In this document: piece by piece, positions 1 to 64,000 of the stretch
Numbering within the stretch: position 1 is the first letter of the stretch
Layout of the letters: every line of letters starts with the position of its first letter
Assembly: GCA_025059775.1 (NCBI GenBank)
Contig: JANXCW010000010.1
Coordinates: 1 to 64,000, forward strand
Origin: Armatimonadota bacterium
GTDB lineage: Bacteria > Sysuimicrobiota > Sysuimicrobiia > Sysuimicrobiales > Sysuimicrobiaceae
DNA: 64,000 bases
Reading direction: 5' to 3'
Notes under the pieces: generated by a model
Databases searched by the model: none
The model's input: the letters and a program-made list of their open reading frames with translations, nothing else
What the model was told of the DNA's origin: nothing
Made by a program: the position numbers and the translations under genes

Positions 1-303
<303 letters not shown>

Positions 304-366
304 GGCCTCCTACCGCTGGAGCAGAGCTCCGGTGCCGGATCTCGCATGCAGTTGTCGGGGGTGTGT

Positions 367-488
<122 letters not shown>

Positions 489-489
489 A

Positions 490-526
490 AAAATACGGAG
501 CGGGATTCAATCCCGCTCCGTATTTT
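490..526. terminator. Bidirectional intrinsic terminator of the rrn operon and the HxlR gene
   Basis: A perfect 16-bp stem (490-505 with 511-526) encloses a 5-nt loop. It has an A4 start and a T4 end, so it reads as an intrinsic terminator on both strands. It ends the rRNA operon on the plus strand. On the minus strand, the TGA stop of the HxlR gene (507-509) falls inside the loop. Confidence 0.9.
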
Positions 527-839
527 GCGTCTCCGCGAGATATCGGCGGGCCCAGCGGTCAATGGCCCGGATGACGCCCCGCAGGGCCCGACCCGCCCGG
601 GTGAGCCGGTAACTGGTGCGGGGCGGCATGGTGGAGTGCACCGTCTTGCGCACCAGCCCGAGGGCCACCAGCTGCTCCAGCCGGTGGGAGAGGGTGGCTG
701 CATTGCACCCGCCCGTGGCCCGGGCCAGCTCGTTAAAGCCCTTAGGACCGTCCAGCAGGGCCCGGACGATGTGCAGTACCCATTTCTCCTGCAATAGCTC
801 AATGGCCCTCCGGGCTGGGCAGAGGGCTTCCTCCCGCAC
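507..839 (-). CDS. HxlR-family winged-helix transcriptional regulator
   Basis: The 110-residue length is normal for HxlR/YodB-type MarR-like regulators. The protein opens with the family pattern Cys7-Pro followed by EKWVLHIVRALLDG, then FNELARATGG (recognition region), LSHRLEQLVALGLV and the wing SYRLTRAG. The N-terminal cysteine is the residue used for thiol or quinone sensing in several family members. Whether it senses anything here is inferred. It is divergent from a DoxX gene across a 107-bp gap that carries a good promoter, so repression of doxX is the likely role. The stop codon lies in the terminator loop. Confidence 0.85.
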   Translation of the reverse strand: MREEALCPARRAIELLQEKWVLHIVRALLDGPKGFNELARATGGCNAATLSHRLEQLVALGLVRKTVHSTMPPRTSYRLTRAGRALRGVIRAIDRWARRYLAETQNTERD

Positions 840-878
840 GGATCCCCCTCGACTCGCCCAAGATCGGAACGCCTGCCC

Positions 879-907
879 TTGACACGCCTCTAAGCTAAAT
901 TTATCCT
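879..907 (+). promoter_or_regulatory. Promoter of the DoxX gene with possible HxlR operator
   Basis: TTGACA at 879-884, a 17-bp spacer and TATCCT at 902-907 form a near-consensus sigma-70 promoter. AT-rich direct repeats AAATTTAT (897-904) and AATTTAT (916-922) overlap and follow the -10 box. They are the best candidate operator for the divergent HxlR protein, but that assignment is inference. Confidence 0.7.
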
Positions 908-946
908 AGCGGTTGAATTTATAAAGCACAACAGGGAGGGGGAAGG

Positions 947-1312
947 ATGGAGGCGCTGTTCTGGCTGGGGCGGATCCTGTACGGTGGCTTCTTCATACTC
1001 AACGGCATCAACCACTTTCAGCGCCTGGAGATGATGTCCGGCTATGCCCAGTCCAAGGGTGTCCCGGCCCCGCGGGTGGCGGTGGCGGTCACCGGCCTCA
1101 TGCTCCTCCTGGGCGGACTGGCGGTTCTCACTGGCCTATACGTGCAGGTCGGCCTGTGGCTGTTGGTGATCTTCCTCGTGTTCGTCTCCTTTTGGATGCA
1201 CAACTTCTGGGCCATCGAGGACCCCATGCGGAAGATGACGGAGCAGGTGAACTTCTTGAAGAACATGGGACTGCTGGGCGCGGCCTTCTTGCTGCTCTAC
1301 TTGTGGACGTAG
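947..1312 (+). CDS. DoxX family membrane protein
   Basis: This 121-residue integral membrane protein of the DoxX/DoxD-like superfamily has the N-terminal GRILYGGFFILNGINHF motif, followed by three further hydrophobic segments (about 46-62, 66-84 and 105-120). DoxX proteins are small redox-associated membrane proteins, sometimes part of thiosulfate:quinone oxidoreductase or thiol-stress complexes, but the specific role here is unknown. The ATG is preceded by a G-rich Shine-Dalgarno site at about 934-945. Pairing of HxlR with DoxX is a common thiol/quinone-stress arrangement. Confidence 0.82.
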   Translation: MEALFWLGRILYGGFFILNGINHFQRLEMMSGYAQSKGVPAPRVAVAVTGLMLLLGGLAVLTGLYVQVGLWLLVIFLVFVSFWMHNFWAIEDPMRKMTEQVNFLKNMGLLGAAFLLLYLWT

Positions 1313-1352
1313 AAGGGGACGGGCGGAGGTCCACGGGGAGCGGCAACACGGC

Positions 1353-1529
1353 TTAGCGGAACAGCTGGAGAAGCGGGATCCCCAGCATGGTGAAGGCCGC
1401 GGCCAGGGAGAGGCTGGCGGGAAGACGATCCTCCTCCGGGATCTGCAGCGCATGAAGGGAAAATGAAGTAAGGCTCAGGGTCCAGGAGGCCAGCACGAGC
1501 GCGCCGATCCAGAAGTCCTTTTCCGGCAT
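1353..1529 (-). CDS. Small two-pass membrane protein (58 aa), hypothetical
   Basis: A 58-codon reading frame begins MPEKDFWIGALVLASW and ends PLLQLFR. It has two hydrophobic stretches (about 6-25 and 38-57) separated by a charged turn (IPEEDR), which suggests a helical hairpin in the membrane. It starts six bases after a GGAGGG Shine-Dalgarno site. That site is itself embedded in the terminator-like hairpin at 1535-1585, so expression may depend on read-through from the SPW gene upstream. I recognise no family. Clean composition and codon usage argue that it is real, but it is short. Confidence 0.5.
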   Translation of the reverse strand: MPEKDFWIGALVLASWTLSLTSFSLHALQIPEEDRLPASLSLAAAFTMLGIPLLQLFR

Positions 1530-1534
1530 CAAAA

Positions 1535-1585
1535 ACCCTCCGCGAGCTCCATGGCTTCTTATCTACCACAGAGCTCGCGGAGGGT
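1535..1585 (-). terminator. Hairpin after the SPW gene; terminator or RBS-sequestering attenuator
   Basis: A 15-bp perfect stem (1535-1549 with 1571-1585) and a 21-nt loop are followed on the minus strand by TTTTT. It lies immediately after the SPW-repeat gene. The descending arm contains the GGAGGG that serves as Shine-Dalgarno site for the 58-aa gene, and the T-run forms the spacer to that gene's ATG. The hairpin could therefore stop transcription or hide the ribosome site. Confidence 0.75.
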
Positions 1586-1596
1586 CCAGTGTGACC

Positions 1597-1950
1597 TTAC
1601 CGCCGCGTGGCCAGCTCCCGCGGAAGGACCGAGAAGGCGAGCCACGCGCACAGCACCACGGTGATCAGGCCGCCCAGCAGGGAGGTCCACATCTCTCCCG
1701 GCCGGTCGGCGAACCCCAGCACCCACGGGGCGATCACGAACCAGACGCCCACCAGCCCGTTCACGTACTGGATCCAAAGCTTGCGCCGCGCCTCTTCGTT
1801 CAAGGCCGCCCAGCCGCCGAGGATCAAAAGGATCAGTCCGCCGATGATGCTGGTCCACATCTGGGCCTGCGCGGCCTGGAACCCGAGGACAAACGGCGCA
1901 AGGATGAACCAGATCCCGATGAGCGCCACCACGTAGTTCGCCCATGTCAT
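1597..1950 (-). CDS. SPW repeat membrane protein
   Basis: This 117-residue protein is made of two tandem copies of one unit (about residues 3-50 and 59-106). Each copy begins with W-x-x-YV, followed by a membrane helix with G-I/V-WF-x-x-AP-x-VLGF, then MWTS-x-x-GG and a second helix. This is the SPW repeat family, giving four transmembrane segments. Biochemical function is unknown. A probable promoter lies just upstream, and a strong hairpin follows the stop codon. Confidence 0.85.
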   Translation of the reverse strand: MTWANYVVALIGIWFILAPFVLGFQAAQAQMWTSIIGGLILLILGGWAALNEEARRKLWIQYVNGLVGVWFVIAPWVLGFADRPGEMWTSLLGGLITVVLCAWLAFSVLPRELATRR

Positions 1951-1999
1951 CGCTCCTCACCCCCTTTCTCTGCGGTTTGAGGGATGTCCCCCAAGGATC

Positions 2000-2050
2000 A
2001 CTATAGCAGGAAAAGACCCCCATCCGTCAAGTAGAATTCCTTGACGGATG
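2000..2050 (-). promoter_or_regulatory. ispG terminator hairpin overlapping a promoter for the SPW gene
   Basis: Inverted repeats 2021-2030 and 2041-2050 (10-bp stem, 10-nt loop) flank the ispG stop codon. On the minus strand the distal arm contains TTGACG (2030-2025), followed after 19 bp by TATAGT (2005-2000), pointing at the SPW gene. One element may therefore both end ispG transcription and provide the -35 box of the next gene. The 19-bp spacer is slightly long. Confidence 0.5.
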
Positions 2051-3295
2051 TCGGCCGCGGGTCCCGAACCGCGTGGCCACGTACTGCTCCAGGATCACCA
2101 GGAACTCCTCCGCGATATGGTCCCCGCGGAGGGTGGTCAGTAGCCGCCCGTCCGCATACACGGGTGCCCTGGGCTCCTCAAAGGTCCCTGGGAGGCTGAT
2201 GCCGATGTGGGCGTGCCGGCTCTCCCCGGGACCGTTCACCACGCACCCCATCACCGCCACCCGGAGCTCCTCCACTCCCGGGTACCGCTCCCTCCACTCG
2301 GGCATGCGCGCCCGGATGTAGCTCTCGACCTGGTCCGCCAGGTCCCGGAAGAAGGAGCTGGCGGTGCGTCCGCAGCCCGGACAGGCGGTGACCTGCGGGG
2401 CAAAGGACCGCAGCTCCAGGGACTGAAGGATCTGCTGGGCTACCCGTACTTCCTCCGTACGGTCCCCGCCCGGGGGCGGGGTGAGGGAGACCCGGAGGGT
2501 ATCCCCGATCCCCTCGTACAGGAGCACGGCCAGGGCAGCTGCGGAGGCCACGATCCCTTTCGTCCCCATTCCCGCTTCCGTGAGGCCCAGGTGCAGGGGG
2601 TAATCGCATGCGGCTCCCAGCCGTCGGTAGATCTCGATGAGGTCCGGCACACTGCTGGTCTTCGCGCTGAGCACGATACGGTCGTGCGGCAGACCGCACG
2701 CTTCCGCGAAGGCCGCGCTTCGCAGCGCGCTCTGCACCATGGCCTCCCGTACCACCTCCCGGGCGTCGCGGGGCTCTGGGGAACGCGCATTTTGGTCCAT
2801 GAGCTCCGTGAGGAGCCGCTGGTCCAGGGATCCCCAGTTCACCCCAATGCGCACGGGTTTCCCGTGATCCAGGGCCACCCGGAGGATGGTGCGGAAGTTC
2901 TCGTCGTGTCCCCCGGGACCCACGTTGCCCGGGTTGATCCGATACTTGTCCAGGGCCCGGGCACACTCCGGGAAGCGGGTGAGGAGGAGATGCCCGTTGT
3001 AGTGGAAGTCGCCCACGATGGGCACAGTAACTCCTTCGTCCCGGAGGCGCCGTACGATCTCAGGCACCGCCCGGGCTGCGGCCTCGTGGTTCACCGTGAT
3101 CCGCACCAGTTCGCTTCCCGCCTCCGCAAGCGCCCGAACCTGCGAAACCGTGGCCTCCACATCCGCGGTGTCCGTATCCGTCATGGACTGCACCGCGATG
3201 GGGGCTTCACCTCCGATCCACCGGGTGCCGATGCGCACCGGTACGGAGCGCCTCCGAAGACGGGGAGGGGTCTTGAGGGACGACGGCGAAGACAT
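2027..3295 (-). CDS. ispG: 4-hydroxy-3-methylbut-2-enyl diphosphate synthase (IspG/GcpE)
   Basis: The 422-residue bacterial-type IspG carries out the penultimate step of the MEP isoprenoid pathway, reducing MEcPP to HMBPP with a [4Fe-4S] cluster. The N-terminal TIM barrel starts near residue 19 (VPVRIG, then [11 protein letters not shown]). Conserved signatures include [16 protein letters not shown] and the C-terminal cluster ligands CPGCGRT and CVVNGPGES. It starts at ATG 3295 and stands alone, followed by a hairpin. An Fsr-like fosmidomycin-resistance pump homologue lies elsewhere in the window, but there is no operon link. Confidence 0.97.
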
Positions 3296-3480
3296 CCCGT
3301 ATCAGGATAGCATGTGCAGGAGTCCGTTAAAGAACACCGGCGGCTGCCCTCTCCAAGTTAGGCCGGGCCACTCCTTTCGGAGCGCCTCCTCCCATCTCGG
3401 AGCCGGACAACCGCCGGCATTGCTACCCTAACACGATCGGTGGGGACCTGCAATCGGGAACGTCTGAGCGGAGGTGACCA

Positions 3481-4617
3481 ATGGCAGACGTCGTAATCCT
3501 GGGAGCCGGATTCGGGGGTCTGAGCGCGGCCAAGGAGCTGGCACCCGCGGCCCGGGCGGGCCATCGGGTGGTGCTGGTGGATCGCAAGGACCAGTTCTTC
3601 ATGGGGTTGCGAAAGCTGTGGGTGCTGTCGGGGCGGGGGGGTTACGGGGAGGGCTCCCGGCCCCTCGGGAACGTTCGCAGGCACGGGACCACCTGGGTCC
3701 AGGCGGACCTGGTGGGGATTGAAGCGGACCGGCGCAGGGTCCGGACCACCGCGGGGGAGTTCCCGTACGATTTCCTGATCGTGGCCCTGGGCGCGGAGCT
3801 CCGGCCGGACTTGGTGCCCGGGTTCGAGCACGCCGTGAACCTGTACGATGCGGCGGAGGTGGAACGGCATGCTCCTGCAGTCGGCCGCTTTGCAGGAGGC
3901 CGACTCGTGGTGGGAATCTTCGGAGTTCCCTACAAGTGCCCTCCTGCTCCCTATGAGGCCTCCATGCTGCTGGAGGATCGGTTCCAGCGGCTTGGGATCC
4001 GGGACCGGGTGGAGCTCGTGGCCTTCACGCCTCAGCCCGCATCGCTGCCGGTGGTAGGGCCCGCGGGGTGCGCCCGTCTGGAGGGGTGGCTTGGAGAGCG
4101 GGGGATTCGATTTCTGCCCAACCGGAAGGCTCAGCGGATCGAGCCCGGACGGGTGGTCTTCAACGGGGAGGAGTTGCCCTTCGATCTCCTTCTGGCGGTT
4201 CCGCCGCACCGGCCGCCCCGGGTGGTGGAGCAAAGCGGGCTTGCCCCGGAAGGGGCGTGGATCCGGCCGGATCCGAGAACCCTACGCACCTCCTTTGAGA
4301 ACGTGTACGCGGTGGGGGACGTGACGGAAATTCTCCTTCCCAACGGTATGCCCCTCCCCAAGGCCGGGGTGTTCGCGGAGTCCCAGGGGCGGGTGGCGGC
4401 CCGGTGGATCCTGCACCACCTGGGCCTGGGACCGGAGCCCGAGGGGTTTGACGGGTTCGGGTATTGCTTCATTGAGGTGGGAGACGGCAGGGCCGCGAAG
4501 GTGGTGGGGCGGTTTCTGGAACACCCGGCCCCCGTGGTAGAGATCGCTCCGCCGGAGGAGAAGACGCTTGCGGAGAAGGAGGCCTTCGAACGGGAGCGGC
4601 TAGAGGCCTGGCTGTAG
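3481..4617 (+). CDS. FAD-dependent pyridine nucleotide-disulfide / sulfide:quinone-type oxidoreductase
   Basis: This 378-residue flavoprotein has an N-terminal FAD-binding GAGFGG (8-13) and a second ATG motif-like block near VALGAE (101-106). A cysteine lies in the PYKCPPAPYEA motif (Cys153), with a second at Cys197 and a third in the FGYCFIEVG segment near the C-terminus. The FAD-binding YAVGDV signature precedes that segment. The pattern resembles sulfide:quinone reductases and flavocytochrome c sulfide dehydrogenase homologues, so quinone reduction at the membrane face is plausible. The true substrate is not certain. GCGGAGGTGA precedes ATG 3481. It is monocistronic or weakly linked to the following gene. 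Confidence 0.8.
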   Translation: MADVVILGAGFGGLSAAKELAPAARAGHRVVLVDRKDQFFMGLRKLWVLSGRGGYGEGSRPLGNVRRHGTTWVQADLVGIEADRRRVRTTAGEFPYDFLIVALGAELRPDLVPGFEHAVNLYDAAEVERHAPAVGRFAGGRLVVGIFGVPYKCPPAPYEASMLLEDRFQRLGIRDRVELVAFTPQPASLPVVGPAGCARLEGWLGERGIRFLPNRKAQRIEPGRVVFNGEELPFDLLLAVPPHRPPRVVEQSGLAPEGAWIRPDPRTLRTSFENVYAVGDVTEILLPNGMPLPKAGVFAESQGRVAARWILHHLGLGPEPEGFDGFGYCFIEVGDGRAAKVVGRFLEHPAPVVEIAPPEEKTLAEKEAFERERLEAWL

Positions 4618-4693
4618 CACCCATCCGGGAGGAGGGCCCTCAAGCCCCGTCGAATGCATGCCTCCTGGACGTCGTAGGAGGGGGGGAGAGACG

Positions 4694-6514
4694 ATGAAGC
4701 GTGCGTTCCCTAGCCCGTTCGAGATCCCCACCCCGCCGGGCGCGGAGGGGTGGGAGGAGATGTACCCGCCCTATCTCCGCTTCAGTGAGCACCGGAGGGC
4801 GACGGAGGAAAGCCGGCTGTGGGTGTGGAACAGCATGCACTTTCCGGAGCCCATCTACCCCTTCGACATCATCACCGCGGACGACGGGTACATCGGCATC
4901 GGACAGATCAACGCCCGCGTGTTTTTGCTCCCCACAGCCCTGGGCATCGAGCACCGGGTGCTCAACGGCTACGTTTACATCAGCGGGATCCCGGTGACGG
5001 ACCCCGGGGAAGTGGGGCGTCGGGCCCAGATCTTCGCGGAACGGGCGGGCTATTACTACCGGAACTGGAACGACCTGTATGAAAAATGGCTGGGGAAGGT
5101 GCAGGAGACCATCCGCGAGCTGGAGGCCCTGCGGGTGCCAGACCTGCCGGAAGTGGAGCCGGATTCGGTGGTGACGGAAGGCCGCGGGCTGGCCTCCGCC
5201 TACGACCTCCTCGTAGCGTACCACCGCCTGCTGGAGAGTTTCTGCAAGATCTATCAATACCACTTCGAGCTGCTGGTGTTGGGATACGCGGCTTATCTGA
5301 GCTTCACCCAATTCTGCAGGCAGCACTTCCCCGAGATCCCCGATCAGACCATCGCGAGGATGGTGGCAGGTCTGGAGCAGGACATTCCCATCTTCCGACC
5401 GGACGAGGAGCTGAAGCGCCTTGCGCGCCTCGCGGTGGCATTGGGGGTGGCTCCTGTGGTCAAGCGGACAAAGACTCCTCAGGAGCTGGAGGAGGCCCTC
5501 TCCGCGACGGAGGCGGGAAGACGCTGGCTACAGGAGTTTCACGGGGCCAAACACCCGTGGTTCTACTACTCCTGCGGCAACGGCTTCTACCACTACCACG
5601 GCAGCTGGGTGGAGAACCTGGACGTCCCGCTGAGCGCCATCCGACGGTATGTGGAGCTGGTGGAGGCAGGCGAACGGATCGACCGGGACGTGGCCGGCCT
5701 CATCGCGGAGCGGGATCGGATTACCGCGGCCTACCGCGCCCTGCTTCCGGACGAGGACACCCGCCGGGCCTTCGACGAGGCCCTGGGGCTCGCGCGCACG
5801 GTGTTCCCCTACGTGGAGGGACACGGGTTCTACGTGGAGCACTGGCACTGGACCGTGTTCTGGCAGAAGGCCCGACAGTTCGGGGCGCTGCTGGCGAAGC
5901 ACGGGTTTCTGCGCCAGCCCCAGGACGTCTTCTGCCTGCACCGCCATGAGGTGGCTCAGGCTCTGGAGGAACTCCGGCTCACGTGGGCCACGGGCGCGGA
6001 ACCCCTGGGCCCCAAGTACTGGCCGCCCATCGTGGCCCGCCGTCGGGCCATCCTAGAGCGGCTGCGGGAGTGGACGCCGCCCCCGGCTCTGGGCCCCGCG
6101 CCGGACGAGGTAACGGATCCCATGCTCATCATGCTGTGGGGCGTGACCACGGAGCGCATCCAGGAGTGGCTCGGGCAGGCGGAGGGAGGGGAGAAGGCCC
6201 TCACCGGGTATGCCGCCTCCCCCGGGGTGGTGGAGGGGACGGCCCGGGTGATCCGGGCGGTGGAGCAGCTGGATGAGGTGCAGCCCGGGGAGATCCTGGT
6301 GGCGCCCCTCACCATGGCCAACTGGACACCGGTGTTCGCCCGCATTCGCGCAGTGGTGTGCGACATCGGCGGGATCATGAGCCACGCAGCCATCGTGGCC
6401 CGGGAGTACGGACTGCCGGCCGTGGTGGGTACGCGCTTCGGGACCACCCGGATCCGCACCGGACAACGGATTCGGGTGGACGGGGATCGCGGGGTGGTGA
6501 CCGTTCTGGAGTGA
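4694..6514 (+). CDS. PEP-utilising enzyme, phenylphosphate synthase alpha-like (PpsA-like), orphan
   Basis: This 606-residue protein ends in the PEP-synthase swivelling domain. The phospho-acceptor histidine is His564 in GGIMSHAAIVARE, followed by YGLPAVVGT. The N-terminal part carries WVWNSMHFPEPIYPFD, typical of the alpha subunit of phenylphosphate synthase and related proteins. The length matches the alpha subunit. Known enzymes need a separate ATP-grasp (beta) subunit, and none is encoded in this window, so the substrate is unknown. ATG 4694 was chosen over an upstream ATG at 4658 because a GGAGG-rich ribosome site directly precedes it. Confidence 0.78.
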   Translation: MKRAFPSPFEIPTPPGAEGWEEMYPPYLRFSEHRRATEESRLWVWNSMHFPEPIYPFDIITADDGYIGIGQINARVFLLPTALGIEHRVLNGYVYISGIPVTDPGEVGRRAQIFAERAGYYYRNWNDLYEKWLGKVQETIRELEALRVPDLPEVEPDSVVTEGRGLASAYDLLVAYHRLLESFCKIYQYHFELLVLGYAAYLSFTQFCRQHFPEIPDQTIARMVAGLEQDIPIFRPDEELKRLARLAVALGVAPVVKRTKTPQELEEALSATEAGRRWLQEFHGAKHPWFYYSCGNGFYHYHGSWVENLDVPLSAIRRYVELVEAGERIDRDVAGLIAERDRITAAYRALLPDEDTRRAFDEALGLARTVFPYVEGHGFYVEHWHWTVFWQKARQFGALLAKHGFLRQPQDVFCLHRHEVAQALEELRLTWATGAEPLGPKYWPPIVARRRAILERLREWTPPPALGPAPDEVTDPMLIMLWGVTTERIQEWLGQAEGGEKALTGYAASPGVVEGTARVIRAVEQLDEVQPGEILVAPLTMANWTPVFARIRAVVCDIGGIMSHAAIVAREYGLPAVVGTRFGTTRIRTGQRIRVDGDRGVVTVLE

Positions 6515-6517
6515 TCC

Positions 6518-6544
6518 TGGGGCCCGGTTCCTCCCCGGGCCCCA
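6518..6544. terminator. GC-rich hairpin between convergent genes
   Basis: A 10-bp stem (6518-6527 with 6535-6544) and a 7-nt loop lie between the stop codons of the PEP-utilising gene and rpoC. There is no T-run on either side, so this is a transcript-end structure rather than a textbook intrinsic terminator. Confidence 0.5.
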
Positions 6545-6549
6545 ACTGG

Positions 6550-9987
<3,438 letters not shown>

Positions 9988-9999
9988 GCGCCCCCCTCC

Positions 10000-12900
10000 T
10001 CAGATGGGCTCCTCCATCAGGGCTTCCTCGCCCTCCAGGTTGATGCCCAGGGACCGGACGGTATCCACCACCTCCTCCTCCATCTCCCGGAGATCGATCT
10101 CCCGCCGGTCCGCGCTCAGGACCCGGACGTCCAAGCACAGGGCCTGGAGCTCCTTCACCAGCACCTTGAAGGACTCCGGCACTCCGGGTTCCTGGATGTT
10201 CTCGCCCTTCACGATGGCTTCGTAGGTCTTCACACGCCCCGTGACGTCGTCGCTCTTCACCGTCAGCAGCTCCTGCAGGGTGCTGGCAGCCCCGTACGCC
10301 TCCAGGGCCCACACCTCCATCTCCCCGAACCGCTGGCCGCCGAACTGAGCCTTGCCGCCGAGCGGCTGCTGGGTGATGAGACTGTAGGGTCCCGTGCTGC
10401 GGGCGTGGATCTTGTCCTCCACCAGGTGCAGGAGCTTCATCATATAGATCCAGCCCACGGGGCAGGGGTGGTCGAAGGGCAGCCCCGTGCGCCCGTCGTA
10501 GAGCTGGAGTTTCCCCGTGCGGGGCAGACCCGCCTGCTCCAGGAGCTGCTCAATTTCCGATTCCCGGGCACCGTCGAAGACGGGAACTTCTGCGTAGAAC
10601 CCCAGTTCCTTGCAGACCCACCCCAGGGTGGTCTCCAGAACCTGCCCCACGTTCATGCGGCTGGGAACCCCGAGAGGGTTGAGCACGATGTCCACGGGGG
10701 TCCCATCGGGGAGGTAGGGCATGTCTTCCTCGGGGGCGATCTTGGCCACCACCCCCTTGTTGCCATGCCGGCCCGCCATCTTGTCCCCCACGGTGATCTT
10801 CCGCTTCTGGGCCACGTACACCCGCACCATCTGGTTTACGCCGGGTGGCAGCTCGTCCCCCGCCTCCCGGCTGAACACCCTGACGCCCACCACCTTGCCC
10901 TTCTCCCCGTGAGGCACCCGGAGAGAGGTGTCCCGCACCTCCCGGGCTTTCTCTCCGAAGATGGCCCGCAGCAGCCGCTCCTCCGCGGTGAGCTCCGTCT
11001 CACCCTTGGGCGTTACCTTGCCCACCAGGATGTCCCCCGTGCGCACCTCCGCGCCGATACGCACGATCCCGCGCTCGTCCAGATCCCGGAGGGCGTCCTC
11101 GCTGACGTTGGGGATGTCCCGGGTGATCTCCTCGGGGCCCAGCTTCGTGTCCCGGGCCTCCACCTCGTACTCCTCGATGTGGATGCTGGTGAAGTAGTCC
11201 TTCTTGAGAAGCCGCTCGCTGATGATGATGGCGTCCTCGTAGTTGTATCCCTCCCAGGGCATGAAGGCCACCAGTACGTTGTGCCCCAACGCCAGCTCTC
11301 CGTGGTCCGTGGCCGGGCCGTCCGCCAGGATTTCCCCCGCCCGCACGAACTGCCCGGAACGCACGATGGGACGTTGGTTGATGCAGGTGCCCTGGTTGCT
11401 GCGCCGGAACTTCGTGAGCTTGTAGACGGTGCGGTGCTGCCCACGGACCACGATCTCATCTGCGGTGACGGATTCCACTACCCCATCCTCCTTGGCCACC
11501 ACCAAAGCCCCGGAGTCCAGGGCTGCCCGGTACTCCATCCCCGTGCCTACGAAGGGAGCCTCCGACCGGAGGAGGGGAACCGCCTGGGTCTGCATGTTCG
11601 AGCCCATGAGGGCCCGGGTGCCGTCGTCGTGCTCCAGGAATGGGATGAGGGAAGTGGTGACGGAGACCATCTGCTTGGGGGAGACGTCGATGAAGTCCAC
11701 CTCCTCTCGCCGCACCACTACGGGATGCCCTTTCGCCTGTCGGGCCACCACCCGCTCCGGCAACATCCCGTTCTCATCCATGGCCGCATCGGCCGCATTG
11801 GCCTGGGCGATGGTGTACTTCTCCTCCTCGTCCGCGGTGAGGTAGACGATCTCGTCCGTCACCCGTCCGTCCCGCACCCGGCGGTAAGGGGTCTCGATGA
11901 ACCCCAAGTCGTTCACCCGCGCGTAGGTGGCCAGGGAGGAGATGAGGCCGATGTTGGGCCCCTCCGGGGTCTCGATGGGGCAGACCCGACCGTAGTGGGA
12001 GGGATGCACATCCCGCACCTCAAATCCCGCCCGCTCCCGGCTCAGACCTCCGGGACCCAGGGCCGAGAGCCGGCGCTTGTGCCGCAGCTCCGAGAGGGGG
12101 TTGGTCTGGTCCATGAACTGGGACAGCTGGCTACTGCCGAAGAACTCCTTGATGGCCGCGGTCACCGGCCGGATGTTGATGAGGACTTGAGGGGTGACCT
12201 GGTCCATCTCCTGGATGGTCATCCGTTCCCGGATCACCCGCTCCATGCGGAGCATCCCGATCCGGAACTGGTTCTGCAAGAGTTCCCCTACCGCCCGGAC
12301 CCGCCGGTTCCCGAGGTGGTCGATGTCATCCGGCTCGCCCTGGCCGTTGTGGAGGGCGATGAGGTAACGGATAATCTGGGCGATGTCCTCCGGGGTCAGG
12401 ACCCGGACGTCCAGGGGCAGATTGAGTCCCAGCCTCCTGTTGAGCTTGTACCGACCTACCTTGCCAAGGTCGTACCGTCTGGGCTCGAAAAAGAGCTGCT
12501 GCAGCATGGCCGTGGCGGATTCCACGGTGGGCGGATCCCCGGGCCGCTGCCGTTTGTAGATCTCGATGAGGGCACTGGTCCGATCCCGGGTGGGATCCTT
12601 CTCCAGGGTGGTGAGGATGGCCCGGTCATCGTCGTACAGCCGCCGGATCACCTCGTCGGACTCATACCCCACCGCCCGGAGGAGCACGGTGGCGGGAATC
12701 TTCCGGGACCGGTCGATGCGGACGTACACGCCCCCGGAGGCATCGATCTCGAACTCCAGCCAGGCCCCCCGCTGGGGGATCACGGTGGCGGCGGGGAGCT
12801 GCCGGCCGCTGCTGTCCGTGATGTAGTCGTAGTATACACCCGCGGAGCGGACCAGCTGGCTCACCACCACCCGCTCGGCCCCGTTGATGACGAAGGTGCC

Positions 12901-13407
12901 GTTTGCGGTCATGAGGGGGAGATCGCCCATGAAGACATCCTGCTCCTTGATCTCCCCCGTCTCCCGGACCACGAGTCGGACCCGCACCTTCAGGGCCGCA
13001 CTGTAGGTTGCGTCCCGCTCCCGGGCCTCCTCCGGGGAGTACTTCGGGGCCTCCAGATAGTAGCCTCCGAAGTCCAGGATGCCCTCCGTGAAGTGGAAGA
13101 CGTCCGTAGCCTCCGCTACCCTGCGACGGCGCTTCTCCTCCGGAGGGACGGCGAAGTGCAGCTCGAAGTTCCCCGTGAAGTCATAAATGGGGGAGATCTC
13201 CTGAAAGACCTCGCGGATCCCCTCTTCGATGAACCAGCGGAAGGACTTCCGCTGCACCTCCAGGAGATCCGGCGGCTCCAGGATCTCCTGGAGCTTACCG
13301 AAGGAAACACGTTCCCGCCGGCCACGTCGGACCACGCGGCCGAGACCGAGGTCCGGGGCCCGCTGGATTCCCTCCGAGTGGGCAGGACTCATCGCTTGGT
13401 GCTCCAT
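10000..13407 (-). CDS. rpoB: DNA-directed RNA polymerase subunit beta
   Basis: The 1135-residue RpoB has the rifampicin-pocket segment [19 protein letters not shown], then HKRR and SALGPGG. The residues equivalent to E. coli D516, H526 and S531 are the sensitive types. [13 protein letters not shown] and the C-terminal [19 protein letters not shown] block are intact. The frame extends upstream of 13407, but residues before MEHQAM look like untranslated leader. ATG 13407 is preceded by a weak AAGGG site. A separate promoter and hairpin lie in the 222-bp gap after rplL. Confidence 0.98.
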
Positions 13408-13547
13408 GGCGCCCTTCGTAGCCTTCACCCCCTTAGTTCGGGCGGTCCCGACGGACACGCCAGCAGATCTTGCCCCTTGGGGAGATGCGTGGGAATGTGC
13501 TGACCGACACCGAAAAGACTCGGATTCGAGTTCAGACGACAGGGAAT

Positions 13548-13598
13548 AACATACCAAAGGGCACACCCCCCGTCAAGGGGTTCCCCCGGGGGGTGCCC
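13548..13598 (-). promoter_or_regulatory. rplL-rpoB intergenic hairpin and rpoBC promoter
   Basis: On the minus strand, TTGACG (13576-13571), a 17-bp spacer and TATGTT (13553-13548) give a good promoter for rpoBC. The same stretch contains an 11-bp GC-rich hairpin with a 2-nt bulge (arms 13559-13571 and 13588-13598), with the -35 box at the loop edge. This fits the usual partial termination plus re-initiation between the L7/L12 and RNA polymerase genes. Confidence 0.65.
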
Positions 13599-13629
13599 TC
13601 ACACACCCTCAGGAGCCCTCAGGCTCCAC

Positions 13630-14013
13630 CTACTTGATCTCGACCTCCGCCCCCACCTCTACCAGTTTCGCCTTAATGGCCTCCGCTTCCTGCTTGGATA
13701 CCCTCTCCTTCACCGGCTTGGGGGCCCCGTCCACCAAGTCCTTGGCCTCCTTTAGGCCGAGGCCCGTGAGCTCCCGGACCACCTTGATCACCTGGATCTT
13801 GTTGGCCCCCGCGGACTTCAGGATGACGTCAAACTCCGTCTGCTCCTCCACGGGGGGAGCCGCGGTAGGGGCGGGGGTGGCCGGAGCAGCTACGGCCACG
13901 GGGGCCGCGGCGGTTACTCCGAACCTCTCCTCCAGGGCCTTCACGAGCTCCGCCAGCTCCAGCACGGTGAGGTTGCTGATGGCCTCCACGATCTCCTGGG
14001 TCCTGCTGGACAT
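13630..14013 (-). CDS. rplL: 50S ribosomal protein L7/L12
   Basis: This 127-residue L7/L12 has an N-terminal dimerisation domain (1-35), an Ala/Pro-rich hinge (about 36-57) and the C-terminal factor-binding domain with [10 protein letters not shown] and [15 protein letters not shown]. It forms the ribosomal stalk with L10, encoded just upstream. Confidence 0.98.
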
Positions 14014-14036
14014 TCTCTTCCCTCCCTCCAGTGGGC

Positions 14037-14561
14037 TTATGCCTGGGATTCCCGCTTCTCCCGGATCTGATCCAGGACGTAGACTAGGTTCCGCTGCAGG
14101 CCGGTGAGCACCCGCACCAGGCCTCCCAGCGGGGCCTGGATTCCTCCCACCACCCGGGCCAGGAGCTCGCCCCGGCTGGGGAGCTCCGCCAGGGCCCGCA
14201 CCCCTGCCGCATCCAAGACCCGTCCCTCCACGAGTCCCCCTTTGACCTCCAGCTTCCGGTGCTGCCGGATGAACTCCATCACGGTGCGGGCCGGGACTGT
14301 GGGGTCGTCGTAGGCGAAGGCCACCGCGGTGGGGCCCTCCAGGAAGGCCTCCATCCCTGTGAGGCCCGCCTCCTGGGCCGCGAGACCGAAGAGGGTGTTC
14401 TTCACCACCCGCAGTTCCACTCCGTTTCTGCGGAGAGCCTCCCGCAGGCTTTCCATCTCTGGCACCGAGAGGCCACGGAAGTCCGTGAGGACGAGGCCCC
14501 GGACCCGCTGCAACCGGTCCCGGAGCTCCTGGACTGCTTGAACCTTCTCCGGCTTTGGCAT
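14037..14561 (-). CDS. rplJ: 50S ribosomal protein L10
   Basis: This 174-residue L10 begins with [17 protein letters not shown]. It has the rRNA-binding core ([18 protein letters not shown] and [10 protein letters not shown]) and a C-terminal helix that binds L7/L12 dimers. It is preceded by an L10 leader with its own promoter and attenuator, the expected autoregulatory site for the L10-L12 complex. Confidence 0.98.
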
Positions 14562-14576
14562 GGCTCCTCCACGAAC

Positions 14577-14680
14577 AAAAAAGGCGCTCCGCCCCGGAAC
14601 GCCCTTCTCACCGGATCCTCGGCAGGCGCGTTCCGCTTTACCCCCTTCGGGACCTGCGGTCTACGGATCCCCGCGACACC
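14577..14680 (-). promoter_or_regulatory. L10 leader (ribosomal protein autoregulatory element) with attenuator
   Basis: The minus-strand leader before rplJ contains the L10-leader hallmark CTGCCGAGG (about 14618-14626) and an upstream GTAGACCGCAGGT strand. It then has a terminator stem (14596-14603 with 14583-14590, one G-U pair) followed by six T residues (14582-14577). Binding of L10(L12)4 to the first part is known in other bacteria to favour termination of rplJL transcription. That mechanism is assumed here by homology. Confidence 0.8.
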
Positions 14681-14686
14681 GTGACG

Positions 14687-14715
14687 ATCCTAGCAGGCTT
14701 TCGAGAGTCCGTCAA
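14687..14715 (-). promoter_or_regulatory. rplJL promoter
   Basis: TTGACG (14715-14710), a 17-bp spacer and TAGGAT (14692-14687) lie between rplA and rplJ, directly before the L10 leader. Confidence 0.7.
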
Positions 14716-14722
14716 CGCACGG

Positions 14723-15439
14723 CTACGCGGCTCGGCCGCTGAGGGCCGCCTGGGCTTTGGCGGGGTCCACCCGCACGGAAGGCCCCATGGTGGAGGAGAG
14801 GGCAATGCTGCGCAGGTAGGCTCCCTTCACCGCCGCGGGGCGGGCCCGGACCACCGCATCCAGGAGGGCGAGGAAGTTCTCCAGGAGGGCCTCCTCCGGG
14901 AAGGAGGCTTTCCCCAGCGGGGCGTGGATGATCCCGGACTTATCCACCCGGAACTCGATCCGCCCCCCCTTCAGCTCTCGGACCGCCTTTCCCACATCGA
15001 AGGTCACGGTTCCGGCCTTGGGGTTGGGCATGAGCCCCCGGGGTCCCAGGATCCGTCCCAGCCGGCCCACCAGGGGCATCATGTCCGGAGTGGCCACGGC
15101 CACGTCGAAGTCCAGCCATCCCTCCTGGATCTTGGCGATGAGTTCCTCCGCCCCAACGAAATCGGCTCCTGCCGCCTCCGCCTCCTTGGCCTTGTCGCCC
15201 TTGGCGAAGACCAGCACCCGCACAGGTCTGCCCGTGCCGTGGGGAAGGACCACGGTGCCCCGCACCTGCTGGTCCGCGTGTTTGGGATCCACCCCCAGCC
15301 GGATGGCTGCTTCCACCGTCTCGTCGAACCGTGCGTTCGCAGTCGCCTTCACCAGGCGCACGGCCTCCCGGGGGTCGTATAGGTGCGTGCGATCCACCTG
15401 CTTTGCCGCCTCCAGGTACCGCTTGCTGCGCTTGGCCAT
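14723..15439 (-). CDS. rplA: 50S ribosomal protein L1
   Basis: The 238-residue L1 starts [17 protein letters not shown]. It contains the two-domain L1 fold with [12 protein letters not shown] and the diagnostic [11 protein letters not shown] motif of domain II. It binds the 23S L1 stalk and often represses its own rplKA mRNA. It follows rplK after 11 bp. Confidence 0.98.
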
Positions 15440-15450
15440 GACGCGCCCTC

Positions 15451-15876
15451 CTAGTCCACGATCTCGATGCCCATGCTCCGGGCCGTCCCCTCGATCATCC
15501 GTACCGCTGCCTCCAGTGATCGGGCGTTGAGATCGGGCATCTTGAGCCGGGCGATTTCCTCCACCTGCTGGCGGGTGACCCGGCCCACCTTCTTCTTATT
15601 GGGCTCGGGAGAGCCCACCTCAATTCCCGCGGCCTTTTTGAGGAGCACGGAGGCCGGCGGGGTCTTGGTGACGAAGGTGAAGGATCGGTCCGCATAGATG
15701 GTGATCTCCACGGGCACGATGAGGCCCGCCTGGGAGGCCGTGCGCTCGTTGTAGGCCCGACAGAATTCCATAATGTTGATGCCGTGCGGCCCCAGGGCGG
15801 TGCCCACGGGCGGAGCCGGAGTGGCCTTCCCCGCGGGGAGCTGCAGCTTGACTACCGCGACCACTTTCTTCGCCAT
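15451..15876 (-). CDS. rplK: 50S ribosomal protein L11
   Basis: The 141-residue L11 begins with [18 protein letters not shown], followed by [20 protein letters not shown]. Its C-terminal domain binds the GTPase-associated 23S centre and ends with [10 protein letters not shown]. It is separated from nusG by 3 bp, so it is co-transcribed. Confidence 0.98.
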
Positions 15877-15879
15877 GGC

Positions 15880-16467
15880 CTACACCTTCTCCACCTGTGT
15901 AAAGTCCAGCTCCACGGGAGTCTCCCGTCCGAAGATGGAGACCCGCACCCGGACCTTCTCCCGTTCAGGAAGGATCTCCTCCACGACACCCGTGAACTCC
16001 TGAAAGGGGCCGGAGGTGATGCGCACCGTGTCCCCCTTCTGGTACGTAATCCGCAGACGAGGGACCTCCCCCCGCATCTGTCCGAGGATGGTCTGTACCT
16101 CCTCCTCGTCGAGGGGCACTGGGCGCGCCCCGGCTCCCACGAACCCCGTGACCCCCGGGGTGTTCCGGACCACGTACCAGGAATCATCATCCATGATCAT
16201 CTCCACCAGGACGTAGCCGGGGTAGATGCGCCGCTGGGTGATCCGGCGTTTCCCCTCTTTGATCTCGATCTCGTCCGTGGTGGGCACGATCACCTGAAAG
16301 ATTTTGTCCTGCATGTTCATGGAGGCGATCCGACGCTCCAGGTTTGCCTTCACCTTGTTCTCGTATCCGGAGTACGTATGGATCACGTACCAGCGCCGCC
16401 GCGGGTCCTTCGGCGGGGCCTCCCCCGATCGCCCCTGCGCTTCCTCCCTCTTCTCCTGCTCCGTCAT
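15880..16467 (-). CDS. nusG: Transcription termination/antitermination protein NusG
   Basis: The 195-residue NusG has a polar N-terminal extension (about 1-22), then an NGN domain (RRWYVIHTYSGYENKVK and GYVLVEM) and a C-terminal KOW domain (GDTVRITSGPFQEFTG). It couples RNA polymerase to Rho or the ribosome. It lies between secE and rplK in the standard order. Confidence 0.98.
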   Translation of the reverse strand: MTEQEKREEAQGRSGEAPPKDPRRRWYVIHTYSGYENKVKANLERRIASMNMQDKIFQVIVPTTDEIEIKEGKRRITQRRIYPGYVLVEMIMDDDSWYVVRNTPGVTGFVGAGARPVPLDEEEVQTILGQMRGEVPRLRITYQKGDTVRITSGPFQEFTGVVEEILPEREKVRVRVSIFGRETPVELDFTQVEKV

Positions 16468-16488
16468 CGGGATTTCCTCAGGAACCGT

Positions 16489-16761
16489 TCAGCGGACGAG
16501 CACGTGCTGGAAGAACCACGTGAAGAGAGCGTCCCACGCCCCCAGGTACAGGGCCGTCAGGGTAACGACCACCAGCACCACGAGGGTGCTCGCCAGGAGC
16601 TCCTGACGGCTGGGCCACGTGACCCGGTTCAACTCCGCCCGCACCTCCCGGAGGTAGCGGGAGGTACGCTCCGGCAGGGTGGGCTCCCGGCGCGCGGGAG
16701 CCTTCCCCGCCGGCCGGATCGCCTTTACGGATCGCTTTGCGAGATCGGTCACGCGGGCCAT
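16489..16761 (-). CDS. secE: Preprotein translocase subunit SecE
   Basis: This 90-residue single-pass SecE has the amphipathic RYLREVRAELNRVTWPSR signature, followed by one membrane helix (about residues 57-78). The frame is open further upstream, but ATG 16761 is preceded by a GGGGGG-AA ribosome site and gives the usual small SecE length. No rpmG or tRNA-Trp gene precedes it, unlike many bacteria. Confidence 0.95.
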   Translation of the reverse strand: MARVTDLAKRSVKAIRPAGKAPARREPTLPERTSRYLREVRAELNRVTWPSRQELLASTLVVLVVVTLTALYLGAWDALFTWFFQHVLVR

Positions 16762-16855
16762 GGGATTCCCCCCGTTCGGAAAACAAAGTGTGCCTTTCGT
16801 GCTCGCCGTGGACAGGTGTACGGGCACGGGGATGCCTTCCTCGGGCGCCCCCGTG

Positions 16856-16885
16856 ATTATAGGGACCCTGCTCCTGGGCCGTCAA
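16856..16885 (-). promoter_or_regulatory. Promoter of secE-nusG-rplKA
   Basis: TTGACG (16885-16880), an 18-bp spacer and a perfect TATAAT (16861-16856) lie 95 bp before secE. The TAA stop codon of the upstream gene is contained in the TATAAT, so the promoter is partly inside that gene. Confidence 0.8.
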
Positions 16886-17462
16886 ACGGGGCGAGGGTTG
16901 CCAGCAGCCCTGCAATCCGGCGGGCCGCCTGGAGGAGCACCGCCTCTACCAGGGCCGCGGTTCCCCTCCCGTCCGCGCGGGTGGCGGCGAAGGTTTCCTC
17001 CAGTAGGATGCGTTGGGTTACGGCTTCCACAACCCGCAGCTGCAGGGCCGCATGGGCCACGGAGACCGCAGGCACCCGGGAGGCTGGGGCCGGGAGGGAG
17101 AGGCCGTCCAGGTCGAGGTGGGTCCACCGACCGGTGACGATCCAACTCGCCCCTGCTGTCCGTGCCACCACCGCGGCTCTCCCCGTCCAGACGTAAAGGT
17201 CCTCCGGGCGCAATCCGAGCTCTCGGGCGACGCTGCGAACCCGATCCACGGGCAGGACCCGGAGCCCTGGGATGCGGTGTCCCAGCAGGGAGGCGAGTTG
17301 GGCGCTCGGGGATTCCAGATCCACAAGCAGGTGGGTGGCCGCGGTCCCCACGGTGGAGAACTCCGCCACCGCGAGCACGGGCGGCACGTGCCCCGCGGTG
17401 CTCAGGGCCGTCAGGAACGCGAAAAGCAACGCCACACTCTCAGCATACGCCCAGCCGGTCAC
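16857..17462 (-). CDS. Exported CsgG/LpoB-like hypothetical protein
   Basis: This 201-residue protein opens with a signal-peptide-like hydrophobic stretch (about 8-31, VALLFAFLTALSTAG). Its pattern resembles CsgG/FlgO/LpoB-type periplasmic domains: LPVDRVRSVARELGL, then a segment ending ASWIVTGRWTHLD, a VEAVTQRILLEE strand and a final helix. Family membership is inferred from this layout, not proven. It starts at GTG 17462. It lies directly upstream of secE, where rpmG often sits, and its stop codon forms part of the secE -10 box. Confidence 0.6.
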   Translation of the reverse strand: MTGWAYAESVALLFAFLTALSTAGHVPPVLAVAEFSTVGTAATHLLVDLESPSAQLASLLGHRIPGLRVLPVDRVRSVARELGLRPEDLYVWTGRAAVVARTAGASWIVTGRWTHLDLDGLSLPAPASRVPAVSVAHAALQLRVVEAVTQRILLEETFAATRADGRGTAALVEAVLLQAARRIAGLLATLAPFDGPGAGSL

Positions 17463-17513
17463 GAACAGATCACGTGGAGGGACCCGAAATTTCAGCTGCC
17501 GACTTCCCTCCCC

Positions 17514-17541
17514 TTGACACCGCGGGGGGATCGGGTACCAT
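17514..17541 (+). promoter_or_regulatory. Promoter for the structured leader RNA
   Basis: TTGACA (17514-17519), a 16-bp spacer and TACCAT (17536-17541). It is divergent from the CsgG-like gene, and transcription should start near 17548, just before the structured RNA. Confidence 0.6.
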
Positions 17542-17549
17542 AAGGAACG

Positions 17550-17656
17550 GAAGGCGGTGATGTCCGGTCAGGGAAGGCCGGACAGAACCGCTAAATTTGT
17601 TTGGATTCAAGAGGCCGGCGCCTCCCGGCAGGGGTCGGTAGCCGGCCTGGTTTTTT
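17550..17656 (+). ncRNA. Structured leader RNA with intrinsic terminator (unassigned)
   Basis: The RNA begins with a two-tier hairpin. GCGGT (554-558 of the 17-kb block) pairs with ACCGC (587-591), a symmetric GA/GA internal loop follows, and TGTCCGG (17561-17567) pairs with CCGGACA (17578-17584) under an AGGGAA-type loop. A 20-nt AT-rich linker leads to a terminator: AGGCCGGC (17612-17619) with GCCGGCCT (17641-17648), then GG and six T (17651-17656). A coding frame starts 15 nt later. The promoter-aptamer-like fold-terminator-gene order looks like a riboswitch or attenuator, or a short sRNA gene. I could not match it to a known class. Confidence 0.55.
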
Positions 17657-17670
17657 GTCGGGGGTGCGCG

Positions 17671-18024
17671 ATGATCCGTGCCCATGAACGAGTCCTGGTG
17701 GAGGCTCGTCGGCAGGCTACGGCGGAACGGGAGGTGTACCGGCAGCTGCTGGAGCGGGAACGGCGGGGACTGATCCGGTATCGGTCGGCCCCGCGGGTGG
17801 CCCCGCCGGAGGAGCACCGGGCGAGCCTCCAGGAGGCGAAGCGGCTGGCCCGGGAGAGTCTCGACGCGCACCGTCGGGCCCTGGAGGAGAACCCCTGGAT
17901 CTTGCAGCTGGTGGCCCTCTACGAGCAGCTGCAGGCCCTGCGGCGTGCAAAGGGCCGGCGGAAGGAGAAGACCGAGCAACCTGTGGCACAGGAATTGCTT
18001 CCCTCACCGCAGACCGTGGGATAG
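17671..18024 (+). CDS. Small charged alpha-helical protein, hypothetical
   Basis: This 117-residue, Arg/Glu-rich protein starts MIRAHERVLVEARRQA. It is predicted to be almost wholly helical, with heptad-like spacing (about 5-30 and 50-100) and a disordered polar tail. I recognise no family. ATG 17671 is chosen because GGGGGTG precedes it and because the upstream bases fold into the terminator. Expression would require read-through of that terminator, so the leader probably controls it. Two hairpins follow the stop. Confidence 0.6.
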   Translation: MIRAHERVLVEARRQATAEREVYRQLLERERRGLIRYRSAPRVAPPEEHRASLQEAKRLARESLDAHRRALEENPWILQLVALYEQLQALRRAKGRRKEKTEQPVAQELLPSPQTVG

Positions 18025-18039
18025 AATAGCTGCTGGAGA

Positions 18040-18117
18040 ACTCCCCGGCCCCCCCTGCCGGGGAGTCACGCCCCACCCCCCAGCGACGGCCCGGCGCCCG
18101 CCGGGCCGTCGTGTTTT
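18040..18117 (+). terminator. Tandem hairpins ending the small helical protein gene
   Basis: The first stem is 18040-18049 with 18057-18066 (10 bp). The second is 18085-18094 with 18101-18110 (10 bp, 6-nt loop), followed by GTGTTTT. The second is a reasonable intrinsic terminator. It abuts the stop codon of the convergent sigma factor gene. Confidence 0.75.
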
Positions 18118-18715
18118 AGCAGGAACCCCGGAAGGCCTGGAGCCTGGGGTGACGGCGTAGCCGGCTGAGGAGGGTACGCCTGACGTTGTAGACCTCCTCC
18201 ACGGATGCGAACAGGTCGCCCCTGCGGCGCACCAGCTCCCGCGGGGGGATCCCGTGGACGAAGGACTCGTAGAGCACGACCCGCTCCCGCTCGTCCGCGA
18301 CCACGGAGCGGAGGGTCTCCCACAGCTCCTGGATCCCCATCCGCGCCACGGCCTCCGCCTCGGGATCCGCGGCCGCGTTGCCCTTCGGATCCTCCACCAG
18401 AAAGGCTTGCTCTCGTCTTCGGATGGCGTCCACCACCGCACTGTGCGTGCACATCTGCAGGTAGCGCAGCAAACTGGGGAGGTCCGGGAACCGCCGGAAC
18501 TTCTCCTCGTCCACGGCCAGGAACATCTTCTCGAAGGCCCGATTCACCAGCCACTCCACCGGCTCCCCCGCGTGTGAAAACGCGCTGTGCCGGCGTACCC
18601 AGCTGGCCACTAGGGCCTGGTACCGGGCGTAGAGGGTCCGCCACGCGTCCTCGTCCCGGAACACGAGGGCGCGCCGAAAGAGCTGGTATGCCTCAAGCTC
18701 CTTCTGGTCGCCCAT
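18116..18715 (-). CDS. ECF-type RNA polymerase sigma factor
   Basis: This 199-residue protein has sigma region 2 (DEDAWRTLYARYQALV through YLQMCTHSAVVDAIRRRE) and region 4 (LRSVVADERERVVLYESFV, then an HTH ending in RRTLLSRLRR) and lacks regions 1 and 3, as in ECF sigma factors. No anti-sigma gene is adjacent. ATG 18715 lacks a clear Shine-Dalgarno site. Longer forms are open upstream but overlap the divergent epimerase promoter area. Target genes are unknown. Confidence 0.75.
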   Translation of the reverse strand: MGDQKELEAYQLFRRALVFRDEDAWRTLYARYQALVASWVRRHSAFSHAGEPVEWLVNRAFEKMFLAVDEEKFRRFPDLPSLLRYLQMCTHSAVVDAIRRREQAFLVEDPKGNAAADPEAEAVARMGIQELWETLRSVVADERERVVLYESFVHGIPPRELVRRRGDLFASVEEVYNVRRTLLSRLRRHPRLQAFRGSC

Positions 18716-18775
18716 GCGCAGGGGATCATGGAGTATTCTGACATGCGGCGGCGAAATCCTGTCTGGAGGAGGAGG

Positions 18776-19708
18776 ATGAAGGTCCTGGTGACGGGGGGGG
18801 CGGGGTTCGTCGGGTCCCACGTGGTGGAACGCCTCCTACGGGCCGGACACGAGGTGGTGGTGGTGGACGACCTGCGGACGGGACGCAGGGAAAACCTCCC
18901 CGCGGGCGTGCGCCTGTACCAGCTCGACATCCTGGATGACCGCGTGGCGGAGGTGTTCGAGCGGGAGCGGCCTCACGCGGTCAGCCATCACGCGGCCCAG
19001 GCCTCCGTGGCGGTCTCCGTGCGGAATCCTGAGCTGGATGCCCGGGTGAACGTGGTGGGGACCCTGAAACTCCTCCAGTGTTGTGCGCGAACAGGAGTTC
19101 GCCATTTCGTCTTCGCCAGCACCGGTGGTGCCATTTACGGGGAGACCACGGCGATTCCCTGCTCCGAGGACCACCCACCTCAGCCCATCAGCCCCTACGG
19201 GGTACACAAGCTCTGCGCGGAGCACCACCTCCACGCCTGGAGGGCCCTGCATGGTCTGGCCTGCACCGCACTTCGCTACGCCAACGTGTACGGTCCTCGT
19301 CAGGATCCCGAGGGGGAGGCGGGGGTGGTGGCCATCTTTACGGCCGCCATGCTGGCGGGAAAGCGGCCCGTGATCTTCGGAGACGGACTGCATACCCGCG
19401 ACTACGTGTACGTGGAAGACGTGGCGGAGGCGAACCTGCAGGTCATCGAGCAGAGGGTGGAGGGGGTTTACAATATTGGAACCGGGATCGAGACCTCCAC
19501 CCGCGACCTCTTCGAGCTCCTCCGGGAGCTGGTGGGTTACCCGGGCGAACCCGTCTACGGTCCTCCCCGGGCGGGGGATGTGCGACGGATTGCCCTGGAC
19601 TGCCGGCGGGCCGAACAGGCCTTCGGGTGGCAGCCCCGCACCTCGCTCCGGGAAGGGCTAGCGCGCACCGTGGCCTGGTTCCGATCCCGGTTCCGGTACC
19701 GACCATGA
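18776..19708 (+). CDS. NAD-dependent epimerase/dehydratase, UDP-glucose 4-epimerase-like
   Basis: The 310-residue extended SDR has the NAD-binding GGAGFVGSH near the N-terminus. It also has [10 protein letters not shown], the active-site STGGAIYG segment and Tyr/Lys in YGVHKLCAE, followed by [12 protein letters not shown], typical of GalE-like sugar-nucleotide epimerases. It starts at ATG 18776 after GGAGGAGGAGG. Its stop overlaps the next start (ATGA). The exact sugar nucleotide is not determinable. Confidence 0.88.
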
Positions 19709-20196
19709 CGTCGGCCCCGCGGCGGTTTTACGTCCACGAGCACCATGCGAGCCACCTCCACTGGGATCTCCGTCTGGAGATGGCGGGTGTGCTGCGCTCG
19801 TGGGCCCTTCCCAAAGGCCCTTCCTTGGACCCGGACGTGAAACGGCTCGCCATCCTGGTGGAAGACCATGAGCTGGCGTACGGGGAATTCGAGGGCGTGA
19901 TCCCGCCCGGGCAATATGGGGCCGGAGTCGTGATGCTGTGGGACGCCGGGACGTATGTGTGCCGGGAAGGAGATCCCGTCCGGGCTTTCCAGAAGGGGAA
20001 GATGACGCTGGTGCTGCACGGCCAGAAGCTGCGGGGGGAGTTCCACTTGGTGCGACTGGCACGCGGGGACGGGAGGCAATGGCTGTTTTTCAAGACCCGT
20101 GACGCCTTCGCCCAACCCGGGTTCGATCCCCGGGGAACGCGCTCCGTGAAGACCGGACGTACCGTCGAGGAAATCGCCCACGATGCGCACCCATAG
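19705..20196 (+). CDS. Stand-alone DNA ligase D 3'-phosphoesterase domain protein
   Basis: The 163-residue protein consists of one LigD-type phosphoesterase domain. It has the [14 protein letters not shown] metal/phosphate-binding signature, then [11 protein letters not shown], a [15 protein letters not shown] strand-loop and the [12 protein letters not shown]-terminal motif. Such domains trim 3'-phosphates or ribonucleotides at DNA ends before NHEJ ligation. No ligase, polymerase or Ku gene is present in the window. It is translationally coupled to the epimerase (4-bp overlap) and overlaps the next gene by 14 bp. Confidence 0.88.
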
Positions 20197-22177
20197 CCCC
20201 GGGCTCGCGCTGGCCCTCGTCCTGGCCCTCGGGGTGGGCACCAGACCCACCCCGCGCCTTGAAGCCATCGCCGAGGAGATTCGCCGGGGGCGGTGTGAAC
20301 CGCACCTCCCCGCTCTTGAAGCCCTCCTTCATCGGTCCGGTCCCGACCGGGCACGCGCGGGCCTCCTGCTCGGCCGATGCTGGATCCGTTTGGGGAGGCC
20401 GGATCGGGCGATTCGGGCATTCGACGCCGTCACCGGGCCCCTTGCACCGTACGCATGGCTGTGGGCGGGAAAGCTGGCCCTGCGCCGGGGGGATCGCGGG
20501 GGAGGGACGGCACGCCTCAGGCGCGTCCTGGGATCCGGGCCCGCGGCCGTGCGGGCAGCGCTGGCGCTGGCAGAAGCCCTGGCACCGGATCCCTGGGCGG
20601 CGGAGGGCTACGCCCGGGAGGTGATCGGCCGAGCGGACGACGCCACGACCCTGGCACGGGCATGGGGAAGTCTCGGTCGGGCCCTGCGCGCACAGGGGAG
20701 GCTGGCAGAGGCCGTAGAGGCCTTGGCTTGGGCGTGGTGGGCGTTTCCGGGAAGCCCCATGGAGCAGGAGGCAGGCCGAGAACTTGCGTTCCTTCTCCGC
20801 GGCCGGCCGCCTACACCCCCTCCCCTCGCCCGGTTGAGCCGAGCCCGACGCCTGGTGGAGCCGCAGACAGCGGAGCGGGAGCTCGTGCTGGCTCTCCGGG
20901 CGGGGCTAGAACCCGACGCGGAGGCGGAGGCATGGTTCCGGCTTGGCATGCTGCGGTTGAGGACCTCCGGGGCTGCGGAGGCCTTCCGTCGCGCCGCCCG
21001 CTTTCCGGCCGTCGCCCCCCAGGCCCTGTACTGGTTGGGCATCGCCCTGGGAGGCCAGGAGGCAGGGCGGATCTGGCGTGCGCTCGTTCGCCGCTTCCCC
21101 ACAAGTCCGTGGGCGGCCCGGGCCCTCCTCGCCCTGGGTCTCCGGGCGGAGGCCCAGGGGCGGTTTCAAGAAGCCGACCAGCTCTTTGCATGGCTCGCGG
21201 ACCATTACCCCACCACGCCCGCCGCGGACGAGGCGCGGTGGCGGAGGGGGTGGCTGCGCTACCGGCAGGGGAGGTGGTGGGAGGCGGAGCGGATCTTCCT
21301 GCAGTCCGCCAGCCAGCACCCTGGGACGGAGCGGGCTCCGGCCCACCTGTACTGGGCCGCTCAGAGCCGCAGCCGGAGAGGATTGGATCCGCGGCCTCTG
21401 CTGGTCCGGCTTGCGCGGACCTATCCGCATACGTACTACGGCATGCGGGCCCGGGAGCGCCTGGGGCTTGCTCCCCCACCTGAGCCGGCTTCCACAGCCC
21501 CGCTTGTCTTGCCATCGGAAAGCTTCCTGGCCGTGTACGAGGAGCTGCTGGCCTTGGGATTTCCGGAGGAGGCCGCGGAGGAGGCCAAGGCCGCGCTTGC
21601 CCAGGGGCCTTCCCATCGGGTTCTCCGGGTGCTGGCGGAGGCGCGCGTGAAGTTGGGGGATCTCCCGGGATCTGTGGCTGCGGCGGAGGAGGCGGTGCGC
21701 CGGGGGAAGGCGGATGCGGCTCTGTGGCGGCTCGCGTATCCCCGGGCATACTGGGACGCGGTGGTGCAGGCCGCTCAGGAAGTCGGCGTGGACCCCCTCC
21801 TGCTGCTGGCGGTGATGCGGGAGGAGAGTCGATTCGATCCCCAGGCGGTTTCCCATGCGGGCGCGGTGGGTCTCCTGCAGCTCCTGCCCGCCACCGCCCG
21901 CGAACTGGACGCAACCGTGGACTTCCGGGATCTCCTGAGTCCAGCGGTGAACCTGCGCCTGGGCGCCCGGTATCTGGCGGAGCAGCTGCAGCGGTTCAAA
22001 GACCTGCGGCTGGCCCTAGCCGCCTATAACGCGGGTCCCGGCGCGGCTCGGGCGTTCGCCGCGGGAGGAATTCGGGATCCAGACGAGTTCGTGGAGCGTA
22101 TCCCCTACGCGGAGACCCGCACCTATCTGCGCCGCGTGCTCCAGAGCTATGGGATCTACCGCTGGCTGTACCGCTAA
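20183..22177 (+). CDS. Soluble lytic murein transglycosylase (Slt family) with TPR-like superhelix
   Basis: This 664-residue exported protein has an N-terminal signal-like segment ([12 protein letters not shown]), a long alpha-superhelical or TPR region (about 25-510) and a C-terminal SLT domain. The catalytic Glu lies in [11 protein letters not shown], followed by [16 protein letters not shown] and [12 protein letters not shown]. It cleaves peptidoglycan glycan strands to give 1,6-anhydro ends. It overlaps the phosphoesterase gene by 14 bp. Confidence 0.9.
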
Positions 22178-22181
22178 CGGT

Positions 22182-23537
22182 TCAGATCCGCTCCAGCAGC
22201 GTGACCGTCTCCACGTGGTACGTCTGGGGGAAGAGATCCACAGGCTGCACGGTGTGGATCCCGTAGCCGAAGGGCAACAGTTCCCTGAGGTCCGGAGCGA
22301 GGGTGGTGGGGTTGCAGGAGACGTAGAGGACACGGCGGGCTCCCGATCGGCCGATCTTCCGCATGACCCTTCGGCCCGCTCCGGCCCGGGGCGGGTCTAG
22401 CACCAGGACGTCTGGTGGGCCGATGCGTCCGATGAGCTCCGGCAGCGCCAGGCGCACGTCCCCGGCGAGGAACTCCGCGTTGGCGATCCCCGCCCGTCGG
22501 GCGTTCTCCCGGGCCGCCTCCACCGCCTCCGGCACTACCTCGATGCCGTATGTGGCCCGGGCGTGGGCGGCAAGCGGCAGGGTAAAGGTACCTACCCCGC
22601 AGTACAGGTCCACCACGGTCTCGTCTCCCCGCAGGTCCAGGAGGTCTAGGGCAACCTGTACCAGTTGCTCGGCGGCCTCGGTGTTGGTCTGGAAGAAGGT
22701 CTCCAGCCGGATGCGGAATCGGAAGCCGCAGAGCTCCTCCTCGATGAAGTCGCGGCCCCACAGTACCTCCAGGGCATCCACCCGCACCGCATCGGAGAGG
22801 GATCTGGACTGTACCCACACGACCCCCCGAATCTGGGGGAACCGCGCGGCCAGGACCTCCGCGAGGGCCTTCCCTTCCGGGAACTCCCCGGGTGCGGTAA
22901 CGATGCCCAGAAGGATCTCCCCGGTCCGCCGTCCCTCCCGCACCACCAGGTGGCGCAAGAGCCCCGTTCGAGTGCGGTTGTCGTAGCAGGGGATGCGGTG
23001 CTCGACCACGAAGGCCCGCACCGCTTGCAGGATCTCGCTCACCACCGGTGAAGGCAACAGACACCGCTCGATTCCCAGCACTTGGTCGAACCGACCCCGC
23101 AGGTGGAGGCCCAGGATAGCCTCCGGGTGGAAGGCGAACTCCATCTTGTTCCGGTAGTGGTAGGGCTCCGGGGCGGGAAGGATGGGACGGAGGGGGAGGT
23201 CGCGCAGGCCGCCCAGGCGTTCGAGGCTTTCCCGGACGATCTGTTCCTTGATCCGCAGTTGCGCGGGGTAATCCAAGTGCTGCCAGGTGCATCCCCCGCA
23301 GGGTCCGAAGTAGGGACAGGGCGGCGGCGTCCGATCCGGCCCTGGTTCGAGCACCGCCACGAGCTCCGCCTCCGCGAAGTCGCGCTTGGTCCGGGTGATG
23401 CGGGCCCGCACCAGGTCCCCTGGAGCCGTATAGGGCACGAACACCACGTATCCGTCCACCCGGCCTACCCCCCGACCCCCGTAGGAGAGCCGGTCGATGC
23501 GCAGATCCAGCTCCTGCCCCTTCCGGGAACCTGCCAT
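22182..23537 (-). CDS. rlmD: 23S rRNA (uracil-C5)-methyltransferase, RlmD/TrmA family
   Basis: This 451-residue RNA m5U methyltransferase has an N-terminal TRAM domain (LRIDRLSYGGRGVGRVDGYV). A [4Fe-4S] cysteine set follows (CPYFGPCGGCTWQHLDY), then a SAM-binding region (VVDLYCGVGTFTLPLA) and the catalytic cysteine in LYVSCNPTTLAPDL. Whether its target is U1939 (RlmD) or U747 (RlmCD-like) cannot be fixed from sequence. It is convergent with the transglycosylase, with 4 bp between the stops. Confidence 0.92.
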   Translation of the reverse strand: MAGSRKGQELDLRIDRLSYGGRGVGRVDGYVVFVPYTAPGDLVRARITRTKRDFAEAELVAVLEPGPDRTPPPCPYFGPCGGCTWQHLDYPAQLRIKEQIVRESLERLGGLRDLPLRPILPAPEPYHYRNKMEFAFHPEAILGLHLRGRFDQVLGIERCLLPSPVVSEILQAVRAFVVEHRIPCYDNRTRTGLLRHLVVREGRRTGEILLGIVTAPGEFPEGKALAEVLAARFPQIRGVVWVQSRSLSDAVRVDALEVLWGRDFIEEELCGFRFRIRLETFFQTNTEAAEQLVQVALDLLDLRGDETVVDLYCGVGTFTLPLAAHARATYGIEVVPEAVEAARENARRAGIANAEFLAGDVRLALPELIGRIGPPDVLVLDPPRAGAGRRVMRKIGRSGARRVLYVSCNPTTLAPDLRELLPFGYGIHTVQPVDLFPQTYHVETVTLLERI

Positions 23538-23613
23538 ACCAAGGGCAGGGTAGAGGACAGAGGAGAAGTGGGCAAGGCCGCTGGCGGGTGCGCAGGCACC
23601 TGCTGGCCGTACG

Positions 23614-23784
23614 GTGCAGGAGTGCGCCGCGGAGGTGGAGCGGCTCCGGGGGGAGTCGCGGCAGCTGCGGCGACTCGTGGCGGCGTATCGGGAGCGTGAG
23701 GCGCTGTACCGTCAAAGGCTGGAGGAGGCCAACGACCTTCTACTGATTCCCGTTCCCGCATGCGCGCTCGGAAGGCCCTGCTAG
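23614..23784 (+). CDS. Short coiled-coil protein (56 aa), putative
   Basis: A 56-codon frame from GTG 23614 encodes an amphipathic, charged helix (AAEVERLRGESRQLRRL, then YREREALYRQRLEEANDL). The upstream frame has no ATG, so the start is uncertain. It overlaps the next small gene by 25 bp and precedes the decayed apbE module. It may be real or a remnant. Confidence 0.35.
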   Translation: MQECAAEVERLRGESRQLRRLVAAYREREALYRQRLEEANDLLLIPVPACALGRPC

Positions 23785-23969
23785 CAGCTGGCTCCTTGCT
23801 GGCCAGCGTGGTGGGTTGGAGTACCCTGGCGGGCCGGGAGAGGACCCTCTCTGGAGATCCGCGCGGCGCTCCCCAGAGGGTGGAGGTGGGGCCGGACGTG
23901 GAACTAGAGGTGTTGCCACCGGTTCCTTCCGTCCGGCGTCCCGTGGCCACCACGAGGTCTCCCCGGTGA
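23760..23969 (+). CDS. Small membrane-anchored or exported protein (69 aa) before apbE
   Basis: This 69-residue protein begins MRARKALLAAGSLLASVVGW, a signal or anchor sequence. A polar, Pro/Val-rich tail follows, and its TGA overlaps the GTG start of the apbE relic. In related gene clusters this slot is often filled by an exported FMN-binding protein, the substrate of ApbE. Here the FMN-binding domain is absent, so this may be the truncated N-terminus of one (inference). Confidence 0.45.
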   Translation: MRARKALLAAGSLLASVVGWSTLAGRERTLSGDPRGAPQRVEVGPDVELEVLPPVPSVRRPVATTRSPR

Positions 23970-24887
23970 GCACAAGGCTATTCGCAGGGAACTTCCGCGC
24001 CATGGGCTGCAGTTTCCGCGTGTGCGTGGCCACGGACAGCCCTCGAGCCGCCCGCCGGACGGTGGCCCTGGCGCGGGCCCGGGTGGAGCAGTGGGAGGCG
24101 GTGCTGAGCCGATTCCGGGAAGAGAGCGCGCTGTGCTCGCTCAACCGGTCCTCGGGAAGTCCGATGCGGGTCCACCCGGTGCTGTGGCAGGCGCTGCGGT
24201 GGGCCCTGTGGGCGGCTCAAGCGACCGGCGGGCTGTATGATCCCACGGTGCTGGATCGGCTGGAGGCCGCGGGCTACCGGGCGGGGTTCGAGTGGGCACC
24301 CGATGTGCATGCCCTGCCGGAGCCTGGTCCCACCGGTTTCGGGCGCTGGCGCCTGGTGCGGATACACCGCCTCCGGCCCGTGGTGGCGCTGCCGCCCGGG
24401 AGCCGGGTGGGGTGGGCAAGGCGTTCATCGCGGAGCGCTTGGCCGCGGAGATGAGGCGATTCGGCCCGTCTCTGGTCGAAGCAGGCGGGGACGCGGCGGT
24501 GCGCGGGTACCCCCTGGATGGCCGGGTTGGCCGGTTGCGGTGGAGACGCCGTGGGGGGTGCGGGGGTCCTTTGGCTGCGACAAGGTGCTGTGTCTACATC
24601 TGGGACCGACGTGCGGCGGTGGCGCGTGGGCGCACCACATCGTGGACCCGCGCACCGGCCTGCCCGCGTGCACGGACGTGGCGAGCGCCACGGTGCTCGC
24701 CCGCCACGCGGTGGAGGCCAACGCCAACGCCCTGGCGGTGGTGGTGCTGGGCACCGGAGCGGCCAAGGCGTATCTGGCCCGGCGTCCCCACCTCCGGGTG
24801 GCCATCGCCCGGGAGGACGGAGAACTGTGGCTGCACGGCATGGTCCTGCACCAGGCGGCCGAGGTGGTGGGGGAGGAGGTGCGCTGA
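23966..24887 (+). pseudogene. apbE: FAD:protein FMN transferase (ApbE), broken by two frameshifts
   Basis: ApbE homology runs across three frames. From GTG 23966 it covers the N-terminal half (FRAMGCSFRVCVA, then GGLYDPTVLDRLEAAGY). After about 24410 it continues as GKAFIAERLAAEMRRFG and EAGGDAAVRG. After about 24525 it continues as WPVAVETPWG and HHIVDPRTGLP to the end at 24887. At the first break the normally invariant DLGG of the V-D-L-G-G-x-x-K motif is missing, consistent with a 10-nt deletion. The second break is one missing base. The gene cannot yield a functional flavinyltransferase unless both lesions are assembly errors. Confidence 0.85.
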
Positions 24888-24888
24888 G

Positions 24889-25554
24889 ATGGGGCGGGAC
24901 AGGGTGTTGCTCTTGCTGGTGGGAGTGGAGCTGGGCGGCGCTGCGGGAGGAATCTGGGCTGCGGTCGAGGCACCCGCGTGGGTGGCTGCCCTCCGTGGCC
25001 CGGAGGCGAAGGCGTTCTGGTACGCGAGCCGCAGCACAGGGTGGGTGAGCTACGGACTGCTCTGGGTTACCACCTCCCTGGGCCTGTTGCTGTCCGGAAG
25101 GACGGTACAGGGGAGGGCTGCCGGGGACCCCGCGGAGCTGCACCAGTTCACCGCAGGGCTTGCCCTGGCTTTCGTGGCCCTCCACGGGTTGGTCCTGCTC
25201 GGGGACCGGTACCTCCATCCGGACCTCCTGGTGGTCCTTGCACCCTTTGGCTTTCCCGGACGGAGGCCCTGGGTGGGGCTGGGGCAGCTGGCGGCCTACG
25301 CGCTGGCCGCGGTGTATGCCACGAGTTGGGCCCGTCGCCGCATCGGCTACCGGTTGTGGCGGAGCGTGCACTATGCTGCTTTTGGAGCGTACGGCCTAGC
25401 CACCCTCCATCTCCTGGGCGCGGGGACTGGCGTGGGCCCGACCACGGGCACACTCGTCCTGGCGTCCGCCGCCGCGATCTGCGCCATGCTGGGCCTGCGC
25501 GCGTGGGAGGGATTGGGAAAGCAGATTGTCCGCCGGGAGGTGACCAAACCGTGA
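24889..25554 (+). CDS. Ferric reductase-like transmembrane protein
   Basis: The 221-residue membrane protein has about six hydrophobic segments. Paired histidines in HQFTAGLALAFVALHG and HYAAFGAYGLATLH are the expected haem-b ligands of the ferric-reductase/YedZ-like domain. It lies 1 bp after the apbE relic, and its TGA overlaps the GTG of the response-regulator relic. It is the only undamaged member of this redox operon. Confidence 0.8.
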   Translation: MGRDRVLLLLVGVELGGAAGGIWAAVEAPAWVAALRGPEAKAFWYASRSTGWVSYGLLWVTTSLGLLLSGRTVQGRAAGDPAELHQFTAGLALAFVALHGLVLLGDRYLHPDLLVVLAPFGFPGRRPWVGLGQLAAYALAAVYATSWARRRIGYRLWRSVHYAAFGAYGLATLHLLGAGTGVGPTTGTLVLASAAAICAMLGLRAWEGLGKQIVRREVTKP

Positions 25555-25963
25555 TCAGCCCGATGGGGCCCCGGGTCCTGCTGGTGGAGGATGACCTCGA
25601 CCTGGCAGAGCCCCTGCAGGAGGGCCTCACCCAACAGGGGTTCCGAACCGTCCACGCGCGGAACGGCCGGGAGGCCCTGGAGGCGTTGCGGGACGAGCCC
25701 GTGGACGTGGTGGTGCTGGACGTGATGCTGCCGGATGTGGATGGGTTCAACGGTCAGACATGCCTATCCTGATGCTCACCGCCCGCGGTCACGAGCTGGA
25801 CCGGATAACGGGGCTGGAGGTGGGCGCGGACGACTACGTGACCAAACCCTTCAGCCTCCGGGAGCTCGTGGCCCGGCTGCGGGCCATCCTGCGGCGCCGG
25901 GAACTGGACCGGGGGGTAGCGCCGCGGCCTACAGACCGCCTCGTGGTGGGGGAGGTCGTCTGG
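25551..25963 (+). pseudogene. OmpR-type response regulator, receiver broken and DNA-binding domain lost
   Basis: The receiver starts at GTG 25551 after GGGAGGTG. It has [10 protein letters not shown], the phospho-acceptor [14 protein letters not shown] and, in a different frame, MPILMLTAR and [16 protein letters not shown]. Between DGF and MPIL only about 8 nt remain where some 30 are expected, so roughly 22 nt are deleted with a frame change. The C-terminal winged helix that should follow is missing. The frame passes directly into the kinase relic. Confidence 0.85.
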
Positions 25964-27261
25964 TGTGGTCTGGCTACCAGCTGCGGCGCAGTGCCGAGGA
26001 GCGAGCCTACCACGAGCTGGTGGCCAAGGCGCTCATTGTCGCCGCGGTCCTCCGGGAGCCGTTGGAGCACGGCTGGCTACTCCCCGCGGCAGTAGAGAGT
26101 TACGCCCGCAGGGCCGGTGCACGGGTGGTGGTGCTGGATCGCCACCTGCGGGTGCTGGTTTCCTCCGAGCCGGTCCCACCCGGGTTTCCCAGAGACCTGC
26201 GGCAGGGTTGGGACACGGAGGACTCCGGCCGACGGCTGTACGCCACGGTGCCGGTCCTGGACGAGGGTGGCCGCGCCCACGGGGCCGTGGAGCTCTCCGT
26301 ACCTGGGACAGCGGTGCTGGGACCAGTGCGGGCCCTGTGGGCGGCCCTGGCCGGCGTGGGCGTGGTCGTGCTCGGGACGGTGGCGGCAGCCAGCAGCGTG
26401 CTGGCCATGTGGATCACCCGGCCCCTGCGGGCCCTTACGGAGGCGGCGGACGCTCTCGCGGCAGGCCGGCTGTCGCAGCGGGTTCGCGTGGAGGGGGCCG
26501 AGGAGATCCGCCGGCTGGCTGCTGCCTTCAACCGGATGGCGGAGTAGGTGGAGGCCATGGTGGCACAGCAACAGGCGTTCGCGGCGCGCGCGGCGCACGA
26601 GTTGCGCTCCCCCTTGGCAAGCCTCCGCCTGCGACTAGAGGTCCTACAGGGCGAGCTCGTGCCCGACCCGGCCGCAAGGAGGTCCCTAGACGACGCCCTG
26701 CGGGTCCTGGACCGGCTCCAGAGGCTCGCGGATCACCTCCTGGCCCTCTGGGCGGTCCAGGAGGTGGGTGCCCCGCACCGGCGGTCGGTGGACCTGGCAC
26801 CGGTGCTGTACGAGCTGGTGGACGAGATGGCACCGCTCGCTGCGGACGCGGGGCTGCGGCTGGAGGTGGACGTCCCTCCGCACCTTCCGGAGGTTTTTGC
26901 AGATCCGGAGCAGATCCGCCTGGTGGTGCGCAACCTCTTGGACAACGCCGTCAAGCATACCCCGGAGGGAGGGCACGTGACGGTGCGCGCGGCGGCCCAG
27001 GACGCGTGGGTGGAGCTCGTGGTGGCGGATACCGGCGTGGGGATCGCTCCCGAGTACCTGCCGAAGGTGTTCGACCGCTTCTATCGGGTTCCTACACGGG
27101 TCCGCGGATCTGAAGGGAGCGGACTGGGATTGGCCCTGGTCCGGGAGGTGGTGGAGGCGCACGGGGGACGGGTGGACGTCCGCAGCGCTCCCGGGCTCGG
27201 GACAGAGTTCCGGGTACGCCTGCCGCGGGAGGTGGTGCGGAGCGGTGAAGTCCTCCCCTGA
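25964..27261 (+). pseudogene. Sensor histidine kinase, 5'-truncated and interrupted by an in-frame TAG
   Basis: The sequence enters in mid-sensor domain ([18 protein letters not shown]) without the usual start and first membrane helix. It then has a transmembrane helix (VGVVVLGTVAAASSVLAMWI), a HAMP linker (ITRPLRALTEAADALA), the H-box HELRSPLASLRL, N-box LLDNAVKHTPEGG and ATP motifs DTGVGIAPE, FDRFYR and GSGLGLAL. TAG at 26545-26547 splits the frame between HAMP and the H-box. Downstream codons stay in the same frame, so this looks like a CAG-to-TAG change. Confidence 0.85.
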
Positions 27262-27273
27262 GCGCCGCGGTCC

Positions 27274-27828
27274 TCAGCGGGGCAGCAGTTCCACCAGGGG
27301 CTCGGGTTCCTGCCAGGTGATGAGGGCGCCCAGGTAGCGGTCGTTGCCCATGGTGCAGTTGACCACCACGGTCCTGTCGAGCCGTGCGACCCCGGGACAC
27401 TCATGCACGTGGCCGCACACCACCACCCGGGGCTGCAGCTGCTCCACAAGCTCCCGTACCGCGCGGGAGCCGATGTGCTGACCGGTCCAGGCCCGGTCTA
27501 GGATGCCGTAGGGCGGCTCGTGGGAGACCAGGATGTCACATGCCTCCCCCTGCAGGCCTCCAAACCGCACGCCCTCCTGAACGATGACCCGCCGTCCGGG
27601 ATGGTGGGGGATCGCCTCCTCCACGTCCGCGGGGTCCATGTTGCCGGGGATGGCGACGACCAGGGCCGGAAGAGTAGAGAGCAACTGGAGCGCTTCCCGC
27701 CCCCGGCCCGCGTGGGTGAGGTCGCCCGCGATGACCACCACCTGCGGCCGGAGCTGTTCTGCGGTGCGCTCCACAAGCCGGATGCGCTCGGGCTTCCCGT
27801 GGATGTCCGCGAGGGCGTAGATCCGCAT
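27274..27828 (-). CDS. Calcineurin-like metallophosphoesterase (YfcE/MJ0936-like)
   Basis: The 184-residue phosphoesterase has all metal-binding blocks in order: ADIHG (D-x-H), GDLTH, GNMD (the variant of GNHD common in this subfamily), VSHEPP and GHVHE. Members hydrolyse phosphodiesters or cAMP-like substrates in vitro, but physiological roles are mostly unknown. It follows the unrecognised gene at 27832 by 3 bp on the same strand, so they likely form an operon. Confidence 0.85.
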   Translation of the reverse strand: MRIYALADIHGKPERIRLVERTAEQLRPQVVVIAGDLTHAGRGREALQLLSTLPALVVAIPGNMDPADVEEAIPHHPGRRVIVQEGVRFGGLQGEACDILVSHEPPYGILDRAWTGQHIGSRAVRELVEQLQPRVVVCGHVHECPGVARLDRTVVVNCTMGNDRYLGALITWQEPEPLVELLPR

Positions 27829-27831
27829 CCC

Positions 27832-28638
27832 TCACCCGGGCAGGTGGAAGAGCCGGAGGTGCCGCCACCGGAGGTAACGGTCGCTCAGGAGGTTCAGAGG
27901 CTTGCGGGCACTGGGGAAGTGCTCGCTGAGCTTGCTGAGCACGGGCCGCAGGCCGGTTTGCGCAGCTTCCTCGTGCTCCGCGGCCAGCCGGTAGAAGGTC
28001 GCCCCTTCCTGCTCGTACTCCTCGAGGCTGCGCCACTCGCCCCCGATGGCGCGGCCGGGCCGCATGCGCCGGGCATACAGCCCCCGGGAGAGTACGTAGC
28101 CCGGGAAGATGCCGGTTAAGAACAGGGCGATGTCCGCGATCCGACGTAGCAGGGGGAACCGCCATGTCTCGTCCACCAGGTCCGCGAGCCGGATCATGTC
28201 GTCCATGTCCATGTCCGAGAACCGTAGCCGCTCCAGGCGGTTCCCCCGGCGCACGTAGAGGACGTAGGTCTCCGTGCGCACGAAGGAGGCCAGCATGGCG
28301 CTCAGGTACTCCAGCACCTGCGCATCCTCCAACAGGTCGTTGACCCGGTGGGTGTCGAACACGGGCACGGACTGGGTGAGGCCCACCCGCTCCAGGGTAT
28401 ACCGGGCATGCCGGATGTCCCGGGCCACCCGCCTCAGGAGGATGTTGAACAACAGGCGCGGGGAGATCTTGAGGGTGATGTCGGGGTCCGTTCGGATGCG
28501 CTCCACCAAGCGGTCGTCCTCCAGGGCCACCTCCAGGAACTCCGGACGGCGCAGCTTCTCCACCAGGGGAGGCACCTCCTCTGGCCGATCCGCAAGGGTG
28601 GTGGCCACGAAGGTGAGGTCGCTGTCCGGGTACTTCAT
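27832..28638 (-). CDS. Conserved-looking hypothetical protein of unknown function (268 aa)
   Basis: I do not recognise this protein. It begins MKYPDSDLTFVATTLADRPE. A helical N-terminal half contains ISPRLLFNILLRRVARDI and VFDTHRVNDLLED. A strand-rich YVLYVRR segment and an acidic SDMDMDDM run follow, then a moderately hydrophobic helix (IADIALFLTGIFPGYVLS) and a basic C-terminus. GGAGGG lies before the ATG, and an AT-rich TTAAATAAT sits about 15 bp upstream as a possible -10. It is co-directional with and 3 bp from the phosphoesterase, so a shared process is likely. Confidence 0.7.
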   Translation of the reverse strand: MKYPDSDLTFVATTLADRPEEVPPLVEKLRRPEFLEVALEDDRLVERIRTDPDITLKISPRLLFNILLRRVARDIRHARYTLERVGLTQSVPVFDTHRVNDLLEDAQVLEYLSAMLASFVRTETYVLYVRRGNRLERLRFSDMDMDDMIRLADLVDETWRFPLLRRIADIALFLTGIFPGYVLSRGLYARRMRPGRAIGGEWRSLEEYEQEGATFYRLAAEHEEAAQTGLRPVLSKLSEHFPSARKPLNLLSDRYLRWRHLRLFHLPG

Positions 28639-28677
28639 GGGACGTCCCTCCTCTATTATTTAACGTACGCACCCTCG

Positions 28678-28706
28678 TGGACGGCCCTCCGCGGATCCCC
28701 TACATT
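28678..28706 (+). promoter_or_regulatory. Putative promoter of the TRAP permease-arginase operon
   Basis: TGGACG (28678-28683), a 17-bp spacer and TACATT (28701-28706) lie in the 82-bp divergent gap, 15 bp before ATG 28721. The implied leader is very short. Confidence 0.4.
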
Positions 28707-28720
28707 GTCCCCGGGGAACG

Positions 28721-30982
28721 ATGGAGCGGACAGGGGTCGGGGACATACCGGAGGCTTCCCGGGAGCGGGTGGAGCGGCTGCTGACGGAGGCGGGGCCGGA
28801 GTTCGGGTACCGGCGGCTTGTGGGGCCCTTCGCGCAGGTGGTTTCCGTCCTCGCGGTAGCCTTCTCCCTCTTCCACGTGTACACCGCGGGGTGGGGGCAG
28901 CTCTTGGCCCTCAAGCAGCGTGCGGTGCATCTGGGGTTTGTGTTCCTCCTGGTGTTCCTCCTCTACCCGGTCCGGCGTCGTCAGGCACCCCAACCGCGCT
29001 TTGGCTCCGCGGACGTCCTGTTCGCGGGGGCGGGTGCCGGGGTGATCGGTTACCTCCTCCTCCACCACGACCGGCTCATGTTCCAGGCGGGACAGCTGGG
29101 CTTCTGGGACCTCCTGGTGGGGGCTGTGGGGCTGGTGTTGGTGCTGGAAGCAGGCCGTCGGGTTCTGGGGGTCCTCCCCTTCATCGCCCTGGCCCTTTTG
29201 CTCTACCCGTTTTTGGGCGAGTACGTACCGGGGATCTTCGGGGTACGGCGCTTTCCCCTCGACCGGGTCATCGAGCACATGTGGTACACCACGGAGGGGG
29301 TGTTCGGAATTCCGCTCGGTGTGAGCGCCACCTTCGTGTTTTTGTTTGTACTCCTTGGGGCATTTTTGGAGCGTACCGGGCTGGGGCAGTTGTTCGTAGA
29401 AGTGGCCATGGCCCTGGCGGGCTGGATGCACGGTGGTCCCGCGAAGGTCTCCGTCTTCAGCAGCGCGCTGCTGGGCACCGTCTCCGGCTCCTCCGTGGCC
29501 AACGTGATGGCGGACGGTGTGTTCAACATTCCTCTCATGATCCGGCTCGGCTACCACCCCCGGTTCGCCGCGGCAGCGGAAGCCGCCACCTCCGTGGGCG
29601 GGCAGATCATGCCGCCCGTGATGGGCGCGGCGGCCTTCGTCATGGCGGAGTTCCTGGGCGTTCCCTACCTCGCCGTGGTGCGGGCCGCGGTCATCCCCGC
29701 CCTTCTGTACTTCGTTTCCCTGTTCTTCATGATCCACTTCGAGGCCCGAAAACTGGATCTCCGCGGGCTTCCCCGGGAGGAGCTCCCGAACGTGTGGCAG
29801 ATCCTCCGGCACCGGTGGTACCTGGCGATCCCCCTGGGGGTGATGCTCGGCTACCTCCTTCAGGGCTTCTCCCCCCTGCGGGCCGCCTTCTGGGGGATCG
29901 TGCTCGCGGCCCTTACCCACCTGGTCACCTGTCTGCTGGAGGCCGATCCCCGCAAGGTTCGGGGAGTGGTGGGGCTGCGGGCGGTGGCGGTCCTCGTGGC
30001 GGGCACATCGATCCTTGGTGGGATGGCGCACCGGGGCGTGCCGTGGGCCGGGCCGCTCGCGGTGGCGTTCGTCGGTCTCGTGGCGTGGCCGGTGCGTTAC
30101 CGGTACTTCCGGGACCTCTGGAGTACCCTGGAGTACGGGGCCCGGAACGCCCTCACGGTGGCGGTGGCCTGTGCCGTGGTGGGCGTCATCATCGGGGTTG
30201 TGACCCTCACGGGGCTTGGGAACGCCTTCGTGACCCTCACCGTGACCCTCGGGCAGCACAACCTGTTCCTGACCCTCGCGCTCGTGATGGTGGCGTGCAC
30301 CATCATCGGAAGCGGGATCCCCACCACGGCCACCTACATCATCCTGGCGGCCCTGGCGGTTCCCGCCATCGAGCAGCTCCTGCCCGCCACGGGACCGCAG
30401 GTGGCTCCCGGAGTCCCCGTCACCCGCCTCGCGGCCCACCTCTTCATCTTCTACTATGGGGTAATCGCGGACCTCACCCCCCCGGATGCCCTGGCGGCCT
30501 ACGCCGCGGCCGGCATCGCCCGCACCCCTCCCTTCCCTGTGAGCCTGGAGGCTACCCGTCACGCCCTCGCGGCCATCCTGGTGCCCTACATGTTCGTCTA
30601 CTCCCCGGAGATCCTCCTGCTGAGCGGAGGTCCGGCGGACCAGGCCCTGGCCGTGGCCACGGCCCTGGTGGGGATCGTGCTGCTCAGCGCGGGCGTGAGT
30701 GGATACTTCTTCTGGCATGCGCACCTCCTGGAACGGGTCGTCCTGGTGGCAGCCTCCGTGGTCCTCGTGTTTCACAACCCCCTGCTGGACCTCCTGGGCC
30801 TGGGCGCCGCTGCTCTGGTGGCGGTCGCTCAGCGGTTGCGCCGTTCGAGGGCATCTGCCCGGATGCTGCAGACGGTCCCGCTGCCCGCGACACCCATCCC
30901 CGGTGCCGGCTCAGAGACGGTTCGTACACACGCTCCCCGGTGGACGTGGTCTGAGGAGCAAGGATGGCGACGGGAGGAGTGA
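28721..30982 (+). CDS. TRAP transporter fused permease subunit (DctQM type)
   Basis: The 753-residue polytopic protein combines the small (DctQ, about 40-175) and large (DctM, about 180-700) TRAP membrane subunits. Diagnostic segments are SALLGTVSGSSVANVMADG, EAATSVGGQIMPPVMGAAAF, IGSGIPTTATYI and FYYGVIADLTPP. TAXI-type TRAP systems use such fusions for sodium- or proton-driven uptake of organic acids. No periplasmic binding protein gene is nearby. The end overlaps the arginase start by 19 bp, which suggests a coupled catabolic role. Confidence 0.92.
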   Translation: MERTGVGDIPEASRERVERLLTEAGPEFGYRRLVGPFAQVVSVLAVAFSLFHVYTAGWGQLLALKQRAVHLGFVFLLVFLLYPVRRRQAPQPRFGSADVLFAGAGAGVIGYLLLHHDRLMFQAGQLGFWDLLVGAVGLVLVLEAGRRVLGVLPFIALALLLYPFLGEYVPGIFGVRRFPLDRVIEHMWYTTEGVFGIPLGVSATFVFLFVLLGAFLERTGLGQLFVEVAMALAGWMHGGPAKVSVFSSALLGTVSGSSVANVMADGVFNIPLMIRLGYHPRFAAAAEAATSVGGQIMPPVMGAAAFVMAEFLGVPYLAVVRAAVIPALLYFVSLFFMIHFEARKLDLRGLPREELPNVWQILRHRWYLAIPLGVMLGYLLQGFSPLRAAFWGIVLAALTHLVTCLLEADPRKVRGVVGLRAVAVLVAGTSILGGMAHRGVPWAGPLAVAFVGLVAWPVRYRYFRDLWSTLEYGARNALTVAVACAVVGVIIGVVTLTGLGNAFVTLTVTLGQHNLFLTLALVMVACTIIGSGIPTTATYIILAALAVPAIEQLLPATGPQVAPGVPVTRLAAHLFIFYYGVIADLTPPDALAAYAAAGIARTPPFPVSLEATRHALAAILVPYMFVYSPEILLLSGGPADQALAVATALVGIVLLSAGVSGYFFWHAHLLERVVLVAASVVLVFHNPLLDLLGLGAAALVAVAQRLRRSRASARMLQTVPLPATPIPGAGSETVRTHAPRWTWSEEQGWRREE

Positions 30983-31875
30983 GGCGGAAAGTGGGCATCC
31001 TCGGTGTGCCCCTGGACCTGGGCAGCAACCGGCGGGGTACGGATATGGGCCCGAGTGCGATGCGGTACGCACGGCTCGTGGAATCCCTCGGGAGCCTCGG
31101 GTGGGAAGTGCGGGACTTCGGGAACGTGAGCTTCCCCGTGATGGAACAGTTGGCGCAGGGATCCCCGCGGCTCCGCTATGGGGAGGTGGTCGCCCGCGTT
31201 GCGGAGGAAGTGTTCCAGCAGGTCGGGCGGATCCTCGAAGAGGGATACCTCCCCGTGGTCCTAGGTGGCGATCATAGTACGAGCCTGGGGACCGTGGCCG
31301 CGGTACGGCGCCACTTCCCAGAGACAGGGCTCCTGTGGGTGGACGCCCACGCGGACTGCAACACCCCCCAGACCACCCCCTCGGGCAACGTGCACGGTAT
31401 GGTGCTCGCGTGCCTGCTGGGGGAGGGGGATCCACGGCTGGTGCAGGTGGGTGGGTTCTGGCCCAAGGTGAGCCCAGATGAGGTGGCCCTGGTGGGGCTG
31501 CGGGAGGTGGATCCGGGCGAGCGGGAGTTTCTGAAGCGGTGGGGGGTGGTGGCCTTCACCATGAAGGAGGTGGACGAGCGGGGAATCGCCGCCGTGGTGT
31601 GGGAGGCCATCGGGGTGGCGGGACGGGGTGGGCGGATCCACCTGAGCCTGGACCTGGATGCCGTGGATCCGCAGTATGCGCCCGGAGTGGGAACCCCGGT
31701 GCCGGGCGGACTCACGTACCGGGAAGCACACCTCGCCATGGAGTTGGTTGCGGAGACCGGCCAGCTGGTGTCCGTGGAGGTGGTGGAGGGGAACCCCATC
31801 CTGGACGACCACAACCGCACGGCGCAGCTGGCGGTGGAGCTGTTGAGTTCCGCCCTCGGCAAGCGCGTCCTCTAG
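30964..31875 (+). CDS. rocF: Arginase
   Basis: The 303-residue ureohydrolase has the binuclear manganese motifs GGDHS, DAHADCNTP and SLDLDAVDP. The Bacillus-type arginase features SGNVHGMVLA and NPILDDHNRTAQLAVELL separate it from agmatinases. It cleaves L-arginine to ornithine and urea. It has a GAGGAGCAAGG ribosome site and overlaps the TRAP permease. Its stop codon overlaps the convergent LysR stop (31872-31875). Confidence 0.93.
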   Translation: MATGGVRRKVGILGVPLDLGSNRRGTDMGPSAMRYARLVESLGSLGWEVRDFGNVSFPVMEQLAQGSPRLRYGEVVARVAEEVFQQVGRILEEGYLPVVLGGDHSTSLGTVAAVRRHFPETGLLWVDAHADCNTPQTTPSGNVHGMVLACLLGEGDPRLVQVGGFWPKVSPDEVALVGLREVDPGEREFLKRWGVVAFTMKEVDERGIAAVVWEAIGVAGRGGRIHLSLDLDAVDPQYAPGVGTPVPGGLTYREAHLAMELVAETGQLVSVEVVEGNPILDDHNRTAQLAVELLSSALGKRVL

Positions 31876-32774
31876 CGGGACCTGTGGAAGTAGGACCGGG
31901 CCAGCTCCACAAAGGCGCGGGTGCTGCTGGAGAGGTCTCCCGTGCGGCGTAGGGCTAGGAAGATCTCTCGCCGGGTCTCCGGGAGTCCGGTTACCCGACG
32001 TACCCGCACCATCCCCGAGCGCACGAAGGGCACCACGGACCGGAGGGGCGCAAATCCGATGCCCATGCCCCGGGCGATCAGGAGCACGCCCAGGGGGATG
32101 CCGTCCACCTCGATCTGCGCGCGCATTCCCAGTTCCTCCCGCATCCAGTGTTCGAACTCCTCGTACCCCTCTCCCCATTGCATGCTGATGAGGGGCCAGT
32201 CCACCACCTGGCCTGCCAGGATGCGGCTGCGGCGAACCAGTTCGTGCTGCGGGGGGAGCACCAGCACGATCTCGTCCTTCAAGAGGGGCTCCACCGCGAT
32301 GAGGGGCTCGTGCAGGGGCCGCACCAGGAACCCCACGTCCACCATCCGGTCGTGCAACAACGCCATCACCTCGTTGGAGTGGCCGTAGCGCACCACCACC
32401 CGGGCTTGGGGCCGCTCCCTCCGGAAGGCCTCCAGCAGGTCCGGGAGGATGGCGATGGCCGCGGACACGGTGGCCCCCACGGTCACAGTCCCCTGGCCCG
32501 TGGCCTCCCGGGCCGCCTCCAGCCCCTGCTGCAGGAGTTCCACCACCCGCTGGGCGTAGGGGAGGAGAGCCTCCCCCGCCTCCGTGAGGCGCACGGTACG
32601 TCCCTTCCGCTCGAACAGGGGCCGGCCCAGCTCCTGCTCCAGGGCCTGGATGCGGGCCGTGACGGAGGGCTGGGTGAGGAAGAGGGCGCTCGCGGCCTTG
32701 GTGAAGCTGCGTTCCCGGGCCACGGCCAGAAAGGCCTCCAGGTTCTTCTCGATGCCCTCAGGGATCCGGTTCAC
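31872..32774 (-). CDS. LysR-type transcriptional regulator
   Basis: This LTTR of about 300 residues has the N-terminal winged HTH (LEAFLAVARERSFTKAASAL, then LTQPSVTARIQALEQELG and LFERKGRTVRLTEAG), a linker helix and a two-lobed effector domain. The frame opens at GTG 32780, but GTG 32774 has better spacing from AAGGAGGAG. A CCATA-N9-TATGG palindrome lies 14-32 bp upstream. It is convergent with arginase and divergent from the MNT-HEPN gene. Effector unknown. Confidence 0.88.
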   Translation of the reverse strand: MNRIPEGIEKNLEAFLAVARERSFTKAASALFLTQPSVTARIQALEQELGRPLFERKGRTVRLTEAGEALLPYAQRVVELLQQGLEAAREATGQGTVTVGATVSAAIAILPDLLEAFRRERPQARVVVRYGHSNEVMALLHDRMVDVGFLVRPLHEPLIAVEPLLKDEIVLVLPPQHELVRRSRILAGQVVDWPLISMQWGEGYEEFEHWMREELGMRAQIEVDGIPLGVLLIARGMGIGFAPLRSVVPFVRSGMVRVRRVTGLPETRREIFLALRRTGDLSSSTRAFVELARSYFHRSR

Positions 32775-32793
32775 CTCCACCTCCTCCTTACAT

Positions 32794-32812
32794 CCATAAG
32801 CGGTTTCTATGG
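32794..32812. promoter_or_regulatory. Putative LysR operator (T-N11-A palindrome)
   Basis: CCATA (32794-32798) and TATGG (32808-32812) form a perfect inverted repeat spaced by 9 bp and contain T-N11-A. This is the LTTR recognition-site pattern, placed immediately before the LysR start in the gap to the divergent gene. Confidence 0.55.
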
Positions 32813-32881
32813 TTCTCGGTCACCCCCGTCCATCCCTCCCCGCTGGTCCGGTAGGAACTGCCTGCGGTAGGATGGGAACAA

Positions 32882-33781
32882 ATGGATCCGCTCAAGGCCC
32901 TGGGGGAGTTCTTCCGGCGCAGCCGGGAACTTGCCGCGGTGTACCTGTACGGCCGCTACGCTGAACCTCCCACGTATCCCGACAGCGACATCGAGGTAGC
33001 CTTGCTGTTCCGGCCGGAAGTGGCGGAGGAGGACATCCGGGAGTACCTGGAACACCTTGCGGAGGAGAACCCCCTGGGTCCCACGGACGGGGTGCTCATG
33101 CCCACGGTCCTCAACGGGCACATCCTCCCCGTGCAGTACGAACAGATCCGGTTCGGGCAGGTGCTGTTGGAGAACGCTCCGGATCTCCGCCAGCGATTTG
33201 AGGCGGAGGTGGAGGCGCGGATGCGGGCGGAGCGGGCGCGCCACCTGGAGGAGGCCCGGGAGATCCTGCAGCAGGCCCGCGCCATGGGGGAAGGGATCCC
33301 CGCCTTCTCCATCCCACCGGGTCGGACCCTGCGGCTGGTGGATCCCATCCGGGTCGGGTGGCGGCTGGGCCGGGTGCTCACCTCCTGCGCGGTGATCGAG
33401 GTGAGCACCCGGGACATAGAGCAGACGGCGAAGGACCCGGAGCAGGTCGCCCAGGTGGTAGGATGGTTCAGCAACGCGGTGGGGGCCGCTACGGGCATCG
33501 CAAAGGCCATGCTCACCACCTACGAGGAGCCCCGCCCCCCCCGCCGGTGGCAGGTCTTCCTCCCCCTCGCGGACCTGGGCATCCTCCCCATGGAGCAGGC
33601 CCTCTGGATGGCGGCCCTGGTGGAGTCCCGGTGGCGGCTGGTGACCGCGGGATCCGTGGACCGACCGGAGCGCACCCTAGGAACCCTGCGGGCCTCCCTC
33701 CCCGCCCTCCTCCACTTCGCCCGGGTGAGCGCATGGGCCACGGACCTGGTGGAAGAGGGGGAGGGGAGCCGCATACACTGA
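32882..33781 (+). CDS. Fused MNT-HEPN (MntA-HepT-like) protein with degenerate catalytic motifs
   Basis: Residues 1-105 resemble a minimal nucleotidyltransferase, with LYGRY at 22-26 where GS-x-x is expected and SDIE at 35-38 instead of SDID. After a charged helix (106-135), residues about 155-290 follow the HepT/DUF86 HEPN layout: [19 protein letters not shown], then [22 protein letters not shown], and [10 protein letters not shown] where the RNase motif R-x4-H should be (Arg250, Thr255). MntA and HepT are normally separate antitoxin and toxin proteins. Here they appear fused and probably inactive as nuclease and AMPylase. Domain assignment is by pattern only. Confidence 0.6.
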
Positions 33782-33830
33782 CGAGGAGGCTTTGCCCTCA
33801 GTGCCGAACCATACCAGGGGAGGAGGAAGC

Positions 33831-35180
33831 GTGGGGCGACGCATCCTCGTCGTGGACGACGAGGAACCCATCCGGGGTCTGGTGCGGCAGATCCTGGAGC
33901 GGGAGGGGTTTGAGGTGGAGACGGCCTCAGACGGCCCCACGGGACTGGAGAAAGCGACCAGCGGCGAGTTTGACCTGATCCTCCTGGATGTCCGCATTCC
34001 CAAAAAGGACGGCATGACCGTCCTCCGGGAGATCCGGGAAGTGGATCCGGACGCGGTAGTGATGATCATCACCGCGTACGCCTCCATCGAGCAGGCCCTG
34101 GAGGCTTTGCGGGCGGGTGCTTACGACTACATCCCCAAGCCCTTCAAGAGGGACGAGCTCCTGGTCCGGGTGCGCCGGGCCCTCGACTACGAGCGGTTGC
34201 GGGCGGAGAACCGCCGCCTGCACGAGGAGCTGCGGCGGACCTTTAAGTTCGAAGGCATCGTGGGGACTTCCCCGAAGATGCGGGAGGCATTGCGGATTGC
34301 TGCGGCGGTGGCGTCCACGGACGCCACCGTCCTCATCTACGGGGAGACGGGGACCGGCAAGGAGGTCCTGGCCCGATCCATCCACTACCAGAGCCACCGG
34401 GCCCAGGGACCGTTTGTGGCCATCAACTGCGGTGCCATCCCGGAAACCCTGCTGGAGACGGAACTCTTCGGCCATGAGAAGGGTGCTTACACCGGGGCCA
34501 TCCAGAGTCGTGTCGGGAAGTTCGAGGCCGCCTCGGGCGGCACGATCTTCCTCGATGAGGTGGGGGACATGAGCCCCGCCATGCAGGTGAAGCTCCTGCG
34601 GGTGCTGCAGGAGCGGACCATCGAGCGGGTGGGCGGGAACCGCCCCATTAAGGTGGACGTCCGGGTGATCGCGGCCACCAACCGGGATCTGCGGCAGGCC
34701 ATCCGGGAGGGAAGCTTCCGGGAGGACCTCTTCTACCGGCTCAGCGTGATCCCCATCCATCTGCCCCCCTTGCGGGAGCGGCTGGAGGACATCCCCATCC
34801 TGGCCCAGCACTTCCTGGAACGCTACCGGGAGCGCTACCGGAAGAACGTCCGGGGCTTCAGCCCACAGGCCCAGCGTAAGCTGCGGCGCTACCCCTGGCC
34901 CGGCAACGTACGGGAGCTGGAGTTCTGCATCGAGCGGGCGGTGATTCTCTGTACGGGAGAAGAGATCACCGCGCAGGATCTGTGGCTACAGGAGGAGGAA
35001 GAGGATCGTTTCCCAACCCTGGCGGAGGTAGAACGACGGCACATCCTCCACGCCCTGGAGGAGGCCAGAGGAGACCTGGCAAGGGCTGCGGCCCTGTTGG
35101 GAATCGGCGTTCCCGCCCTGCGCCGGAAGGTCGGGGAGCACCGCCTGGAAGAGCATCTCGTGGGAGACCCGGAGCCATGA
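33831..35180 (+). CDS. NtrC-family sigma-54-dependent response regulator
   Basis: The 449-residue three-domain activator has a receiver (Asp10, Glu11 and phospho-acceptor Asp53 in [13 protein letters not shown]), an AAA+ domain with Walker A GETGTGKE and GAYTGA as the sigma-54 contact loop (GAFTGA in most), and a Fis-type HTH. GTG 33831 follows GGGGAGGAGGAAG. Its TGA overlaps the rpoN start, so activator and sigma factor are translationally coupled. No partner kinase is adjacent. Confidence 0.93.
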
Positions 35181-36619
35181 AGATCGAGCAGACGGTGGCA
35201 CTCCGCCCCCTCCCTCAGCTCCGCATGGTCCCCAAGCTCATGGCGGTAAACGCCATCCTGGTGCTGCCCTTGCAGGCGCTCGAGGCCCGCATCGAGGCAG
35301 AGCTGGACAACAACCCCGCCCTGGAGCGGGAGAACACCCTCTGCCCCCGGTGTGGAATGGAACTCGGGGGCGTGCTGTGCGGCAACTGCGGGCACCTCCT
35401 CGGCGAGCTGCTTTCGGAGGACCCGATCCCCACCGCTCCGAGGACGGAGGGTGAGGAAGACTTCGATCCGCTGACGCTTCTCCCCGCGGAGGTCTCCCTC
35501 CACGAACACCTCCTCCTGCAGCTCCATGCCCAGCGGCTGCAGGGCAGGCGCCGGGAGATCGGGGAGTTCCTGGTGGGCTCCATCGACGAGCGCGGATATC
35601 TCCAAGCGGATCTGGGGGAGGTGGCCGTGCGGTTCCGGGTTTCCCGGCGGGTGGTGGAGGAGGTGCTGGGAGTGATCCAAGGGTTCGATCCCCCCGGGGT
35701 AGGAGCTCGATCCGTGGAGGAGTGCCTGCTGCTGCAGCTGCGGGCCCTGGAGCCCACGCGGGAGAACCTCCTGGCCCGGCGGGTGATTGAGGCGGAGGGT
35801 CTTGTGGAGCTGGCCCGGGGGCAGTACGGCAAGATCGCCCGGCGATTGGGGTGCACCTCCCAGGAGGTCCGGCGGGCCCACGCCTACCTCTGTACCTCGT
35901 GCTACCCGTATCCCGCGGACCGGTACGAGGTGGAGCGAGAAGGGGGCGGCCGCCGGCGTCCGGAGGAAGTCCCCCGGCCGGACGTGATCATCGTGCGCAC
36001 GCCCCGAGGCTACGCGGTGGAGGTGGCGGGTTCGCCCACCATGGGGCTCCGGTTGAATCCCCTCTACCGGGACCTGTACCGGCAGGCGCGGGAGGAGCCC
36101 CAGGCATTTGCGCCACACGCCCAGGAGCACATCCGGGACCACGTGAACCGGGCCAAGCTCTTCATCGAGACCATTAAGCGCCGAAACTGGACCCTGCGGA
36201 AGATCTTCGAGGTGATCGTGGCGGTGCAGCGGGAATTCCTGGATCGGGGCCCACGGTTCCTCAAGCCCCTCACCCTGGCAGGGGTGGCCGCGCGGCTTGG
36301 CATCAGCGAAAGCACGGTGAGCCGGGCCCTGGACGGGAAGTACGTGCAGCTCCCTGACGGTCGCATCGTCTCGAGCCACGTGTTCTTCGAGCCCCGCCGG
36401 CCTATCAAGGAGCGCATCCGGCAGCTGGTGGCCCAGGAGGACCCCCGACATCCCCTTACGGACCAAAAGATCTCGGCCCTCCTGCGGCGGGAGGGAGTCC
36501 ACGTGGCCCGCCGGACGGTGGCGAAGTACCGGGAGGAACTGGGGATCCCCAGTTCCTCCGTCCGTCGCCGGCGGGTCACCCTGGGCGTCCCTACATCCGA
36601 AGCGGTAGGAGGCCGGTGA
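35177..36619 (+). CDS. rpoN: RNA polymerase sigma-54 factor RpoN with zinc-ribbon insertion
   Basis: The 480-residue RpoN has the N-terminal activator-interacting region ([19 protein letters not shown]) and core-binding domain, the HTH region ([20 protein letters not shown]) and the C-terminal RpoN box [10 protein letters not shown]. Between regions I and III, residues 56-71 form a CPRC-x8-CGNC zinc-ribbon motif not present in textbook RpoN proteins. ATG 35177 overlaps the activator stop. Its TGA overlaps the next ATG. Confidence 0.95.
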
Positions 36620-36888
36620 TGCGGATCGAGGTCCAGCCCACCCCCAACGTGCACGCCCTGAAGTTCACCCTGGACCGGTGGGTGACGGAAGGGCGGAGCC
36701 GCACGTACACCTCTCCAGAGCAAGCTCAAGATGACCCCCTTGCTGCCCGACTCCTCGCCATCCCCGGGGTGCGGATGGTGTTCCTGCTCCGGGACTTCGT
36801 CACCGTGACCCGGGATCCGGAGGCGGACTGGGGCGCCATCGTCCCGGAAGTGGAGCGGTGTCTGCGGGAGCACTTCGGGGACGGGTGA
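36619..36888 (+). CDS. Nfu/NifU N-terminal domain protein
   Basis: The 89-residue protein matches the Nfu_N scaffold domain only: EVQPTPNVHALKFTLDR near the N-terminus, ARLLAIPGVRMVFLLRDF in the middle and VERCLREHF at the end. The cluster-binding CxxC domain of full-length Nfu is absent, so it is unlikely to carry an Fe-S cluster by itself. It may be a small regulatory or interaction domain. It overlaps the rpoN stop by one base. Confidence 0.8.
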   Translation: MRIEVQPTPNVHALKFTLDRWVTEGRSRTYTSPEQAQDDPLAARLLAIPGVRMVFLLRDFVTVTRDPEADWGAIVPEVERCLREHFGDG

Positions 36889-36943
36889 GGCCCGCGTTCC
36901 TTCGTGGTACCATACGCACGGCCCCCCGGAGAGGAGGACGACC

Positions 36944-37240
36944 GTGCGGATCGATCGGGAACTTGTCGCCCACATCGCCCGACTGAGCCGGCTGGAACTC
37001 ACAGAGGAGGAGCTGGAGCGCTACCGGCTTCAGCTCAACACCATCCTGGAGTACTTCGGCCGGCTTTCGGAGCTCCCCACGGAAGGGGTGGAGACCACTG
37101 CTCACCCCATCCCCGCGACCAACGTCTTCCGGGAGGACGTGGTGGCACCCTCCCTGCCCCTGGAGGAGGTTCTGGCCATGGCCCCGCAGACCCGGGAAGG
37201 GTACTTCGTGGTCCCGAGAGTGCTGGAGCCGGAGCCATGA
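36944..37240 (+). CDS. gatC: Aspartyl/glutamyl-tRNA amidotransferase subunit C
   Basis: The 98-residue GatC has the conserved HIARLSRLELTEEEL and LNTILEYFGRL helices and the C-terminal FVVPRVLE. It stabilises GatA and GatB in the enzyme that converts misacylated Glu-tRNA(Gln) or Asp-tRNA(Asn). GTG 36944 follows GAGAGGAGGA. Its stop overlaps gatA (ATGA). Confidence 0.96.
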   Translation: MRIDRELVAHIARLSRLELTEEELERYRLQLNTILEYFGRLSELPTEGVETTAHPIPATNVFREDVVAPSLPLEEVLAMAPQTREGYFVVPRVLEPEP

Positions 37241-38709
37241 CGGACCTCCTGGAACTTCCCTACCACGCCCTGCGCCCGCGCCTCGGCCGCGACCTCTCCG
37301 TACGGGAAGTGGTGGAGATGTACCTGGACCGCATCGAGCGCACGGACGGAGTCGTGCGGGCGTACCTCACCGTGACCGCGGATCTGGCCAGGGCCCAGGC
37401 CCGGATGTGGGACGAGCGGATCCGGCGGGGCGAAGAGCTACCGCCCCTCGTGGGCTTCCCCGTGGCCCTCAAGGACAACCTCTGCACCCGCGGGGTGCGT
37501 ACCACATGTGGAAGCCGGATCCTGGAGAACTTCGTCCCTCCCTACGATGCCACCGCGGTGCGACGGCTGGTGGAGGCGGGGGCGGTGGTGCTCGGCAAGA
37601 CCAACCTGGATGAGTTCGCCATGGGCAGCAGCACAGAGCACTCCGCCTTTTTCGCCACCCGCAACCCCTGGAACCCGGAATACGTGCCCGGAGGATCCAG
37701 TGGGGGGTCTGCGGCCGCGGTTGCGGCCCGCAGCGCCCTGGGAGCACTCGGATCGGACACGGGCGGATCTGTGCGGCTTCCCGCGGCCCTGTGCGGAGTT
37801 GTGGGGCTCAAGCCCACCTACGGCCGCGTGTCCCGGTACGGGCTCGTGGCGTACGCCAGCTCCCTGGACCAGATCGGGCCCATCGCCCGGGATGTGCGGG
37901 ACTGCGCCCTGCTGCTGCAGGTCATTGCGGGCAAGGACCCCATGGACACTACCTCCGTGGAGGTCCCGGTGCCGGACTACCTCTCCTCCCTCCGGCCCGG
38001 GGTGCAGGGGGTGCGGATCGGAATCCCCCGGGAGGCCTTTGGGGAGGGACTGCGCTCCGCGGTGCGGGAAGCGGTGCAGGGGGCGGTGCGGGTGCTGGAG
38101 CGGGAGGGTGCGGTGGTGGAGGAGGTGCGCCTCCCGACCCTGGAGTATGCCCTCCCCGCCTACTACCTCATCGCGTGCGCGGAGGTGAGCAGCAACCTGG
38201 CCCGTTACGACGGCGTGGCCTACGGGTACCGCTCCCCCCGCGCCTCCGATCTCTACACCCTCTACACCCGAACCCGGGCCGAGGGGTTCGGTCCGGAGGC
38301 GAAGCGCCGGATCATGCTGGGCACGTTCGCGCTCTCCGCGGGCTACTACGAGGGCTTCTACCGCAAGGCCCAGCAGGTGCGGACCATGGTCCGGCGGGAC
38401 TTCGAGCGGTGCTTCGAGCGGGTGGATCTCCTCGTCACCCCCGTTTCACCCACGCCCGGATTCCGCCTGGGCGAGCGGCTGGAGGACCCCCTCCAGATGT
38501 ACTTGGTGGACATCTATACCCTGCCCGTGAATCTGGCAGGGCTGCCGGCCATCGCGATCCCCTGTGGATTCTGGGAAGGGCTGCCCATGGGGATGCAGCT
38601 CATCGGCCGCGCCTTCGACGAGGAGACGCTTCTGCGGGTTGCGTACACGTACGAGCAGGTTGCTGGGAAGACCGCGGTGCGCCCGAGGATTGGGGAGGAG
38701 GAACGGTGA
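37237..38709 (+). CDS. gatA: Aspartyl/glutamyl-tRNA amidotransferase subunit A
   Basis: The 490-residue amidase-signature enzyme has the catalytic Lys in GFPVALKDN and the Ser-rich [11 protein letters not shown]. The cis-Ser/Ser-Lys triad is completed by [15 protein letters not shown]. It releases ammonia from glutamine for GatB. ATG 37237 overlaps the gatC stop, and its stop overlaps the gatB GTG. Confidence 0.97.
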
Positions 38710-40157
38710 CGGACTACGAGGCGGTCATCGGACTCGAGATCCACGTGCAGCTGCGGACGGAGTCCAAGATGTTCTGCGGGTGCAGTACCCGGTTCGGGGC
38801 TCCGCCCAACACGCAGACGTGCCCTACGTGTCTGGGCCTTCCCGGCGCCCTCCCGGTAATCAACCGGAAGGCGATAGAGCTCGGGCTGCGCACGGCCCTG
38901 GCCCTTCACTGCACCATCCACCCCAGGTCCCAGTTCCACCGCAAGAACTACTACTATCCGGACCTCCCCAAGAACTACCAGATTTCCCAGTACCAGTACC
39001 TCGACCACCCCCCCCTCGCCACGGACGGGTATCTGGAGATTGACGTGGGAGGCGAGCTCCGCCGCGTCGGGATCCGACGGGTACACCTGGAGGAGGACAC
39101 GGGCCGGCTCGTGCATCCGGAGGGCGCGGACTACAGCCTGGTGGACTACAACCGATCCGGTGTGCCCCTCATGGAGATCGTCACCTATCCGGATCTCCGC
39201 TCCCCTCAGGAAGCCCGGGCGTTTCTGCTCAAGCTCCGGCAGATCCTCCAGTACGCGGAGGTGAGCTCCGGCCGCATGGAGGAGGGCACCCTGCGGTGCG
39301 ACGCCAACGTCTCCCTCCGGCGGCCCGGAGACCCCCTCGGCACCCGCACGGAGGTGAAGAACATGAACTCCATCCGGGCGGTGGAGCGGGCGTTGCAGTA
39401 CGAGATCGAGCGGCAACGGACCCTGCTGCAGCGGGGGGAAGCGGTGGTGCAGGAGACCCGGCACTGGGACGAGCGGGGGGGATTCACCTTCTCCTCCCGG
39501 ACCAAGGAGGAGGCGGAGGATTACCGGTACTTTCCGGAGCCAGACCTCGTACCCCTGGAGATTACCCCCGCGTGGATCGAGCAGGTGCGCGAAGCCCTCC
39601 CGGAGCTCCCGGATGCCCGCCGCGACCGACTCATGCGCGTGTACGGGTTCAGCCGATACGAGGCGGAGCTCCTGGTCTCCACCCGGTTCCAGGCGGACTT
39701 CTTCGAGGAGGCGGTGCGGCTGCACCCAAGTCCCCGGGCGATCGCCAATTGGCTGGTGGGAGATGTGGCGGGCTACCTCAATGAGCACAACCTGGAGCTG
39801 GAAGACCTTCCCATCACCCCCCTGCATCTTGCAGAGTTGGTTCGGCTCGTCGAGGAGGGCGTGATCTCCGGTCGCATCGCCAAGGAGATCCTTCCCGAGG
39901 TGCTCGGGAGTGGGAAACGTCCCGGGGAGATGGTGCAGGAACGGGGGTTGGTGCAGATCAGCGACGAGGAGGCCCTGCGGGAGGTGGTGCGGGCCGTGCT
40001 CGCGGACTATCCCGCGCCCGTGCAGGACTTCCGCAAGGGCAAGGAACGGGCCATTGGGTTCCTGGTGGGACAGGTCATGAAGCGGACGGGGGGACGTGCC
40101 AACCCTGCCCTCGTGAACCGCATCCTCCGGGAGGAGCTCGAACGCCTGCCCGCCTGA
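38706..40157 (+). CDS. gatB: Aspartyl/glutamyl-tRNA amidotransferase subunit B
   Basis: The 483-residue GatB has the N-terminal catalytic domain with [13 protein letters not shown], the zinc motif Cys-x-Cys/CPTC ([10 protein letters not shown] and CPTCLGLPG) and [18 protein letters not shown]. The C-terminal YqeY-like helical domain ends at [14 protein letters not shown]. It carries the tRNA-dependent kinase and transamidase steps. It completes the gatCAB operon. Confidence 0.97.
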
Positions 40158-40183
40158 GGGTCCTGCGGAGGGTTCCATGCCCC

Positions 40184-40430
40184 GTGCCTCGATCCGGAGC
40201 CCACTTCCCGGCCCCCGGAGTGCGACGGTTTCTGGAACGGGCCCATCCGGTCACCCCCACGGTGGACGAGCTCCAGACGGGGTTGAGGCGCACGGGCCGC
40301 CTGTGGGCCGTGGAGCACTTCGGGGTGGAGCCCGATCCGCTGGTGGTGGGCAAGTCCATCGCCGCCGGATTGCCGCTCTCCGCGGCGATCAGCCGGGCCG
40401 GGGTCCTGGATTGCGTGCCCGGGATCTCCA
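40184..40430 (+). pseudogene. Class III (PLP) aminotransferase remnant
   Basis: The 361-bp gap after gatB contains a decayed fragment of a class III aminotransferase. One frame reads VDELQTGLRRTGRLWAVEHF, GVEPDPLVVG and KSIAAGLPLSAAISRAG. These are the conserved D-E-x-Q-T-G block and the segment around the PLP lysine (KSIAAGLPLSA). About 60 residues remain of a protein that is normally over 400, with no start and no remaining domains. It is a relic of a 4-aminobutyrate or acetylornithine aminotransferase-like gene. Confidence 0.7.
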
Positions 40431-40518
40431 GAGCCGGTGCGCCTGGGTCGGGGACGTCCGGGGGCAGGGTGGCTACACTACAATATCAGGATGAGCGAAA
40501 AAAGGAGGGGGGGCCAGG

Positions 40519-43500
40519 ATGTCCGCGTTCGTCCACCTCCACGTGCACAGCGAGTACTCCCTCCTCGACGGGCACAGCCGGATCGCACCGCTCCTGCACC
40601 GATGCCGGGAACTGGGAATGCCAGCCCTGGCCCTCACGGACCACGGAGCCCTCTACGGGGCCATTGAGTTCTACAGGACCGCGAAGGAGCTGGGAATCAA
40701 GCCCATCCTGGGGGTGGAGGCTTATGTGGCGCCCCGGCGGTACACGGATCGGGATCCGAAACTCGACGCCAGCAGCTTCCACCTGACCCTTCTGGCGGAG
40801 GACAACGAGGGATATCGCAACCTGATTCAGCTGGTGACCCGGGCGCATCTGGAGGGCTTCTACTACCGCCCCCGGATCGATCGGGAGCTGCTGAGCCAGT
40901 ACCGCAAGGGCCTCATCGGGCTCTCGGGGTGTCTGCAGGCGGAGATCCCGCAGAAGCTGTTGCAGGGAGATTACCGGGCAGCCCGGGAACTCGCGGCCAC
41001 CTACCGGGATCTATTTGGCCCCGGGAACTTCTACATCGAGGTGCAGAACCAGGGGTTGGCGGAGCAGCACCGCATCCTGCCGGATCTCATACGCATCGCA
41101 CGGGATCTGAAGCTGCGGCTTGTGGCCACCAACGACGTGCACTACGTGATGCCGGAGGACGCGGAGGCCCAGGACGTCCTCATGTGCATCCAGATGAACA
41201 AGACCCTGCAGGATGCCGACCGCCCCCGCATGGGGGATGTCCCTGCCTTCTACCTGAAGAGCCCGGAGGAGATGCGCGAGGCCTTCCCGGACCTTCCGGA
41301 GGCCCTGCAGAGCACCCTGGAGATCGCGGAGCGGTGCTCGGTGGAGATCGAGCTGAACGTGCCCAAGCTCCCGGACTTCCCTGTCCCGGAAGGCTTCACC
41401 CCTCAATCGTACCTCCGGTACCTGTGCGAGGAAGGACTCCGGCGCCTGTACCCCCAGATCACCCCGGAAATCCGGGAGCGGCTGGAGTACGAGCTGAGCG
41501 TCATCGAGAAGATGGGATACGCCCCCTATTTCCTCATCGTGCAGGACTTCGTGAACTTTGCCCGTCGGAACGGCATCCTCACCACCGTACGGGGATCCGC
41601 GGCAGGATCCCTGGTGCTGTACGCGTGCGGGGTCACGGACGTGGACCCGATCGCCTACCGGCTGCCCTTCGACCGCTTCCTGAACCTGGAACGGTACACC
41701 CTTCCGGACATCGATGTGGATTTCATGGATACCCGCCGGGACGAGGTCATCCGGTACGTGATGGAGAAGTACGGGTCGGACCGGGTGGCCCACATCATCA
41801 CCTTCGGCACCATGAAAGCCCGACAGGCGGTGCGGGATGTGGGCCGGGTGCTGGGGATGAACTACGGGGAGGTGGACCGCATCGCCAAGCGTGTCCCCCC
41901 GCACCTCACCCTGGAGCAGGCCCTGGAGCAGGACCCGGAGCTGCGTCGGCTCGGACAGGAGGATCCACGGGTAGCTCGGCTGCTGGATCTGGCTAAGAAG
42001 CTGGAGGGGGTGGCCCGGAACGCCAGCACGCACGCGGCGGGCGTCATCATCTCCCGGGATCCCCTCACGGACCACGTCCCCCTCACCCGGGGCAGGGACG
42101 GCGCCATCATGACCCAGTACGACATGACGAGTGTCGCAGACATCGGCCTTGTAAAGTTTGACTTCCTGGGCCTGACCAACCTTACCATCCTGGACACAGC
42201 CCTCCGGATCATCGAGCGGCGCCGGGGTGTGCGCCTCGATCTCCAGAAGATTCCCCTCGACGATGCGAGAACCTATGAGCTCCTGAGCCGGGGGGAGACG
42301 GTAGGAGTGTTCCAGCTGGAGTCCGCAGGAATGCGTCGTTACCTGCAGGAGCTGCGCCCCAGCAGTATCCAGGACATCATGGCCATGGTGGCCCTGTTCC
42401 GCCCCGGTCCCATGGCCAACATCCCCGTCTACATCCGCCGCAAGCACGGGCGGGAACCCGTAACCTACCTCCACCCCGTGCTGGAGCCCGTGCTGCGGGA
42501 GACCTATGGGGTCCTGGTGTACCAGGAGGATGTAATGACGGTGGCCCAGGCGATGGCAGGCTACACCCTGGCGGAGGCGGATGTGCTGTGCTACGCCATC
42601 CGCAAGAAGATCAAGGACAAGCTCCTCGCCCAGCGGGAGAAGTTCGAACGGGGGGCCCGGGAGCGGGGGATCCCCAAGGAGATCGTGGATAAGGTGTTCG
42701 AGCAGTTCGAGCCCTTTGCCCGCTACGGATTCAATCGAGCCCACGCGGCCTGCTACGGGCTCATCGCGTACTACACCGCCTACCTCAAGGCCAACTACCC
42801 CGCGGAGTACATGACCGCGGTCCTCAGCGCGGACAGCGGCAATCTGGAACGCATCGCCCTGGACGTGGAGGAGTGCCGGCGCATGGGAATGGAGGTTCTG
42901 CCGCCGGACATCAACCAGAGCGATGTGGACTTCACCGTGGTGGACGACCGCACCATCCGGTTCGGCCTTGGCTCCATCAAGAACGTGGGCGGCACCGCCA
43001 CGGAGCACATCGTCCAGGTACGGGCCGCGGGCCCCTTCCGCTCCCTGTTCGATTTCTGTGCCCGCGTGGACGGGCGCCTGGTAACCCGACGGGTGGTGGA
43101 GAGCCTCATCAAGGCCGGCGCCTTCGATTCCCTGGGGGACCGGGCGCGGCTGCTGGCAGCCCTCGACAGCGCCCTGGAGTACGGCAGCCGTAGGCAGCGG
43201 GCGAAGCCCAGCCAGACAGGGCTGTTCGCCTTTGGAGAGGAGGAAGTCCCCCCGCTGCCGGAGGTAGCCCCCTTTGACCGTCCACAGCTGCTGAGCATGG
43301 AGCGGGAGACTCTGGGGCTGTACCTCACGGACCATCCCCTCCGCAGTTGGCAGCCCCTGCTGGATCGCTACGTGCGCCACCGCCTCGCGGAGCTGGGGAG
43401 CCTGGCGGATGGGGAAGTTGTGGTGTGCGGGGGGATGCTCACGGGCGTGCGGGAGAAAATCTCCCGGGCCACCGGCAGTCGCTGGGCCCAGGCGGTCCTG

Positions 43501-43908
43501 GAGGACCTCACGAGTTCCGCGGAGGTCGTGGTGTGGCCCAAGACCTACGAGCGGTACCGGGAGGTCCTGCGGCCGGAAGCGGTGGTGGTGGTGCGGGGCC
43601 GGGTGGAAATCCAGGAGGGGCGGGCTCGGGTGCTGGCGGAGGAGGTGCTGCCCGTGGAGGGCAATCCGGGGGCCAACGGCCCCTCGGAGGGTCCGCGGAC
43701 CCTCCACATCCGCATCGCCAGTGCGGAGGAGCTGCTGCAGCTGGTGGAATTCCTGGCCGGCCGCCCGGGCCCGCGGCCGGCCTACGCGCACGTCCTCACC
43801 GTGCGGGGCGAGAGCATCCACCGTCTCCGACAGGGGGTTCCCAGGGACGGGGCGTTCCGGGAGGAGCTGGAGCAGCTTCTGGGCCCCGGGAGCGTGTGGG
43901 AGGAGTGA
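40519..43908 (+). CDS. dnaE: DNA polymerase III subunit alpha
   Basis: The 1129-residue replicative polymerase has an intact PHP domain (HLHVHSEYSLLDG, TDHGAL), palm motifs RGSAAGSLVLYACG and LPDIDVDF, the beta-clamp binding and HhH region and a C-terminal OB fold (VVCGGMLTGVREK). The DnaE1-type domain order lacks an inserted 3'-5' exonuclease. A strong AAAAAAGGAGGGGGG ribosome site precedes ATG 40519, and TACAAT at 40479-40484 is a candidate -10. Its TGA overlaps the start region of polA. Confidence 0.97.
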   Translation: MSAFVHLHVHSEYSLLDGHSRIAPLLHRCRELGMPALALTDHGALYGAIEFYRTAKELGIKPILGVEAYVAPRRYTDRDPKLDASSFHLTLLAEDNEGYRNLIQLVTRAHLEGFYYRPRIDRELLSQYRKGLIGLSGCLQAEIPQKLLQGDYRAARELAATYRDLFGPGNFYIEVQNQGLAEQHRILPDLIRIARDLKLRLVATNDVHYVMPEDAEAQDVLMCIQMNKTLQDADRPRMGDVPAFYLKSPEEMREAFPDLPEALQSTLEIAERCSVEIELNVPKLPDFPVPEGFTPQSYLRYLCEEGLRRLYPQITPEIRERLEYELSVIEKMGYAPYFLIVQDFVNFARRNGILTTVRGSAAGSLVLYACGVTDVDPIAYRLPFDRFLNLERYTLPDIDVDFMDTRRDEVIRYVMEKYGSDRVAHIITFGTMKARQAVRDVGRVLGMNYGEVDRIAKRVPPHLTLEQALEQDPELRRLGQEDPRVARLLDLAKKLEGVARNASTHAAGVIISRDPLTDHVPLTRGRDGAIMTQYDMTSVADIGLVKFDFLGLTNLTILDTALRIIERRRGVRLDLQKIPLDDARTYELLSRGETVGVFQLESAGMRRYLQELRPSSIQDIMAMVALFRPGPMANIPVYIRRKHGREPVTYLHPVLEPVLRETYGVLVYQEDVMTVAQAMAGYTLAEADVLCYAIRKKIKDKLLAQREKFERGARERGIPKEIVDKVFEQFEPFARYGFNRAHAACYGLIAYYTAYLKANYPAEYMTAVLSADSGNLERIALDVEECRRMGMEVLPPDINQSDVDFTVVDDRTIRFGLGSIKNVGGTATEHIVQVRAAGPFRSLFDFCARVDGRLVTRRVVESLIKAGAFDSLGDRARLLAALDSALEYGSRRQRAKPSQTGLFAFGEEEVPPLPEVAPFDRPQLLSMERETLGLYLTDHPLRSWQPLLDRYVRHRLAELGSLADGEVVVCGGMLTGVREKISRATGSRWAQAVLEDLTSSAEVVVWPKTYERYREVLRPEAVVVVRGRVEIQEGRARVLAEEVLPVEGNPGANGPSEGPRTLHIRIASAEELLQLVEFLAGRPGPRPAYAHVLTVRGESIHRLRQGVPRDGAFREELEQLLGPGSVWEE

Positions 43909-43910
43909 GG

Positions 43911-46490
43911 TTGAGGCTGGTCGTACTGGACGCCAGCGGCCTCGTATACCGGGCCTTCTATGCCCTCCCCTACCTCACCACCCGCGATGGCCGCCCGACC
44001 AACGCCGTGTACGGCTTTACCACCATGCTCCTCAAGGTCCTGGAGGATGAGCGCCCTACCCACCTTGCGGTGGCCTTCGACCGTCCCGTCCCCACCTTCC
44101 GGCACGCCACCTACCGCCCCTACAAGGCTACCCGACCCCAGATGCCGGACGACCTGCGGCCGCAGATCCGCTCCGTCCGGCGGGTGTGCGAGACCTTCCG
44201 CGTGCCCGTGTTCGAGGTGGAGGGATACGAGGCGGACGATGTGATCGCTACCCTGGCGTACCGCGCAGAGGCCGCGGGATTCGAGGTCCTGGTGGTCACG
44301 GGGGACCTGGACCTCCTGCAGGTGGTCACGGACCGGACAAAGGTGATGGTCACCAGCCGCGGCCTCACGGAGACCACGGTCTACGACGTAGCCCGGGTGC
44401 GGGAACGGTTCGGGGTTCAGCCCGCCCAGCTGGCGGATCTGAAGGCCCTGTGCGGGGATCCCTCGGACAACCTGCCCGGGGTCCCCGGAGTGGGGGAGGT
44501 GACCGCGGCGCGGTTGTTGCAGCAGTTCGGAGGGGTGGAGGAGCTTCTGGAACACCTCGATGCGCTTCCCCCGAGCCTCCGGGCCCGTCTCGGACAGGCT
44601 CGGGAGCAGATCCTGCACAGCAAGCAGCTCGCGCGCCTCGTGCGGGATGTCCCTCTGCGGCTGGATTGGGAGGACCTGCGGGTGCGGCCGTACGACCCCC
44701 AGGAGGTGGCCGAGGTCTTTGCGGAGCTGGAGTTCAAAAGCCTCCTGGAGCGCCTGGGGCTGACCCCCGTCCATCACTCCGCGGGCCGCTACACCCAGGC
44801 CCCGGACTGGGCTCCACGGCCCGCGGAGTGGGTGGCGGTGATCCTGGACGGAACCGAGAAGCCCCTGGAGGGCGCGGTGGCAGGCGTGGCCCTCTCCGTG
44901 CAGGCCGGGGAGGCCACGTACGTGCCCGTGGGGAAGGCGATTCCCGCGGGGGTTGCCGCGGTGCTGGAGGGGGAGGTCCGCAAGATCAGCGCGGATGCGA
45001 AGTCCGACCTCGTGCGCCTGCGGCGCATGGGGCTGCGGCCTCAAGGCTTTGCCTTCGATGTGGGACTTGCCTCCTACGTGCTCAACCCCAGCCGGCGTGC
45101 GCACGACCTCCGCACCGTGGCATGGGAGCAGATCCGGTGGCGGCTTGCGGAAGACGGGGCCGCAGATCTGCCGCTCGGGGATCGGTGGCGGCGGGTGTGC
45201 GAGGAAGCGGACGTGCTCCAGCGTCTTTTCCCTCCCCTGCTGCAGGCCATGCGGGAGCGGGAGGTGGAACGGATCTACTGGGAGATCGAACTCCCCCTCG
45301 TGGCGGTCCTGGCGGAGATGGAACTGGTGGGGGTAGCGGTGGACGTGCCCTACCTCCAGGTCCTGGGCGAGGCATTCCGGGCGCGGCTGCGGGATCTGGC
45401 GGCGGAGATCTATGCCCTGGTGGGCATGGAGTTCAACCTGAGCTCGCCCAAGCAGCTCGGGTTCGTGCTCTTCGAGAAGCTGGGGCTTCCGCGTCTGAAA
45501 CGCACGAAAACCGGATACTCCACGGACGCGGAGGTGCTGGAGGCCCTGGCGCCCCACCACGAGGTCGTGGCGAAGATCCTGGAGTACCGGGAGCTCTTTA
45601 AGCTCCTGTCCACGTACGTGGAGGTGCTCCCGAAGCTGGTGAACCCACGGACGGGTCGGGTGCACACCACCTTTAACCAGACGGGGACTGCCACGGGCCG
45701 CCTCAGCTCCCAGGACCCCAACCTCCAGAACATTCCCGTCCGGACAGAGGAGGGGCGGAGGATCCGCAGGGCCTTCATCGCGGAGCCGGGGAAAGTCCTG
45801 CTTTCCGCGGACTACAACCAGATCGAGCTGCGCATCCTCGCCCACGTCTCAGGCGATGCGGTCCTGCAGGAGGTGTTCCGGGCAGGCCGGGACATCCACG
45901 CGGAGGTCGCCAGCGAGGTCTTCGGTCTGCCCCCCGAGCAGCTCACGCCGGAGCACCGGCGGGTGGCGAAGGTGATCAACTACGGGATCGTCTATGGCAT
46001 CAGCCCTTATGGTCTCGCGCAGCGGATCGGCTGCACCCCCGCGGAGGCGGAGCGCTACATCCAGCGCTACTTCGATACCTTCCCGGGCGTGAAAGCGTAC
46101 CTGGAGCGCACCGTGGCGGAGGCCCGCCGGAAGGGGTACGTGACCACCCTGCTGGGCCGGCGCCGGTACCTGCCGGATCTGCACAGCCGCAACCGCTCCG
46201 TGCGGGAAGCCGCGGAGCGGGCCGCATGGAACACACCCATCCAGGGCTCTCAGGCGGACCTCATCAAGATGGCCATGATCCGGATCCACCGGGAGGTCTT
46301 GCCCCGCTTTCCCCATAGCCACATGATCCTCCAGGTGCACGACGAGCTGGTCTTCGAAACCCCTGGGAACCAGGTGCGGGAGCTGGGCAGGGCCGTGCGG
46401 GAGGCCATGCGGGACGCCATGGCCCTGGACGTCCCCGTGGAGGTGGGGGTCAAAGCGGGACCGAACTGGCGGGATTTGGATCCCCTATGA
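43911..46490 (+). CDS. polA: DNA polymerase I
   Basis: This 859-residue PolA has a 5'-3' exonuclease (1-290: DASGLVYRAFYALP, DRPVPTFRHATY, GVPGVGEVTAA). The central domain lacks the DEDD proofreading residues, as in Taq and Bst enzymes. The polymerase domain has motif A SADYNQIELRILAH, motif B RRVAKVINYGIVYG and motif C QVHDELVFE. The O-helix position equivalent to Taq Phe667 is tyrosine. TTG 43911, spaced 7 nt from GGGAGG, is preferred over GTG 43905, which sits on the ribosome site. Confidence 0.95.
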   Translation: MRLVVLDASGLVYRAFYALPYLTTRDGRPTNAVYGFTTMLLKVLEDERPTHLAVAFDRPVPTFRHATYRPYKATRPQMPDDLRPQIRSVRRVCETFRVPVFEVEGYEADDVIATLAYRAEAAGFEVLVVTGDLDLLQVVTDRTKVMVTSRGLTETTVYDVARVRERFGVQPAQLADLKALCGDPSDNLPGVPGVGEVTAARLLQQFGGVEELLEHLDALPPSLRARLGQAREQILHSKQLARLVRDVPLRLDWEDLRVRPYDPQEVAEVFAELEFKSLLERLGLTPVHHSAGRYTQAPDWAPRPAEWVAVILDGTEKPLEGAVAGVALSVQAGEATYVPVGKAIPAGVAAVLEGEVRKISADAKSDLVRLRRMGLRPQGFAFDVGLASYVLNPSRRAHDLRTVAWEQIRWRLAEDGAADLPLGDRWRRVCEEADVLQRLFPPLLQAMREREVERIYWEIELPLVAVLAEMELVGVAVDVPYLQVLGEAFRARLRDLAAEIYALVGMEFNLSSPKQLGFVLFEKLGLPRLKRTKTGYSTDAEVLEALAPHHEVVAKILEYRELFKLLSTYVEVLPKLVNPRTGRVHTTFNQTGTATGRLSSQDPNLQNIPVRTEEGRRIRRAFIAEPGKVLLSADYNQIELRILAHVSGDAVLQEVFRAGRDIHAEVASEVFGLPPEQLTPEHRRVAKVINYGIVYGISPYGLAQRIGCTPAEAERYIQRYFDTFPGVKAYLERTVAEARRKGYVTTLLGRRRYLPDLHSRNRSVREAAERAAWNTPIQGSQADLIKMAMIRIHREVLPRFPHSHMILQVHDELVFETPGNQVRELGRAVREAMRDAMALDVPVEVGVKAGPNWRDLDPL

Positions 46491-46975
46491 GCATCCGCGC
46501 GGTGCTGTGCTACATCCTCCGGGACGGGGAAGTCCTCCTCCTCCGGAAGGCCGCGGGGCTGTGGGGAGAGGGGAAGTGGAACGCGCCCGGCGGAAAAGTC
46601 CTGCCCGGGGAGGACCCCCGGGAGGCCGCGGTGCGGGAGACGTACGAGGAAACGGGCCTCCGCGTGGAGGGCCTCCAGCACCAGGGCGTGCTGCACTTCA
46701 CCTTCGAGGAAGGGACGCTTGTGGACTGGATCGTGGACGTGTTCTGGACGGACACCTATGTGGGAGAACCCCGGGCCGGGGATGAGGGGGAGCCGCGGTG
46801 GTTCCCCGTGCACCAGCTCCCTTACGACGAGATGTGGCCGGATGACCGGCTGTGGCTTCCGCACCTGCTGGCGGGCCGGAGGTTCCGGGGCCGCTTTCAC
46901 TTCGACGGGGCCGCCCAGCGCCTGTTGCACTACGAGCTGCAGGTGGAGCCGGAGGAACCCGGAGAGGCTCCGTGA
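46487..46975 (+). CDS. Nudix hydrolase, MTH1/MutT-like (8-oxo-dGTP diphosphatase family)
   Basis: This 162-residue Nudix protein has the complete box GGKVLPGEDPREAAVRETYE followed by ETGL. The MTH1-like context LWGEGKWNAPGGK and DVFWTDTYVGEP suggests cleansing of oxidised purine nucleotides. It overlaps polA by 4 bp and coaE by 4 bp, which fits nucleotide-pool sanitation alongside DNA synthesis. Substrate is inferred. Confidence 0.88.
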   Translation: MSIRAVLCYILRDGEVLLLRKAAGLWGEGKWNAPGGKVLPGEDPREAAVRETYEETGLRVEGLQHQGVLHFTFEEGTLVDWIVDVFWTDTYVGEPRAGDEGEPRWFPVHQLPYDEMWPDDRLWLPHLLAGRRFRGRFHFDGAAQRLLHYELQVEPEEPGEAP

Positions 46976-47577
46976 AGGTGGTGACCCTCACCGGAGGGGT
47001 GGCAAGCGGGAAGAGCACGGTGGCCCGCATGCTGCGGACGCTCGGCGCGGAGGTACTGGATGCGGACGAGGCCGCGCGGGAGGTGGTGGAGCCTGGTCAG
47101 CCCGCCCTCGACGAGATCGTGGAGGCCTTCGGGGGGGACTTCCTCACTCCGGACGGTCGGCTCGACCGCCGCAGGCTGGCGGGTCTGATCTTCTCAGACC
47201 CGGAGGCCCGCCGCCGGCTCAACGCCATCATGCATCCCCGTATCCTGGGCCGGCTCCGGGAGCGGCTGCGGGAGATCTCGGCCTCCAGGCCCCAGACCGT
47301 GGTGGTGGTAGACCTCCCCCTGCTCTTCGACGTGCCCCTCCCGGAGTTTGAGCAGCTGGACGCCATCGTGGTCTACGCCACGCCCGCCACCCGGCTGCGG
47401 CGCCTCATGAGCCGGGACGGCCTGAGCGAGGTGGAGGCGGAGGCACGGCTTCGGGCTCAGGTGCCCCTGGAGGAAAAACTTCCCAGGGCCCGATGGGTGG
47501 TGGACAACGAGGGACCTTTACACCGGACCCGCGAGCAGGTGGAGCGGATTTGGGAAGAGATCCTGACGGATCCGTGA
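46972..47577 (+). CDS. coaE: Dephospho-CoA kinase
   Basis: The 201-residue kinase starts at GTG 46972 (GTGA overlap with the Nudix gene). It has the P-loop LTGGVASGKSTVA, then DADEAAREVV, MHPRI and VVVDLPLLFD, the full CoaE pattern. It performs the last step of CoA synthesis, phosphorylating the 3'-OH of dephospho-CoA. coaE beside polA is a frequent bacterial arrangement. Confidence 0.95.
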   Translation: MKVVTLTGGVASGKSTVARMLRTLGAEVLDADEAAREVVEPGQPALDEIVEAFGGDFLTPDGRLDRRRLAGLIFSDPEARRRLNAIMHPRILGRLRERLREISASRPQTVVVVDLPLLFDVPLPEFEQLDAIVVYATPATRLRRLMSRDGLSEVEAEARLRAQVPLEEKLPRARWVVDNEGPLHRTREQVERIWEEILTDP

Positions 47578-47579
47578 GG

Positions 47580-49214
47580 ATGCACCGCGCGTGGGTGTTC
47601 CTTCCCCTCGCCGCGCTTCTCCTGGCACAGGCCGCGGCTCCGGAGATCCGGGTGCTGGTGGACGGGGAGCGCCTCGCCGTGGAGGTCCCCCCCGTGGAGG
47701 TGGCGGGCCGTGTGCTGGTGCCCGTCCGGGAGATCTTCGAGCACCTGGGAGCGAGGGTGTGGTTCGAGGAGGCCACGCGTACGGTGCACATCCGTCGGGG
47801 AAGCGTGGTGGTGCGGCTGGTGGTGGGGAGCACGGTGGCGTGGGTGAACGGTCGCCCCACCCCCCTAGACGTTCCCGCCATGGTTGTCCGGGGGCGGATC
47901 ATGGTGCCCCTCCGGTTCGTGAGCGAGGCCCTGGGAACGGTGGTGGAGTGGGACGAGGCGGGCCGGACGGTGGTCATCAACACCCGGTCCCGGCCTCCGG
48001 CCCCGGGATACGGGCAGCTCCCGAAGGATCTGCCCGCGAGTCCACCCCCCGTAGCGGTGGACCTCACCCACGATGCCCGCAGGCCCCTGGGGGCGGGGGA
48101 GATCCTCACGGTGGTCCTCCGCGGAACTCCCGGAGGGCGGGCCCGCTTCTTTCTGGGGGATGTGGTCCAGGGGGCAAGCATGGTGGAGCGCTCCCCCGGG
48201 GAGTATGTGGGGACGTACACCGTACGCCGTCGGGACGACCTCACCAACGCCCCGGTCTTCGGCCGGCTCGCGGTAGGAGCCGCGTCCAGTGCTGTGATCC
48301 AGGCTGCACCCCCCGTGACCTTCGATCCCACCCCTCCCCGACTGGTGGCCACGATTCCTCCGGGCGGGGTGCTCCTGGCAAACCAGCGCCCGAACCTCCT
48401 GGTGGTGGCGGACGATGGCCCGGGATCCGGCGTGCGGGAGCTGCGCCTTTCCCTGCGGGCCGGGGAGGTTCTCCAGGAGGCGGTTTCGGAGACCGGTATC
48501 CTCGGGTTTGTGCCCCCCGGACCCTTGCCGGAGGGTCCGGCAGAGGTCCGGGTGCGGGTGGTGGATCGGGCGCGGAACACCATCGAGCACCGATGGTCCT
48601 TCTTCATCCGGACCCGAGGGCAAGCCATCCGGGCGGTGGCCTTCGAACCTCCTCGCCCTCTCCGGGCAGGGGAGGCGCTGACCGTGTGGGCCCTTGGGGA
48701 GACGGGAGGGCAGGCAAGGTTCACCATAGAAGGGGTGGTGGAGGACGTGCCCATGCGGGAGGTGGAGCCCGGGCGCTATGAGGGGGCATATACGGTGCGG
48801 CCGGGAGATAGCCTCTGGAACGGTCGGATTCGAGTCACCTTCGTCCGACCGGGAGGGGGGCTGGTACGGGCCACCACCGCGGGCGTGATCCTCGCCGCCC
48901 GGCCTCCCGCCCCACCCCTGGTGGAGCGACCCCGGGGAGGGGAGCGGGTGCAGAGTCCTCTCCTGGTGCGGGGACGGACCGCACCGGGGGAACGGGTGCG
49001 GGTGGCCCTCTTCTCCGAGTCCACGACCGGCACCACGCCCCTGCACATCCGGCTCGGGGAGGGAGAGATCCTCGCGGACCCCACAGGCCGGTGGGAGATG
49101 GCCTTTCGGTTCCCGGTCCTTTTCCGGGGCAGCCGCCTTGCCCTGGTGGCCGTGGCCGTGAATCCCGCGGGCCAGGAGTCAGGGCCCTCCACGGTACTGG
49201 TCTTAGGGGAGTAA
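47580..49214 (+). CDS. Exported protein with copper amine oxidase N-terminal domains and Ig-like repeats
   Basis: The 544-residue protein begins with a signal peptide (MHRAWVFLPLAALLLAQAAA). Residues about 25-135 contain the duplicated Cu_amine_oxidN1 motif: PVEVAGRVLVPVREIFEHLG then VWFEEATRTVHI, and PAMVVRGRIMVPLRFVSEAL then VVEWDEAGRTVVI. The remainder is beta-rich, with repeated GRYEGAYTVRPGD-type and Ig-like segments. No oxidase catalytic domain exists, so an extracellular binding or wall role is likely. GTG 47574 is an alternative start in the same frame. Confidence 0.82.
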   Translation: MHRAWVFLPLAALLLAQAAAPEIRVLVDGERLAVEVPPVEVAGRVLVPVREIFEHLGARVWFEEATRTVHIRRGSVVVRLVVGSTVAWVNGRPTPLDVPAMVVRGRIMVPLRFVSEALGTVVEWDEAGRTVVINTRSRPPAPGYGQLPKDLPASPPPVAVDLTHDARRPLGAGEILTVVLRGTPGGRARFFLGDVVQGASMVERSPGEYVGTYTVRRRDDLTNAPVFGRLAVGAASSAVIQAAPPVTFDPTPPRLVATIPPGGVLLANQRPNLLVVADDGPGSGVRELRLSLRAGEVLQEAVSETGILGFVPPGPLPEGPAEVRVRVVDRARNTIEHRWSFFIRTRGQAIRAVAFEPPRPLRAGEALTVWALGETGGQARFTIEGVVEDVPMREVEPGRYEGAYTVRPGDSLWNGRIRVTFVRPGGGLVRATTAGVILAARPPAPPLVERPRGGERVQSPLLVRGRTAPGERVRVALFSESTTGTTPLHIRLGEGEILADPTGRWEMAFRFPVLFRGSRLALVAVAVNPAGQESGPSTVLVLGE

Positions 49215-49250
49215 GGCCTGGCCGTGGTAGAGTGATACACGCGGACGAGG

Positions 49251-52200
49251 ATGCCACTCCGCGCACTCCCTTCGCTCATCGCCACGTGGTCCCCGTACGC
49301 AGCCGCGCGCGGCACGCTGCGGGAGAGGGGGAGGGTATGGATCACCGGGCCCGTGGGGTCTCAGAAGGCTTTGGTGCTCGTTGCGTGCGTGCGCGAGGAG
49401 GTGCTGGAGGGTCGCGGATCCGTGCTCCTGCTCGTACCCGGCCAGGATGCCGCGGATCGCCTGGCGGATGACCTCCTGGGCTTTGCTCCGGAACTCGAAC
49501 CGTTCCTCCGGCTGCTTCCGCCCCTGGAAGCGGAGGAGGCAGGACCTCAGACCGTGGGGGAACGTCTGAGGGCGCTTCGGAACCTCGCGGAGGGCCGGCC
49601 GACGGCGCTCCTAGCCCCTGTCCGGGCCGTGACGGCTCCCGTGCCTTCCCCGGAACGCCTCCGCTCCTCCCAGGTGTGCCTGCGGGAGGGCGAGCGCGTC
49701 CCTCTCGAAGCCATCGCGGAGTTCTGCGCCGCGGGTGGCTACGAGCGGGAGGCGCTGGTGAGTCGTCCTGGGACCTTTGCGGTCCGGGGCGGGATCCTGG
49801 ATGTCTACCCCCCTGATGCGGACCGTCCGCTTCGGGTGGAGTGGTTCGGGGATGTGGTGGAGTCCATCCGGTGCTTCGATCCACAGACCCAGCGGTCCGA
49901 GCGGAAACTCCCCTCCGTGGAGATCCCTCCTGCGCGGGAACCCGAGGGAGAGGTGTGCGTGGTGGACCTACTCCCTGACGGCTCCCTGGTGGTCCTGGAC
50001 GAACCGCTGGAACTGGAGCGCCGGACCGCGGAGGGAGTCTTCGGATGGGCAAGGATCCAGCGTTCCCTCTCGCGTCTGCGGGCCGTCGTCCTCAGCGGAT
50101 TTACGGCCCCTCCGGAGGACTGGCCCGGAGTACGGCTGGAGTGCGGAAGCGTGGATCCCTTTGCGGGGCAGGTGAGCATGCTGGCTCAGGAGCTTCAGCG
50201 GTGGCGGCAGGCCGGCTACCGGGTGGTGGTGGCCAGCGCCCAGGCCCACCGCCTGGTGGAGATCCTCGCAGACCAGGGCTTTCCGGCCGGCCTGGCCGAG
50301 GATCTGGTTCAGGTGCCGGAGCCGGGGCGAGTTGTGGTGGTCTCCGCCTCCCTCTCGAACGGGTTCCGCATCGAGGATCTGCGCCTGGTGGTGGTCACGG
50401 ACGCGGAGGTGCTGGGGTGGCGGCGCCGGCGGCGCCGGTTCCGCCGGGCGGTGGAGGGGGGCCGGCTACGATCCTGGGCCGATCTCCAAGCTGGAGACCT
50501 GGTGGTGCACGTCCACCATGGGATCGGCCGGTTCCGAGGGATGGTGCGCAAGACCGTGGACGGAGCGACCCGTGACTACCTGTACCTGGAGTACGCGGAA
50601 GGGGACGCCCTATATGTGCCCACGGACCAGGTGAACTTGGTGCAGCGGTATGTGGGGGTGGAGGGGATCGAGCCGAAGATCCACCGGCTGGGAACCGGGG
50701 ACTGGGAGCGGGAGAAGCGGCGGGTTAGGGAGGCCACCCAGCAGATCGCCCGGGAGCTCCTGGAGCTCTACGCCCGGCGGGAGACCGTTCGGGGCCACGC
50801 CTTCTCCCCGGACACTCCTTGGCAGCGGGAGATGGAGGCCGCCTTCGAGTACGAGGAGACCCCGGACCAGCGGAAGGCCATTGAGGACGTGAAGCGGGAC
50901 ATGGAGTCCCCGCGGCCCATGGACCGGCTGGTGGCGGGGGACGTGGGCTACGGGAAGACGGAGGTGGCGGTTCGGGCTGCCTTCAAGGCAGTGATGGACG
51001 GAAAGCAGGTGGCGGTCCTGGCGCCCACCACCCTGCTTGCGCAACAGCACTACCACGTGTTCCGGAGCCGCTTCCAGCCCTATCCCATCCGGGTGGAGCT
51101 CTTGAGCCGGTTCCGGCCCCGCCAGGAAATCCAGGCGGTGCTGGAGGCCCTGGCCAGCGGGGAGGTGGATGTGGTCATCGGCACCCACCGGCTGTTGCAG
51201 AAGGACGTGCGGTTCCACGACCTGGGACTCGTGATCATCGATGAGGAGCAGCGGTTCGGGGTGGTGCACAAGGAGAAGCTGAAGCAGCTGCGCGCCAGCG
51301 TGGACGTCCTCACCCTCACCGCCACCCCCATCCCCCGTACCCTCCACATGGCCCTGGTGGGATTGCGGGACCTCTCCGTGATGGAGACCCCCCCGGAGGC
51401 TCGGCTTCCCATCCGCACCACGGTGGCGGAGTGGGACGAGGGGCTGGTGCAGAACGCCATCCGCCGGGAACTGGAGCGGGGAGGGCAGGTGTACGTGGTG
51501 CACAACCGGGTGCAGACCATTCATCAGGCGGCCCGCCGCATCCAGGCCCTGGTGCCGGAGGCACGGGTGGCGGTAGCCCACGGCCAGATGCCGGAGGGGA
51601 AGCTGGAGCGGGTGATGCTGGACTTCCTCGGCGGCAGGTACGACGTGCTGGTGTGCACCACCATCATCGAGATCGGACTCGACCTGCCCAACGTGAACAC
51701 CCTCCTCGTGGAGGACGCCCACACCCTGGGGCTCGCGCAGCTGTACCAACTGCGGGGCCGGGTAGGCCGGTCGGACCGGCAGGCCTACGCATACTTCCTG
51801 TATCCCCGGGGTGCCCGGCTGACCCCGGAAGCCCAGGAGCGCCTGGCGGCCCTGCGGGAGTTCACGGAGCTCGGCAGCGGCCTGCGGCTCGCCATGCGGG
51901 ATCTGGAGATCCGGGGTGCCGGGAATCTCCTAGGTCCCGAGCAGCACGGGCACCTCGCCGCTGTCGGGTTCGAGCTGTATACCCGTCTGCTGGAAGAGGC
52001 CATCCGCCGTCTGCGGGGGGGGGTCGTGGAGGAGATCCCGGATCCGGTGGTGGATCTGCGGGTCTCCGCGTACCTCCCCGCGGACTACATCCCGGAGGAA
52101 GCCCAACGGCTCAGCATCTACCGGCGGCTTGCGGCCCTGCGGTCCACGGAGGAGGCCGCGGAGCTTTGGGAGGAGCTTCAGGATCGCTACGGCCCGCCTC

Positions 52201-52493
52201 CCGAGCCCGTACACGCTCTGGTGGAGATCGCGGTCCTGCGGGAGAGGGCCCGAGCTTTGGGCATCGGGACCGTCCAGCAGCGTCCGGATGGGGTGCTGCT
52301 CCGCTTCCGGGTCCCGCTGGAGGAGCGGGAAAGAACCTGGGTGCGGCTGGAACACCGCCGCCGGGTGGGAGTGACTCCAGAAGGGCTTCTCGTGCGGTGC
52401 GCACCGGAGGAGGTCCTGCGGTGGGTCCGTGAGGTGCTGGACAGCCTTACGCGCCTGCGGCGCCAGGAGCCCACGGGCGTGCCCGCGGGATGA
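49251..52493 (+). CDS. mfd: Transcription-repair coupling factor
   Basis: The 1080-residue Mfd has an N-terminal UvrB-homology module (RVWITGPVGSQKALVL) and RNAP-interaction domain (LVVHVHHGIGRF through LYVPTDQ). The RecG-like translocase has Walker A AGDVGYGKTEVA, DEEQRFGV, TATPIPRTLHMAL and QLRGRVGRSDR, and a C-terminal TRCF domain follows. It removes stalled RNA polymerase at lesions and recruits UvrA. It heads a Bacillus-like mfd-mazG-rqcP run. Confidence 0.97.
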   Translation: MPLRALPSLIATWSPYAAARGTLRERGRVWITGPVGSQKALVLVACVREEVLEGRGSVLLLVPGQDAADRLADDLLGFAPELEPFLRLLPPLEAEEAGPQTVGERLRALRNLAEGRPTALLAPVRAVTAPVPSPERLRSSQVCLREGERVPLEAIAEFCAAGGYEREALVSRPGTFAVRGGILDVYPPDADRPLRVEWFGDVVESIRCFDPQTQRSERKLPSVEIPPAREPEGEVCVVDLLPDGSLVVLDEPLELERRTAEGVFGWARIQRSLSRLRAVVLSGFTAPPEDWPGVRLECGSVDPFAGQVSMLAQELQRWRQAGYRVVVASAQAHRLVEILADQGFPAGLAEDLVQVPEPGRVVVVSASLSNGFRIEDLRLVVVTDAEVLGWRRRRRRFRRAVEGGRLRSWADLQAGDLVVHVHHGIGRFRGMVRKTVDGATRDYLYLEYAEGDALYVPTDQVNLVQRYVGVEGIEPKIHRLGTGDWEREKRRVREATQQIARELLELYARRETVRGHAFSPDTPWQREMEAAFEYEETPDQRKAIEDVKRDMESPRPMDRLVAGDVGYGKTEVAVRAAFKAVMDGKQVAVLAPTTLLAQQHYHVFRSRFQPYPIRVELLSRFRPRQEIQAVLEALASGEVDVVIGTHRLLQKDVRFHDLGLVIIDEEQRFGVVHKEKLKQLRASVDVLTLTATPIPRTLHMALVGLRDLSVMETPPEARLPIRTTVAEWDEGLVQNAIRRELERGGQVYVVHNRVQTIHQAARRIQALVPEARVAVAHGQMPEGKLERVMLDFLGGRYDVLVCTTIIEIGLDLPNVNTLLVEDAHTLGLAQLYQLRGRVGRSDRQAYAYFLYPRGARLTPEAQERLAALREFTELGSGLRLAMRDLEIRGAGNLLGPEQHGHLAAVGFELYTRLLEEAIRRLRGGVVEEIPDPVVDLRVSAYLPADYIPEEAQRLSIYRRLAALRSTEEAAELWEELQDRYGPPPEPVHALVEIAVLRERARALGIGTVQQRPDGVLLRFRVPLEERERTWVRLEHRRRVGVTPEGLLVRCAPEEVLRWVREVLDSLTRLRRQEPTGVPAG

Positions 52494-52538
52494 GCGGACT
52501 GGCTGTACAATCAAACGGAGCGCAGAGGAGGCGGCGGG

Positions 52539-53333
52539 ATGGCGCTGCCCACGTTCGAGGATCTGGTGCGGGTCATGGCGACGCTGCGGGGACCGGGAGG
52601 CTGTCCGTGGGACCGTCAGCAGACGCATGCCTCCCTCCGGCCCTACCTCCTGGAGGAAGCCTACGAGGTCCTGGAAGCCATCGAGCGGGGAGATCCAGAG
52701 CGCCTGCGCGACGAGCTGGGGGATCTGCTGCTCCAGGTGCTGTTCCACGCCCAGATCGCCGCAGAGTCGGGATCCTTCACCGTCCATGACGTGGTCGCGC
52801 ATCTGCACGACAAGCTGGTGCGCCGCCACCCCCACGTCTTCCCTGACGCGGCGGGACGCGTGGTGGAGGGCGTGGTCACCCCGGAGCAGGTGATGCAACG
52901 GTGGGAGGGTCTCAAGCGGGCGGAGCGGGGAGAGGCTACCCCGGCCCTGGACGGCGTCCCTTCAGCCCTCCCGGCGCTTCTCTGGGCCCAGAAGCTGTAC
53001 CAGCGGGCGCGGGAGGTGGGGTGGGAGTGGCCGGACGTGCGGGAAGCCCTGGGGAAGCTGGAGGAGGAAGTCCGGGAGCTCCGGGAAGCGTTGGAGGGGC
53101 ACCACCTTCAGGCCATTCGGGAGGAGGTGGGCGACGTGCTCATGGCCGCGGTGAAGGTGGCGGCCTTCACCGGGACCGATGCGGAGGGAGCGCTGCGGGA
53201 TGCGTGCCGGAAGTTCATCCGGCGATTCGAGACCATGGAGCGGCTCGCGGCGGAGAGGGGGCAACGGATGGAGCAGCTTCCCCTCTCGGAGCTCCTGGGA
53301 CTGTGGCAGGAGGCCAAGGAGCGCGCGGGCTAG
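52539..53333 (+). CDS. mazG: Nucleoside triphosphate pyrophosphohydrolase MazG
   Basis: The 264-residue MazG has two tandem MazG folds. The first has LLEEAYEVLEAI and LRDELGDLLLQV (EExxE and ExxD metal motifs). The second has KLEEEVRELREAL and IREEVGDVLMAAV. It starts with MALPTFEDLVRVMATLRGP and CPWDRQQTH. It hydrolyses non-canonical NTPs. The ATG follows GAGGAGGCGG. Synteny with mfd and rqcP is conserved. Confidence 0.96.
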   Translation: MALPTFEDLVRVMATLRGPGGCPWDRQQTHASLRPYLLEEAYEVLEAIERGDPERLRDELGDLLLQVLFHAQIAAESGSFTVHDVVAHLHDKLVRRHPHVFPDAAGRVVEGVVTPEQVMQRWEGLKRAERGEATPALDGVPSALPALLWAQKLYQRAREVGWEWPDVREALGKLEEEVRELREALEGHHLQAIREEVGDVLMAAVKVAAFTGTDAEGALRDACRKFIRRFETMERLAAERGQRMEQLPLSELLGLWQEAKERAG

Positions 53334-53336
53334 CGG

Positions 53337-53594
53337 ATGCGCCTCGACCGGTTCCTGCAGCAAAGCCGGGTCGTCCGACGTCGTACCCTGGCCCATGCCC
53401 TGTGCGCGAACTTCCGGGTCCGCCTGAACGGGCACGTGGCCAAGCCCGCTTCCCGCGTCCGTCCCGGCGATCTCATCGAGATCGACTTCGGAATCCGGAG
53501 GGTGGTGGTGCGGGTACGGGAGGTCCCCGAGCGTCCGGTGCCTCCCTCGGAGGCGGGAGGGCTGGTGGAGATCCTCGAGGTGGTTCGGGAGTAG
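53337..53594 (+). CDS. rqcP: S4-domain RNA-binding protein, RqcP/YabO-like
   Basis: The 85-residue protein is a single S4 domain: MRLDRFLQQSRVVRRRTLA, then RVRLNGHVAKPASRVRPGD. Its position directly after mazG and before divIC matches Bacillus YabO/RqcP, which works with RqcH in C-terminal alanine tailing on stalled 50S-peptidyl-tRNA complexes. The function is assigned by synteny. HslR is the alternative homologue. Confidence 0.8.
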   Translation: MRLDRFLQQSRVVRRRTLAHALCANFRVRLNGHVAKPASRVRPGDLIEIDFGIRRVVVRVREVPERPVPPSEAGGLVEILEVVRE

Positions 53595-53601
53595 GAGGTA
53601 A

Positions 53602-54876
<1,275 letters not shown>

Positions 54877-54954
54877 AACACCGGTTCTCGTCCGTGGGTT
54901 CGAGAGGGAGGCAGGAATTCCGGGGGAGGTTCGCGAAGGTTCTCCTCAGACGGG

Positions 54955-55284
54955 ATGCAGGCACGCCGCGGGTTTCATCGGACCACATCCCTCGCCCGAC
55001 TCGGGAAGTTTGCGGTGTTCCTCGCCCTGGCGGCGTTCCTCCTCGGCTCCCTTGCCCGATCCGCCTCCCGGGCCTACTGGCTGGACCGGGAGGTGCGCAC
55101 CCTGGAACGCGTCCGGGCAAACCTCCTGGCGCAGAACCGACGGCTGCGGGAGGAGATCCAGCGCCTGCACGACCCCAAGGTGGTGGAGCGCATGGCGCGG
55201 GAGGAGCTGGGCTTCGTGCGGCCCGGGGAGATCGCGGTCCTCCTTCTCCCGATCCCTACCCCGCCTCCGAAACGCCCCCGCTGA
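54955..55284 (+). CDS. Septum formation initiator, FtsB/DivIC family
   Basis: This 109-residue bitopic protein has a short basic cytoplasmic N-terminus, one membrane helix (about 18-38), a leucine-zipper coiled coil (VRTLERVRANLLAQNRRLREE truncated in this quotation) and the family motif ERMAREELGFVRPGE. Its location after eno in the mfd-mazG-rqcP group supports DivIC identity. It would act in the FtsQLB-like divisome complex. The ribosome site is weak. Confidence 0.85.
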   Translation: MQARRGFHRTTSLARLGKFAVFLALAAFLLGSLARSASRAYWLDREVRTLERVRANLLAQNRRLREEIQRLHDPKVVERMAREELGFVRPGEIAVLLLPIPTPPPKRPR

Positions 55285-55293
55285 GGTAGGCCG

Positions 55294-55914
55294 TCACGCG
55301 CGGCCCCCGGCGCGTGCAAGCCACCTGCGCCCCACGTAGGTGGTGCGCTCCGTGATCACCAGGTCCAGGTAGATGTCCTGAGGCTCCATGGGGACCTCCT
55401 CCACCACCTGGCACTCGTACGCGAGCCCCACAAGCCAGCAGTCAGGCCGCATGCCGCTCAGCAGCCGGTCGTAGTAACCCCAGCCATGTCCGAGGCGACC
55501 GCCCTGGCGATCGAACACAACGCCCGGCACCAGGACCATGTCCACCTCCTGCGCCGTCAGAGCCCGCCCGGCGCGCAGGACGGGCTTCGGCTCCAGGATG
55601 CCGAAGGACCCGGGCTCCAGTTCGGCGAGATCCTGGAGCACGAACAACTGGAGCACGTCCTGCCCCCTCTCGTCCCGGGTGCAGTACGGCACCGCCACGC
55701 GCTTGCCCATGGCCATGGCCCGGGGGAGGAAGGGACGGGTGCGGACCTCGCTCCCCGCGTCCACGTAGAAGAGTACGGTGCGGGCCTGCTGGAACTGCGG
55801 GAGCCGGAACACCTTCTCCAGGATGGCCCGGCTCTTGGCCTCCTTATCCGGCTCCGCCACTCGAGCACGGGTGATGCGCCGGCGGAGCTCCTGCTTGCAG
55901 ACGGCCACGCTCAT
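55294..55914 (-). CDS. 5-formyltetrahydrofolate cyclo-ligase
   Basis: This 206-residue protein has the 5-FTHF cyclo-ligase/MTHFS pattern: KQELRRRITRAR, LFYVDAGSEVRTRP, VDMVLVPGVVFDRQGGRLGHG (the P-loop-like phosphate site; 20 or fewer residues shown), then GWGYYDRLLS. It converts 5-formyl-THF to methenyl-THF using ATP. It is convergent with divIC, 9 bp apart, and lies downstream of the sugar dehydrogenase on the same strand. Confidence 0.92.
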   Translation of the reverse strand: MSVAVCKQELRRRITRARVAEPDKEAKSRAILEKVFRLPQFQQARTVLFYVDAGSEVRTRPFLPRAMAMGKRVAVPYCTRDERGQDVLQLFVLQDLAELEPGSFGILEPKPVLRAGRALTAQEVDMVLVPGVVFDRQGGRLGHGWGYYDRLLSGMRPDCWLVGLAYECQVVEEVPMEPQDIYLDLVITERTTYVGRRWLARAGGRA

Positions 55915-55935
55915 CCCAGCTCCATAGTAGCGCCC

Positions 55936-57003
55936 TCAGGGGGGAAGAATCCGTAGGATCCGGTCGTCCTCGGGACCAGGGCTTCCCCGACCATCCCGGT
56001 TGCTCGTGAGCACGTACAGGGCGCCGTCCGGACCCTCCACCACGTCCCGCAGCCGGCCGAATCCCCCCAGCACCCGTTCCTGCCGCACCACCCGGGTACC
56101 CTCCGCGTCCAGGATGAACAGGCGCAGGTGTGCACCGCGTAGGTTCGCCACGAGCAGCCCCTCCCGCCACGCGCCGCGCGAGGAGAAGGCGGCGCCTGAA
56201 GGGGCCCATGTCTCATTCCCGCTGCAGGCCACGGCATCGGTGAACCCCGGCGGATGTGGGGCCCCACACAGGACCTCCGGCCATCCGTAGTTGGCTCCCG
56301 GTCGGATCAGGTTCACCTCATCGTGGGCAAAGCCCCCATCTCCCGTGGGTCCGTGTTCCGTAGCATAGAGCTGGCGGGTGCGGGGATGCCACGCGAGCCC
56401 CTGCACGTTGCGGTGGCCGAGGGAGTAGACGGGAGAGCCGGGGAAAGGGTTGTCGCGGGGAATGCCTCCGTCCGGCGCCACGCGCAGGATTTTGCCCGCA
56501 AGACTCGAGCGGTCCTGGGCGAGGGTGGGCGAGCGGGCGTCCCCGGTGCCCACGTACAGCATGCCGTCGGGACCGAAGCGCAGGCGACCACCGTCGTGGA
56601 CGAATGCCCCGGGAATGCCGTCCAGGATCACCCGATCCCGCACGAGCCGGCCGCCCTCCTCCCGCAGGCGCTCCACGCGGTTGCGCAGCCCTCCGGCCTC
56701 GTAGGTGTAGTACACGTAGACGTAGGGCTGTCGGGGGAATTCCGGGTGGAGGGCAATTCCCAGCAGGCCCGCTTCCCCTACGTGGGCCACCGGGAGCTGG
56801 GCCACGGGATCCGGCTCCAGTCGACCCGCGCGGATCACCCGGATCCGGCCCGGTCGTTCCGTCACGAAGGCGCGGCCGTCCGGCGCGAAAGCCATCTGCC
56901 AGGGGATCTCAAGCCGCCGGGCGTAGACCGTGACCTGCGGGGCAGGCTCAGCGGGCCCGCTGGTTGTCAGGACCACCGCGAGGACGAGGATTCCCCACCG
57001 CAT
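55936..57003 (-). CDS. PQQ-dependent sugar dehydrogenase, soluble aldose dehydrogenase-like
   Basis: The 355-residue exported beta-propeller has a signal peptide (MRWGILVLAVVLTTSG), then LEIPWQMAFAPDGRAFVTER, GEAGLLGIALHPEF, RFGPDGMLYVGTGDA, GHRNVQGLAWHP, TEHGPTGDGG and GANYGWPEV. These are hallmarks of the YliI/GdhB-like quinoprotein family. PQQ binding is inferred from the family. The ATG at 57003 was selected because GGAGGTGGATCC precedes it. The frame is open much further upstream over non-coding sequence. Confidence 0.9.
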   Translation of the reverse strand: MRWGILVLAVVLTTSGPAEPAPQVTVYARRLEIPWQMAFAPDGRAFVTERPGRIRVIRAGRLEPDPVAQLPVAHVGEAGLLGIALHPEFPRQPYVYVYYTYEAGGLRNRVERLREEGGRLVRDRVILDGIPGAFVHDGGRLRFGPDGMLYVGTGDARSPTLAQDRSSLAGKILRVAPDGGIPRDNPFPGSPVYSLGHRNVQGLAWHPRTRQLYATEHGPTGDGGFAHDEVNLIRPGANYGWPEVLCGAPHPPGFTDAVACSGNETWAPSGAAFSSRGAWREGLLVANLRGAHLRLFILDAEGTRVVRQERVLGGFGRLRDVVEGPDGALYVLTSNRDGRGSPGPEDDRILRILPP

Positions 57004-57060
57004 GGATCCACCTCCCTCCGGAGTACACCTCCAGGGGATCAAGAAGGTGTGAAGGACGCT

Positions 57061-58275
57061 ATGATGGAGTCGTTCCCGAGGTGTGCTGTGAACACCACCA
57101 GCCCGATCGCCACCGACTCCACCCCGGCTCTTCGGGCCCCGCGACGTCTGGGGTGGTTTCTGCTCCTCCTCATCGTGGGACACGCGGCAGTGGATGCGGG
57201 CGCGGGCGCCCTTCCCGCCCTCGTCCAGCACTTCCGCACAGAACTCGCGCTTTCCTACACCCTCACGGGGATCCTTGTCACGGCCGCCTCCCTCGGCGGA
57301 GGTGTGGCGCAGGTCGGCGCGGGGTTGTGGGCGGACTGGCGACCCCAACCGTGGATGCCCGCGGCGGGCGTGGCCCTGACCACCCTAGGGCTCGGAGGCG
57401 CGGGCTTCGCCCGCGACGCGCGCACCGCCACCGTGGCCCTCGCCCTGATCGCGCTGGGGAGCGCGCTGTTCCACCCGGAGGCGGTCCGTACCGTCTACCT
57501 GTCCGGGGAAGAGCGAAGGGCCACCGCCATGGCGACCTTCAGCATCGGCGGCAACCTGGGATGGGCGCTGGGCCCGGCCGTGGTGGCGCTCCTCACGGGC
57601 CTGTGGGGCCTGGGGGGAATGCGGTGGTGGTTGCTGGTAGGGCTCCCCATAGCGGCCTTCCTCGGGTTCGTCACACCCCCTGGCTCCGTCTCCCCCGCCG
57701 CGACCCCCTTGGCTCCGGATAGGGAAGACCGGGATGACTGGCGGGCGTACCTCAACGTTCTCCTGGTGAGCCTTCTGCGGGGAGCCGTCCACTTGGCGGT
57801 CACCATCTTCTACCTGGGCTACCTCATCGATACCCTGGGCCGGAGCCGGACGGAGGCCTCCCTGGCCCTCTCCCTGCTGCTCGCCAGCGGCATCGTCTCC
57901 TCTCCCCTCCTGGGCCGGCTCGCGGACCGCCTCGGTCCCAAGCCCGTGCTGGCCGTCACCATCGCGGTCCTGGCCGTGCTCGTGGCCTTGCTCCCAATGG
58001 CCCCCTCCGGCGGCGTGTACCCCATGATGGTGCTGGTTGGCGCGAGCTCCATGGGAACCTTTCCGGTCTCCCTGGTGCTGGGTCAGCAATATCTGCCGAG
58101 CCGGCGGGCCCTGGGAGGGGGGATGCAGGTGGCGGTCTCCTCCTTTGCCTCCCTATTCGCCACGCCGTTCGGCTTCCTCGCGGACCGCACAGGCATTCCC
58201 ACCGTGCTTTGGGTTGCAGCAGCCCTGGCGGCCTTCGGGGCGTTCCTCGCCTCGCGCCTTCCCGCTCGGGCCTAA
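57061..58275 (+). CDS. MFS transporter, fosmidomycin-resistance (Fsr)-like
   Basis: The 404-residue twelve-helix MFS protein has the Fsr-subfamily opening GHAAVDAGAGALPALVQHF, then LSYTLTGILVTA and the inter-domain LADRLGPKPVL motif. Fsr exports fosmidomycin and related compounds. Fosmidomycin targets the MEP pathway that includes ispG, but the two genes are far apart here. ATG 57061 has GAAGG five bases upstream; ATG 57064 is equally possible. Confidence 0.85.
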   Translation: MMESFPRCAVNTTSPIATDSTPALRAPRRLGWFLLLLIVGHAAVDAGAGALPALVQHFRTELALSYTLTGILVTAASLGGGVAQVGAGLWADWRPQPWMPAAGVALTTLGLGGAGFARDARTATVALALIALGSALFHPEAVRTVYLSGEERRATAMATFSIGGNLGWALGPAVVALLTGLWGLGGMRWWLLVGLPIAAFLGFVTPPGSVSPAATPLAPDREDRDDWRAYLNVLLVSLLRGAVHLAVTIFYLGYLIDTLGRSRTEASLALSLLLASGIVSSPLLGRLADRLGPKPVLAVTIAVLAVLVALLPMAPSGGVYPMMVLVGASSMGTFPVSLVLGQQYLPSRRALGGGMQVAVSSFASLFATPFGFLADRTGIPTVLWVAAALAAFGAFLASRLPARA

Positions 58276-58417
58276 GGCTGCACCCCCAGGGTCACCCGCA
58301 CCTTCAGGATCCAACTCCCCCACCCGGTGAACCGCTGCCGTCTCCCGGACGAGGGGCGGATCGGAGGACCTTTCTCGGGACGGTGGGTTGCCCCGGGCTA
58401 CAGCCCTGGGGAAGCGC

Positions 58418-58873
58418 TCAAGAGGAATGGCCTTGCTGCGGGCTGGAGGCCTGGAGGTCCCGTAGAATCCGGAGGGCCTGTTCCAGCTGGGAGTGGTGCA
58501 CCAGCATGCGGTCTCGGTGGAAGGTAGGAAGCGGGTGAGCGGAGATCCCCCTCCGCTGGAGGAGGTCGATGACCGCGGCGAGGAGGTCTGCAGCCCCCGC
58601 ATGCGGCGCCACGTCCAGGGTGACCATCCGGTAGCCGGCCTCCACCCGGATGGCGTGCAGCCCTCGGCCCACCTGTGCCCACTCCGTCTCCCGGCAGACC
58701 ACCCGGACCCCGTTCGGCTCGAAGGTGAGGCAGAAGGGTGCGTGGAACCGATCCGCCCGTCGCTGCACCGCCCTCGCTTCCCAGCGCGGGAGGTGCACCT
58801 GGACGAGGGGCTCAGGGTCCACCACGATGCGCGCCCGTGCTAGGTGCTCCACAAGCCGGGGATCCAGCTTCAT
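58418..58873 (-). CDS. ACT domain-containing protein
   Basis: The 151-residue protein has an N-terminal PLVQVHLPRWEARAV strand-helix. The C-terminal ACT/CASTOR-like unit contains GLHAIRVEAGYRMVTLDVA, DLLAAVIDLLQRRGISAHP and LVHHSQLEQALRILRDL. ACT domains bind amino acids. The partner or enzyme is unknown. ATG 58873 overlaps the TGA of a cystathionine gamma-synthase-like relic, so it once followed that gene in a methionine/cysteine operon. A 21-nt GC hairpin follows the stop. Confidence 0.65.
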   Translation of the reverse strand: MKLDPRLVEHLARARIVVDPEPLVQVHLPRWEARAVQRRADRFHAPFCLTFEPNGVRVVCRETEWAQVGRGLHAIRVEAGYRMVTLDVAPHAGAADLLAAVIDLLQRRGISAHPLPTFHRDRMLVHHSQLEQALRILRDLQASSPQQGHSS

Positions 58874-58944
58874 GCCAGGGCCTGCTCTAGATCCGCAAGG
58901 AGGTCTTCGGGATCCTCGATGCCCACGGAGAGGCGTAGTTCTCC
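58870..58944 (-). pseudogene. C-terminal remnant of a cystathionine gamma-synthase/lyase-family gene
   Basis: On the minus strand one frame reads GELRLSVGIEDPEDLLADLE followed by QALA and a TGA at 58872-58870. This is the conserved C-terminus of PLP-dependent gamma-synthases (MetB, MetC and MetY family). Only about 25 codons remain. Upstream bases show no further homology, and nfo starts about 90 bp away. The TGA overlaps the ATG of the ACT gene, preserving the old operon junction. Confidence 0.65.
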
Positions 58945-59019
58945 GGATCCACAGGGGTGACCTCCACGCTCCACTCAAGCCTCCCGCGTGGTTCTCCTCC
59001 CATGGTAGGCTAGGTCTGC

Positions 59020-59025
59020 TACAGT
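59020..59025 (+). promoter_or_regulatory. -10 element of a probable leaderless nfo mRNA
   Basis: TACAGT at 59020-59025 is followed by 6 bp and then GTG 59032. There is no ribosome-binding site and no clear -35. With transcription starting about 7 bp after the -10 box, the mRNA would begin at the start codon. Confidence 0.45.
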
Positions 59026-59031
59026 AAAGCC

Positions 59032-59886
59032 GTGCGGTTCGGGGCCCATGTCTCCATCCGGGGCCGCCTTCCCAGTGCCGTCACCCGGGCTGTGGCCATC
59101 GGGTGTGAGTGCCTCCAGATCTTCGTGGGAAATCCCCGGCAGTGGCGCCCCGCCTCGTATTCCCCAGAGGAGCTTGAGGAGTTCCGCCGTGCCCGCGCAG
59201 CCCACTCCCTCGATCCCCTCGTGGCCCATGCCCCGTATCTCGTGAACCTCGCGGCCAGCGGGGAGGTCTACGAGCGGTCCGTGCGAGCCCTGATCCACAC
59301 CCTGGAGGTCCTGGAGGCTCTGGAGGGGTTCGGGGTGGTCACCCACATCGGGAGTGCCAGGGACTGCGGGTTTGCACAGGCGGTGCGGCGGGTGGCACGG
59401 GCGGTGCGGAGAGGGCTAGAAGCCACGGGTCGTGTCCTGGTGTTCCTGGAGGGGAGTGCGGGGAGTACCCTGGGAGGGACGTTCGGGGAGCTCGCGGCGT
59501 TTCTGGACGCCCTGGACGGGGACGGACGGGTGGGGATCTGCCTGGACACCGCGCACCTGTACGCCGCGGGGTGGGACCTGGGGGATCCGGATGGGGTGGA
59601 GGCCATGCTGGGAGCCTTCGACGTCCAGGTGGGCTTGAGGCGTCTGCGGCTCGTGCACCTCAACGACACCCGGGTTCCCTGTGGGAGCCGGCGGGATCGC
59701 CATGAGAACATCGGCACGGGCCGGATCGGGCTTGCGGGGTTCCGGGCCCTGGTGAACCACCCCAGGCTCGGTTCCCTGTGCGGGATCATCGAGACTCCGG
59801 GGTTCGGGAAGCAGGGGCCGGACCGCCGCAACCTGGAGCTCCTGAAGTCCCTCCGGACCGAGGCGGTGGGCGAGGCGGAACCGTGA
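59032..59886 (+). CDS. nfo: Endonuclease IV (AP endonuclease)
   Basis: The 284-residue TIM-barrel zinc enzyme starts with FGAHVSIRG and has ECLQIFVGNPRQW, VVTHIGSARDCG, VFLEGSAGS, GICLDTAHLYAAGWD, LRLVHLNDTRVPCGSRRDRH and GIIETPG. These provide the His, Glu and Asp zinc ligands of Nfo. It cleaves DNA 5' of abasic sites in base excision repair. GTG 59032 follows a -10 element directly with no ribosome site. Confidence 0.95.
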   Translation: MRFGAHVSIRGRLPSAVTRAVAIGCECLQIFVGNPRQWRPASYSPEELEEFRRARAAHSLDPLVAHAPYLVNLAASGEVYERSVRALIHTLEVLEALEGFGVVTHIGSARDCGFAQAVRRVARAVRRGLEATGRVLVFLEGSAGSTLGGTFGELAAFLDALDGDGRVGICLDTAHLYAAGWDLGDPDGVEAMLGAFDVQVGLRRLRLVHLNDTRVPCGSRRDRHENIGTGRIGLAGFRALVNHPRLGSLCGIIETPGFGKQGPDRRNLELLKSLRTEAVGEAEP

Positions 59887-60116
59887 GCGAGATCCGGTGC
59901 GCCTACCACCCGGATCGGTCCGCCCTGTACTACTGCACCCGGTGCGGCCGCGCCCTCTGTTCGGGGTGCGTGGTGAAGACCGCATCCGGGAACCTGTGCC
60001 GGCCGTGCGTCGAACCGCCGGCCCGGCCGCGCTCCCGGCCCGGGGCCCTGTGGGCGTGGGCGGTCGCGGGAGCCGCGCTCTTCTTGCTCTTCTGGTTTCT
60101 CCTGGCCCTCCGTTAG
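59883..60116 (+). CDS. Small B-box-type zinc-finger membrane protein
   Basis: The 77-residue protein has Cys/His pairs CAYH, CTRC, CSGC and CRPC, which form a B-box/RING-like treble of zinc sites. A basic linker and one C-terminal membrane helix (about 53-75) follow. The topology suggests a cytoplasmic zinc finger tethered to the membrane. The function is unknown. GTG 59883 overlaps the nfo stop, and the gene is convergent with holB, overlapping by 4 bp. Confidence 0.8.
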   Translation: MSEIRCAYHPDRSALYYCTRCGRALCSGCVVKTASGNLCRPCVEPPARPRSRPGALWAWAVAGAALFLLFWFLLALR

Positions 60117-61123
60117 GCGGAGGAAGCCGTGGGGGTCGGGTGCAGCCCGAACTGCAGGAACATGGCTTCCAACACCAAGCGCGGCTGCACATGGCGGCGC
60201 AGTTCCGCCTTCGCCCGCTCGATGGCTTCCAGCCGCCGGTAGACGGCCTCGGGACCCAGGTGGGCCGCGAGCTGGCGGATCTCCTCCCGGCGGTCGAGGT
60301 TCACCAGCAGGCGCTCGTCCGCCGCATGCTGTTCTATCAGCACGTCCCGGTACCACAGGAGGGCGATGTCCAGCAGCTCCGCGAGACGCTCCCGCTCCTG
60401 AGCCAGGGACTCCACGACCTCCAGGGCCGCGAGTAGCCCTTCTTGCTCCACGCGCCTGAACCAGTCCACCACCCGATCCCGGTCCGCGAGGGCGTTCGGA
60501 TCCCGGGCCCACCGGGTGGCGAGGGCGGCCCGACCCGCGCACAGGGCCGCGAGCACCCGCGCCCGGACGGGAGGTACCTCGAATTGCACCCGCAGGGCCC
60601 GTTCGATGTCCGCGGCTGCGACCAGGTTGAACCGCACCAGTTGTGCGCGGGAGACCACCGTGGGCAACAGCGCGTGCGGGGATTCCGCCACCAGGAGGAT
60701 CACGGTGCGGGGCGGCGGTTCCTCCAGCAGCTTCAGGAGGGCATTCTGGGCTTCCGGGAGGAGCCGTTCCGCGGGTGCCACGATGTATACCCTATACTTC
60801 CCCTCGTACGGCCCGTACACAGCCTCCTGCCGCAGTTCCCGGACCTGGTCGATGCCGATCCCCTGGCGGCCCTCCAACGGTTCGATCCACCGGATGTCCG
60901 GGTGCACCCGCCGCTCCGATTTCTGGCAGGGCAGGCATACTCCGCACGCGTCCTCCACGTAGTCCGCACACTGAAGGGCCTGGGCGAAGGCCCAGGCGGT
61001 CTCCCGGCGCCCCGTACCCGCGGGCCCCACGAAGAGGTAGGCGTGGTGCACCCGACCCGTGCGGAGTGCGCTGCGCAGCAGGCCGATGGCGTGGTACTGG
61101 TTCAGGACATCCGCGAACCGCAC
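60113..61123 (-). CDS. holB: DNA polymerase III subunit delta'
   Basis: The 336-residue clamp-loader subunit begins FADVLNQYHAIGLLRSAL. It has VHHAYLFVGPAGTGRRETA (P-loop lacking the lysine, as in many delta' subunits), a four-cysteine zinc module (CADYVEDACGVCLPC), NALLKLLEEPPPRTV and LLPTVVSRAQ. It assembles with delta and tau to load the sliding clamp. It forms an operon with the darA-like gene and tmk. Confidence 0.92.
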   Translation of the reverse strand: MRFADVLNQYHAIGLLRSALRTGRVHHAYLFVGPAGTGRRETAWAFAQALQCADYVEDACGVCLPCQKSERRVHPDIRWIEPLEGRQGIGIDQVRELRQEAVYGPYEGKYRVYIVAPAERLLPEAQNALLKLLEEPPPRTVILLVAESPHALLPTVVSRAQLVRFNLVAAADIERALRVQFEVPPVRARVLAALCAGRAALATRWARDPNALADRDRVVDWFRRVEQEGLLAALEVVESLAQERERLAELLDIALLWYRDVLIEQHAADERLLVNLDRREEIRQLAAHLGPEAVYRRLEAIERAKAELRRHVQPRLVLEAMFLQFGLHPTPTASSA

Positions 61124-61464
61124 TACACCCGCTCCATCCGCACCACGTCCAGCACGAACACGATGGCTCCTCCCACCCGGACCCGCACGGGATACGCGGC
61201 GTAAACCTCCACGGGTTCCATCACGGGCGGGACCGGAGTCAGCAACTGCTCCCGGGTGTGGCAGGTGGCCCGCACGATCTCCAGCACCCGTTCCACCTGC
61301 TCTGCCTCCGTTCCCACGAGGACGGTGGCGTTCCCCGCACGCAGGAATCCTCCGGTGCTCGCCAGCATGGTGGCCTGGAATCCGGAGGCGGTGAGCTGCT
61401 CGATGAGCCGGGGGGCATCCTTCTCCTGTACGATGGCCAGCACCAGCCGCGTCCCGCTACCCAC
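61123..61464 (-). CDS. PII-like cyclic-di-AMP receptor (DarA/YaaQ family)
   Basis: The 113-residue PII-like protein has LVLAIVQEKDAPRLIEQLT, then MLASTGGFLRAGNATVLVG and the C-terminal GGAIVFVLDVVRMERV. Pfam PF06153 (DUF970)/DarA proteins bind c-di-AMP as trimers in Bacillota. The residues around the GGF loop match the ligand site. Position between tmk and holB matches the Bacillus tmk-yaaQ-yaaR-holB order. Targets are unknown. Confidence 0.85.
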   Translation of the reverse strand: MGSGTRLVLAIVQEKDAPRLIEQLTASGFQATMLASTGGFLRAGNATVLVGTEAEQVERVLEIVRATCHTREQLLTPVPPVMEPVEVYAAYPVRVRVGGAIVFVLDVVRMERV

Positions 61465-62158
61465 AGCCCTCCCCCCCCTCAGGCGTGCCGACCAGGAGGC
61501 CCCGGGCCCGCAGCACCGGCTCCACCTCCGCCCAGATCCGGGCCGCCACCTCCTCCACCCTCCCCGTGGCCGGTACCACCCGCACGCGCGGATCTTCGCG
61601 GCCCAACCGTAGAAACCCTTCCCGGACCCGCTGGTGGAACGCGACGTCCTCCCCCTCCACCCGGTCCAACCTCTCCTCTCCGCGGGCCCGGCTCACCCGC
61701 AGGAGCCCCACCTCCGCCGGGACATCAAGGAGGAGGGTGAGATCTGGGTACAGGCCGCCCGTGGCCACCTCGTTGACGCACCGCACCACCTCCATCCCCA
61801 GCCCTCGGGCGTACCCCTGGTAGGCCAGGGAGGCATAGACGGATCGGTCCGAGAGCACCACCCGGCCTTCTTCCAGGGCCGGACGCACCACCTCCCGGGT
61901 GTACTGGGCCCGAGCCGCGGCGAAGAGGAGCATCTCCGCGTGCGGGCAGATCCCCCGGAAGGCGGGATCCAGGAGGAGGGCCCGGATGGCCTCCCCCAGT
62001 GGGGTTCCCCCAGGTTCCCGGGTGGTGACCACCTCCACCCCCATGGATCGGAGGCGCTCGGCCAGGCGCCGTAGCTGCGTGGTCTTCCCTGCCCCTTCCG
62101 GGCCGTCCAGGGCGAGGAACACCCCTCGCGGGATCAGCCGTTGAGCGGGCTCCGTCAC
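61457..62158 (-). CDS. tmk: Thymidylate kinase
   Basis: The 233-residue kinase has an N-terminal FLALDGPEGAGKTTQLRRLA P-loop, the DR-Y motif (LSDRSVYASLAYQG), LLFAAARAQ and DLTLLLDVP. A DRVEGEDVAFHQRVREGF LID-like region follows. It phosphorylates dTMP to dTDP. It overlaps the R3H ATPase stop by 4 bp and the darA-like start by 8 bp, so expression is coupled. Confidence 0.95.
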   Translation of the reverse strand: MTEPAQRLIPRGVFLALDGPEGAGKTTQLRRLAERLRSMGVEVVTTREPGGTPLGEAIRALLLDPAFRGICPHAEMLLFAAARAQYTREVVRPALEEGRVVLSDRSVYASLAYQGYARGLGMEVVRCVNEVATGGLYPDLTLLLDVPAEVGLLRVSRARGEERLDRVEGEDVAFHQRVREGFLRLGREDPRVRVVPATGRVEEVAARIWAEVEPVLRARGLLVGTPEGGEGCG

Positions 62159-63762
62159 CGTGGGTAGATCACCACCCGGCGGAACGGCTCCTCTCCCTTG
62201 CTCTCTGAGGCGAGTCCGTAGCGCTGCACGAGCTCGTGCTGCAGCCGCCGCACATAAGCGTTCTGCGGGGAGAGCTCCACGGGCTGGGCCCGCCGCAGGA
62301 CCTCCTGGATGGCGTCCTCCACCTCCCGCAGCGCCGCCTCCTCCGCGCTCATCTCCTCTCCGACCTCAAAGAGGGAGCGCAGGAAGTTCACGAGTTGCGT
62401 GACGGTATTGCTCTTCACCACGTACAAGGGAACGCTCCGCTCCTGGGCGTCCCGCAGCTTTTTGGGCTGCCGCTTCTCCTGGGACTTCAGGGTCACCACC
62501 ACGTCCGCGTCCTCCAGGCGGTCCACCACGTAGGCGGGCACCCGCAGCTCCCGGATGGCCCGCTCCAGGCGGTTGCGGCTCACCGCGTAGGGGTAGATGC
62601 GCAGGACCTTCTTTCCTTCAGGCTTCGCCTCGGGGGAATGCACCAGGAAGGACCGGGTCGGTTCCTCGGTCTCCGCAGCCTGGATCTCCACCTCTCCGCT
62701 GCTGGCCCGCACCCGGAGCTCGGGCCGGGGCGGAATGCCCCGCAGCATTCGATCCACCACCTCCGCCACGTCGTGGTGGACCGCCAGCTTGTCCTTGTCG
62801 TGGATTTCGATCACCACGTCGAAGGTGGGAGGCGCCTTGCGCTCCAGCACCGTCTTCTGGGTGCCCCGCCGCCGGGCCTCCTCGTCGGACAGGGTGACCG
62901 CCTGGATGCCCCCGATGAGGTCCGAGAGGGTGGGGTTCTGGAGGAGGTTCTCCAGGGTGTTCCCGTGGGCGGTGGCGATGAGCTGGACACCCCGCTCTGC
63001 GATGGTGCGGGCAGCCAGGGCTTCCGCCTCCGTGCCGATCTCGTCGATCACGATCACCTCGGGCATGTGGTTCTCCACCGCCTCGATCATCACCGCGTGC
63101 TGGAGGGCGGGTTCCGGAACCTGCATGCGCCGGGCCCGGCCGATGCCCGGATGGGGGATGTCCCCGTCCCCTGCGATCTCGTTGCTGGTGTCCACCACGA
63201 TGACGCGCTTCCCGAGCTCGTCCGCCAGCACCCGGGCCGCCTCCCGCAGGAGGGTGGTCTTGCCCACGCCCGGCCGGCCCAGCAGGAGGATGGACTTTCC
63301 GGACTCGATCACGTCCCGCACGATGTCCACGGTCCCGAACACCGCCCGGCCCACCCGACAGGTGAGCCCCACGATCTCGCCCAGCCGGTTGCGGATGGCG
63401 GAGATCCGGTGCAGGGTCCCGCTGATGCCGGCCCGGTTGTCCTTTCCGAAGGCCCCCACCCGTTCCACCACGTAGTGGATGTCCGCGCGGGTGATGGGCT
63501 CCTTGCTGAGCACCTCCGCCCCGCCCGGATACCGGGCTTCGGGCATCCGGCCCAGGTCCATCACCACCTCGATGAGGCTGTCCCGGTAGGGCTTGCGCTC
63601 CACGACCTCCCGGATGTGGGGCGGGAGGACCGCGAGCAGCAGGTCGAGGTTATCCGTGATCTGGATGGAGCGGGCGGGGATCCGCCGCTCTCGTCCGTGC
63701 GGGCTCAAGGAAGCCAAGTGTGCCGCCGACAACCCAAACCCCTCCCTTTTGGAGATGTGCAC
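62155..63762 (-). CDS. R3H domain-containing AAA ATPase (Ycf45-like)
   Basis: The 535-residue protein has a SpoIIIAA-like AAA ATPase core: GRAVFGTVDIVRDVIESG, Walker A LLGRPGVGKTTLLRE, DTSNEIAGDGD and Walker B VIVIDEIGTEAEALA. A linker leads to a C-terminal R3H nucleic-acid-binding domain (ending QHELVQRYGLASESKG). Such proteins are widespread in cyanobacteria, plastids (Ycf45) and deep Terrabacteria, and their role is unsettled. GTG 63762 is used. TTG 63732 is an alternative with a slightly better ribosome site. Confidence 0.9.
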   Translation of the reverse strand: MHISKREGFGLSAAHLASLSPHGRERRIPARSIQITDNLDLLLAVLPPHIREVVERKPYRDSLIEVVMDLGRMPEARYPGGAEVLSKEPITRADIHYVVERVGAFGKDNRAGISGTLHRISAIRNRLGEIVGLTCRVGRAVFGTVDIVRDVIESGKSILLLGRPGVGKTTLLREAARVLADELGKRVIVVDTSNEIAGDGDIPHPGIGRARRMQVPEPALQHAVMIEAVENHMPEVIVIDEIGTEAEALAARTIAERGVQLIATAHGNTLENLLQNPTLSDLIGGIQAVTLSDEEARRRGTQKTVLERKAPPTFDVVIEIHDKDKLAVHHDVAEVVDRMLRGIPPRPELRVRASSGEVEIQAAETEEPTRSFLVHSPEAKPEGKKVLRIYPYAVSRNRLERAIRELRVPAYVVDRLEDADVVVTLKSQEKRQPKKLRDAQERSVPLYVVKSNTVTQLVNFLRSLFEVGEEMSAEEAALREVEDAIQEVLRRAQPVELSPQNAYVRRLQHELVQRYGLASESKGEEPFRRVVIYPR

Positions 63763-63785
63763 CCGTCGCTCCCGGAGAAAACGGC

Positions 63786-63814
63786 GGGAGGAGGGACTCT
63801 CGTTCCCTCCTCCC
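63786..63814 (-). terminator. Hairpin between rlmI and the R3H ATPase gene
   Basis: An 11-bp perfect stem (63786-63796 with 63804-63814) and a 7-nt loop are followed on the minus strand by CGCCGTTTTC. It sits after the rlmI-like stop and probably terminates that transcript, though the T-run is short. Confidence 0.5.
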
Positions 63815-63870
63815 CGACCACGCAGTGCACCCTCGCATCGGCACCCGGAGGCTCGCTCCTTCCGCCTCCA

Positions 63871-64000
63871 TTATACCGTCTGGAGCACGAAGCATTTGAG
63901 GTATCGGGTCTCGGGCATGGCACCCAGCATGGGGTGGTCCCGGGCCTGCCCCCGCAGCTCCAACAGGCGCAACCGCCGCCCCGCGTCCCGGGCTGCCTCC
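63871..64000 (-). CDS. C-terminus of an RlmI-like 23S rRNA methyltransferase (partial)
   Basis: The last 130 bases, read on the minus strand, end in LRLLELRGQARDHPMLGAMP, then ETRYLKCFVLQTV and a TAA at 63873-63871. The PETRYLKC terminus is characteristic of class I SAM-dependent RlmI/YwbD-type rRNA cytosine methyltransferases. The rest of the gene lies beyond the window edge. Confidence 0.75.
   Translation of the reverse strand, partial: EAARDAGRRLRLLELRGQARDHPMLGAMPETRYLKCFVLQTV

Follow-up and report, generated by a model that had tools for sequence, protein, structure and literature searches.

A conserved structured leader RNA with a candidate CsrA-binding hairpin precedes a small basic protein gene in Sysuimicrobiaceae

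What regulates the gene for a 117-aa basic helical protein that is preceded by a long structured leader in a member of the Sysuimicrobiaceae? The locus is part of a stretch of 64,000 nucleotides, which was analysed as a whole and will be referred to as the window, and an earlier note had read its geometry as that of a riboswitch or attenuator. The order of elements described there, namely promoter, hairpin, linker, terminator-like hairpin with six T, ribosome site and 117-aa gene, was confirmed by sequence and folding, with all elements on the forward strand. The sigma-70-type promoter (17514-17541) consists of TTGACA (17514-17519) and TACCAT (17536-17541) separated by a spacer of 16 nt and agrees with the consensus at 10 of 12 positions; TTGA(C/T) and TA...AT are aligned in six orthologous leaders, and a promoter scan yielded two promoter-like sites in the region compared to 0.2 expected. 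It is followed by hairpin P1 (17553-17592), identified by folding and by covariation in relatives, which is composed of an outer stem (GGCGGU/ACCGCU), a GA/GA internal loop and a 9-bp inner stem (UGUCCGGUC/GGCCGGACA). The AU-rich linker (17593-17611) contains a U-rich (G)UUU element that appears as invariant T columns in the family alignment; this element (17593-17605) is located directly 3′ of P1, reads (G)UUUG in most cases and is conserved family-wide. Hairpin P2 (17612-17648) with the stem GGCCGGC/GCCGGCC is separated by GG from a T6 tract (17651-17656), and the Shine-Dalgarno-like (SD) sequence GGGGG (17660-17664), which is replaced by GGAGG in the sister genus, precedes the ATG start codon at 17671.

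Folding of 17541-17662 gave −60.1 kcal/mol compared to a mean of −43.0 kcal/mol for shuffled sequences (z = −4.94), and none of 200 shuffles was as low; for P1 with its flanks (17541-17600) the z value was −6.48. Searching the leader with the Rfam covariance models yielded no family at gathering score and, at relaxed thresholds, a single miRNA-like chance match (E = 2.9); the earlier note had not matched the RNA to a known ligand class either. The reading frame of the leader is open in the window genome (G000) and in G003-G006. A protein-coding N-terminal extension was rejected, as in G001 a stop codon interrupts the frame 8 codons upstream of the ATG and the leader frame of G002 is shifted. 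Because of these two observations we regard the leader as non-coding, as is required for the RNA originally proposed.

Seven genomes of the family were compared: G000 and its sister species G001 representing the window genus, G002, G004, G005 and G006 representing the sister genus, and G003; six of the family genomes carry csrA. G008, belonging to another family, was included for comparison. Leader and 117-aa gene are conserved together in all seven family genomes, in a single copy per genome. Standard pairs fill 96% of the pair cells in the four leaders of the sister genus, and sliding the partner abolishes this agreement. Four pairs are changed on both sides in these sequences, which was equalled in 4 of 500 shuffles, and compensatory changes are present in both P1 and P2; covariation in both stems together with a recurring downstream gene, the check suggested at the outset, was thus found. 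Searched over 42 kb, a covariance model built from the four sister-genus leaders detected both window-genus leaders (E = 2.5e-5 and 2e-3); its match to the G003 leader was marginal (E = 0.06). Between the window leader and that of G001, identity amounts to 81% with mostly pairing-preserving changes in the stems. The GA/GA internal loop is confined to the window genus; to that extent it was correctly described, but it is missing outside the genus. Genome-wide searches with the leader model yielded nothing beyond the leaders of the orthologues and antisense hits at that locus; their strict filters missed the window genus, which was found when the loci alone were searched. A recurring RNA class was rejected, the matches being restricted to the orthologous locus. 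Overall, the comparative data support the view that the leader is a real, conserved, structured, non-coding regulatory RNA.

CsrA is a translation regulator known for flagellin control. The hairpins bound by CsrA/RsmE carry a hexaloop of the sequence ANGGAN (PMC7652899). P1 of the window, with C[AGGGAA]G, has exactly such a hexaloop and a C-G closing pair, and the predicted CsrA-binding hairpin comprises positions 17564-17581 with the loop at 17570-17575. With 9 bp it is the longest ANGGA-loop hairpin on both strands of the 64-kb window, the runner-up having 7 bp. ANGGA is present in the P1 loop of all six leaders from csrA-bearing family genomes (AGGGA, AAGGA, AGGGA, ACGGA, ACGGA and ACGGA) and was retained while the surrounding stems changed. 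The apical loop had been described as GGGAA-type, which holds for the window; the portion conserved in the relatives is A-N-G-G-A. In a profile search neither csrA nor flagellin was found in G003 (100% complete) or G008 (89% complete). The leader of G003 has kept a P1-like stem with a loop devoid of GGA, and in G008 the hairpin is kept with a CGGA loop preceded by U, hence not ANGGA. Loss of flagella coincides with loss of csrA in both G003, a family member, and G008. In G009, where csrA is present and the 117-aa gene has a distant homologue, the leader of that homologue showed no P1-like site. As the effective sample comprises two or three lineages, we consider the co-occurrence of the ANGGA loop with csrA to be suggestive only.

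In the window genome, csrA (C8:14052-14204; PF02599, 79.3 bits compared to a cut-off of 27) is located in a flagellar cluster, flanked by fliW and fliC, and its product retains the N-terminal LVLTRK and VHREE motifs. Flagellar genes have been reported for Sysuimicrobiaceae (PMC11604079) and, together with the nearest relatives, make this family of the phylum CSP1-3/Sysuimicrobiota the probable affiliation of the window genome. In each of the six csrA-bearing genomes the fliC leader contains two hairpins with ANGGAN loops, the second of which covers the SD sequence; in G000 (C8:13798-13839) these are GGGC[ACGGAG]GCCC and, over the SD sequence, GUUC[AAGGAG]GAAC, positioned 24 nt apart. The paired hairpins conserved in the six flagellated family genomes represent a hag-type CsrA-FliW-flagellin circuit in the phylum.

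A CsrA-site model was built from 10 flagellin-leader hairpins of the clade, none of them derived from the leader under study. On both strands of the 64-kb window this model ranked P1 first with 19.3 bits, followed by a match of 15.6 bits. In the eight orthologous loci (26.7 kb) the top four matches were P1 of G000, G005, G004 and G002. P1 of G001, G006, G003 and G008 was not reported in these loci, despite the fact that the G001 and G006 hairpins fit ANGGA. Genome-wide (2.35 Mb), P1 ranked sixth after two training sites and three matches overlapping long ORFs and, judged by reading frames, was the only clear leader match besides the training sites among 13 reported. Some hairpins in coding regions scored equal to P1, and the score alone is insufficient to pick P1 in 2.35 Mb; its leader position and conservation do single it out.

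P2 is conserved in the family and kept also where CsrA is absent. The strong terminator assigned to it earlier stands in part: the T6 tract follows P2 in G000, G001 and G008, but G002, G004, G005 and G006 have no T-run, and the terminator scan by itself was at chance level (one found compared to 1.2 expected). A T-run directly after the hairpin and kept in the orthologues, as in an intrinsic-terminator attenuator, was not found. In G008 the P2-like hairpin is directly followed by TTTTTT, although some 90 nt separate it from the start codon; the T-run may therefore be an ancestral feature that has disappeared from the sister genus. Looking for a second CsrA site overlapping the SD sequence, as in hag, we found none in the window genus: a classical SD-covering site is absent there because the SD sequence GGGGG contains no GGA and the P2 loop reads AGGGG (GGGA in G001). 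In this genus some 88 nt separate P1 from the SD sequence downstream of it. In the sister genus, ANGGA occurs in the loops of both P1 and P2; the two copies are some 59 nt apart, and the one in P2 precedes the SD sequence by some 26 nt. This SD sequence reads UUGGAGG and has no A at the position two bases upstream of GGA. Sites 10-63 nt apart are within the reach of a CsrA dimer (PMC7652899). Pairing of the P2 5′ arm with the SD sequence, as in an anti-SD switch, was predicted for certain G000, G006 and G003 fragments, but a conserved switch was rejected as the pairing did not hold across relatives; the SD sequence is half open in several of them.

The downstream gene (17671-18024) encodes a protein with a pI of 10.7 belonging to a conserved protein family, with orthologues in all seven family genomes examined, a clear one in G008 and weak matches elsewhere in the phylum. 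No Pfam or NCBIfam family scored above cut-off, and the predicted three-helix model (pLDDT 80, pTM 0.33) gave no significant PDB match. A terminator-like hairpin downstream (18084-18111; 12 bp, −28 kcal/mol) is followed by TGTTTT, the whole element covering 18084-18117, and the 117-aa gene appears to be the sole gene of its transcript. A sigma-like gene and an epimerase gene are conserved beside it. The former, a convergent and diverged sigma-70-like gene (18116-18712, reverse strand) with a weak Sigma70_r2 match below cut-off, keeps its place next to the 117-aa gene in the family as well as in G008. On the other side, a divergent 201-aa ORF (16857-17462, reverse strand) has no Pfam match above cut-off and shows 75% identity in G001.

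We consider it likely that the leader represents the 5′ UTR of a single-gene transcript, in which P1 is a candidate CsrA-binding site tuning the level of the 117-aa protein. CsrA would bind P1 at its ANGGA loop and, in the sister genus, could also contact ANGGA in the P2 loop near the ribosome site; the output of the 117-aa protein would thereby be coordinated with the FliW-CsrA-flagellin circuit of these flagellated bacteria. As to the effect, we slightly prefer repression to activation or mRNA stabilisation, and in the sister genus it is favoured because the spacing of the P1 and P2 ANGGA motifs is within the bridging range of a CsrA dimer. In the window genus, P2 and T6 may additionally end transcription early, so that termination, or a 5′-end effect on mRNA stability as in flhDC, would be possible. 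That CsrA at P1 actually switches intrinsic termination at P2/T6 in the window genus, with the terminator replaced in the sister genus by a second CsrA site in P2 that acts on translation, is unlikely in our view.

A metabolite riboswitch of a new class, with P1 as aptamer and P2 plus T6 as expression platform, would account for the succession of promoter, hairpin, linker, terminator and ribosome-binding site in the window genus, the conserved loop sequence and the missing Rfam match. We nevertheless regard it as very unlikely, since P1 has no multi-helix core, its conserved part being five or six bases in the loop of a simple hairpin, the GA/GA loop does not extend beyond the window genus, conservation does not include the expression platform, each genome has a single copy of the element in front of a single gene, and its CsrA-type ANGGA loop tracks csrA. 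Of the two functions originally envisaged, the riboswitch is thus disfavoured and, since the sister genus has not conserved the T-run, an attenuator is possible only in the window genus. The 117-aa protein might also bind its own leader, for which its strongly basic character, the co-travelling of leader and gene across the whole family and the persistence of a P1-like stem in G003 without csrA would argue. Highly basic helical proteins are common, however, and autoregulation predicts neither the ANGGA motif with its likeness to the flagellin sites nor its absence from csrA-lacking genomes, making this reading unlikely as well. Finally, both hairpins could be constitutive structures only, P1 stabilising the 5′ end and P2 serving as a boundary or partial terminator, with ANGGA being coincidental. 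The GC-rich genome with its stable stems, the retention of P2 without CsrA, the moderately open SD sequence in several relatives and the small number of lineages are in line with such a structure. It appears unlikely given that ANGGA is found in six of six leaders despite changed surrounding stems and that the independently trained model placed P1 at the first rank.

What is new here is most likely a CsrA target in an uncultured phylum, CsrA-mediated regulation through leaders being of a kind already known. An orphan leader and its gene in a poorly studied phylum thereby gain a likely regulator, which suggests that CsrA controls more than flagellin there. Co-regulation with the FliW-CsrA-flagellin circuit would be the first functional context for this conserved protein family, and the case would illustrate that a riboswitch-like geometry can belong to a protein-binding leader.

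Like P1, the hairpins of Bacillus subtilis hag and of the fliC leaders of the clade are located in 5′ leaders and have short, G+C-rich stems capped by an ANGGAN loop, and the window genome shares the fliW-csrA-fliC set of the hag-type setting. Unlike hag-type leaders, in which a second site lies over the SD sequence, the leader of the window genus combines an SD sequence without GGA with a distant P1 and has the P2/T6 element inserted between the two. The sequestering sRNAs of the CsrB/RsmZ type likewise carry ANGGA in hairpin loops, and P2/T6 in the window genus could release a short RNA bearing P1; CsrB and RsmZ, however, possess many sites, whereas the leader described here has one to two and is conserved together with its downstream gene. 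In Escherichia coli, several CsrA targets are bound far from the SD sequence, resulting in stabilisation of flhDC, activation of ymdA and moaA, and Rho-dependent termination in pgaA. Compared to these targets, P2 of the window is intrinsic-terminator-like with no sign of Rho, and the gene is unrelated. Nevertheless, flhDC, ymdA, moaA and pgaA all have their CsrA site or sites upstream of the SD sequence in a structured leader, which is the arrangement proposed here for P1.
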